Shown here: positions 1-37,474 of the stretch, in pieces
Position numbering within the stretch: the first letter of the stretch is position 1
Layout: every line of letters begins with the position of its first letter
NCBI GenBank assembly: GCA_903831255.1
Contig: CAIKWZ010000025.1
Location: 1 to 37,474, forward strand
Length of the DNA stretch: 37,474 bases
Origin: an uncultured Alphaproteobacteria bacterium
GTDB taxonomy: Bacteria; Pseudomonadota; Alphaproteobacteria; Caulobacterales; Hyphomonadaceae
Direction: 5' to 3'
Position numbers and translations under genes: made by a program
Notes under the pieces: model-generated
Seen by the model: only the letters and a program-made list of their open reading frames with translations
Told to the model about the DNA's origin: nothing
Database searches by the model: none

Positions 1-343
1 CGACACGATAGCCGAGACGCCTGAGGAGGGAGAGCGTCGAGGGATCGGAAAAGGCCGAGGTGACGATGAGGTCTGGATTGAGGCGCACCATCTCCTCGGC
101 CGCGCCCTGATTGACGGGCAGACGGATAATCCGGGCCCGCTGAGCGGGATCGAGCCAGGGCCGCTGGCGGGAGACAAAGGACAGGGAGGCGATGGTCTCA
201 TCCGGCGCGAGGAGCAGCAGAAGCTGGTCGGTGCACTGGTTCATCGAGGCGATGCGCACGGGCGGGCCGGCCGCAGCCGGTCGCGCCGACAGGACGGCGA
301 AACAGGCGAAAACCGCCGCGAGGGTCAGCCGGGAGAGGCGCAT
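1..343 (-). CDS. Periplasmic substrate-binding protein of an ABC importer (BtuF/FepB-like), C-terminus cut off by the window edge
   Basis: Reading leftwards from an ATG at 343, an open frame runs off the left edge (114 codons visible). Residues 1-25 form a signal peptide (basic start, hydrophobic core, AAAG-type end). The mature start reads RIASMNQCTDQLLLLLAP, the usual opening of helical-backbone substrate-binding proteins for cobalamin or Fe3+-siderophores, where the protein binds the ligand in the periplasm and delivers it to an ABC permease. A second recognisable stretch, EEMVRLNPDLIVTS, is the first-lobe strand of the same fold. The ligand cannot be told from this part. It is divergent from the regulator gene starting at 471, with about 127 bp between the starts. 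The family call is from sequence pattern; the iron or B12 role is inference. Confidence 0.8.
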   Translation of the reverse strand, partial: MRLSRLTLAAVFACFAVLSARPAAAGPPVRIASMNQCTDQLLLLLAPDETIASLSFVSRQRPWLDPAQRARIIRLPVNQGAAEEMVRLNPDLIVTSAFSDPSTLSLLRRLGYRV

Positions 344-470
344 GCCTTCAGATACCGGCTTTCGGCTCCGGGTCAAAGCCGGGCCTTAAGCACCGATCAG
401 ACGACTGGCGAGAGGGGGAGACGGATCGCAAAGAGTGCGCTAGCAACCCCCTGAAAGGTCTCAGCGTTAC

Positions 471-1856
471 ATGGACGTTACACCCTCCTCCTCCCCGCCT
501 GCAGACGATGCGGCGACGCCCGAGGACCGGCTCGCCGAGATCGAACGCGTGCGCGCGAGCGGGGTGTTCAGCCCCGGGGGGCGCCTCAGCGACCTGTTCG
601 AGTATCTCGCGGCCCGCTCAGGGCCAGAGGATGCGGCCAAGGAGGCGGAGATCGCCCTCGCCGTGTTCGGGAAACGGGGGACGGAAAACCTTCGCGACGA
701 TCCTGTGGCCCGGGTCTATATGCACCGGCTGAGACGTCGCCTCGAAGACTTCTACCTCAGAGGCGGGGTTCCGACGGGGATACGCCTTGAGATCCCGAAA
801 GGCGGCTACCGGATCTCGGCCCGGCGGATCGCGGCCGGCCCGCCGGGCGAGGCCGGATCCCTGATGGCGCGGTTCGAGCCGCTGCCCGACGCCGCCGACG
901 AGCCTGTGTTCGAGGCTGACGCCAGCCCGACACGTCGCCGGAGCCCGGGCCGGCCAGGCCGGGGCGTCTGGCTCGCCGCCGGCCTGCTGGTCGCTGTCGG
1001 GGTGCTGGTCGGCTGCCTGATCATGCTGTTTGCGGCCCCGCTGGCAGGATCGCGGGAGACGATTGTGCGTCGCGCCGAGGCCTGGAAGGGCCTCGCGGGA
1101 AGCGGACGGCCGCTCCTGGTGGTGGTCGGCGACTACTACATCTTCGGCGAATACGAGGACCGGCTGTTTCTCAGGCGGCTGATCCGGGATTTTTCGATCA
1201 ACTCCAAGGACGATCTGCTCGCCCGGCAGCTCGAAGACCCCAAGGCCTATGAGCGCTATGGCGATGTCGCTCTGCAGTATCTTCCTGTCTCCGCGGCGGT
1301 CGCCCTCAGCGACCTCTCGCCCCTGCTGGCCTCGGCGCGCTCGGTGGAGGTCGCCCTCGCCTCCGACCTCTCGCCCGAACGCCTCAAGAGTTCGGACATC
1401 CTCTATGTCGGTCTTCTGAGCGGGCTGGGGCCTCTTCGCGATCCGATCTTCACGCACTCCCGGTTCCGGATCGGGGCGAGCTATGATGAGATCTTCGATC
1501 GCAAGACGCAGGAGACCTATACCAGCGAGGCCTTCCTCGCGACCCAGGGGGACACGATGTACCGGGATTTCGGGTACTTCGCGGCCTTCGACGGTCCGAG
1601 CGGAAACCGGATCGCCATCCTTGCGGGAACACGGGACACGGCGCTCATGGGGGTTGCGGAGCTTCTGACCCGCCCCGCCGGACTGAAGGCGATCGGCGCT
1701 GAGGCCCGGGGCCGTTCATCCTTCGAGACCCTGCTTGAGGTCCGGGGACAAAAAAACGTCAATCTCGAAACCCGGATCCTCGCCGGAGACGCCCTCGACA
1801 GCCAGGACATCTGGTCCAGTCCGCCGAGCGAGGCGGTCTCGTTCCCGACGGAGTGA
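471..1856 (+). CDS. Membrane-tethered winged-helix (OmpR/PhoB-like) regulator with an extracytoplasmic domain
   Basis: 461 residues. Residues about 20-115 match the N-terminal winged-helix module that often precedes adenylate-cyclase, TPR or membrane domains in proteobacteria and acidobacteria: a leading helix, then AEIALAVFGKRG, a DDPVARVYMHRLRRRLEDFY recognition region and IPKGGYRI in the wing. A Pro/Arg-rich linker follows, then one strongly hydrophobic segment at about residues 164-190. The remaining ~270 residues would lie in the periplasm and include VVVGDYYIFGEYEDR and RIAILAGTRDTALMG; I do not recognise a named domain there. The layout suggests direct signal transfer from periplasm to DNA, as in CadC/ToxR proteins, which is inference. 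The gene is divergent from the binding-protein gene at 343 and upstream of tRNA-His. No strong Shine-Dalgarno precedes 471, so the start is probable rather than certain. Confidence 0.75.
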   Translation: MDVTPSSSPPADDAATPEDRLAEIERVRASGVFSPGGRLSDLFEYLAARSGPEDAAKEAEIALAVFGKRGTENLRDDPVARVYMHRLRRRLEDFYLRGGVPTGIRLEIPKGGYRISARRIAAGPPGEAGSLMARFEPLPDAADEPVFEADASPTRRRSPGRPGRGVWLAAGLLVAVGVLVGCLIMLFAAPLAGSRETIVRRAEAWKGLAGSGRPLLVVVGDYYIFGEYEDRLFLRRLIRDFSINSKDDLLARQLEDPKAYERYGDVALQYLPVSAAVALSDLSPLLASARSVEVALASDLSPERLKSSDILYVGLLSGLGPLRDPIFTHSRFRIGASYDEIFDRKTQETYTSEAFLATQGDTMYRDFGYFAAFDGPSGNRIAILAGTRDTALMGVAELLTRPAGLKAIGAEARGRSSFETLLEVRGQKNVNLETRILAGDALDSQDIWSSPPSEAVSFPTE

Positions 1857-2020
1857 CCTCGAAAGCGGGCTTTGGGCCCGACCGCGGCGGCCCGGAGTTC
1901 CGCCAGCGCCGCTCACAGAGGCCGATCACCGGGACGGCTCACAAGAGCTTGCCCGCACGGACGCTTCCACGTAAGAGAGGCTCCTTTCCATGAGGCGTCG
2001 GGTCTCCGGCGCCCATCAGG

Positions 2021-2097
2021 GCCGCCATAGCTCAGTTGGTTAGAGCGCTAGATTGTGGATCTAGAGGTCCCCCGTTCGAACCGGGGTGGCGGTACCA
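2021..2097 (+). tRNA. tRNA-His (GTG)
   Basis: A full cloverleaf is visible. The acceptor stem is 2021-2027 with 2087-2093, the D arm 2030-2046, the anticodon stem 2048-2052 with 2060-2064, the loop 2053-2059 with anticodon GTG at 2055-2057, the T stem 2070-2074 with 2082-2086 around loop TTCGAAC, and CCA is encoded at 2095-2097. The first acceptor pair is G1:U72 and the discriminator is A73 (2094), not the C73 that normally pairs with an extra G at position -1 in tRNA-His. This is the variant identity described for part of the Alphaproteobacteria. The base before G1 is also G, but it could not pair with A73. Confidence 0.97.
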
Positions 2098-2685
2098 TAA
2101 GAATCAACGACTTAGATGGCTTCGTGTTTCAGACGCTTCGATCTAGGTAGCACATAGGTAGCAGCCGAGTCCGGAACCGAGTGGGTCGTAGTCGGCCAGG
2201 ATTTTCGCCACATGCGCCGACTTTGTCTCCACGTTGGTCGACTGCGCACCCAATCGCACCGCCTGCCAGGATAGCCGCGTATCGATCTTGCGGCCGGCGC
2301 CGAAATTCCGCCCATGACGGGATGGCGGGATCGTCTCCAAACTCAGGAAAGACGTTGATGAGCGCTCACCGAACGGCGCCCCCCGGGGCAAGCGGCCCGA
2401 CATTCGGGTTCGTCCGGGGCCCGAAACCCCGATCGAAAGCGGACATGAAATCAGCCTGACCTGAAAATGAAACCCGAAAGCCAGTCACACGGCGGCTCAC
2501 TTCCGGATGCCCCCCGGGTCGGTCCTCATCAGACATCAACCGCATGCCCCCCGGGTCGGTCCTCATCAGACATCAACCGCATGCCCCCGGGTCGAGTGTC
2601 ATAGCCAGCGCTCCGCCCGCTCCGCGGCCTTGACGCTCGGCTGCCCGGCTGCCGATATAGCCTTCGGCTGACAGGGGGACGATCG
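2098..2685. other. Gene-free stretch after tRNA-His, with possible mobile-element debris
   Basis: No convincing gene. The minus strand has a short frame ending near 2143 with a protein-like tail (residues such as STNVETKSAHVAKILADYD), which could be the end of a lost gene but matches nothing I can name. AGGTAGCA occurs twice in close succession at about 2144-2163. The last part holds the 37-bp tandem repeat listed separately. Position downstream of a tRNA suits an old integration site, but no integrase gene and no second copy of the tRNA 3' end were found in the window. Confidence 0.4.
2507..2594. repeat. 37-bp direct tandem repeat, about 2.4 copies
   Basis: Units begin at 2507, 2544 and 2581. 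The first two are identical over 37 bp. The third keeps only its first part, ATGCCCCCGGGTCG, with one C fewer. Every unit contains the palindromic core CCCGGG. On the minus strand the shared element reads CGACCCGGGGG(G)CAT, spaced 37 bp apart. Evenly spaced repeats of this kind occur at the ends of some insertion sequences as transposase-binding sites, which would make this an IS-end remnant; that reading is inference. Confidence 0.85.
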
Positions 2686-3384
2686 ATGAAGGCGACATTG
2701 CGAGGTCTGCTTCTCGCTGCGGTGGGAACCGTGATGCTGACTGTGTCGGCGGTCGCGCAGACGCCCTTTGATCAGGCCGTGACCGCCTACAACCAGGGGG
2801 ATTATGCGACGGCGCTAAGATTGTGGCGTCCTCTTGCTGAGCAAGGCTCGCCGGCGGCGCAATACAATCTGGGTATCATGCATAGCAGTGGAGAAGGCGT
2901 ACCTCTGGATTATTCCGAAGCGGCTCGCCTGTACCGTCTCGCCGCTGAGCAGGGGTATGCATCGGCTCAGTACAATCTGGGATCTGCCTATTACCAGGGC
3001 GAAGGCGTGACGAAGAACTATGCTGAGGCCGCGAAGTGGTTTCGTCTCGCCGCTGAGCAGGGTATCGCCAGGGCCCAGGCCAATCTGGGCGCCCTGTATT
3101 CAGCTGGAAACGGAGTTCCCCAGAGCCATGCAGAGGCCTTAGGCTGGCTCCGTCTCGCCGCTGAACAGGGCGATGCGGGCGGTCAGTTTAATCTCGCCCT
3201 TATGCACGCCAGAGGCACAGGCGTGCCGAAGAACTATATGGAAGCGTACAAGTGGTTGACGCTGGCTGCCGCTCAGGGAGACGCCAAGGCAGCAGAGGGA
3301 CGCGACCTGCTCCGAGCCGAGATGACCCCAGCCTTTATTGCTGAGGCCGAGAGGCTGGCTGCCGAGTGGAAGCCGAAGAAGTAG
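2686..3384 (+). CDS. Secreted Sel1-repeat (TPR-like) protein
   Basis: 232 residues with a clear signal peptide (residues 1-25, ending AVAQT). The rest is a row of Sel1-type repeats of 36 residues, visible from the recurring AQYNLGxxYxxGxGVxxxY and AxxWxRLAAEQG patterns; about four full units plus flanking helices are present, starting near residue 45. Sel1 repeats form alpha-solenoids that act as protein-protein adaptors in the envelope. The start is fixed by AGGGGGAC a few bases upstream of 2686. No enzyme domain is present, so a scaffolding role in the periplasm is the most that can be inferred. It stands alone, convergent with the HD-domain gene. Confidence 0.88.
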   Translation: MKATLRGLLLAAVGTVMLTVSAVAQTPFDQAVTAYNQGDYATALRLWRPLAEQGSPAAQYNLGIMHSSGEGVPLDYSEAARLYRLAAEQGYASAQYNLGSAYYQGEGVTKNYAEAAKWFRLAAEQGIARAQANLGALYSAGNGVPQSHAEALGWLRLAAEQGDAGGQFNLALMHARGTGVPKNYMEAYKWLTLAAAQGDAKAAEGRDLLRAEMTPAFIAEAERLAAEWKPKK

Positions 3385-3788
3385 GCGGCGCCTGGGCCGT
3401 TCATCTGTGTGGAAGCGCCTGGGCTGCCTGATAGACTGCGGGAGGAGAGGGTCGAAACCACGGTCACCTTGTCACGGTCGCCGGCCCAACACGGCCCTCA
3501 ATGACAGCCGCACCGTGCGGTCGATGACCGCCATCAGGCTTCGGGATGTCGAACGGTCGCGATGGCGGGCCCCGGTATGCGCCGCGATGCAGGCGATCAT
3601 CGACCTGGCGGCGGGGCGTAACGTACCCCCGATTGTCCGCCGTAAAGCAAGCGCGACCATCTCGCACATACTGATCCTTCGACACGACAGGACCTAAGCC
3701 AGATTGAATGTCGCCTCCGGTCCCTTCGCTTACAAAGTCGGTTGGAGCCCTTGCTGCATTGCCTCAATGGATCGGAACCGAGGGAGGA
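3385..3788. other. Intergenic, no gene recognised
   Basis: This is the space between the 3' ends of the Sel1 gene and the HD-domain gene. Several frames stay open on both strands, as expected at high GC, but none has a ribosome-binding site with recognisable protein character. No clear terminator hairpin was found. Confidence 0.4.
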
Positions 3789-4343
3789 TCACCCTCCAAA
3801 CTGCGAGACCGCCCGTCCAAGACGATCACTCAGACGACCCGGCATCGCCTCGTCGAACACGCCCGCGAGATTGCGATAATACCATCGGGTTCCCTCGGCG
3901 CCGCCGCTGAACCGTTCCCAGAGCGTGTCTCCGAGCTCGCGATAATCAAACAGGATGGCTTCAGCGTTGTGCGTCTTGTCCGCCAGCGAGACGAGAAGGG
4001 ACCGGGTCGACTTACCCGGCAATGCGGCGAGATAAGTCTCTTTGCGCACGCGCCATTCCGGCTTGGGCTCGACCCATGAGTCCGTGCAGTCTCGGACGAT
4101 CTGCGCGACCTCATCGCCAAATCGTCGACGGATCTCCTCAAGCGTCTCAAGGCCTCCCTGATCCTCGGCAGCATCATGCAGAAGGCCGCCGATGGCCTGA
4201 TCCTCGGTGCCCCCATGCTCAATGACGATCGCAGCCACGCTCATCAGATGCGAGATGTAAGGTATCGGCGTCCCTTTCCGTGTCTGGCGGCGATGAAGAT
4301 CGTGGGCGAACCGAAACGCCTCGTCATATCGGCTGGTCAGCAT
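3789..4343 (-). CDS. HD-domain phosphohydrolase, MESH1/SpoT-hydrolase-like
   Basis: 184 residues from the ATG at 4343, chosen because AAAGGAGG lies just upstream; an in-frame ATG 33 bp further upstream lacks such a site. The metal-binding set of the RelA/SpoT hydrolase fold is visible: H32 in the PYISHL segment, H56-D57 in LLHDAAED, and D122 in SLADKTHNAEA. The fold of known relatives is a single HD domain of about 180 residues, the same length as here, with no synthetase, TGS or ACT domain. Members hydrolyse (p)ppGpp or related nucleotides in the cytoplasm; the substrate is inferred. A stand-alone alarmone hydrolase may counter growth arrest. It is transcribed alone, after the Sel1 gene and before LysR. 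Confidence 0.82.
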   Translation of the reverse strand: MLTSRYDEAFRFAHDLHRRQTRKGTPIPYISHLMSVAAIVIEHGGTEDQAIGGLLHDAAEDQGGLETLEEIRRRFGDEVAQIVRDCTDSWVEPKPEWRVRKETYLAALPGKSTRSLLVSLADKTHNAEAILFDYRELGDTLWERFSGGAEGTRWYYRNLAGVFDEAMPGRLSDRLGRAVSQFGG

Positions 4344-4589
4344 TGCAACTCCTCCTTTGATACAGGCTGACGCCACCCGGGCTGGCGCGCTTTACCAGTC
4401 TCTGGCGGATCTCCCCGGATCACCAGCCTGTGTCTCGGATCGGGGACCCCCTGTCATCCCCCAAACAGGCGAGGTCGGACACGACATCAGGGAAAACCGT
4501 CAACGGGTCAGGGTCCCCAGGACGCCGGATCCGACCGAAGCCGCAGGTGAGACGAGGGATGGGACGTCCGGCGCATCTTTCACCCTCTC

Positions 4590-5483
4590 CTAGCGAGCGG
4601 CCGCTTCAGCGGGGATCGTCTCCGCCAGAAAATCATAGACCCGGCGCACCAGGGCGCTGCCTCGCACCTCGCGATGGGCGACCAGCCAGCATGGCATGGA
4701 CGGAATCTTCAGAGACGGCAGCACCGCCCGCACGCCAGGCCAGAAGCGCAGATTATACGAGGCGACGAAGCCGATCCCGGCGCCGGCCGCCAGAAGGCGG
4801 CCATACGTCAGGTGATCGTCCGTTCTGATCCGGAAAACCTCGTTCGCCAGGGACTGTCCTCCCGCGGCGAACCCTTTGCGGATCGCGTCATCGCGGTCAT
4901 AGCCGATCAGAGTATGACGCGAGAGATCCTCGGGTTTTCTGGGGGTGCCAGCGCGCTTGAGATAACTTTCATGAGCGGCGGCGACAATCGGGACATCCGT
5001 CAGCTTGCGCGCGACAAGGCTTGTCTGCTTGGGTCGCGCCATCCTTATGGCGATATCCGCCTCACGGCGCAGGAGATTGCTGATCTCGTTCGAGGCGACG
5101 AGTTCAATCTGTATTCCGGGCTCCTCCTGCAGCAACCGCGTCAGCAAGCCGGGTAAAAGATAGGCGGCGGCCACTTCGCTGGCGCTGATACGAACCGTGC
5201 CTGTGGCGACCTCGCGCTTGACGCTGACCTGTCGACCCAGACGCTCGGCGCCCTCCTGCATGGCGCGCGCCGCATCCGCAATGGACAGCGCAGCGGCCGT
5301 TGGCGTCAGACCCCTGCCCGTGCGCTCGAACAGCGGCGTCCCAAGCTGCGCCTCGAGCTCGGCGATATGTCGACCGAGGGTCGGCTGCTGGGCCTTGAGA
5401 GTGCGGGCGGCGCCCATCAGGCTGCCAGCGTCAAGGACGGCAAGGAATCTGCGCACCAGGCGCCAGTCGAAAGTCTGGGTCAT
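4590..5483 (-). CDS. LysR-family transcriptional regulator
   Basis: 297 residues, the standard LysR length. The N-terminal winged helix spans about residues 5-65, with AGSLMGAARTLKAQQPTLGR as helix-turn-helix and TPLFERTGRGLTPT as wing. Residues about 92-290 are the periplasmic-binding-protein-like effector domain (VRISASEVAAAYLLPGLL, then IRTDDHLTYGRLLAAGAGIG). It probably activates or represses a divergent target in response to a small ligand. Here the natural target, judged from the decayed second copy of its 5' end at 7749-7874, is the epimerase gene at 7968. A T-N11-A palindrome sits upstream at 5511-5531. Nothing suggests that this copy is broken. Confidence 0.92.
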   Translation of the reverse strand: MTQTFDWRLVRRFLAVLDAGSLMGAARTLKAQQPTLGRHIAELEAQLGTPLFERTGRGLTPTAAALSIADAARAMQEGAERLGRQVSVKREVATGTVRISASEVAAAYLLPGLLTRLLQEEPGIQIELVASNEISNLLRREADIAIRMARPKQTSLVARKLTDVPIVAAAHESYLKRAGTPRKPEDLSRHTLIGYDRDDAIRKGFAAGGQSLANEVFRIRTDDHLTYGRLLAAGAGIGFVASYNLRFWPGVRAVLPSLKIPSMPCWLVAHREVRGSALVRRVYDFLAETIPAEAAAR

Positions 5484-5550
5484 GCATTCATGTATACCTG
5501 ACCTGCTCGCTTCATCAATTTAGCGAATGAACGACCGCACGCGCATGTCG
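5403..5550. repeat. Diverged direct repeat, copy A (LysR 5' end plus promoter region)
   Basis: About 150 bp matching 7794-7941, roughly 80-85% identical by eye. It covers the first ~28 LysR codons, the start codon and the upstream region to GCGCATGTCG. The other copy lies 2.4 kb away in the same orientation, and the ImmA/PIN genes lie between the two copies. Confidence 0.85.
5511..5531. promoter_or_regulatory. Candidate LysR-type operator, TTCAT-N11-ATGAA
   Basis: A perfect 5-bp inverted repeat with the T-N11-A form typical of LysR binding sites, 28-48 bp upstream of the LysR start. In the diverged copy at 7902-7920 the spacer has lost one base and the right arm ends ATGAC, so that site looks damaged. 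Confidence 0.5.
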
Positions 5551-5938
5551 TTCCTTGGCTCAAGGAGCCCCAACCCATTCGGGCGCAAGCTGTCGCGGTG
5601 CAGGACCCCGACGCCCACGAGCTCAAAGCACTGGCCCACCACCGACGAGGTTCGATGCGACGGGGAAGGAAGCTTCGTCACAACCCCGTTTGCTCGCGGG
5701 TCTCACAGGACTCTGGGCCGCGTCGACCGGACGCTCTATCCACGCGGACCCGACGTTGAATTTCAGGCGGCCGCCCAGGCATGGGGTCAAGACCTGCCGG
5801 GAGCGAGACGTGACTGGCGTCAGACGGCTCGATACGGGCGGGCCAGCCTGTCAACCGCTTTGAGTCTCCCGACCACAAAGCCGAGATCGCCGTTTTTATT
5901 GTTAGCCTATCGCCGTCAACCGCGCTGGCTTCCGTTCT
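5551..5938. other. Intergenic, nothing recognised
   Basis: This is the left junction of the segment carrying the ImmA/PIN genes. Homology to the 7.9-kb copy stops near 5550. The remainder has no supported gene; a short T-rich run near 5893-5902 lies beyond the PIN stop codon. Confidence 0.35.
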
Positions 5939-6442
5939 TCATGACCTTGAAGACAGCTCAGTCTCGAGGGCAGCCAGCATCTGTTCGGCGCTATCCCACG
6001 GCAGTCGTCGACCATTGCCGCGCATCTGGTGAAACGCCGCTCTGGCCACCGCCACGCTGATGCGCTGCTCGCGCACCATTTCCAAAACCAGCCAGAGAGT
6101 ACCCCTCACCTCAACCTGCTCAGCTTCCGCTGCCTGCCTCAGTGCGGAATCGCCTGTCAATAAGGGACAATTCTCGACTTCGGCCAGCGCCAGGGCAAAC
6201 AGGTCATTGCGACCGGGTCTGGCGTATTTCCGGCTCAGCGTCTGGACGCGCTCGACACTCATGGCCGACAGCGTGCGCGTCTGCAGACCCATGCTCAGCA
6301 GGTAGGTGTGCCGCCCGTCTAATTCTTCAAAGTAAAGGACGTCCGGCACGGCAAACTGGTAGCGGAGGCTGAACATCGGCCTCAGAAGGCCTCCGACTTC
6401 GACATCCATCAGGATATTGGCGTCACTGATTAACAGCAGCAT
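5939..6442 (-). CDS. PIN-domain protein, probable ribonuclease partner of the XRE-ImmA gene
   Basis: 167 residues from the ATG at 6442, chosen because GGAGGGCGGCG stands directly before it; translation from here overlaps the upstream gene by 20 bp. The PIN signature opens at once: LLISDANILMD gives D7, then E39/E40 in LYFEEL, D80 in GRNDLFALALAE, and D98 in LLTGDSALRQAAE. These are the four acidic residues expected at the Mg2+-dependent RNase centre. PIN nucleases are the toxins of VapBC modules. PIN-like proteins also occur paired with XRE-COG2856 (ImmA/IrrE) genes, where the HTH-protease protein is the likely antitoxin or regulator. Residues 115-167 form a helical tail. The overlap argues for translational coupling. 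The RNA target is unknown. Confidence 0.8.
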   Translation of the reverse strand: MLLLISDANILMDVEVGGLLRPMFSLRYQFAVPDVLYFEELDGRHTYLLSMGLQTRTLSAMSVERVQTLSRKYARPGRNDLFALALAEVENCPLLTGDSALRQAAEAEQVEVRGTLWLVLEMVREQRISVAVARAAFHQMRGNGRRLPWDSAEQMLAALETELSSRS

Positions 6443-7490
6443 CGCCGCCCTCCATCGAGCGGACACGCCGAAACTGATGCAGAGGCATATTCATCAGCTC
6501 TGCGGCCTTCGATTCACCCAGGTAATCCTCGGCCAGAGCGTGATAAATCAGCTTTTCGAAGATGTGCGCCTTTTCGGTGGGGTAGTCATGCCCCGGCTCT
6601 TTCTTATGCCAGCCTTTGATACGAAACAGTCGGGCCTGCTCTTCGCGGTAGGCGGACGATATGATTCCAAGGTCGCGGGCACGATAGAGAACTCCGGCCA
6701 TCGACAGACCGAACTCTTCCTTCAGTAGTCCAAGTTCCCTGAGTTCGATGGCGTTTCGATGCTCTCCAAGCTCCTGCAGCACAGAGGCGCGCGGAAACAG
6801 AAAAGCTCCGGCGAAGCGATTGCACACCCTCTCTTCATCCAGATCTTTGGCAAGGCGACCCGCAAGCATAAGGTGCCCCAGCTCATGCGCCAGCGTAAAG
6901 CGCTGACGATCGCCCGGCCAGTGACGACCAACGACCACGATGGGCATGGCGTTGACCCGGGCCGCCAGCCCATCGAACTTGTTATCGGCGCCGGCTTCAA
7001 TCATGAAAACGCGGATACCATTGGTCTCCAGCACGTCGATCAGATCCGGGATGGGGTCAAAGCCCAGTTCCCATTCCTCGCGGACGCGCTCGGCGGCCCC
7101 TTCAATCTGATCTGTCCCTGTGATCGACGCAGCCAGTCCCTTGACTGGCGCGAAGTCCTTGACGGGCGGGTGCGGGAAGAGGCTTTCGAGCCCGATACGA
7201 CGTTCGATCTGGTCGATCACCTCATGGGTGATCGCATCCAGCCGCTTTTTGGGCAACGAGCCGCGCTTGCGGTACTCAATGTCCTCAAGCGGGGCCGCTT
7301 CGGGGCGGAAGAAATACTCGGTGCGAACCTTCAGCGCGCGCGACAGCCTGATCAGGATGTCAGACGATGGCATCGCAATACCGTCTTCGTATTTCTTTAT
7401 GGCGGCGTGGGACACCCCTACGCGTTCGCCCAGATCACGCAGTGACAACCCTGCCGCCTTTCGAGCCCGATGGAGTCGAGTGCTGAACAT
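6423..7490 (-). CDS. XRE-family regulator fused to an ImmA/IrrE-type zinc metallopeptidase
   Basis: 355 residues from the ATG at 7490 (AAAAGGCGG upstream). Residues about 4-60 are a Cro/C1 helix-turn-helix (RKAAGLSLRDLGERVGVSHA). Residues about 140-240 are the COG2856 peptidase, with zinc motif HELGH at 202-206 inside FTLAHELGHLML and a downstream E-rich helix, DEERVCNRFAGAFLFP, where the third ligand is expected. ImmA-type proteins cleave repressors (ImmR, DdrO) in ICE and DNA-damage switches; fused forms often regulate a neighbouring toxin gene. The C-terminus (to 355) is helical. It is the first gene of a two-gene operon with the PIN gene and probably binds the inverted repeat at 7506-7542. 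Its own repressor-protease logic is inference. Confidence 0.9.
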   Translation of the reverse strand: MFSTRLHRARKAAGLSLRDLGERVGVSHAAIKKYEDGIAMPSSDILIRLSRALKVRTEYFFRPEAAPLEDIEYRKRGSLPKKRLDAITHEVIDQIERRIGLESLFPHPPVKDFAPVKGLAASITGTDQIEGAAERVREEWELGFDPIPDLIDVLETNGIRVFMIEAGADNKFDGLAARVNAMPIVVVGRHWPGDRQRFTLAHELGHLMLAGRLAKDLDEERVCNRFAGAFLFPRASVLQELGEHRNAIELRELGLLKEEFGLSMAGVLYRARDLGIISSAYREEQARLFRIKGWHKKEPGHDYPTEKAHIFEKLIYHALAEDYLGESKAAELMNMPLHQFRRVRSMEGGDAAVNQ

Positions 7491-7505
7491 GGTCCGCCTT
7501 TTGTG

Positions 7506-7542
7506 GTTTACAAAATTAGTTTTTACCTGAATTAATGTAAAC
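7506..7542. promoter_or_regulatory. Candidate operator for the XRE-ImmA/PIN operon
   Basis: Inverted repeat GTTTACA (7506-7512) and TGTAAAC (7536-7542), arms perfect, centres 30 bp apart (about three helical turns). It lies in an AT-rich patch 16-52 bp upstream of the ImmA start and contrasts sharply with the GC-rich surroundings. This fits a Cro/C1-type autoregulatory site overlapping the promoter. Confidence 0.55.
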
Positions 7543-7748
7543 CTACTCCGCATGAAACTCAAGGGCAAACCGCCTCTAAGCCGGTGATCGAACTCGCGTG
7601 GGACGCGGCGACCGGCACAGGGGCCGGTCAACCAGAATGCACGCCCTCAAGGCGGATAGGTCACGGGATGAAAACGCCCGTAGCATGTCCTTCGCGCTAT
7701 CCGAGCTGAGGCGGTATGAGCGTGCACCGATATCGAAAGCGGATGGGG

Positions 7749-7874
7749 CCCCGGACCGGCCTGGAGCAGCCGTTCCAACACTCCGGGAAGACGGCAGGCG
7801 CCGCCCATCAGCGGGCCGGCCTCAAAGACGGCAAGAACGTTGCGCATCAGGCCCCAGTCGAAAGTTTGCGTCAT
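7749..7874 (-). pseudogene. Decayed LysR fragment (N-terminus joined to a mid-protein piece)
   Basis: From the ATG at 7874 the frame reads MTQTFDWGLMRNVLAVFEAG, close to the intact LysR start MTQTFDWRLVRRFLAVLDAG. After ~28 codons it jumps to LPGVLERLLQAGPG, which matches residues ~110-123 of the intact protein (LPGLLTRLLQEEPG). About 80 codons are therefore deleted, including most of the DNA-binding domain, and beyond ~7749 the similarity fades. It is divergent from the epimerase gene, in the place where that gene's own regulator would sit. Confidence 0.8.
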
Positions 7875-7941
7875 GCATTCCCGCATACCTGACCTGCTCA
7901 CTTCATCAATTTACGAATGACCGCGCCCTCGCGCATATGTC
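7794..7941. repeat. Diverged direct repeat, copy B
   Basis: Partner of 5403-5550. It keeps the LysR start, the shared promoter stretch (GCATACCTGACCTGCTC-like) and the beginning of the epimerase leader. The copies differ at many positions, so the duplication is not recent or came from a related strain. Confidence 0.85.
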
Positions 7942-7967
7942 GGTCATCAGCTCCACAGAGATCCGCC

Positions 7968-8957
7968 ATGAAGACTGTCCTGATCCTCGGCGCCAATGGC
8001 CGTCTCGGAACCGCCGCAGCCAAAGCGTTCGCAAAGGCGGGCTGGCGTGTGGTGGGACAGGCGCGGCGCGAGACCATCTCTTCCTGGCCCGAAGGCGCCA
8101 TGCTGACCTCCGTCCCGCTGAGCGACACCGAGGGGCTGACGCGGGCCGCGTCCGGCGCGAGCGTCGTCATTTACGCTCTCAACCCGCCTTACGCTCAATG
8201 GAAGGCTGAGGCCCTTCCCCTCCTGCGACAGGGACTTGCGGTCGCGCGCGCACTCAATGCGACCTTCATGCTGCCAGGCAATGTCTACGGCTATGGCCGC
8301 AAACTGCCGAGAGTTCTGCGGGAGGACACCCCGGAGCGCGGAGATCACCCAAAGGCGGCCATCCGCGTCGCGATGGAGGCGGAGATGGCGCGCGCGGCGC
8401 AGGAAGCGAGATCACGCGGCGAAGGGCTGAGATGCGTGGTTCTCCGAGCCGGGGACTTCTTCGGCAGCGGAGGAGGCTCCTGGCTGGACCTTGCCATCGC
8501 CAAGGACATTGCGCGCGGGCAGATCGTCTATCCGGGCCCGCTCGATCGCACTCACGCCTGGGCCTATCTGCCCGACCTCGCCGCCGTGTTTGAGCAGGTG
8601 GCGTCCGCCCCCTCCGAGGCGCCCTTCGAAACGCTGCACTTCCCGGGCTATACGGTCACCGGGCGCGAGTTCACGGACGCCCTGTCGACCGCCGCCTCCG
8701 AGCTTGGCGTCAGGCCGCCCCAAGGGTTCCGGATCGGGGGCATGCCCTGGGGCCTGATCCGAACGGTGGGACTGGTCTACCCGGCGTGGGGGGAACTCGC
8801 GACGATGAGCTATCTCTGGACCCGGCCGCATGGACTGGATGGCGGCGCGCTGGAGGCGCGGATCGGCCCCAGACCATTGACGCCGCTGGTTGCGGCCCTT
8901 CGTCAGAGCCTGACGGATCTTGGCCTCGCGCCGTCACGCGGTTCGCCGGCGCCTTAG
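7968..8957 (+). CDS. NAD(P)-dependent epimerase/dehydratase family (atypical SDR) protein
   Basis: 329 residues from the ATG at 7968; an in-frame ATG at 7917 exists but would extend into the shared LysR promoter repeat. The N-terminus is a Rossmann fold with the dinucleotide loop LGANGRLG at about residues 6-13. Residues about 80-100 read LPGNVYGYGR, the extended-SDR segment carrying the catalytic Tyr region. Later segments (VVLRAGDFFG, HAWAYLPDLA) are typical of nucleoside-sugar epimerase-like or NmrA-like oxidoreductases acting on small molecules. The substrate is unknown. Such genes are often divergent from, and controlled by, a LysR gene; here only the decayed LysR copy remains in that place. 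A weak AGAG precedes the start. Confidence 0.85.
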   Translation: MKTVLILGANGRLGTAAAKAFAKAGWRVVGQARRETISSWPEGAMLTSVPLSDTEGLTRAASGASVVIYALNPPYAQWKAEALPLLRQGLAVARALNATFMLPGNVYGYGRKLPRVLREDTPERGDHPKAAIRVAMEAEMARAAQEARSRGEGLRCVVLRAGDFFGSGGGSWLDLAIAKDIARGQIVYPGPLDRTHAWAYLPDLAAVFEQVASAPSEAPFETLHFPGYTVTGREFTDALSTAASELGVRPPQGFRIGGMPWGLIRTVGLVYPAWGELATMSYLWTRPHGLDGGALEARIGPRPLTPLVAALRQSLTDLGLAPSRGSPAP

Positions 8958-9051
8958 ACCTCAGAGCCACCGTCAGTCGGCATCTCGCGACACGCATGAG
9001 GCGCCCGCGCCTTTCCGCGTGGTTGAGGCCAGGAGCGTTCGACGCCCGACC

Positions 9052-9798
9052 TCACTCGCCCTTCTGAAAGACGAACCAGTTGTTGAACCCTTCGGCGTTC
9101 TTCCAGTAAAATTCGAGCACGCCATCCTTCAGTTTCGCCCGGCCCCTGTTCCAGGCGACCAGCGATCCGTCGAAGACAACCTCGTCTCCCAACTGACGAT
9201 AGCGCCCGCCTGGCTTGCCGTTGAGCTTATAAGATCCGTCCCGAGTAAGTTCGAGCGACCCCGGCGTGCCGGCAATCCCGTACCAGACGCCGGCGAGAGC
9301 GGCGGCCTGGGGCGCGACAGCGCCTGAAGACGCCTCTTTGCGCGGAGCGGCTTTTAGGGGTGCGGTCTTGCCGGGCGACTGGGCAGGCGGTTGGGTGCGG
9401 GCCGGAGCGCTCGGCGCAGCGGCGCCGGTCAGCACTTCGAACTGCCCCTGCGCGATGCCCTCGATCACATACCGATAACGACCGGGCTCCATGGTCTGGC
9501 CGTTGGCGATGAGCAGGGAGAGCTGTCCGCTCGACATCAGACCGGCAGACTTCTCGATGACCACCGCGCCGGACTGGTTATAAACCCTAAGGATCACGCC
9601 CGAGGCGGCAAGAGCGGGCGCACGGCCGCTGAAATCCAGGGTCACCTGCCCCGCCATGAAGCCGGGCGTCACGCGGACTTCGCAGCTCACGCCGGCTGCA
9701 CACGAGGGCTGAGGCGCGCTGATGCGCCGCGTATCGTCCCACGCCCAGGCCGCCGGCGTCATCGCCGCACACAAGGCCGCCACAGCCAGCATCCGCAT
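9052..9798 (-). CDS. Secreted protein of unknown function
   Basis: 248 residues. The signal peptide ends at about residue 19 (AAWAWDD). Residues 20-125 look like a beta-sandwich (CAAGVSCEVRVTPGF, GRYRYVIEGIAQGQFEV). Residues 126-165 are a Pro/Ala-rich linker. Residues 166-248 form a second small beta domain (GVWYGIAGTPGSLELTRDG to GFNNWFVFQKGE) with a lipocalin- or avidin-like strand pattern. No family name is recognised. AAGGGAGG precedes the ATG at 9798. The gene is convergent with the epimerase gene. The two-domain description is from pattern only. Confidence 0.75.
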   Translation of the reverse strand: MRMLAVAALCAAMTPAAWAWDDTRRISAPQPSCAAGVSCEVRVTPGFMAGQVTLDFSGRAPALAASGVILRVYNQSGAVVIEKSAGLMSSGQLSLLIANGQTMEPGRYRYVIEGIAQGQFEVLTGAAAPSAPARTQPPAQSPGKTAPLKAAPRKEASSGAVAPQAAALAGVWYGIAGTPGSLELTRDGSYKLNGKPGGRYRQLGDEVVFDGSLVAWNRGRAKLKDGVLEFYWKNAEGFNNWFVFQKGE

Positions 9799-10168
9799 GT
9801 CTTGAACCTCCCTTCACTCTCAGCAGGCGCAAGCCTGTGGAGACAGTCCGGAATCGAATTTCTGCGTGAATCCTATCGCCCTGAATTCCTCTTAAAAAGA
9901 CCTTCCCGAGCGTCAATCGGGCGAGGCGGTCTGGGGTCAGGCCTTGCAATTCACGCTCATGGCGGGCCCTTCGTGAAGGCCTCGTCCGAGGCTCGTTTCC
10001 CTTTGCGCCGCCTGCGACCCCAGGGACCTCCTTTTTCCGCTAAAACGCCGTGAGGCTCCCGAGGAACGCCCCCGGCGTCCGCCGTCGCCTTATCCCCGGC
10101 GGACCTTATGCACGGACCGAAAGTTTGATAGCTTTACCAGGTATCGTGGCGCTGAGAGGGTGAACGAC
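9799..10168. other. Divergent intergenic region, nothing recognised
   Basis: This is the space between the secreted-protein gene and the TM2 gene. An A/T-rich patch near 9890-9900 may hold a promoter. No hairpin or gene is supported. Confidence 0.35.
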
Positions 10169-10519
10169 ATGACCGACAATGAACCCCGCACCAAAGGGCC
10201 GAACGAAAAGTTCTGTCAGGAGTGCGGCGCCCTCATCAATGTGAAGGCTCAGATCTGCCCCAAGTGCGGGGTGGGCCAGACGGCGACCGGATCCATGGGC
10301 TTTGGCGTCACGCCCAGCGGAAAGAGCCGCCTTGCAGCCGCCCTCTTCGCCCTGCTTCTGGGCGGGATCGGGGTTCACAAATTCTATCTCGGCCGCATCG
10401 GCTGGGGGGTCGTCTATGTTCTCTTCTTCTGGACGCTGATCCCCGCCATCGTCGGGTTCATCGAGGGCATCATCTATCTTACGATGACCGATGAGGCGTT
10501 CACGGCCAAGTACGGCTAG
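10169..10519 (+). CDS. Zinc-ribbon and TM2-domain membrane protein
   Basis: 116 residues from the ATG at 10169. GAGAGGG sits 8 bases upstream, which favours this start over the GTG at 10160. Residues 16-33 are a zinc ribbon with Cys16, 19, 30 and 33 (CQECG and CPKCG). Residues about 50-105 are a TM2 domain: LLLGGIGVHKFYLGRIGWG is its hallmark, a GxxGxHxFYLG turn between two membrane helices. The function of bacterial TM2 proteins is not established. The layout suggests a small inner-membrane protein with a cytosolic zinc knuckle. It is convergent with the symporter gene. Confidence 0.9.
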   Translation: MTDNEPRTKGPNEKFCQECGALINVKAQICPKCGVGQTATGSMGFGVTPSGKSRLAAALFALLLGGIGVHKFYLGRIGWGVVYVLFFWTLIPAIVGFIEGIIYLTMTDEAFTAKYG

Positions 10520-10564
10520 AGACAGCCTGCGCTCCGGCTCACAGGTCAGGCCCGCTCCCTCGGG

Positions 10565-12361
10565 TCAGGCCGCCTCCGCGACCGGGCCCGCATCGAACAA
10601 ATGCGGCCAGAACCGGACAATTCCGAGGGAGGAGACGAGCGCGACGCTCGTGAGGACGGCCATCTGAAGCCACTGCCCGTAAACGGCGCAGCCGATGGCG
10701 AACAGGCTGGCGTAAATCGCGGCCACCGACAGGGGAATGCAGAGCATGGCGCGGCCGAGATAGGCGGTTCTCGAGGGCGGAAGCTCGACACCCATCGCCG
10801 CCGCCTCCTTGCGCACACGTCTCCAGCCCGGGCCTGCCGGATCAATCCGGCGCACGAACTCGAACAGCGTCTCGCGATCGGTCGGCGGCGTGAGCACGGT
10901 CACCAGCATCCACCCTGCGGTCGTGATAAAAACGGACAGGCACAACCTGAAGGCGTCGCTCCATTCAGGAGGGGCGAGGAAGGCCATGGCCAGCGACACG
11001 CCAAAGCTGATGACCATCGCGGCGAGCTCGGACCAGGCGTTGATGCGCCACCAGAACCATCGGAGCAGAAAGAGAAGGCCTGTGCCGGCGCCGACGGAGA
11101 GCATGATCTGGAACACCTGAAGGGCGTCCGACAACGCAAGCGCAAGAAGGCTTGAGACCAGGATGAGGGCCGCGCTCGAGAGGCGACCGACCAGAACGAG
11201 CTCGCTCTCGCGCGCGGCGGGACGCACATAACGCGCCCAGACATCGTTGACGACATAGGACGCGCCCCAGTTGATCTGGGTGGCGGCGGTGGACATGTAG
11301 GCGGCGGCGAGGGAGGCGAGCATCAGCCCCAGCAGGCCGTGAGGCATGCCCGAGAGCATCGCGGAATACGCCAGATCATGACCGACCTTGGAGGCGGGAA
11401 TATCCGGATAGGCCTGCCTCAGCGCATCCAGATCGGGAAAGACGATCAGGGAGGCGAGCGCAACGATGATCCACGGCCAGGGGCGCAGGGCGTAATGCGC
11501 AAACTGGAAGGACAGAATGGCGGCGGCGGCGTGGCGTTCATTACGGGCGGCGAGCATGCGCTGAGCGACATAGCCTCCCCCGCCCGGCTCGGAGCCGGGA
11601 TACCAGACGCTCCACCACTGGATGGTCAGAGGGATGATGAACACGGCGAGCGCCGTCTCCCAGTCGCTGAAGTCAGGAAGGATGGAGAGCTTTGGAGCGA
11701 CGTTCGGATGCGAGAGCAACCCTGAAAGGCCTCCGACCTCTGGCAGGGAGAGGACGTGGACGGCGGCGGCGACAGCGCCGATGATGGCGATGACGAACAG
11801 GACCAGGTCGGAGAGCACGACGCCGAGAAAGCCGCCCGCTGCGGAAAACACCATGGTGGCGAGCCCCAGAACAAGGAGAACCTCGAGCGGGCCGGCCCCG
11901 ATCATCACAGCGGCGATCTTGATCGCCGCCAGAGAGACAGAGGCGAGCGTGATGATGTTGAAGACGACCCCGACATAGACGGCCCGGAAAGACCTCAGTC
12001 CGCTCGCCATCCCCCCCGAATAACGCAGGGTATAAAACTCAAGATCGGTCAGCACGCCCGATCGCCGCCAGAGCCTTGCATAGATGAAGGCGGTGACCAT
12101 TCCCGTGGGCAGCATCGACCACCAGAGCCAGTTTTTTGAAACCCCTCCGGTGCGGACAATGTCGGTGACGAGATTGGGGGTGTCGGTCGAAAAGGTGGTG
12201 GCGACCAGAGAGACCCCGAGAAGCCACCAGGGGAGCTGTCGGCCGGACAGGAAGTAGCTTTCGCGGTTGAGACCCGAGCGTCGTCCCACGGCGATCCCGA
12301 TCGCGAGGGACAGGGCGGGAACGCAGATGACAAGAAACCAGTCCAATCCATTGAGCGTCAC
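10565..12361 (-). CDS. Sodium:solute symporter (SSS family)
   Basis: 598 residues with 13 or more hydrophobic segments, in keeping with the LeuT-fold SSS family. The start is a GTG at 12361 with GAGAGGCGG upstream. Family features are SYFLSGRQLPWWLLGVSLV after the first membrane helix, LPTGMVTAFIYARLWRRSG, and AAYMSTAATQINWGASYVVND, the helix-8 Ser/Thr stretch used for Na+ binding. The C-terminus adds two further helices after a ~60-residue cytoplasmic loop. It couples Na+ entry to uptake of a sugar, amino acid or similar solute; the substrate cannot be told. It may form a unit with no immediate partner; the nearest gene on the same strand starts at 13193. Confidence 0.93.
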   Translation of the reverse strand: MTLNGLDWFLVICVPALSLAIGIAVGRRSGLNRESYFLSGRQLPWWLLGVSLVATTFSTDTPNLVTDIVRTGGVSKNWLWWSMLPTGMVTAFIYARLWRRSGVLTDLEFYTLRYSGGMASGLRSFRAVYVGVVFNIITLASVSLAAIKIAAVMIGAGPLEVLLVLGLATMVFSAAGGFLGVVLSDLVLFVIAIIGAVAAAVHVLSLPEVGGLSGLLSHPNVAPKLSILPDFSDWETALAVFIIPLTIQWWSVWYPGSEPGGGGYVAQRMLAARNERHAAAAILSFQFAHYALRPWPWIIVALASLIVFPDLDALRQAYPDIPASKVGHDLAYSAMLSGMPHGLLGLMLASLAAAYMSTAATQINWGASYVVNDVWARYVRPAARESELVLVGRLSSAALILVSSLLALALSDALQVFQIMLSVGAGTGLLFLLRWFWWRINAWSELAAMVISFGVSLAMAFLAPPEWSDAFRLCLSVFITTAGWMLVTVLTPPTDRETLFEFVRRIDPAGPGWRRVRKEAAAMGVELPPSRTAYLGRAMLCIPLSVAAIYASLFAIGCAVYGQWLQMAVLTSVALVSSLGIVRFWPHLFDAGPVAEAA

Positions 12362-12512
12362 GCCATCCGCCTCTCGCCAGCCCTGAGAGAGGAAGCTGCC
12401 CCGAAACGAGCCTCAGGAAAAGCCTCGGCCGTTCCTGCCGCCTGCGGCGTCTCCTTTCGGGGCTCGCGACCGACGGAGCGCTCCGTTTCCCTGACAGGGG
12501 ATCGCCTGGCTC

Positions 12513-13193
12513 TCAGAGGGCCTTGTCCGGAAGCCGGGGGGCGCCGGAGGTGTCGATCCGGCCCGTTTCCAGAAGGGCGACCACCTCATCGTCGGTGACC
12601 TGATGGAACTCCTGATAGAATTCGCTGACCGATCCGAACCTTTCCGGCGCCTCGAGACAGATCACCTGCTCGGCGACGCCCTTGAGGGTCTCCAGAGCCT
12701 CATGAGCCGCCACGGGCACGGCGATGGTGATGCGAAGGGGCGATTTTCGTCTGACCGCATCCACGGCCGCTCGGAGACTCGATCCGGTGGCCGCTCCGTC
12801 ATCCACCAGAATGACGTCGCGGTCGGTCACCTCGACCGGGGTCCGACGACCGACATAGAGCTCCCGGCGGCGCTCAATCTCCCGAAGCGCGTCGGCCGCT
12901 GCGGCGCGCACATCCGACTTGCTGATCGAACGGGAGCGCATCACCTCCTCGTTGAACACGATCACCGGTTTCTGACCGTCGACGACGGCGGCCGAGGCGA
13001 GCTCGGCGTAGCCGGGCGTACCGATCTTGCGGACCATCAGCACATCCATGGGCACGCCAAGCCGACGCGCAACCCCGACCGCAACCGGCACGCCTCCACG
13101 GGCGAGCCCCAGGACCAGAGGCTTTTCAAAGACGAGGCCGCGACAGGCCTCCCCGAGCCGCTCTCCGGCCTCAAGACGTGTGGCGAATGACAT
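12513..13193 (-). CDS. Phosphoribosyltransferase-family protein
   Basis: 226 residues from the ATG at 13193 (AGGAAGGGCG upstream); the frame stays open further upstream without a good site. The type I PRTase PRPP loop is visible at about 127-139, VILVDDGAATGSS. The N-terminal GLARGGVPVAVGVARRLGVP and MVRKIGTPGYAELASAAV are typical of the stand-alone predicted PRTases (COG1926-like), which are not assigned to a nucleotide-salvage step. The cytoplasmic role is unknown. It lies just downstream of the hipBA-1 pair on the same strand, but the ~230 bp gap makes a shared transcript uncertain. Confidence 0.9.
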   Translation of the reverse strand: MSFATRLEAGERLGEACRGLVFEKPLVLGLARGGVPVAVGVARRLGVPMDVLMVRKIGTPGYAELASAAVVDGQKPVIVFNEEVMRSRSISKSDVRAAAADALREIERRRELYVGRRTPVEVTDRDVILVDDGAATGSSLRAAVDAVRRKSPLRITIAVPVAAHEALETLKGVAEQVICLEAPERFGSVSEFYQEFHQVTDDEVVALLETGRIDTSGAPRLPDKAL

Positions 13194-13425
13194 GGCGGCG
13201 CCCTTCCTGCTGAGGACCAGCGAGGCACGCCTGAAGAAAAGAGCCTTGATCCCACGCAAGCCGGAGCGATCCTCTCCGCCTGGCGCCTGACGCGTACGAT
13301 GAACGCGCATCCGTGATCATCCCCAGAACTCTGAGCGCGATCTCCTTCATCCTTGAAAAGAGGGCGGAGCGCGGATTGGCAGGGAATAAGCCCGACGAGT
13401 TTCGCGAGGCGGTCGACGCGGACCC

Positions 13426-14670
13426 TCAGGCGGTCTTCGCCATCCGAGCTTCGATCCGTTTGACGTTATCCGCCCGGACGCCATGCGCCTTTGCGAGACT
13501 TCGCCATCCTGCGAGCGCTTCAAGCGTCTGAGCTATGATGTCCCGCACTGTCGTCTTGGGAAGCTTGGCGTCTGCGCCCAGTTTGGAGAGGTGCGGCGCG
13601 CCAGGGCTCGTGCCTTCACCCAGGACCATAGTGGATTGCTCGCCGCCCGGGCCGCCGGAAAAGGTGAGGTCATAGGCGGGCGAGAGCCGCCATTCGCCCC
13701 GCGCATTCATCAGAAAGGTAAAGTTTTTCGCGTGATCGTCGCGGTTGTGCGCAAGGACGTTGAATACGGCGAGGCGGAACATTTTTTCCGTCTCGCGGAT
13801 ATCCCGCGTGATGATCATGCTCAACGCCAGAAGATCCTGATAGTCGAGCGTCGGGGTTCTATGATCCGCATGCAGAATTCCTGACGCCGTGTGGGCGTGC
13901 AGGCGCGATGCGCCGTCCCGATCAAAACGTCTGGTCGCGAAATATCCCGCGCCCTTCTTTGCCGGAAACAGTTGCGTTTCAGTCATCTCTACGCCTGCAG
14001 CCTTCGCCATCAGGGCATAAACGCACTCAATAGCGCCGGCATCGGCGCCATCCTGAGCATGAGAGAATTTGACAAGCCAGGGTGCGAAACCCTCGGGCAG
14101 GACGGCTCTGCCGTGTACGATTGCGCCCGTGGCGGAGTTGTATCCAATCAGCGCCTTGGGGCTCGCGCCCGCCGATGAACCGCTGAGAGCGATGAGTTCG
14201 GCGAGGACATCATCCGCCTGACCTTCCAGCACGTCCTGCGCCTGAGCCGCCAGCCGATCGAGGTCGATCACGCCTCCTGCAGGTTCAGGCCCGATCTCCG
14301 GCTCGTAAGTCAGCGCGCCCATACCGCCTTTGCCCACATGGGCGAGCCGGTCGAGCGGACTTATCTGCCCGGGACGCACGCCTTGCGCACGCATGGCCCG
14401 GTCAAACAACAGGCGGCCCCAGCCATCCGGAATGCTGTCGTTGAATACTCCCGCCAGGCCCTCGAAGAGCGCCGTATCAAAGCTGCGGAGCCCAGGCTGG
14501 AGGGGAAGGCGCTGCGGCGAAATCTCCAGTCCGCTCGCGATGAAGGCGCGATCGTACTCGAAATAGATTTTCTGCTGGCGGATCGCGAGCCGCCCGACCC
14601 TCTGCGGGCCGTCTCCGAAGTCAAGACTGACATGGACGGAACTGACGGGCGTGAAGGTCATGTCCGCCAT
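13426..14670 (-). CDS. hipA: HipA-family serine/threonine kinase toxin (module 1)
   Basis: 414 residues from 14670; the ATG at 14661 gives an ATGA overlap with hipB and is an equal candidate. The N-subdomain 1 reads SVHVSLDFGDGPQRVGRLA, and FNDSIPDGWGRLLFD is the conserved HipA turn. Residues 163-172 (SGSSAGASPK) are the Gly/Ser-rich loop. K201 in WLVKFSH binds ATP. NRDDHAKNF (309-317) is the catalytic loop, and D334 in PAYDL is the metal-binding Asp. HipA kinases phosphorylate glutamyl-tRNA synthetase in E. coli; relatives have other tRNA-synthetase or translation targets, so the target here is unknown. All catalytic residues are present. It is co-transcribed with hipB. Confidence 0.93.
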   Translation of the reverse strand: MADMTFTPVSSVHVSLDFGDGPQRVGRLAIRQQKIYFEYDRAFIASGLEISPQRLPLQPGLRSFDTALFEGLAGVFNDSIPDGWGRLLFDRAMRAQGVRPGQISPLDRLAHVGKGGMGALTYEPEIGPEPAGGVIDLDRLAAQAQDVLEGQADDVLAELIALSGSSAGASPKALIGYNSATGAIVHGRAVLPEGFAPWLVKFSHAQDGADAGAIECVYALMAKAAGVEMTETQLFPAKKGAGYFATRRFDRDGASRLHAHTASGILHADHRTPTLDYQDLLALSMIITRDIRETEKMFRLAVFNVLAHNRDDHAKNFTFLMNARGEWRLSPAYDLTFSGGPGGEQSTMVLGEGTSPGAPHLSKLGADAKLPKTTVRDIIAQTLEALAGWRSLAKAHGVRADNVKRIEARMAKTA

Positions 14671-14966
14671 CCATGCTTACGCGCCGGTCTGCGGTCCGCT
14701 TCAAGCACCTCCTCGATTGAAGCAAACTCGCCTGGCTCCGGAGCGCTGGCGTCGATCATGCGCTCAAGCCCGCCGACGACCATCAGGAGTTTGAAGAGCG
14801 TTTCGACAGAGGCTGCGCCAGTGCGCTCGAACTTGCGCAGCGTGCCCAGGGGAACGCCGGAGCGGGAGGCGAGCCCAGCCTGGGTAAGGCCAATCGCCAG
14901 ACGCCGCGCCCGGACGTTTTCGGCGAGCGTCTCCTGAGCCTTGGTGACGGTCAAAATCGCTATCAT
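14658..14966 (-). CDS. hipB: HipB-like XRE antitoxin/repressor (module 1)
   Basis: 102 residues. Residues about 10-70 form a Cro/C1 helix-turn-helix (RRLAIGLTQAGLASRSGVPL, LRKFERTG). The C-terminal ~30 residues (EFASIEEVLEADRRPARKHG) are a tail of the kind HipB uses to contact HipA. Its 3' end overlaps the hipA start. No clear Shine-Dalgarno precedes the ATG at 14966, and the start codon lies inside the left arm of the inverted repeat 14959-14989. The mRNA may therefore have a very short leader, or the true start may be a TTG at 14954. Repression of its own operon by HipB is expected from the family. Confidence 0.9.
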   Translation of the reverse strand: MIAILTVTKAQETLAENVRARRLAIGLTQAGLASRSGVPLGTLRKFERTGAASVETLFKLLMVVGGLERMIDASAPEPGEFASIEEVLEADRRPARKHGWRT

Positions 14967-14989
14967 GATGGTAGTTATGTCATAATAGC
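14959..14989. promoter_or_regulatory. Operator/promoter of hipBA-1
   Basis: Inverted repeat GCTATCATGA (14959-14968) and TCATAATAGC (14980-14989), 9 of 10 positions paired, spacer 11 bp. Read on the minus strand, the upstream arm contains TATTAT, a good -10 element about 15 bases before the hipB ATG, so a bound repressor would cover the promoter and the start codon together. Confidence 0.6.
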
Positions 14990-15137
14990 AATGAAAGTGC
15001 TACTATTTTATCAGTCTTGTGTCTGGGCGCGGAGCGCCACGCCGACCCTTGGCGCGTCCGTCACGGCCTGTCCGGCCTCGCGTTCAATTCCACCCGGAAC
15101 GATACCGGTGATGCCCGCGCCACGCGGCGTTCCGAAC

Positions 15138-15266
15138 TTTCACGTTCAAGTTGCAACAAGGCTCCCGCTGACGGCCGTCACCCTCAGCGGTGAGCTGCGC
15201 CTTGTTCGGAAACGCGGCCTGATCGTTCGCGACCGCCAAGGCTCTCAGACCTGCCGATCGGGATGA
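15138..15266 (+). pseudogene. C-terminal winged-helix remnant of a HipA-like protein
   Basis: The frame reads VATRLPLTAVTLSGELRLV then RKRGLIVRDRQG before a stop. This closely matches the C-terminal extension of HipA module 2 (SLPASTLSGALRVLEGRG, LIVRD, encoded at about 30187-30276). The DNA around CGCGGCCTGATCGTTCG is almost the same in both. No HipA kinase domain precedes it here, so it is a leftover 3' end lying directly upstream of hipBA-1 in the opposite orientation. Confidence 0.7.
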
Positions 15267-15689
15267 ATGAGCGTTTTCAGGATCATTGTCTCGTCAGGAC
15301 TGGGGCGGATCGCCTCCGGTCCCGCGAGCAACCACGCCAGGCTCGAGTGTCCTATGGCCTCTGAGCGATCAGACCGCACGCCTTGTATCCGTCAGAACAT
15401 CACGGATCGAGGCTCTGATCTGTCGAAGGGCTGCGAACGGGGCCAAAAACGGGCACCGACCTGCCGACGGCCGGGCGTCGCGCTGTCCGCTCAGGATCTC
15501 CCATCGCCGATCTGCAGAGCCACTCTCGTGAGATCGGGCTCGCCGGTCAGGGCCCAACCTTGTCGTACCCCCGACGGCGCACCGCCAGAAGCGCCTCTCC
15601 GGTCGATCCGGGGAGCAAAAGACCCGCCCACCAGACACAAGACGGTCACGTCGTGTCGGTCGCCTGGGGGCTCTGATTCTTCATTGACC
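15267..15689. other. Intergenic, no gene recognised
   Basis: Frames are open on both strands with no ribosome-binding site or protein character. It lies between the HipA remnant and the 3' end of the SlyB-like gene. Confidence 0.35.
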
Positions 15690-16166
15690 TCAAGGGACGA
15701 CGCGGGTGACTGCGCCGTATTCGACATGAACCCTGTCGCCGGGAGCAAAGGCGGCTGCGCCCTCCTGAACCACCGTCACCAGCTCGCCTCCACGATTGAG
15801 GCGAACGGTGTAGGCGGCGCCCGTCTTGCGCGTCACGCCCTTCTCAATCGCCGAGCCCGCCATTCCTCCCAACACGGCGCCTGCGATCGCCATGATCGTG
15901 CGCTCCTCGCTTCCTCCGCCGACCTGACTTCCGGCGACGCCGCCGATCACGGCGCCCGCGGCAGGTCCGACGATCGTCTTTTCACCTTCAATGACCACTG
16001 AGCGCACGCGTTCGATGACGCCCGCCTCAAGCCGGATCGGATTCTGGACGCTGGAGGCGGGATAAGACGGGGCTCCGTCTGCGCTCACACATCCGACCAT
16101 CGGCGCGCACAGCGCCAGAGCGGACATGAGCACGGCGGATCCGGACTTCCGGCGATATCCCTTCAT
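15690..16166 (-). CDS. Glycine-zipper outer-membrane protein, SlyB/Pcp-like
   Basis: 158 residues. The signal peptide (SALALCAPMVGC) has a Cys at 26 in a weak lipobox, MVGC, so it may be a lipoprotein. Residues about 66-110 form the glycine-zipper 2TM motif (GPAAGAVIGGVAGSQVGGG, then AIAGAVLGGMAGSAIEK), which inserts into or packs against the outer membrane. The C-terminal part (AYTVRLNRGGELVTVVQEG, FAPGDRVHVEYG) is the small beta domain found in SlyB-type proteins. The role is envelope integrity or stress tolerance by family inference. It is monocistronic. Confidence 0.88.
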   Translation of the reverse strand: MKGYRRKSGSAVLMSALALCAPMVGCVSADGAPSYPASSVQNPIRLEAGVIERVRSVVIEGEKTIVGPAAGAVIGGVAGSQVGGGSEERTIMAIAGAVLGGMAGSAIEKGVTRKTGAAYTVRLNRGGELVTVVQEGAAAFAPGDRVHVEYGAVTRVVP

Positions 16167-16608
16167 CGAGGGTCTCCTTTTTTCGTTTGGGCTTCAGGTT
16201 CGGGTGGGCTTCAGGTTCGGGGCCGGAGCGTCCGGCCAGACGTCTTCGTGGAGACTCTGGCGCCCTTCGGGAGATCGGACTTGATCCTACACAATCAGGC
16301 GGCAGGAGACCTGGCAGGCGAGACATCATCGAGCCGGACCATCGGGCGCCCCCAGAATAGCGCCTCGCCACCCTCGGCGGAGCGCGAAGCCTTACGACCT
16401 TCATGAGACCTGCATCGTTGAGATGGCGCACCGGCCTCCCGGCCCGCAGCGCTCCCTCTTCAGCGGCCTCGTTTGGCTCATGCAGTGGTCTTGACCATCG
16501 TCAATCTCGCAACACCGACCTGACCTCATCTCTCTGCGCAAGAGAGCCGCACGCCGCGAAGCGCTGAGCCTGTCTTCGCTGCGAACGCATAAAACGGAGG
16601 AGACTGTT
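16167..16608. other. Intergenic region with a 17-bp-period tandem repeat
   Basis: GGGCTTCAGGTTCGGG occurs at 16189-16204 and again at 16206-16221. The rest, between two divergently read genes, shows no supported gene. Confidence 0.6.
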
Positions 16609-16923
16609 ATGGACATCGCTCATCGCATCGCCCACCTCGGCGCGTTTCTGCGTCAGACGGCCGGAGAGACCACGACCGACCTGAACGAGCAGGGACTGCT
16701 CGCGCATTGCGCTCTGGTCCATATCCTGAAAACCGATCCGTCCCTGTCCGGATGGCCGGTTCCCAGATCCCGGGGATCCTGGAGCGCCCTTGGTTCGGCC
16801 CGATCATCGCGCGAGCGCCCGGAACGATCCCGGCCACAGGACAGCGAGGCAGGCTTTCCACGTTTCGAACGCCTCGATACGCGCCGTATCGCGCTGCGCA
16901 GCGGAGATGTTCCCGCTGTCTGA
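16609..16923 (+). CDS. Small hypothetical protein, possibly frameshifted
   Basis: An ATG at 16609 with ACGGAGGAGA six bases upstream, one of the best ribosome-binding sites in the window. The first ~48 residues (MDIAHRIAHLGAFLRQ, NEQGLLAHCALVHILKTDP) look like a real helical protein. After residue ~50 the composition turns to Ser/Arg/Pro-rich (RSRGSWSALGSARSSRERP), as out-of-frame high-GC DNA does. Either the gene is a broken short ORF or the tail is genuine but unusual. It ends six bases before the 3' end of the convergent DUF1330 gene. No family is recognised. Confidence 0.35.
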   Translation: MDIAHRIAHLGAFLRQTAGETTTDLNEQGLLAHCALVHILKTDPSLSGWPVPRSRGSWSALGSARSSRERPERSRPQDSEAGFPRFERLDTRRIALRSGDVPAV

Positions 16924-16928
16924 CGCGT

Positions 16929-17330
16929 TCAGAGTTCGCGGGTCTCAAGATTGAGCTGGCCAGCAAGGCCAGCGATGCGATGTTCCTCAATCTCCCGGTA
17001 TTCCGGGGACTGGGCGATGCGCATAAAGGTCTCGCGCGAAGGGTACTCGACCAGACCGACCATATCCCAGAGGTCTTCAACCTCGCCGAGAAGGAGGCGC
17101 ACGACCTGACTTGAGAAGATCATGCGCGCCTGGTTGGCCTCGCACAGGACCCGCATCCGCTTGGCGTAGCGCATATAGGCCTCACGCCCGGAAACATCCT
17201 CCCCGCTCGCATAGGCCGCCCGATCCCGGAATTTGATCAGATTGACCATCACGAAGGGTCCGTCCTCCGGGGCCATAAACGTCCCCCGCATCTGCTCAGG
17301 GGTCGGCATGACGGCGTTTTCAACCTTCAT
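16929..17330 (-). CDS. DUF1330 (dimeric alpha-beta barrel) protein
   Basis: 133 residues. The DUF1330 pattern is clear: PFVMVNLIKFRDRA near the start, GREAYMRYAKRM, and VGLVEYPSRETFMRIAQSPEY near the end. These proteins form ferredoxin-like dimers and have no established reaction. AAGGAGAG lies 8 bases before the ATG. It is the last gene of a likely operon SCP2 - haloalkane dehalogenase - DUF1330, with gaps of 85 and 62 bp. Confidence 0.9.
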   Translation of the reverse strand: MKVENAVMPTPEQMRGTFMAPEDGPFVMVNLIKFRDRAAYASGEDVSGREAYMRYAKRMRVLCEANQARMIFSSQVVRLLLGEVEDLWDMVGLVEYPSRETFMRIAQSPEYREIEEHRIAGLAGQLNLETREL

Positions 17331-17392
17331 CGCGTCTTCTCTCCTTGCGTATCCCGAAAGAGGCCCCGCTCAGAGTGCGCAGCCGTCCGACC

Positions 17393-18292
17393 TCAGGTCC
17401 GTTCCATCAGTTCAGCGATAGCAGAGACAGCCTCCAGGGGTGAGTCCTCCTGAATGAAATGACCGCCCGACAAAGTCCGGTGCGCCTGACCGGCCGCCCC
17501 GGGGATCCTCGCCTGGAAGAGCCTCTCCCCGCCGCGGGTCACCGGATCATTGTCGCTGAAGGCGGTCAGGAACGGCTTCTCAAACGCCCGCAAACGCTCC
17601 CAGGCGCTTTTGTTCTCAGCGACGGAGGGATGGGCCGAGGTGATCGGCACGAGAGCCGGGAAGCGACGCGCGCCGGCCTTGAAACTCTCGTCCGGAAACG
17701 GCGCATCGTAAGCCGCCCGCTCCCCCTCGCTCAGGGTTCGGGAGGTTCCCATCTGAATGATGCCGGAAATCGGCAAGGTGGGGGTCGTCTGACTGAACTC
17801 GAGCCAGCGCTGAAAGCCTTCCGTCGCCCCTTCGCCAGTCGGAAGGCCGGTGTTGGAGACAACCACCCCGGCGAAGCGATCCGGAAAGGCGGCGACCAGC
17901 CGGAGGCCGATCAGCCCGCCCCAGTCCTGACAGAAGAGCACGATATTGCGCAGATCGAGCAAGACGAGCCACTCGCTCATCCACGCCACATGCCGCTCGA
18001 AGGTATAATCAGCCTGATCCGACAGCTTGTCCGAGCGGCCGAACCCGATGAGGTCGGGAGCGATCGCCCGATAGCCGCGTTCGACCAGCGCTGGGATCAT
18101 GCCCCGGTAGAGATACGACCAGGTCGGCTCGCCATGCATAAGAAGAGCGATCCGCCCCCCGGCGGGCCCTTCATCGATATGGGCCAACCTCAATGGCGCC
18201 CCACCGTGGGAGGCGACCTCCGAATAGCGGGGCTGATAAGGCCAGTCGACGAGCCCGGAGAAGCGCTCATCGGGTGTTCGAAGGACGGTCAT
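17393..18292 (-). CDS. Haloalkane dehalogenase (HLD-I, DhlA/DhmA-like)
   Basis: 299 residues from the ATG at 18292 (CAGGAATGAC upstream), the family's usual length. Hydrolytic dehalogenases replace a halogen by OH through an alkyl-enzyme ester. Visible residues: the [11 protein letters not shown] oxyanion region, nucleophile D123 with halide-binding W124 in [10 protein letters not shown], a probable second halide Trp W163 in the cap, acid D249 in FSDNDPVT, and base H278 in GGHFIQED. This is the HLD-I order (acid after strand 7). The enzyme is probably cytoplasmic, as no signal peptide is seen. Some proteins with this pattern act as epoxide hydrolases, but those lack the second cap Trp and carry Tyr residues in the cap. 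The SCP2 and DUF1330 genes flank it on the same strand. Confidence 0.88.
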
Positions 18293-18377
18293 GTCATTCC
18301 TGACGCTGTCGCAGGCGAAATCCAGACGAAGACCGGGAGCTGCCGCCCCCGGCCAAGCACGCAGGAACGAGCGGAGA

Positions 18378-18680
18378 TCAGCCCAGAACCGTTCCGAGCT
18401 GCATGGCGAGACCCATATCGCCCTCGACACGGATCTTGCCGGTCATGAAGGCGTTCATCGAGTTCAGGCGGCCCGCCGAGATCTCGACGAAATCAGCCAT
18501 CGAAACCTTCACCGTGCAATCAGCCGGACCATCCTCATTGTCGACGGTCGCCGGATCCGACGCTCCCAGGACCCGCACGACGCCATCATCGCCGAAGTGG
18601 AACTTGATGGTCTTGCCCTTGATGCCTCCGCGGGCGGCGACGCGGGTCGTCATTTCGCTGGTGATCTGGTCAAGGGTCAT
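18378..18680 (-). CDS. SCP2 sterol-carrier-domain protein
   Basis: 100 residues, a stand-alone SCP2 fold: [34 protein letters not shown], and [19 protein letters not shown], the last being the signature C-terminal segment of bacterial SCP2 proteins. SCP2 domains bind acyl-CoA or sterol-like lipids in a hydrophobic tunnel and present them to enzymes. AGAGGA precedes the ATG. It is first in the operon with the dehalogenase, so the operon may handle hydrophobic halogenated or acyl substrates; that link is inference. Confidence 0.92.
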
Positions 18681-18741
18681 GTCGGGTCCTCTTTTGGCGA
18701 CTTTGAAACCGGTCGGTTCCTCAGCGCCATCCAGTGATTAA

Positions 18742-18758
18742 TGACACGATTACTGTCA
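18742..18758. promoter_or_regulatory. Candidate operator upstream of the SCP2 operon
   Basis: TGACA-N7-TGTCA, a perfect palindrome of 17 bp, 62 bp before the SCP2 start in an AT-rich patch. The size fits a TetR- or GntR-type site; the TetR gene at 19560 is a candidate binder but is not shown to be one. Confidence 0.45.
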
Positions 18759-18862
18759 ACTCTTTAGACTGGAGGGAAGCGGGATTTTCTCCGCCCCCCT
18801 GTCGCGACCTCCGAATCATGAGCGTCTGGACGCCCTCCCCGGGACGGGGTTAATCTTCTCCC

Positions 18863-19567
18863 ATGACCTCCGCCTCCCCTCTTCGCCGCAGGGATATGGC
18901 CCTTGCCGGTTTCAGCCTCCTCTCCGCCGCCTGGGCCGCGCCGCACGCTCTGGCCATTCAGACCCCTGCGTTCAGTCAGGCGGAGCTGACGTCCAGCCTT
19001 CGCACCGCGCTTGATCAGGCGGTCCAGGCCTCGGTCAGCCGGCTCGGCGTGCGCGACGGGTTTCTGGGGGATCCTAAGGTCCGCATCCCTCTGCCCCGGA
19101 AGATCCGGGAGGCCGCCCGCCTCGCGCAACGCCTGGGACTTGGATCAAAGGTTGAGGCCCTCGAGACGGGCATGAACCGCGCCGCAGAGGCGGCCATTCC
19201 CCGGATCCGGTCCACGCTTAAGGCTGCGGCCGGCCGCGTGACGATCCGGGACGCGCTCAAAATCCTGACCGGAGGAGAGAGCGCGCTTACCGACCATTTC
19301 CGGGCGCAGACGGAAGGCGACCTGCAAAACGCCCTGACGCCCATCGTCGCCGAGGAGCTGGCGAAGCTCGATCTCGTCGCCTCATGGAACGATCTCCTCC
19401 AGCGGATCGGACCGCAGGGACAGGACCTGCGTCTCGAGACGCATGTCGTGCGCGGCGCCCTGTCAGGCCTTTATCTCGCGATTGGGGAGGAGGAGCGGTC
19501 AATCCGGAAGAACCCGGCACGGCTTACAAGCGGCATCGCCCGCAAGGTGTTCGGCGCCGTCAACTGA
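18863..19567 (+). CDS. DUF4197 secreted protein
   Basis: 234 residues. A twin-arginine-like or Sec signal (LRRRDMALAGFSLLSAAWA) is followed by the DUF4197 body: ALDQAVQASVSRLGVRDGFLG, VRIPLPRKIREAARLAQRLG, EAAIPRIRS, LTDHFRAQTEGDL. The family is periplasmic and of unknown role, nearly always a single-copy ORF in gammaproteobacteria and alphaproteobacteria. It faces the TetR gene and their 3' ends overlap by 8 bp (19560-19567), so the stop codons are tightly convergent. Confidence 0.9.
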   Translation: MTSASPLRRRDMALAGFSLLSAAWAAPHALAIQTPAFSQAELTSSLRTALDQAVQASVSRLGVRDGFLGDPKVRIPLPRKIREAARLAQRLGLGSKVEALETGMNRAAEAAIPRIRSTLKAAAGRVTIRDALKILTGGESALTDHFRAQTEGDLQNALTPIVAEELAKLDLVASWNDLLQRIGPQGQDLRLETHVVRGALSGLYLAIGEEERSIRKNPARLTSGIARKVFGAVN

Positions 19568-20318
19568 CGCGCTCTTCTGATCGTTCGGCTCCAGCCAACA
19601 CCGGTTCGGCTCCGGTGGTCTTCAGGCGCGGAGCGCCCGGTATGCCGAGATACGCCATCATCATCCGGGTCAGAGACGCAGTCACCTCAGGGGATGTGAC
19701 AGGTCCCGCGTCGGGAGCGAGCATCATGCGATGCAGCAGAACCGACTGGACGGATTTAAGGGCGAAGAGACAGTTCGCCTCGGAGGCCGATCGCGCACTC
19801 ACCCCGCGCGACTGCAGGAACAGCGCGAGCCGGCGACCCGTGTTCTCATCGCTGGCGCGCAGATCCGGCCGATAGGCATCAGCCGCTCCCACCAGACTGC
19901 GCTCGAACAGGGCGCGGAAGAAGCCGGGGTGACGCTCCATGCTGCGCGCCGTGTTGTGAATGAGCGTGCTGATCACCTCGTTCAACGGGGCATCGGCCCA
20001 GCGCGGCATTGAGAAAAACTGTTCGGCCTTCTCCCGGATCCTCTGTGCGAACTGACGCTGAAGCGCCAGAAACAGCGCGTCCTTGTCGCGAAAACGGCGA
20101 TAAAGGCCCCCAATTGAGCAATTCGCGGCTGCCGCGATGTCGCTGATGCGGGCGGCGTCATAGCCGACCGCTGCAAACACACGTTCGCCGGCACGAAGCA
20201 GGCGCGCCTGCGAATCACGACTGCGGTCCTGCGTCGCCGGGATCACGCCATGATCCAGCTCCACGCTCTGCTGCCGGCTCTTCAAAGCCGTCGCCGAGCC
20301 AACGCCCCCCTGCGTCAT
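19560..20318 (-). CDS. TetR-family transcriptional regulator
   Basis: 252 residues. The ATG at 20318 is preceded by GGGAGGGGG. The ~32-residue leader is poorly conserved. The DNA-binding domain spans about 36-85: LLRAGERVFAAVGYDAARIS, DIAAAANCSIGGLYRRFRDK. A ligand-binding helical domain follows (residues 90-240). TetR genes next to thiolase, crotonase and SCP2 genes usually respond to an acyl-CoA or the unprocessed substrate, so it probably controls the divergent thiolase gene. Its 3' end overlaps that of the DUF4197 gene. Confidence 0.92.
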   Translation of the reverse strand: MTQGGVGSATALKSRQQSVELDHGVIPATQDRSRDSQARLLRAGERVFAAVGYDAARISDIAAAANCSIGGLYRRFRDKDALFLALQRQFAQRIREKAEQFFSMPRWADAPLNEVISTLIHNTARSMERHPGFFRALFERSLVGAADAYRPDLRASDENTGRRLALFLQSRGVSARSASEANCLFALKSVQSVLLHRMMLAPDAGPVTSPEVTASLTRMMMAYLGIPGAPRLKTTGAEPVLAGAERSEERVS

Positions 20319-20767
20319 GCCCCCCCTCCCATGATCCTGCGTGAGGGCGAAACGCCATCCCTAACGCAGCATTCATCGTCAAGGTTCCATGAAGACAGGC
20401 GGTTGTCCATCACCCGGCCTGTGAGTCTTGTTCTCCTGGAATGCGGGCACGCCTGCAGGACGTCGTTCATGGCCCTCGCGACAGCGGCCCTCTCACCCGC
20501 GAGCCTGTTGCAAACGCTGCAGACGAACACGCCATGCCGTTCTGAGACGCCCGCGAAACATTTCGAACGGGCCGGACAAACTCTCGCGCCCCTCCCGCGC
20601 TGCAGCGGGAGGGCGCATCTCCGTGACGATGCGCGCGGTGCGGTCCATCTCTCTCAGCGAAGGAGAGGAAAAGTCTGCTCTTCACGGCGCAGTCTTTCGC
20701 CCGAGGACGTCCTTGCCTATAACCCCCGTCACTCAGGCGAACCCGCCTGGCAGACAAAGGATCCGAC
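20319..20767. other. Divergent region between TetR and thiolase, with a strong hairpin
   Basis: An imperfect inverted repeat at 20586-20598 and 20605-20616 (GCGCCCCTCCCGC against GCGGGAGGGCGC, one bulged C) would form a 12-bp stem with a 6-base loop. No T-run follows, so it may be an operator or an intergenic palindrome rather than a terminator. No gene is supported. Confidence 0.5.
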
Positions 20768-21976
20768 ATGTCGCGAGAAGCCGTCATCGTCTCCACCGCC
20801 CGCACGCCGATCGGCAAGGCCTATCGCGGCGCCTTCAACAACACCTCCGGGGCAGAGCTCGGCGGGCATGTGATCGCCGAAGCGGTTCGCCGCGCCGGGA
20901 TCGATCCGGCCAGCGTCGATGATGTGGTGATGGGTTGCGCCCTGCAGCAGGGCTCCACCGGGTTCAACATCGCCCGTCAGGCGGCCCTCCGGGCCGGCCT
21001 TCCCAACACGGTCTCCGGCATGACCATCGACCGTCAGTGCTCGTCAGGCCTGATGGGGGTCGCGACCGCCGCCAAGTATATCGTCCAGGACGGGGCCGAG
21101 GTCGCCATCGGTGGCGGCCTCGAAAGCATCTCGCTCGTTCAGAACGATAAGATGAACCGCTTCCGGACGGTCGATCCGTGGATCAACGACCATATCCCCG
21201 AGCTCCTGTTCACTTCGATGATCGAGACCGCAGAGATCGTGGCCGAGCGCTACAAGGTCAGCCGCGAGGCGCAGGACGCCTACGCCTTCTCCTCCCAGCA
21301 GCGCACCGCGCGCGCTCAGGCGGAGGGTCGGTTCAACGCCGAGCTGGCGCCGATGGACTCAGTCATGAGCGTTCAGGACAAGGCGACCGGTGAGATCTCC
21401 GAACGACGCGTCCGCCTCGAGGCCGATGAAGGACCGCGCCCGCAGACAACCCTCGCCGACCTCGAAAAGCTCGCGCCTGTGTTCAAGGGCGGACGCTATA
21501 TCGCCGAAGGACGCTGCGTGACCGCAGGCAACGCCTCGCAACTCTCGGACGGCGCCGGAGCGCTGGTGCTGATGGAGGCGGGCGAAGCCGCCCGCCAGGG
21601 TCTGTCGCCTCTGGGCGCCTATCGCGGCATGGCGGTCGCCGGCTGCGGGCCGGAAGAAATGGGCATCGGCCCGGTCTTCGCCATTCCCAAGCTTCTCAAG
21701 CGCCAGGGCCTCAAGGTCGAGGACATCGACCTGTGGGAGCTCAACGAGGCCTTCGCCTCGCAATGCCTCTACTGCCGCGATGCGCTCGGTATCGATCCGG
21801 AACGCTACAATGTCTCGGGCGGGGCCATCTCGGTCGGCCACCCCTACGGCATGACCGGCGCGCGCTCGACCGCCCACATCCTGCATGAAGGCAAGCGACG
21901 CGGCGCCCGTTACGGGGTCGTGAGCATGTGCATCGGCGGCGGCATGGGCGCAGCCGCCCTCTTCGAGATCTACTGA
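20768..21976 (+). CDS. Acetyl-CoA acetyltransferase (thiolase)
   Basis: 402 residues, the full thiolase length. The nucleophile is C91 in [12 protein letters not shown]358 lies in [11 protein letters not shown] and C388 in [11 protein letters not shown]. FDIARxAAL-type CoA-loop positions are present at [12 protein letters not shown]. The enzyme cleaves or forms beta-ketoacyl-CoA in the cytoplasm; degradative (acyl) and biosynthetic types cannot be told apart here. AAAGGA precedes the ATG. Divergent from the TetR gene, it is followed by a 14-bp terminator, so it is probably transcribed alone. The sulfatase and crotonase-family genes follow on the same strand. Confidence 0.94.
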
Positions 21977-21983
21977 CGGGTTA

Positions 21984-22017
21984 CGCCCCGGGCCGAAGAC
22001 CCCTTCGGCCCGGGGCG
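21984..22017. terminator. Bidirectional intrinsic terminator
   Basis: Perfect 14-bp GC-rich stem (21984-21997 with 22004-22017), loop GACCCC, 8 bp after the thiolase stop and 24 bp before the convergent stop at 22041. There is no long U-run, as is common in this GC class. Confidence 0.75.
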
Positions 22018-22040
22018 GGATCCTCGCGAAGAGCCCACCC

Positions 22041-22430
22041 TCAGGATCGCGAGAGGGTCAGACGTCCGAGCAGAAGGATGGCGAGCAACCCCGCCTCGAT
22101 GATCATCGGGGGAACCATGGCTGGCTCCAGTCCCGTGAGGACGAGGGTCAGCGCTCGGCCCGAAAGCGCGATGGCGACCAGCAATAAGGGCGGGGTCAGA
22201 AGGCGCGCATCGTCTCGAAGCGCCGCCATGATCGACAACAGGCCGCCGGCTGCAAAAAATCCTGCAATATCCGCCCGGATTGTCGCCTCTCCGAGCCCGC
22301 CGACCGGCGAGAGACCGAGTTGTCCCCCCACAAGCGCGGGATCGCTCCAGGCGCGAAGGGCGATGAGACACCCCAGAGCGCCCGTTACGCCAAGACCTAC
22401 CCTCAACGCCCCTTGCAACATCCGCTTCAT
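22041..22430 (-). CDS. Small four-helix membrane protein, unknown function
   Basis: 129 residues from the ATG at 22430, chosen for AGGGAGG 8 bases upstream. There are four hydrophobic helices (GLGVTGALGCLIALRAW; RADIAGFFAAGGLLSIMAAL; PPLLLVAIALSGRALTLVL; VPPMIIEAGLLAILLLGRL). The size and layout resemble DUF4345-type proteins, but the match is not certain. It is convergent with the thiolase gene and shares its terminator. Confidence 0.7.
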   Translation of the reverse strand: MKRMLQGALRVGLGVTGALGCLIALRAWSDPALVGGQLGLSPVGGLGEATIRADIAGFFAAGGLLSIMAALRDDARLLTPPLLLVAIALSGRALTLVLTGLEPAMVPPMIIEAGLLAILLLGRLTLSRS

Positions 22431-22641
22431 CGTCCGGGCCTCCCTTGCGCCTGTCGGCCGGCAGACGAGCCTCCAGACAATTGACAATCGATGCGACAGA
22501 AGATCGGATATGGGTGGAATTGCAAGTCCCGTTTCGTGATCGGCTCCTGAGGCCGGATCGGACGGGGTGTACGCGCGGCCGAAGGCGGGAGCGACCCCCC
22601 GCCGCCGGAGATCTCCCATCAAGGTCGAGGGATAGACAGGC

Positions 22642-24513
22642 ATGACAGCGGCCCGCCTTCAGAGACGCCTCAGAGACATGGCCCTTCGTAATGTTCGGGT
22701 CGAAGCGACCCTGACGCGTCTCGTCCGGCCCCTCGCTCTTGCGCTCAGCGCTCTGTGCTGGCTTGCCGCCGCCGCGCGCGCGGAGACGCCTCAGACCCCC
22801 TCACGTCCCAACATTGTGGTCATCCTGTTCGACGATGTCGCACTGATGGATCTGGGGGCCTATGGGGGCGAAGCCAGGACACCTCATATCGACCGCCTGG
22901 CGCGCGAGGGCGCGCTCTTTCGCAATCATCACACCTCCCCGCTCTGTTCTCCTTCCCGCGCCATGCTGCTCACCGGCCTCGACAGCCATGAAACCGGCGT
23001 CTCGACCATCGAGGAAGTGCTGCCGGCCGCTCAGAAAAACCGCAAAGGCTATTCCCTTCGTCTCGAAGAGGGCGTCCTCACCATCGCCGACCATCTCAAG
23101 GCGGCAGGCTATCGCACGCTGATGGCTGGCAAGTGGCATCTGGGTCATGGCGAGGGAGACCTTCCCTCCTCGCACGGGTTCGACCGCTCGCTCGCGCTCG
23201 ACGCCTCAGGGGCCGATAACTGGGCGGCCAAGCCCTACATGCCCTATTATAAGGATGCGCCCTGGTTCGAGGATGGCCGGCCGGTTCAGCTGCCCGACAG
23301 CTTTTACTCCTCCGAACTCCTCGTCGACCGTCTCATCGGCTATATGGACGAGACCCCGCCGGGGTCAGCGCCCCTGTTCGCCTATCTGTCGTTGCAGGCG
23401 GTCCATATCCCGGTGCAGGCGCCGGCGAGCTTCACCCGCTCCTATGCCGGACGGTTCGACGCCGGCTGGGAGGCCCTGCGCGAGGCGCGCTGGATGCGCG
23501 CCAAGGAGACTGGCCTCATCCCGCAAAATGCGCCCCTTGCCCCGCTGCCAGAAGGGCTCCGGGCGTGGAGCGATCTCAGCGCTGAGGAGCGCGCCATCTA
23601 TGCGCGCAGCATGGAGGTCTATTCGGGAATGCTCGAGGCGGCCGACCATCATATCGGCCGGCTGATCGAAGCGATCGAGGCGCGTGGAGACCTCGATAAC
23701 ACCCTGTTCGTGATCACCTCCGACAACGGACCCGAGCCGAGCAATCCAGTAAACGCCCACGGGATGGACCTGTGGATGAAGCTCAACAACTATCACTGGC
23801 GCCTCGAGGACCTTGGCGGGCCGGGGAGCCTTGCCTTCGTCGGGCCGGAGTGGGCCGCCTCGCTCTCCTCTCCCGGATCGATGTTCAAATTCCTCGCGTC
23901 CCAGGGCGGGCTCCAAGTTCCCCTCATCCTCTCAGGACCGGGGGTCGGTCCGGACCTTCGTATCGCCGAGCGCTCGTTTGTGTCCGACGTGACCCCGACC
24001 CTGCTGGATCTGGCCGGGGTCGCGCCCCTTCGTCCGGCCGGCGCCATTCCGATCCGGGGCCTGAGCCTGAAGGGCCTTCTCACCGCCCCCGACCCGGCGG
24101 GCGGCGCGCCCGTAGCGATCCCCGAGCGGGGCCTCGGCGTGGAGGTCTCGGGCAACTCAGCTTTTTTCCGCGGGGACTATAAAATCGTGCGCAACATGCC
24201 GACCTGGGGCGATGGTCGCTGGCGGCTCTATAATCTCGCTCTCGATCCGGGCGAGACACGTGACCTTGCAGGCGAAGAGCCCGACGTATTCGCCTCCATG
24301 CTCAAAGGCTATGAGACCTATGCCGCCGAGGTGGGCGTGCTTGCGCTGCCGGACAATTACAGCAGCCAGATCCAGATCGTTATCAACACCGTTACACGTC
24401 AGGCGGGATTTTACTGGCCTTATCTCGCCGCCCTGCTCGGGGTTGTGATCCTCGTTCCGGCCGGAGGGATCGCGCTGTGGCTCCGGGCCCGACGCCGGCG
24501 ATCGGGCGGGTGA
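22642..24513 (+). CDS. Arylsulfatase-type sulfatase with C-terminal membrane anchor
   Basis: 623 residues. The signal peptide lies within residues 27-47. The metal pair D64-D65 is in VVILFDDVALMD. The formylglycine motif is C102-S-P-S-R, the cysteine type that needs an FGE maturase. GKWHLGHG and TSDNGPEPSN are the further active-site blocks. A single hydrophobic helix at about 588-610 followed by an Arg-rich tail (RARRRRSGG) should hold the C-terminus in the membrane with the catalytic domain in the periplasm. The enzyme hydrolyses sulfate esters; the substrate is unknown. GAGGGAT precedes the ATG at 22642; an in-frame ATG at 22678 is a weaker choice. The crotonase-family gene follows after 136 bp. 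Confidence 0.92.
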   Translation: MTAARLQRRLRDMALRNVRVEATLTRLVRPLALALSALCWLAAAARAETPQTPSRPNIVVILFDDVALMDLGAYGGEARTPHIDRLAREGALFRNHHTSPLCSPSRAMLLTGLDSHETGVSTIEEVLPAAQKNRKGYSLRLEEGVLTIADHLKAAGYRTLMAGKWHLGHGEGDLPSSHGFDRSLALDASGADNWAAKPYMPYYKDAPWFEDGRPVQLPDSFYSSELLVDRLIGYMDETPPGSAPLFAYLSLQAVHIPVQAPASFTRSYAGRFDAGWEALREARWMRAKETGLIPQNAPLAPLPEGLRAWSDLSAEERAIYARSMEVYSGMLEAADHHIGRLIEAIEARGDLDNTLFVITSDNGPEPSNPVNAHGMDLWMKLNNYHWRLEDLGGPGSLAFVGPEWAASLSSPGSMFKFLASQGGLQVPLILSGPGVGPDLRIAERSFVSDVTPTLLDLAGVAPLRPAGAIPIRGLSLKGLLTAPDPAGGAPVAIPERGLGVEVSGNSAFFRGDYKIVRNMPTWGDGRWRLYNLALDPGETRDLAGEEPDVFASMLKGYETYAAEVGVLALPDNYSSQIQIVINTVTRQAGFYWPYLAALLGVVILVPAGGIALWLRARRRRSGG

Positions 24514-24649
24514 CGGGAGTTAAAAACCACGCCCCCCGATCGGCTGCCCTCTTGACGACAGAGCGCCGGTTCGGGACAGCGATGAGGGTCAAGACGATGC
24601 GCGGGCATCGGGACGGCGAGGACGCCGGATCGACACGGGAGAGAGACGG

Positions 24650-25444
24650 ATGACCGAGGTTATCAGCGTTCGCGATACCGGACATGTGCGGACGATCACG
24701 CTCAATCGTCCTGAGCGGAAAAATGCGCTCAGCGACGAGCTCGCCTGGGCGATCGTCGGGGCGATTGAAGAGGCGGCGCGCACGGACGACGTTTGGGTGG
24801 TGGCGCTTACGGGGAGCGGGGATTCGTTCTGCGCCGGCCTCGATCTCACCGGCCCGCCCAAAATGTCGCCCCTGACCCCGCAAAGCGCCCAGCTCGACGA
24901 TATCCACTGGGTGGGACGCTTTCTGATCAGCATCCGCAAGGTCTGCGACAAGCCTGTGGTGGCCGGCGTCAACGGCTCAGCGGTCGGGGCGGGCCTCGGC
25001 CTCGCCATGGCGGCCGATGTCCGCCTGGTTGCGCGAAGCGCCCGGCTCATGGCTGGCTATACGCGCATTGGCGGATCTCCGGACGGAGGGCTCACCGTGA
25101 CCCTGCCGCAGGCGATGGGCTATGAGCGCGCCCTCCGGTTCATGATGGAGAACCGGACGGTGACCGGGGAGGAAGCGGTCCATCTGGGAATGGCGGGCGA
25201 AGCGGTCGACGACGCGATGTTCGCCGAACGCCTCGAGGCCTATTGCCAGGACCTCTGCCAGTGGTCGCCCATCACGCTGAGACTGCTCAAACGGGGCATG
25301 GTGAAGTCGCTGGAGACGAACGACCTCGAACAGCAGATGCGATACGAGCTCTCGAACATCCGTATCGCCTTCGCCAGCGAAGATGCGAAGGAAGCCCGGA
25401 CCGCGTTCTTTGAGAAGCGCAAGCCTCAGTTCAAGGGACGCTGA
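24650..25444 (+). CDS. Enoyl-CoA hydratase/isomerase-family (crotonase) protein
   Basis: 264 residues. The crotonase CoA-binding signature is present (TITLNRPERKNALS, FCAGLDL, GVNGSAVGAGLGLAMAADVR). The two Glu residues of true hydratases are not in place: the first position lies in GAGLGLA and the second in GYTRIGG. Instead D145 stands in SPDGGL, as in PaaG-type or other enoyl-CoA isomerases. An isomerase or similar C=C-shifting reaction on acyl-CoA is therefore more likely than hydration. The last ~90 codons and downstream sequence are duplicated at 27635-28080. GGGAGAGAGA precedes the start. Confidence 0.92.
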   Translation: MTEVISVRDTGHVRTITLNRPERKNALSDELAWAIVGAIEEAARTDDVWVVALTGSGDSFCAGLDLTGPPKMSPLTPQSAQLDDIHWVGRFLISIRKVCDKPVVAGVNGSAVGAGLGLAMAADVRLVARSARLMAGYTRIGGSPDGGLTVTLPQAMGYERALRFMMENRTVTGEEAVHLGMAGEAVDDAMFAERLEAYCQDLCQWSPITLRLLKRGMVKSLETNDLEQQMRYELSNIRIAFASEDAKEARTAFFEKRKPQFKGR

Positions 25445-25600
25445 AGGCGGCGCGCTGGTATCGACCCATGCCCACGCCCTTGACGGTCGCCCTGTAGGGT
25501 CGCCCTACAGGGTCGCCATGCGAGCACGTTCCATTGTGTGGATTGCAAGGACCTCGATGCACCGGTTTCTGAGCCGACTCGGCTTGGAGTTTGGTTTATT
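25174..25600. repeat. Long direct repeat, copy 1 (crotonase 3' end plus downstream DNA)
   Basis: Pairs with 27635-28080 in the same orientation. Over the coding part (25174-25444) I count about eight substitutions and a 2-bp net deletion. The non-coding part is more diverged and includes the 13-bp repeat region; similarity fades near 25600. The 2.0 kb between the copies holds the IS66 remnant and fic. Confidence 0.88.
25490..25512. terminator. Palindromic hairpin after the crotonase gene
   Basis: CCCTGTAGGG (25490-25499) and CCCTACAGGG (25503-25512), a perfect 10-bp stem with a 3-base loop, 46 bp past the stop codon. It overlaps the short-period repeat seen better in copy 2. It acts plausibly as a terminator; there is no U-run. 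Confidence 0.5.
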
Positions 25601-25962
25601 CAACAACGAAACGATCGAAGCGACGTTTATAAAATCAGGTTCGCGCCTGCATTCTCAAGATTACGGGCTGCATTACGCCTCGTGCTTCACTTCGGCATTG
25701 ACGCATAGTTTCCAACCGTCGTCACGAAGAGCGGTCACGCGCGGGGCTGATGGCAGGAGCCGAGCCGAGTCGTGCGCGTGTTTTTAAACAAAGTCCTTCA
25801 GCAGCGCGGCGCTCGAAGCGGCTTCGACAGGCTCCCGGAGATAGCCTGCCTGAGTGTACGGAGCGGTTTGTTGACGGGAGCTGATCTGAGGAAGTTCGCG
25901 GCTGCGAAGCCCCCCTCGGAGCTCCCCGTGAACCTGCACGGAGACCAACGCCAGTCTCGCCT

Positions 25963-26193
25963 CTGGCTCTCGAGACCGTCCGGCGCATCGACGCTCTGTT
26001 CGACATCGAACGCGACATCAACGGCAGGCCGACGGAAGAGCGTCTTGAGGTTCGCCAGGAGCGCAGCGCCCCTCTCCTCGCGGATCTCGAGGTGTGGATG
26101 CGTCAGACTGAGGGAGGTCTCTCGAGCAAGACCGACGTCGCCAGGGCGATGGATTAGATGCGAAAGCGCTGGGCCGCGTTCGCCAGTTTCCTT
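25963..26193 (+). mobile_element. IS66-family transposase remnant
   Basis: The plus strand reads LALETVRRIDALFDIERDI, then RPTEERLEVRQERSAPLLADL, EVWMRQTEGGLSSKTDVARA, MD, a TAG stop, then MRKRWAAFASFL. This is the part of the IS66 DDE transposase just before its C-terminal catalytic block; the stop replaces a conserved Tyr codon (intact proteins read DYMLKRW). The reading frame is lost on both sides and no terminal inverted repeats were found. About 77 codons of dead transposase lie 73 bp from the fic 3' end. Confidence 0.85.
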
Positions 26194-26266
26194 GCAAGTA
26201 TCAGGCAGACCTTCAGACCACCCCGAAGCCGTTCCTCGCGCGACAATAGCGGCTCATCGGCCATGC

Positions 26267-27460
26267 TCAGCTCTCAAGAAACAGGCGCGGGAACAAGACA
26301 TCCAGCGCGCTGACGGGGAAGCGCAGCGATACGGCGCCCTTCTCGCTGTCGGAGCCGAGGATGCGTTCCTGAATGAGTTGGCTGAGAAGCGCACGGCTGG
26401 TGCGTTCCTTGAGGCCGGTGATGGCCTCTGCGTCGCCGCGGGCAATCTCGCCGCGATGGAGGATCTCGGTAAGTAACGTGGCGGCTTCGGGTCGCCACCC
26501 TTGCTGCGCAGCATACCGCTTGAGACGGGCAGAAAGCCCATCGAGCGCGAACATCTCGGTCATGAAGCGTACTTGGTCGAGACAGACTTTGAGGAACCAC
26601 ACGGTGAACGTTTCGAGCGCGCGGTGTGAGAGGTTGCCGCGCCCGTCGAGATCGCCCTGACGCGGCATGTCGGCGTGATCCATCATACTCTTGTATTCGG
26701 TTCGGCTCTCGAGGCCGCGCGCAAGACCGCGGGAGACTGACCACAAACCGTGCGCGCCGATGCCGGCTTTCAACGCCATGGCATGTGTCATCAGGCGGCT
26801 TACGCGGCCGTTGCCGTCCGGAAACGGGTGGATGAAGTTGAGGCGGTGATGCGCTGCTGGCAGCGCGAGAATGCGGGCGCCCGCTCCCAGCCGCGCGAAG
26901 GCGTATCTTGCTTCGAAGTAGTGGACGAACGACTCCACCACGTCGCTGCCTGGCGGCACGTGACGACCGACGGCCACATCGTGTTCAGGCGCCGACCGAA
27001 AGGCGCCGGGGGTCATCAGAACGCTGCGGCCCGCCCCTTCAATACGCAGCATGGCTTCGGGCGCGTCTCGATAAAACTCACGGTGCAGCGTCTGGATAAA
27101 GTCCGCGGACGCCGGATCCGCCAACGTCCCCTTCGCGAAGTCGGCGTCGATCGTGCGCTGGATACGAATGTGCTGCCGGGCTTCGAGCTGGAGGTTGCGG
27201 CGGCGCTCGTCCGTGTCGAGGTCATCCACGAGCGCCCGCTCGATATCGCGCGGGCGCGTGTTATGCCCTTCGATCAGGTTCGAGTAATAGCAGTTCATGA
27301 CCCGAACGAGATCGGCCAGGTTGGCGGCGGTCTTGGGATGCAGGCGACTGGCGAGCGCGCTCGCGGCGGCCGGCAACTCAGTGACGAGGTCGAGCAACTC
27401 CCCTCGCGCTTCTTCCAGAAAGCACGGCTCAAGCCGGGAGGGGGTTTCAAGTGTCGTCAT
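26267..27460 (-). CDS. Fic-family AMPylase/nucleotidyltransferase with its own inhibitory helix
   Basis: 397 residues. The Fic catalytic motif is HPFPDGNGR at 211-219. The inhibitory motif S60-NLI-E64-G lies N-terminal in the same chain, so it is a class II Fic protein, normally held inactive by the Glu pointing at the gamma-phosphate. Residues about 330-395 form a winged-helix-like end ([20 protein letters not shown], then [19 protein letters not shown]). Family members transfer AMP, or other nucleotide groups, from ATP to a protein; some act as toxins or gyrase modifiers. The target is unknown. The start ATG at 27460 has a weak site. It stands alone between the crotonase duplicate copies. 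Confidence 0.93.
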
Positions 27461-27482
27461 TTGCCGATGTGGTCTCTTTCAC

Positions 27483-27506
27483 ATTTCCTTGTAACATATA
27501 GGAAAT
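27483..27506. promoter_or_regulatory. Candidate operator/promoter of fic
   Basis: ATTTCCT (27483-27489) and AGGAAAT (27500-27506), a perfect inverted repeat with a 10-bp spacer, 23 bp upstream of the fic start in AT-rich DNA. Fic proteins with a C-terminal winged helix often bind their own promoter. Confidence 0.45.
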
Positions 27507-27634
27507 CCCAGAGATTCGGGAGTTATTTTGCCGATGTTGGGCGCCGATGTCCTTGCCGGTCAATTTTGCTTTTAAATGAACAGGTTAGAGGCAACCTACT
27601 GGGGCAGCCCTGCCGGTCAGCCTACCTGATGGGC

Positions 27635-27903
27635 AGCGGTCCATCTGGGAATGGCGTGCGAAGCGATAGACGACGCGATGTTCGCCGAACGCCTCGAGGC
27701 CTATTGCCGGGACCTCTGCCAGTGGTCGCCCATCACGCTGAGACTGCTCAAGCGGGGCATGGTGAAGTCGCTGGAGAGGAACGACCTCGAACAACAGATG
27801 CGATACGAGCTCTCGAACATCCGTATCGCCTTCGCCAGCGAAGATGCGAAGGAAGCCCGGACTGCGTTCTTTGAGAAGCACTCTTCAGTTCAAGGGACGC
27901 TGA
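27635..27903 (+). pseudogene. Truncated duplicate of the crotonase-family gene (3' third only)
   Basis: Carries codons equivalent to residue ~176 through the end of the gene at 24650. There is no start region. A 2-bp net deletion near 27876 shifts the frame just before the original stop, so an open frame continues downstream into unrelated sequence. Eight substitutions or so against the intact copy, several of them synonymous, indicate a duplication that is not recent. Confidence 0.88.
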
Positions 27904-27943
27904 AGGCGGCGCGCGTCTATCGACCCCTGCCCACGCCCATGGT

Positions 27944-28002
27944 GGTCGTCCTGCACGGTCGCCCTGGACGGCCGCCCTGCACGATCGCCCTGCACGATCG
28001 CC
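27944..28002. repeat. 13-bp tandem repeat (minisatellite), 4.5 units
   Basis: Units start at 27944, 27957, 27970 and 27983, with a partial unit at 27996-28002. The consensus is GGTCGCCCTGCAC, with one or two changes per unit. The matching place in copy 1 (25485-25516) has only about 2.5 units and forms a palindrome there. Confidence 0.8.
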
Positions 28003-28080
28003 AAGCGAGGCGGTTCCTTTGTGCGGATCGCAAGGACCTGGATACTCTTGGCTCCGACCTTTCGCGGCTCGGAGTTTTTC

Positions 28081-28469
28081 AATCCTCTCGAGGCCGAGCT
28101 TTTCCAGAGGAGCGCGTCGTGCGCGAAGCCTGTCAAACGCTTCGGCGCCGGCTCACATCCCCTTGTCTCTTCGTTGTTCAGCCTCACGCCTGACCGCCCT
28201 TTGACGGGCCGATCCCGAGCACGGTTCATGCGCATGCCGGATGATGATGGCGGACAAGATTTTCACACGCTGGCGATCGCGCGGTCATCGCGCCTCTGCC
28301 GCAACAGAGAGACGCGGCGACTTGCCGAAGACTTGATGTTGGCTGCACACCCCGCGCAACGTCAGCTGAGCTCAGCGTCAGATGGGCTCGGCGTCGGTTG
28401 AGCTCAGCGCAGCGTTCAAGGCAGCCATCGCAGATCGCAAATCCGACTGCCGTCCAGCCGCCCAGAGAC
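28081..28469. other. Intergenic, no gene recognised
   Basis: This is the space between the crotonase duplicate and the hipBA-2 promoter. GAGCTCAGCG occurs twice, near 28369 and 28399. Open frames lack ribosome-binding sites and protein character. Confidence 0.35.
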
Positions 28470-28557
28470 GTATCACACGTGACACATTATCCAGTAAAAT
28501 TTTTATATGTATCTTATATGATACGTTTTAATGGACTCCACGTATCAAACATGATAC
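28470..28557. promoter_or_regulatory. hipBA-2 operator array: GTATC-N6-GATAC sites
   Basis: Two perfect palindromes, GTATC-N6-GATAC, at 28509-28524 and 28542-28557, with centres 33 bp apart (about three turns). A third, degenerate site, GTATC-N6-GACAC, lies at 28470-28485. AT-rich DNA surrounds them (about 28486-28540). The form parallels the E. coli HipB site TATCC-N8-GGATA. The last site ends 30 bp before the ATG at 28588, so HipB binding should cover the promoter. Confidence 0.75.
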
Positions 28558-28587
28558 TCAGCCGCTAACCTGTGAGATTTGAATCTT

Positions 28588-28848
28588 ATGAGAGACGTGA
28601 TGGACTTGCATTCGCTCGGCCGAGAAATCAGACGGCAGCGGGACGCCGCGGGCCTCACGCAGGAGCAACTCGCCGCCATGGCGCTGGTGAGCCGGCCGAC
28701 CATCGCCCGGCTGGAGACTGGTCGTGCAAGCGACCTGGGCTATCGCTCCATCGTGCGCATCCTGAACGCGCTGGGGCTCGATCTCCGGGTCTCCACACTG
28801 AACCGCGGTCGGCCGACACTCGAAGACCTCGAGGCCGAGCAGGCATGA
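28588..28848 (+). CDS. hipB: HipB-like XRE antitoxin/repressor (module 2)
   Basis: 86 residues from the ATG at 28588, or 82 from the ATG at 28600, which has GAGAGA close upstream; the choice is open. The Cro/C1 helix-turn-helix covers most of the protein: LGREIRRQRDAAGLTQEQLA, then ALVSRPTIARLETGRA. A short tail (GRPTLEDLEAEQA) follows. Its stop overlaps the hipA start as ATGA, so the two are translationally coupled. Autorepression through the GTATC/GATAC sites is expected. It is unlike the HipB of module 1 in length and tail, so the modules are not recent copies of one another. Confidence 0.92.
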   Translation: MRDVMDLHSLGREIRRQRDAAGLTQEQLAAMALVSRPTIARLETGRASDLGYRSIVRILNALGLDLRVSTLNRGRPTLEDLEAEQA

Positions 28849-30305
28849 TCCGTATCTGGACGGATGGCGAGATCGCAGGCGCCCTGGACAGGCTTGGCAA
28901 GGCCGGAACGTCGTTCGCCTACAAGGCGGACGCGCGTGCGGAGCGCGCCGTCTCCATCACCATGCCGCACCGTGTGCCGTCCTATGACTGGTTGCACGGC
29001 CTCGTTCCCATTTTCGAGATGAACGTGCCGGAAGGCGCGTTGCGCGCGCGACTTATACGCTCCTTCGCGAAGGCGACCGGGATGTTCGACGATTTTGATC
29101 TTCTCTCGGTCGTGGGCCGGACCCAGCTCGGTCGCATCCGCTACTCGGCGATGGACGGCGGGCTCGATGAGGAGACGCCGTTTCAATCAGTCGATGAGAT
29201 CCTGCGCGCGCGTAGAGACGGCGGTCTCTTCGATCATCTGCTTGACAGGTTTGCGCAATACTCGGGCCTGAGCGGCGTGCAGCCGAAGGTTCTGATCCGC
29301 GACGAGGGCAAGTTTTCCGCAGGGAAGGCCCGTCGGTCATCCAGCCTCCGCGCTGCGACCCACATCGTAAAGCTGTGGGACAAGGACGAGTACCCCGAAC
29401 TTGCTGCGAACGAGTACTTCTGTCTGCTGGCCGCTCAAAAGGCCGGCCTCGATGTCCCACGGTTCACATTATCGGATTCAGGCGATGCCCTGATTATCGA
29501 GCGTTTCGATCTCACCGATCAAGGCTATCTCGGCCTTGAAGATTTTTGCGTGCTCAACGGAGTAGGGACCGCGCAGAAATATGCGGGCAGCTATGAGTCC
29601 CGTCTGTTCAAACGCGCACGTGACTTCATCGAGCCGGCACACCATCCCCACGCGATGCAGGCCCTCTACAGGCTCTTCGTGTTGAATTGCGCGCTGCGCA
29701 ACGGCGACGCACACTTGAAGAATTTTGCGCTCACATACGACAGGGTTGATGGTCCCTCGCGCCTCGCGCCCGTGTTCGATCTCGTAACAACGAGGGCCTA
29801 TTTGCCGACGGATGCGATGGCGCTCACTCTCGAGGGCTCAACCCGCTGGCCCGACGCCAAGCGCCTGATGCGTCTTGGGCAACTCCGTGCTGAGCTTTCC
29901 CCTGCTTCGGTCATGCAGATCTTCGAGGCGACCGCCGACGCCATGAGCGACGCCTGGAAGCCCGCCGCCGACTATTTTGCGAACTGCACAGAACCCGGTG
30001 TCGGCGAACGCATGAAATCGGCGTGGGAAGACGGCATGGCCGAAGCCCTGGGGCTCGTCCGCAGTCCCGGTCGAGCAAGCCCCGGGCCCAGCCCGCGACG
30101 TATGATGCCTCGGGCCCGATCCCAGGCGGTGGTGCTTGAGCGCTTGCGAGCGGAAGGCGGAACAATCACAGGAACGCTCGGGTCGATTGCGGTCAAGCTC
30201 TCGCTGCCCGCGAGCACGCTCAGCGGCGCATTGCGCGTTCTGGAGGGACGCGGCCTGATCGTTCGTGACAGCCGCAGTGTCAGACTTACGGATCGAGACG
30301 TGTAG
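28845..30305 (+). CDS. hipA: HipA-family kinase with extra C-terminal winged helix (module 2)
   Basis: 486 residues, longer than the usual ~440. The HipA N-terminal subdomain runs to about 115. GLSGVQPKV (141-149) is the Gly-rich loop, K176 in HIVKLWD the ATP lysine, NGDAHLKNF (286-294) the catalytic loop and D312 in PVFDL the metal Asp. Residues about 420-486 are an added winged helix (SQAVVLERLRAEGGTI, LSLPASTLSGALRVLEGRG, LIVRDS), of the type found in DNA-binding proteins. The kinase may therefore bind DNA or its own promoter as well as its protein target. All catalytic residues are intact. The same C-terminal module survives as a scrap at 15138-15266. Confidence 0.93.
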   Translation: MIRIWTDGEIAGALDRLGKAGTSFAYKADARAERAVSITMPHRVPSYDWLHGLVPIFEMNVPEGALRARLIRSFAKATGMFDDFDLLSVVGRTQLGRIRYSAMDGGLDEETPFQSVDEILRARRDGGLFDHLLDRFAQYSGLSGVQPKVLIRDEGKFSAGKARRSSSLRAATHIVKLWDKDEYPELAANEYFCLLAAQKAGLDVPRFTLSDSGDALIIERFDLTDQGYLGLEDFCVLNGVGTAQKYAGSYESRLFKRARDFIEPAHHPHAMQALYRLFVLNCALRNGDAHLKNFALTYDRVDGPSRLAPVFDLVTTRAYLPTDAMALTLEGSTRWPDAKRLMRLGQLRAELSPASVMQIFEATADAMSDAWKPAADYFANCTEPGVGERMKSAWEDGMAEALGLVRSPGRASPGPSPRRMMPRARSQAVVLERLRAEGGTITGTLGSIAVKLSLPASTLSGALRVLEGRGLIVRDSRSVRLTDRDV

Positions 30306-30319
30306 GTCATGGGGCCTCA

Positions 30320-30536
30320 GCGGGCGTCGCGAGCGCGGCCCTGCATCGGGATCGAGTTTGTGCAGCGGGATGACCCTTTCGCTGATGACGAGCCATTGAC
30401 GTTCGATCGCGTTACGGACAAGGGCGTTGCCATAAATCGCTTACGCGGCGCCTCCCGCATCGCTGACCCAGTCGCGGATTAACGCGATGGCGGCGCGAAT
30501 AACTTCAGGGCATTTGCGGATGCGTTCAGAAGGCAT
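30320..30536 (-). pseudogene. Broken HepT-like (DUF86) gene
   Basis: From an ATG at 30536 the minus strand reads MPSERIRKCPEVIRAAIALI, then RDWVSDAGGAA and a TAA stop. In the same frame it continues GNALVRNAIERQWLVISERV and IPLHKLDPDAGPRSRRPL. The AIERQxLVISE stretch matches HepT/DUF86 proteins, the RNase partners of MNT nucleotidyltransferases. The part that should hold the Rx4-6H active site is missing, cut off where the hipA-2 3' end stands. A partner nucleotidyltransferase was not found upstream. Confidence 0.6.
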
Positions 30537-31096
30537 TCACGCGATTCTATCGCCTGGCGCTGAGACGTTCGGGACGCCTGACAAGTTCCACCCCGATGCG
30601 GATGGCCGCTCCGAATTCATCCACGGCAACCGCTACCTGTCTCCATAATCCCCTCCGGGAAAACAGGGCGTCCAATGACGATTTGAAAAACGAAATGTCC
30701 CGTATGGGCCGTTTCAGAGATCGCAAACCTCACCACGGACTAAACTTCCCGGCTGGCAAAAGTCATTTCAGAGACGACGTCGTCGCACACCCGAATGCGT
30801 CAACCATCCGGCGACCTCGCAGCATCGGGGCTCGAACTCCGTCCGAAGCGAGAAAACAGCGGTATGGTGGAGCAGACCCACCCAAACCGGTTACGATTGC
30901 CATCGCCGTTTCCAGGCAAGAGCGGGATTCCACGAACCGCGCCAAGCCTATCCCTCAGACGACGTCAGGCGGACAGCGAACGCGACCTCCCTCGTGGAGC
31001 GCCCAGAACCTGTTCCGGCCCATGCTGTGGCCGCTCGCCTAAGCACAGAGTTCAACGCGAACGTCAGGGAATAAGGGACGCTGAGACCTCAGCGTT
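30537..31096. other. Intergenic, probable debris
   Basis: The minus strand at about 30550-30640 has a short protein-like frame (RQVAVAVDEFGAAIRIGVEL, then VRRPERLSARR and a stop), perhaps the end of a lost gene, but no family is recognised. The rest of the region shows nothing. Confidence 0.35.
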
Positions 31097-31936
31097 TCAG
31101 CCCGGACCGCCATAGCTGACCGCCATGCCCTCGCGGACATCCTGCTGGATGCCGTATTGCGGGAAGGGATACCGAAATCCATTGCGCGCAAGGGCCTTCA
31201 TGCCCGTGATGGCGGAGAGCAGATGCTCAGGCGGGCTCGCCATCAGCATCTCATCATCAAGAACGCCGCCATAACGCCGCTCCGCGAAACAGGGGATGGA
31301 AAGGCTCACCGAGCGCGTGACCAGGGCCCGCCCCCAGCTGTCGGCACAGGCCGATTCTCCCACCACGCTCCAGTCGAAGCGTTTATAACCGCTCCACTGA
31401 AGGCCGTTGATCACGTACATCATCGCTCCGGGCGTCGCATAAAAGAGGACGATGTCCGGATCGGGAATGCGGGCGCCCAGAGGGCCGACCGCGAGAGCCT
31501 CGTAGCGTCCATCCGGCACGCAGTGCATCGCGGCCTGATGGGCGGCCGCATCCTCTGCGGTCTCGTACCAGACGCCCTTCATGTGTTCGCCCGAGGACCA
31601 GGCCGGCGTCTTCGCCGCGCCGAGGCCGACGACGGCTCGGCACTGGGCGCCCACGAGATCCTCACCGGTCACCCCGACCGTCCAGCCGAGGCGCGAGGCC
31701 TGGCCGACGATCTGGTCGAGGGTGTGCACGGACCGCGGACGGCGAATGCGCTCAATCGCTTCCATGTCCGTCCGGCGTTCGAACAGCTTCATGCAGAAGA
31801 CATGGCTGCGGAGCCTGAGGAGCGCCTGAAGCTCCTCGGCGAGCGCCTTGTGAGAGAGCTGTGCGGACGAGGCGGCCTCCGCTGAGCCAGCCGCCTCTGC
31901 GCCTGACGCCTTTGCGCCTGTCGCCTGTGTGTCCAT
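31097..31936 (-). CDS. DUF169 family protein
   Basis: 279 residues. The first ~30 residues are an Ala/Ser/Gly-rich repeat (TGAKASGAEAAGSAEAASS) that is probably disordered. The DUF169 body follows: VFCMKLFERRTDMEAIERI, TGEDLVGAQCRAVVGLG, GRYEALAVGPLGARIPDPDI, and CADSWGRALVTRSVSLSIPC near the Cys-containing centre. The family is found in archaea and in bacteria that handle organic sulfur, iron or aromatic compounds, but its reaction is not established. GAGAGAGGA lies before the ATG. It stands alone between the HepT remnant and the patatin gene. Confidence 0.88.
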   Translation of the reverse strand: MDTQATGAKASGAEAAGSAEAASSAQLSHKALAEELQALLRLRSHVFCMKLFERRTDMEAIERIRRPRSVHTLDQIVGQASRLGWTVGVTGEDLVGAQCRAVVGLGAAKTPAWSSGEHMKGVWYETAEDAAAHQAAMHCVPDGRYEALAVGPLGARIPDPDIVLFYATPGAMMYVINGLQWSGYKRFDWSVVGESACADSWGRALVTRSVSLSIPCFAERRYGGVLDDEMLMASPPEHLLSAITGMKALARNGFRYPFPQYGIQQDVREGMAVSYGGPG

Positions 31937-32097
31937 CGTCCTCTCTCCCCTGTCGGCCGCCCCGGTTTCCGAGGCGGCTCACGCTTTAGCCTGACGCCTC
32001 GCCCTCAAGCCCCGGCGGGCTCATCCTGTCTTGGACCCAGACATTCGCTCATCCTCAGCGCGGCGCGCCTTGGGAAGCGCTCGCCTCTGACGGGCGT

Positions 32098-33300
32098 TCA
32101 GGGAACCGGACACCCGGCGGTCCCTGCCGGCGGGGTGAAGGGCGCCGCGATATGCTTGCGGACATCGGCTTCGGTCAGCCACACCTTACGCGTAGCGGCG
32201 CACGAGCGCGCGTAATCAAAAAGGGACCTCATCCGCCCGGCGTCGAAATCGAAGGATCCGGAAAAGTCATAGCGACGCGGAATATAGGTGAATCGCATGT
32301 TCATCCCGTGCAGCTTGGCAAAGGACGAGGTCAGCAGGATTTCGGTGCGCGCCATGCGCGTCAGGGTGACGTTGAGGGCGCGGATGGCGATGGTGACCGC
32401 ATTGGCCTCCGCCGTTCTCACAAACGGATCAAGCTGGCCGTTGATCACGACATAGATGTTGGCGCCGCGCAGAACCGAGAAGCGGTCATCGGACAGAAAG
32501 GCGACGTCCGGAAAGATGAAGAAGGGAACGCTCACCCCGCCGTCGACATGAAGCTCGTCATTCGGACCATCCTGCCCGTCGACCCGGAAGATGACGGGCG
32601 CAAAGACGCCCGGAATGCTGGCGGAGGCCACCAGGACATCGGTGAACAGCTTCTGCGCCTCTGCTCCGCCCTTGCGGGCGATGACGCCCATGTCCCAGAG
32701 GACCGGGATCTCGGCGTCGAGATTTGTGGTCGCCACCAACAGGGTGCGACCGCCTGCGCTCTCGCGGGCGACGGCCTCGATCATCTCCGGGGTCACAAAA
32801 TCCGAGACGAGACCGCGCAGCTCCGCTGCGTCCAGAACGCCGAGACGAAAGAGCGAGGAGACCCCGGCCGTGCGCGCCAGATCCTCCGAGCGCCCGCCGG
32901 TATAGGCCCGCTCCAGATCATCGTCCCAGTCGGGCCCGAGGAAGGCGAAGGGCGCAATCAGCGCTCCGGTTGAGACCCCGGTCACCACCTCGAAGACCGG
33001 CCGGCGGCCGGCGGCTGTGAGACCGGCAACCACCCCGGCGCCGAAGCCTCCGCCCGCCCCGCCGCCCGACAAAGCGAGAACGTCGAGGGTGCCGTCGCGC
33101 GCTCCGGGCCGGGACTTGATGACAGTCTCGTTGAGGATGCGCAGGAAGCTGTCATGGTCCGGATTGACGATGCGGACCTCTTTGGGAAAGCCCTCCACCT
33201 TCGCGGTCGGGTCGGGAAGTCCGCCCGGGGCCTCCATGCGGCCTACGGTGACGCACGAGGCGAGCGCCAGGGACAGGAAAAGTGCAACCAGACGGCGCAT
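32098..33300 (-). CDS. Patatin-like phospholipase lipoprotein
   Basis: 400 residues. The lipobox LASC gives C16, so it is probably attached to a membrane as a lipoprotein. The patatin Ser-Asp dyad is clear: S110 in VVTGVSTGALIAPF (a GxSxG turn) and D253 in HVDGGVSVPFF. The oxyanion Gly-rich loop is LSGGGAGGGFGAG (78-90). Members hydrolyse phospholipid or lipid esters. It is a stand-alone gene. The 386 bp upstream are free of genes, with a GCCGTCC/GGACGGC hairpin at 33371-33388. Confidence 0.9.
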   Translation of the reverse strand: MRRLVALFLSLALASCVTVGRMEAPGGLPDPTAKVEGFPKEVRIVNPDHDSFLRILNETVIKSRPGARDGTLDVLALSGGGAGGGFGAGVVAGLTAAGRRPVFEVVTGVSTGALIAPFAFLGPDWDDDLERAYTGGRSEDLARTAGVSSLFRLGVLDAAELRGLVSDFVTPEMIEAVARESAGGRTLLVATTNLDAEIPVLWDMGVIARKGGAEAQKLFTDVLVASASIPGVFAPVIFRVDGQDGPNDELHVDGGVSVPFFIFPDVAFLSDDRFSVLRGANIYVVINGQLDPFVRTAEANAVTIAIRALNVTLTRMARTEILLTSSFAKLHGMNMRFTYIPRRYDFSGSFDFDAGRMRSLFDYARSCAATRKVWLTEADVRKHIAAPFTPPAGTAGCPVP

Positions 33301-33686
33301 GTGCGACCCTCAACCAGAGGCGCGCACTCTAGCACCCCAGGGCGCGCTCTCGCCAGCGCCCTCATGCATCGCCGTCCAGAAGGACGGCTTGATCATGGTC
33401 ATTCCCCCAGGGGACGGGGCCGGGACAGGCGCCTGCCCGGTGTGAATGGAGCGCTCCGAAGAGAGGCGCCTCCCAGACGAGGGTGTTACGCAGGGGGGGA
33501 AGCAGCGTCCGTTCAGGCGGCCTCGGGTGCGGCAGGCGGGCCTCTTCAGCTTCACCTCGGACGCGAGGAAGGAGATCGCCAGAGGGAGGCGAGAAGGGTT
33601 GTGCGGGTGACGGGAGGGTTGACCGGACCGTATTCCGGCAGTCATTGTGACACAAACTCCGATCCGCCCGAGCAGGACCTGGCCTT
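33301..33686. other. Divergent intergenic region with a small hairpin
   Basis: GCCGTCC-AGAA-GGACGGC at 33371-33388 is a 7-bp stem with a 4-base loop. Otherwise no gene or clear promoter could be assigned. Confidence 0.45.
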
Positions 33687-34724
33687 ATGACGAACGCCCC
33701 TTCCTCGCCCCTTCGTCTGATGGGCGCCCCCGGATCGCCCTATACCCGCAAGATGGTTGCGACGCTCCGCTATCGCCGGATCGCCCACGCCATCCTCTGG
33801 GGCGGGTTCCGCAATCCTTATCCGGGATACCCCGAACCCAAGGTCAAACTCCTGCCCACCTTCTATTTCCCCACTCCTGAGGGCGGCCTCGAGGCAGTCA
33901 CCGATTCGACCCCCATCACGCGCAGGCTTGAGAGGGAACACGGAGGCCGGTCCGTCCTGCCCGTCGATCCGGTCCTCAACTTCCTCAATTACCTCATCGA
34001 GGACTATGGCGATGAGTGGATGACCAAGGCGATGTTCCACTATCGCTGGGCGCATAAGGCCGATGCGGAAAACGCCGGCCCCCTCCTGATCTTCTGGTCC
34101 ATGCCGCAGATGGACACAGAGGCGGCGGTCGCCGCCTCGCAGGCCATCTCGAAGCGCCAGATCGACCGGCTCTATGTGGTGGGATCCAACGACATCACAG
34201 GCCCCACGATCGAAGCGAGCTTCGAGCGGTTCGTCACGCTCTTTGATCGCCTGATCGAGACGCAGGGCTATTGCCTCGGCCAGCGGCCATCCTCGGCGGA
34301 TTTTGCGCTCTATGGACAGCTCACCCAGCTGACCCAGGTCGAGCCGACCTCCATGGCGGCGGCGAACGCAATCTCGCGGCGGGTGCGGGCCTGGGTCGAC
34401 CGGGTCGAAGATCTGTCAGGGGTCGAGCCGGAAGACGGTCATTGGCTGTCGCGCGAGGCGGCCCGGGAGGCCCTCGCCCCGCTCCTTGCGGAAATCGGCC
34501 GGGTCTATGTACCCTTCCTTCTCGCCAACGCAGCGGCGGTGAAAGAAGGACGGGAGAGTTTCACGACCGAGATCGACGGACGGCCCTGGTCGCAGCCGAC
34601 CTTCCCCTATCAGGCCAAGTGCCTTTCCTGGATCCGTCAGGAGTTCGCCGCTTTGTCGGACGACGACCGGACGATCGCCGCCGATATCCTCAACCGTTCA
34701 GGATGCCAGGGCCTTCTGGCCTGA
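33687..34724 (+). CDS. Glutathione S-transferase-like protein
   Basis: 345 residues. The N-terminal thioredoxin-like domain is visible (LRLMGAPGSPYTRKMVATLR, then a STPITRRLE segment like the GST SxxI motif). Its usual catalytic Ser/Cys/Tyr position is taken by SPY. The C-terminal helical domain carries CLGQRPSSADFALYGQLTQL, the GST N-capping box region. It conjugates or isomerises small electrophiles with glutathione, or lacks catalysis; this cannot be told. AGGA precedes the ATG. The stop is 28 bp before the sulfatase start, so the pair is probably an operon. Confidence 0.87.
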   Translation: MTNAPSSPLRLMGAPGSPYTRKMVATLRYRRIAHAILWGGFRNPYPGYPEPKVKLLPTFYFPTPEGGLEAVTDSTPITRRLEREHGGRSVLPVDPVLNFLNYLIEDYGDEWMTKAMFHYRWAHKADAENAGPLLIFWSMPQMDTEAAVAASQAISKRQIDRLYVVGSNDITGPTIEASFERFVTLFDRLIETQGYCLGQRPSSADFALYGQLTQLTQVEPTSMAAANAISRRVRAWVDRVEDLSGVEPEDGHWLSREAAREALAPLLAEIGRVYVPFLLANAAAVKEGRESFTTEIDGRPWSQPTFPYQAKCLSWIRQEFAALSDDDRTIAADILNRSGCQGLLA

Positions 34725-34752
34725 TCCCGCCCGTCACAACAGGACCGATTCC

Positions 34753-36417
34753 ATGATCAAAAAGCTCTTGATCGCCCTTTTCGCCCTCCTGATTGTCGGA
34801 GGCGCCGCCGGGTGGGTGTTCCGCAAGGACATCATCCTGTTCGCCGTGACCAGCGTGGGCAAGAACAACGCGATCGCCGAGACGCGTCCGGTTCCATGGA
34901 TGACGGGCCCCACCGCCGCGAACGCCCCTCTTGAGACGCGCCCGCCCAACATCGTGTTCATCATCGCCGACGATATGGGGATCAACGATATCTCGACCTT
35001 CGGCGGCGGGGTTGCGGGCGGACGGGTTCCCACCCCCAATATCGACCGTCTCGCGGCCCAGGGCGCGGTGTTCACGCAGGCTTATGCCGGAACCGCCACC
35101 TGCGCGCCCTCGCGCGCGATGATGATGACGGGTCGCTATCCCACGCGTACGGGATTTGAGTTTACCCCGACGCCTGACGGCATGGGGCGCATCCTCAAGC
35201 TGTTTTCCGACGATATGGACAATGGGTTGCCGCCGCTCGAGTATGACGCGGCGGTCGACGAGGCCAACCCGACCTACAACCAACAGGGCCTGCCGGGATC
35301 AGAGGTCACCGTCGCCGAAATGCTCAAGACGGTCGGCTATCACACCGTCCATATCGGCAAGTGGCATCTCGGCCTTGGCCCGGAATATGGGCCCAATGCG
35401 CAGGGGTTCGATGAAAGCCTGCTCATGGCGAGCGCGCTTCACCTGCCGGCGAATGATCCGAACGTCGTCAACGCCCGTCTGCCGTTCGATCCGATCGACA
35501 TCTTTCTGTGGGCGCGCTTGCAGTTTGCGGCCGCTTACAATGAGGGCGAGTGGTTCAAGCCAGGCGGATACCTTGCCGACTACTGGACGGACGAGGCGAT
35601 CAAAGTGATCCGTGAGAACCGCAACCGTCCCTTCTTCCTCAATGTCGCGCACTGGGGCGTGCACACGCCGCTCCAGGCGACGAAGGAGGATTTTGAGGCG
35701 GTGGGTCCCATGGAGCCGCGACGGCTCCAGGTCTATGCGGCGATGGTCCGCTCGATCGATCGCAGCGTCGGACGGATCATGGAGGCTCTTGAGGCCGAGG
35801 GCCTCGCGGAGAACACGATCATCGTGTTCACCAGCGATAATGGGGGGGCGGGCTATATCGGGCTGCCGGAGGTCAACAAGCCCTATCGCGGCTGGAAGAT
35901 GACCCTGTTTGAAGGCGGGATCAAAGTACCGCTGTTCATCAGCTGGCCTGGACGCATCCAGCCCGGCTCGACCATCCCGGCGCCGGTCGGGCACATCGAC
36001 ATCACCCCGACCCTCGCCGCGGCGGCGGGCGCGAGCCTGCCGCAGGGGGTCGCCATCGACGGGGTCGATCTCCTGCCCCACGCGATGGGCGCGCCAGTGA
36101 CAGCGCCTCCCCACGAGGCGCTGTTCTGGCAGAGCGGCGATTATAAAGCCGTGAGGCAGGGAGACTGGAAACTGCAGGTCTCGGACATGCCGGCGAAGAC
36201 CTGGCTTTATGATCTTGCGAGCGATCCGACCGAAAAGACCAATCTTTCCGCGTCACGGCCCGACAAGGTCGCGGAACTGACAGAGGTCCTCAGGCGCCAC
36301 CATGAAGACGCCGTGCCGTCGCTTTACAAGGCGACAGTCAAGGGGGCGATCGCGGTCGATAAGACTGCGGCCGACGAGGTGGGGCCGGAGGATGAAATGG
36401 TCTACTGGCCGAACTGA
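34753..36417 (+). CDS. Arylsulfatase-type sulfatase (second copy type)
   Basis: 554 residues. The N-terminal hydrophobic segment (residues 4-21, FALLIVGGAAGWVF) is an uncleaved anchor or a signal peptide. Metal Asp pair D73-D74 lies in FIIADDMGIND. The formylglycine motif is C117-A-P-S-R. HIGKWHLGLGP and FTSDNGGAGYIG are further active-site blocks. There is no C-terminal anchor, unlike the sulfatase at 22642; the two share only the family motifs, so they are not recent duplicates. It needs an FGE-type maturase encoded elsewhere. AACAGGACCG precedes the start. It is second in an operon after the GST-like gene. Confidence 0.94.
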   Translation: MIKKLLIALFALLIVGGAAGWVFRKDIILFAVTSVGKNNAIAETRPVPWMTGPTAANAPLETRPPNIVFIIADDMGINDISTFGGGVAGGRVPTPNIDRLAAQGAVFTQAYAGTATCAPSRAMMMTGRYPTRTGFEFTPTPDGMGRILKLFSDDMDNGLPPLEYDAAVDEANPTYNQQGLPGSEVTVAEMLKTVGYHTVHIGKWHLGLGPEYGPNAQGFDESLLMASALHLPANDPNVVNARLPFDPIDIFLWARLQFAAAYNEGEWFKPGGYLADYWTDEAIKVIRENRNRPFFLNVAHWGVHTPLQATKEDFEAVGPMEPRRLQVYAAMVRSIDRSVGRIMEALEAEGLAENTIIVFTSDNGGAGYIGLPEVNKPYRGWKMTLFEGGIKVPLFISWPGRIQPGSTIPAPVGHIDITPTLAAAAGASLPQGVAIDGVDLLPHAMGAPVTAPPHEALFWQSGDYKAVRQGDWKLQVSDMPAKTWLYDLASDPTEKTNLSASRPDKVAELTEVLRRHHEDAVPSLYKATVKGAIAVDKTAADEVGPEDEMVYWPN

Positions 36418-36473
36418 CCCCTCGCGGGCCATGGTTTGGCAAAGGCCCTGACAAGATGCGCTGACAAGGCGTT

Positions 36474-36502
36474 CCTGAAGCCGACCGAAAGGCGGCTTCA
36501 GG
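36474..36502. terminator. Terminator-like hairpin after the second sulfatase
   Basis: CCTGAAGCCG (36474-36483) and CGGCTTCAGG (36493-36502), a perfect 10-bp stem with a 9-base loop, 56 bp past the sulfatase stop. Confidence 0.6.
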
Positions 36503-37246
36503 GGCCTGCGCGCACGGGATCTCGCGGGACGCTCAAGCGCGCCGGACTCTGACACATGACTTTAAAGGAGATGGTGGGCGGCGGGCGGACCACGCGCCGG
36601 CCCTGAGCTGCGGGATAGGCGCTCGCAGCTCCGCGCGAGGACGGGCGCTTGGCGGCCCGGCTAGAGGTCAAGGTGCCGTGCGGCCTCGGCGGAGGACGAC
36701 GCGCGTCGGCGGGAGGGGGGATCAACGCCCCTCGCCTTCATCTGCCCCAGGCACACACAGCAGAGAGTCGATCCGCCTGCTGGTCCTCTGCTGTGTCCAA
36801 ACCTGTCATCCGCGCCTCCCCGGCAGAGGAGGATAGGATCCTGTTTCCCCCTTACTCTACACACCTTCTTCCGATCTCCCCATCTCCCGGAAGACCTCAG
36901 GCCACTGAGATGTGCGGGGCTCTCCCAAAGGGCTGCATTCGCTCAACAGTTAAGGCCATGTTCTTGATTTTTATGATGTTATTACCCCCCCCAGAAACGG
37001 GGAGTGGGCCCAAGCTTTTACCGTCAGCGGGGAAATACAGAGCCCTTCGCCGGCAAGACCTCACGATCGCTGAGGCCGCTTTATCGGGACCCAGGCGAGA
37101 ACCCGGATCGCTGAGGCCGGGGTTAGGCTCGGGTCCGGCGCAGGCCTCCAGGGTCGTGATCAATCGACCCTTGATGTCCGCCCTCTCCTCGCGCACACAC
37201 GCCGTGTAGCCGATCCATCCTGCATCCTTCGGAAGGACCTCTCCCG
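36503..37246. other. Long gene-free region before rfbA with an 11-bp inverted repeat
   Basis: ACACAGCAGAG (36755-36765) and CTCTGCTGTGT (36786-36796) pair perfectly around a 20-base spacer; this could be an operator or a stem. A run of eight C lies near 36987-36994, after AT-rich DNA at about 36950-36986 that may hold a promoter. No gene is supported. Confidence 0.45.
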
Positions 37247-37474
37247 GTGAAAGGCATCATTCTCGCAGGCGGGTCCGGCACGCGGCTCTATCCGCTGACG
37301 CTCGTGCTCAGCAAGCAGCTCCTGCCTGTCTATGACAAGCCGATGATCTACTATCCGCTCTCGACGCTCATGCTCGCGGGGATACGCGAGATTCTCATCA
37401 TCTCAACGCCCCGCGACACCCCACTATTCCAGCAGGCGCTGGGCGATGGCTCCCAGTGGGGCATTTCTCTGTCC
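37247..37474 (+). CDS. rfbA: Glucose-1-phosphate thymidylyltransferase, N-terminal part (cut by window edge)
   Basis: 76 codons visible from a GTG start at 37247 with GGAAGGAC 8 bases upstream. [17 protein letters not shown] is the nucleotidyltransferase P-loop (GxGTR). Then come [20 protein letters not shown] and [16 protein letters not shown], all classic RmlA/RfbA. It makes dTDP-glucose from dTTP and glucose-1-phosphate, the first step to dTDP-rhamnose. The remainder of an rfb operon should follow to the right. Confidence 0.95.

What the first reader, a model, noticed from the sequence alone, without database searches (positions are those of the whole stretch)
25174..28080. Fic gene flanked by direct copies of the host crotonase 3' end, with an IS66 corpse inside
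A ~430-bp block (the last ~90 codons of the crotonase gene plus its downstream DNA) occurs twice in direct orientation, 2.46 kb apart. Between the copies lie a dead IS66 transposase piece and an intact Fic gene with its own promoter palindrome. The downstream copy is a headless, frameshifted pseudogene. This could have arisen by a single crossover with a foreign circle or transferred fragment carrying fic next to the crotonase 3' end, or by tandem duplication followed by loss. Fic would then be a recent passenger held between recombinable repeats, so looping-out deletion is possible. The coding part is much more alike than the non-coding part, which is itself odd for a dead copy and may reflect gene conversion.
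Basis: partly seen in the sequence, partly recalled or inferred. Interest (0 to 1): 0.72.

Follow-up and report, generated by a model that had tools for sequence, protein, structure and literature searches.

The report
Gene-transfer scar holding a Fic gene
A bacterial enzyme gene is followed by a foreign Fic gene and then by a second, broken copy of the enzyme gene's own end, most likely the ordinary scar of one DNA import from a close relative, though the broken copy may now make the import hard to lose cleanly.

Summary
The repeat is real. The last 90 codons and 3' region of an intact crotonase gene (25171-25593) recur at 27632-28078: 96% over 248 coding nt, then a 2-nt deletion, then 77% over 138 distal non-coding columns. 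Between the copies lie an IS66 transposase fragment and an intact 397-aa Fic gene. This unit is the left end of an ~8.2 kb block (with hipBA, DUF169 and patatin genes) absent in six relatives, five of which go straight from crotonase to the GST gene. The nearest relative is unassembled here; an eighth has another gene order. All five amino-acid changes are peculiar to the downstream copy. The coding/non-coding contrast resembles that between this genome and its nearest relative around the same gene, so the copies look like versions from two sister lineages. A single-crossover import explains this without gene conversion; E. coli experiments give scars of this shape. Loop-out is possible, but crossovers in five of the six longest identical runs would cost the crotonase its conserved C-terminus. 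Donor, direction and junction mechanism are not shown. Ordinary in kind; the latch idea is the only unusual part.

The parts
24650..25444 (+). intact crotonase / enoyl-CoA hydratase family gene (264 aa); its 3' end from 25171 is copy 1
   Evidence: ORF; PF00378 E 3.3e-46; C-terminal F-x-G-[RK] in 59 of 63 relatives counted
25171..25593 (+). repeat copy 1: crotonase 3' end, 3' region and hairpin with T-rich tail
   Evidence: hairpin 25567-25589 in the terminator scan (that scan as a whole is at chance level, 7 found against 6.6 in shuffles); fold z -3.73
25485..25517 (+). 13-nt tandem repeat in the 3' region of copy 1, 2.5 units
25945..26192 (+). fragment of an IS66-family transposase gene
   Evidence: PF03050 E 2e-10, profile 169-233 of 284; 88% nt to a longer IS66 reading frame in G014 C36
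26267..27460 (-). intact fic gene, 397 aa; HPFPDGNGR and an N-terminal SNLIEG can be read in the translation
   Evidence: ORF; PF02661 E 1.7e-10; best listed plasmid matches 62-66%
27632..28078 (+). repeat copy 2: headless crotonase 3' end with a 2-nt deletion, 3' region and hairpin with T-run
   Evidence: fold z -3.14; not listed by the simple terminator scan
27944..28002 (+). 13-nt tandem repeat in the 3' region of copy 2, 4.5 units
25445..33616 (.). ~8.2 kb block not present between crotonase and GST (or sulfatase) in six relatives; right edge approximate, set by eye where the spacer before GST begins to resemble the relatives' crotonase-GST spacer
28579..30305 (+). hipB and hipA genes of the larger block
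   Evidence: PF01381 E 5.1e-12 / PF13560 E 1.6e-13; PF07804 E 1.2e-44
31097..31936 (-). DUF169 protein gene of the larger block
   Evidence: PF02596 E 6e-36
32098..33300 (-). patatin-like lipoprotein gene of the larger block
   Evidence: PF01734 E 2e-17; lipoprotein by its N-terminus, by eye
33687..34724 (+). GST-like gene that directly follows crotonase in five relatives
   Evidence: PF13410 and PF13417 above cut-off

Best explanation
The repeat is the scar of one homologous crossover that imported a DNA piece from a sister strain or species. The piece carried the crotonase 3' end with its 3' region, next to an IS66 remnant and fic. It most likely entered as a linear fragment whose end was trimmed inside the crotonase gene and then ligated into a circle; the circle integrated by a single RecA crossover in the shared 3' end. 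This leaves one complete crotonase, the foreign cargo, and a second 3' end without a head. Shown: the repeat, the absence of the block in six relatives, amino-acid decay confined to copy 2, and a coding/non-coding contrast like that of a between-species pair. Inferred: foreign origin of one copy, the circle step and the crossover. Fic has the motifs of a self-inhibited AMP-transferase and is probably an accessory toxin- or defence-like passenger; no role of Fic in the event is shown or assumed.
For: Coding part 9 mismatches in 246, distal non-coding part 32 in 138 (Fisher P 1e-8; one changepoint at 25456, 0 of 2000 shuffles as strong). A duplicate dead from birth predicts about 8 in 138. G000 against G014: crotonase 16 differences in 629, the spacer before it 46 in 136. 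Both copies end in a stable hairpin with a T-rich tail (z -3.73 and -3.14) although the last stretch is the most diverged (14 of 35 columns), as expected if both served live genes in separate lineages. At the five amino-acid-changing sites copy 1 has the common state and copy 2 the odd one in an alignment with 11 other crotonases. No trace of a longer second crotonase was established. Relatives of fic occur on plasmids (253 records matched). In E. [quoted passage not shown] 14 were sequenced, 109-950 bp (PMC3240628, passages).
Against: No donor sequence is in hand. The E. coli event is very rare (about 4e-9 per recipient in that paper). Only 4 differences in the coding part are at silent positions; about 7 would be expected for lineages as far apart as G000 and G014 (scaled), so the donor must be closer or the coding part was homogenised. 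The non-coding rate could simply be high: a tandem repeat lies there. Another G000-G014 stretch between genes is 84% identical, not 66% (104 in 664; it holds an ORF on the other strand). One silent site (25291) shows copy 2 with the common state, 8 of 10 sequences. The nearest relative is unassembled across this stretch. No junction signature can be tested without the donor.
Confidence: 0.55

Rival explanations
1. Full-gene tandem duplication: two live crotonase genes stood side by side for a time, then an insertion carrying the IS66 remnant and fic replaced the first two thirds of the second one.
For: Would also let both coding parts stay alike under selection while the 3' regions drifted; needs no donor.
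Against: In the six relatives with this gene order crotonase is single at this place. In 68 GTDB loci the only other crotonase hits of 80 bits or more are paralogues at 28-31% (flanks of many loci are short). DNA before copy 2 shows no similarity to the crotonase 5' part or the spacer before it (38 of 100 shuffles score as high); DNA after copy 1 shows a weak one (4 of 100) that looks like chance.
Confidence: 0.17
2. Partial in-genome duplication, dead from birth, into which the IS66 remnant and fic were inserted; gene conversion later kept the coding part alike.
Against: The non-coding part needs a rate about four times that inferred from the dead coding part, or conversion that ended before the frameshift and the five amino-acid changes arose.
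Confidence: 0.13
3. Site-specific integration: an element recognised the crotonase near 25171, brought its own replacement 3' end (copy 1) and displaced the native one (copy 2).
For: Copy 1 equals G014 in 108 of 108 bases from 25171, while 16 of 521 differ before it, three of them within 12 bases of the edge. A 22-nt perfect run lies near both left edges.
Against: The run of identity is borderline (P 0.05). No recombinase was recognised among the block ORFs scanned with Pfam. No comparable duplicated 3' end was seen in the related loci at the sensitivity.
Confidence: 0.07
4. Assembly chimera, for instance of two strains.
For: The genome is in 76 contigs and its record is unnamed; its nearest relatives are metagenome bins (record titles); the nearest one also breaks here.
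Against: The left junction of copy 2 is abrupt, without shared sequence on its left side (by eye), which an overlap-based assembler would hardly make. Copy 2 carries a frameshift and odd residues at conserved sites, not the sequence of a living gene.
Confidence: 0.06

Closest known systems
Single-crossover integration of re-ligated linear DNA with gene 3'-end duplication (E. coli lacZ experiments, PMC3240628; passages seen)
   Same: Imported DNA flanked by direct copies of a host gene's 3' end; comparable size of the duplicated piece (109-950 bp there; about 270 bp coding plus about 150 bp downstream here).
   Different: Here natural, old enough for copy 2 to decay, in another bacterial class, and the copies look like different lineages; the clones in the paper were Lac-, whereas here the upstream gene is whole.
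Homology-facilitated illegitimate recombination; displaced 3' ends behind new modules in Vibrio type VI clusters (PMC5361080; passages seen)
   Same: One homologous anchor, one non-homologous end; old 3' parts shifted downstream of the newcomer (proposed there as a model).
   Different: The usual product includes a deletion (PMC3240628 introduction passage); here there is a duplication. The anchor is a metabolic gene, not an effector gene.
Integrase-borne islands that replace the 3' end of their target gene (recalled, no call)
   Same: Complete gene, cargo, displaced 3' end.
   Different: No recombinase recognised, no short identical core shown; the repeat is hundreds of bases long.
Self-inhibited Fic proteins with an inhibitory helix (class idea: start of abstract of PMC3667792 in the listing); SoFic-type candidates in PADLOC
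   Same: Catalytic motif and SxxxEG motif present by eye; PADLOC SoFic model 74.7 bits over residues 32-372; solved Fido/FICD relatives from E 7.3e-13.
   Different: Far below the NCBIfam cut-offs for SoFic (18.2 against 550 bits) and for 'mobile mystery protein B' (38.3 against 124.4); activity untested.

Membership tests
Single-crossover integration scar | insert flanked by direct copies of a host segment, one side completing the host gene | tested here: met
   copies at 25171-25593 and 27632-28078; crotonase ORF intact
Single-crossover integration scar | insert absent at the same place in relatives | tested here: met
   absent in six relatives with the same gene order, but they lack the whole 8.2 kb block, so the fic step alone is not dated; G014 unassembled, G091 in another order
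Single-crossover integration scar | donor lineage with the crotonase 3' end joined to the cargo | tested here: inconclusive
   105 family genomes searched with 25594-31090, only the two best candidate stretches of each scored: no listed match joins the two; G014 is unassembled here
Integrase-borne genomic island | recombinase gene in the island | tested here: not met
   none among the nine block ORFs or frames scanned with Pfam; other frames of the spacers were not scanned
Integrase-borne genomic island | short identical attachment core at both ends | tested here: inconclusive
   22-nt perfect run near the left edges, inside a far longer repeat
Composite transposon | two copies of an insertion sequence around the cargo | tested here: not met
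   one IS66 fragment only; the block matches the rest of the genome only in copy 1 and two short weak places
Fic protein, self-inhibited class | Fic domain with catalytic motif | tested here: met
   PF02661 42 bits against cut-off 24; HPFPDGNGR read in the translation (motif recalled)
Fic protein, self-inhibited class | N-terminal inhibitory (S/T)xxxE(G/N) motif acting on the active site | tested here: inconclusive
   SNLIEG present in the translation (motif recalled); no structure made
SoFic equivalog | NCBIfam NF046030 at its cut-off | tested here: not met
   18.2 bits against 550

The most novel reading that the evidence does not exclude
Decay of the downstream copy has turned an excisable repeat into a latch. 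RecA loop-out still removes fic, but crossovers in five of the six identical runs of 20 nt or more would splice the crotonase to the frameshifted copy, giving a 360-aa protein without the conserved C-terminal F-x-G-[RK]; only the 30-nt run at 25426-25455 gives a clean deletion. A passenger would thus be retained by selection on the neighbouring host gene, with no addiction module needed.
Probability: 0.3. Interest if true: 0.45.

Novelty: new member of a known kind. Interest (0 to 1): 0.27.

Why it matters
It is a readable fossil of what is probably one import event: a repeat whose coding part, non-coding part and decay can be looked at apart. It shows that a coding/non-coding contrast between repeats need not mean gene conversion. 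If the latch reading holds, it suggests a general way for integrated DNA to become stable: the flanking repeat decays until excision costs the host a gene. That could be surveyed across genomes.

Tried and rejected
Gene conversion as the cause of the coding/non-coding contrast: set aside as unneeded, since the G000-G014 pair shows a similar contrast, but not excluded. Composite transposon: one IS66 fragment only; elsewhere in the genome the block matches just two short weak places besides copy 1. Homology beyond the hairpin (25594-25944 against 28079-28570): none, 190 of 200 shuffles score as high. A trace of crotonase or sulfatase DNA after copy 1: weak, 4 of 100 shuffles score as high, and the alignment looks like chance G+C-rich similarity; not counted either way. 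A notable fold before fic: not significant, 46 of 200 shuffles as stable. A DUF169 neighbour in one Phenylobacterium locus (L128): the genes between differ; not taken as shared gene order. Using G014 to decide which copy is native: its contigs end at 25278 and about 34937, so it cannot. Literature: two narrow searches returned no paper; they do not show absence from print. No structure prediction and no viral-contig scan was made.
Full report
What is there. The window is the whole contig C25 of a 76-contig, 3.32 Mb genome. An intact crotonase-family gene (24650-25444) is followed by a 3' region ending in a hairpin, about 350 bp without a recognised gene, an IS66 transposase fragment, an intact fic gene on the other strand, and then a second copy of the crotonase 3' end (27632-28078). 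The copies are 2461 nt apart. They are the only two places in the genome that match the 461-base probe at E <= 0.001.

The repeat in detail. Over 246 coding bases there are 9 mismatches. Then come a 2-nt deletion and clustered changes at 25417-25424, a 30-nt identical run across the stop codon, and a diverging 3' region with two 13-nt indels in a tandem repeat. A single changepoint falls at 25456: 12 mismatches in 283 columns before, 32 in 138 after; 0 of 2000 shuffles is as strong. Recognisable homology stops at a hairpin with a T-rich tail in both copies (z -3.73 and -3.14; 1 of 200 shuffles as stable in each case). The simple terminator scan lists only copy 1's hairpin, and its total (7 sites, 6.6 in shuffles) is at chance level, so 'terminator' is an inference. 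Beyond the hairpin there is no similarity (190 of 200 shuffles score as high).

Which copy decays. The differences were set against 11 other crotonase sequences: seven from relatives by handle and four of the 68 GTDB loci, L069, L071, L072 and L073. At 25173, 25196, 25205 and 25317 every sequence with a base there agrees with copy 1; at 25248 all but one do (G014 ends at 25278). These are the five amino-acid-changing sites (E-A, G-C, V-I, Q-R, T-R), and all are peculiar to copy 2. Of the four silent-position differences, 25333 leans to copy 1 as the common state (8 of 10), 25207 is mixed (nearest relative as copy 1), 25402 is uninformative, and 25291 points the other way: 8 of 10 share copy 2's base. 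Random change would give about 78% amino-acid-changing differences; 5 of 9 are seen. So copy 2 is without constraint now, and copy 1 is not.

The empty site. In the family search (105 genomes, own included), eight other genomes have a strong match to the crotonase gene. In five (G004, G007, G009, G013, G020) crotonase is followed within roughly 50-135 bases by the GST gene, and in G006 by the sulfatase that comes after it. In the window the GST gene starts 8.2 kb later, at 33687, and keeps a spacer that by eye resembles the relatives' crotonase-GST spacer. The block thus runs from about 25445 to about 33616 and also holds hipB-hipA, a DUF169 gene and a patatin-like gene. The nearest relative, G014, ends one contig at 25278 and another at about 34937; the stretch between is not in its assembly, so it neither supports nor refutes the empty site. 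G091 (apparently the Hyphomonas johnsonii record L099) has another gene order, with a distant GST-like gene before crotonase and none of the block's proteins detected in the 10 kb after it. The fic step has not been dated apart from the rest of the block.

Where the parts come from. Fic: the best listed plasmid matches are 62-66% identical, on Mesorhizobium and Bradyrhizobium plasmids (253 plasmid records match in all, 13 of them at 60-80%). Of 385 class-level genomes, own included and drawn evenly from a larger group, 18 match at E <= 1e-60, the best at 63%. In 105 family genomes, with two candidates scored per genome, one long DNA match is 69% and four are 67-68%. The Mesorhizobium copy sits beside a Mu-transposase-like gene, a TniB-family gene and an AbiE pair; the Bradyrhizobium copy has IS66 genes about 3 kb away. 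The IS66 fragment is 88% like G014's and 76% like G013's. So fic belongs to the accessory pool of alphaproteobacteria; its direct donor is unknown.

Why two lineages rather than one duplication. If copy 2 had been born dead inside this genome, its coding part (9 in 246) would set the neutral rate, and about 8 mismatches would be expected in the 138 distal non-coding columns; 32 are seen (P about 2e-11 under that simple model). The model would need a four-fold faster non-coding rate. Between this genome and G014 the same gene shows a like contrast: crotonase 16 differences in 629, the spacer before it 46 in 136; the stretch before the thiolase gene differs at 54 of 159, but the thiolase-sulfatase stretch, which holds an ORF on the other strand, only at 104 of 664. 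Two living 3' ends in sister lineages, brought together and one then dying, fits without gene conversion. Against this, silent differences between the copies (4) are fewer than the G000-G014 distance predicts (about 7), so the donor would have to be closer than G014. A long-lived full tandem pair would fit the contrast too, and is kept as the first rival.

Mechanism. In E. coli, import of linear DNA with homology to the lacZ 3' end gave Lac- clones of which 56 of 60 carried a duplicated part of that end; 14 were sequenced, 109-950 bp. The authors ascribe them to circles that had lost part of the lacZ end, for instance by trimming of linear DNA followed by ligation, and that integrated by single crossover; the event was rare, about 4e-9 (PMC3240628, passages). 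That is the geometry here. Strict homology-facilitated illegitimate recombination usually leaves a deletion (same paper, introduction passage) and has been proposed for displaced genes and 3' ends in Vibrio clusters (PMC5361080, passages). The steps for this locus are inferred.

A tentative sign of the crossover edge. Copy 1 and G014 differ at 16 of 521 positions before 25171 and at 0 of 108 from there to the contig end. This could mean that copy 1's 3' end came from a G014-like lineage. The probability by chance is about 0.05; I do not lean on it.

Loop-out. Of six identical runs of 20 nt or more, five lie upstream of the frameshift; a crossover there yields a 360-aa product that loses the C-terminal F-x-G-[RK]. 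Only the sixth (25426-25455, 30 nt) restores the 264-aa protein. The ending is present in 59 of 63 relatives counted; three of the four misses read x-F-K-G and were apparently cut one residue early. Of the 68 loci five were left out because the match stops short (L081, L115, L118, L134, L135). Whether the changed protein is inactive, and whether the cell needs it, is untested.

Verdict. A well-preserved but ordinary kind of scar, with a testable idea about how such scars become stable. Interest 0.27.

Noticed in passing
28845-30305: HipA is 486 aa; its best plasmid relatives align only to about residue 403. The extra C-terminal part matches MarR/IclR-type helix-turn-helix models below their cut-offs, and its DNA (30197-30298) is 72% like 15161-15263 of the same window.
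   Followed up: partly
13426-14966: A second HipA-like gene with an HTH gene before it, judged from the translations alone, so this contig seems to carry two hip-type pairs; not scanned.
   Followed up: no
32098-33300: Patatin-like gene in the block; five relatives hold similar DNA (66-68%) on other contigs (G009 C39, G013 C9, G007 C1, G004 C241, G006 C285), so this gene may have moved.
   Followed up: partly
31097-31936: DUF169 gene; a 71% relative lies 4.4 kb downstream of crotonase, also on the opposite strand, in one Phenylobacterium locus (L128), but the genes between differ.
   Followed up: partly
25485-25517 and 27944-28002: 13-nt tandem repeat with different copy numbers (2.5 and 4.5) in the two 3' regions; copy 1's version folds into a strong hairpin (z -2.75), copy 2's less so (z -1.36).
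   Followed up: partly
28360-28413: 16-nt tandem repeat (CGTCAGCTGAGCTCAG), 3.4 units, between copy 2 and hipB.
   Followed up: no
L042 (G014 C64) and L049 (G014 C56): The nearest relative's two contigs end inside crotonase and inside the second sulfatase, on either side of this block; the stretch between is missing from its assembly.
   Followed up: partly
L047 (G006 C253): One relative has no GST gene here: crotonase is followed directly by the sulfatase.
   Followed up: no
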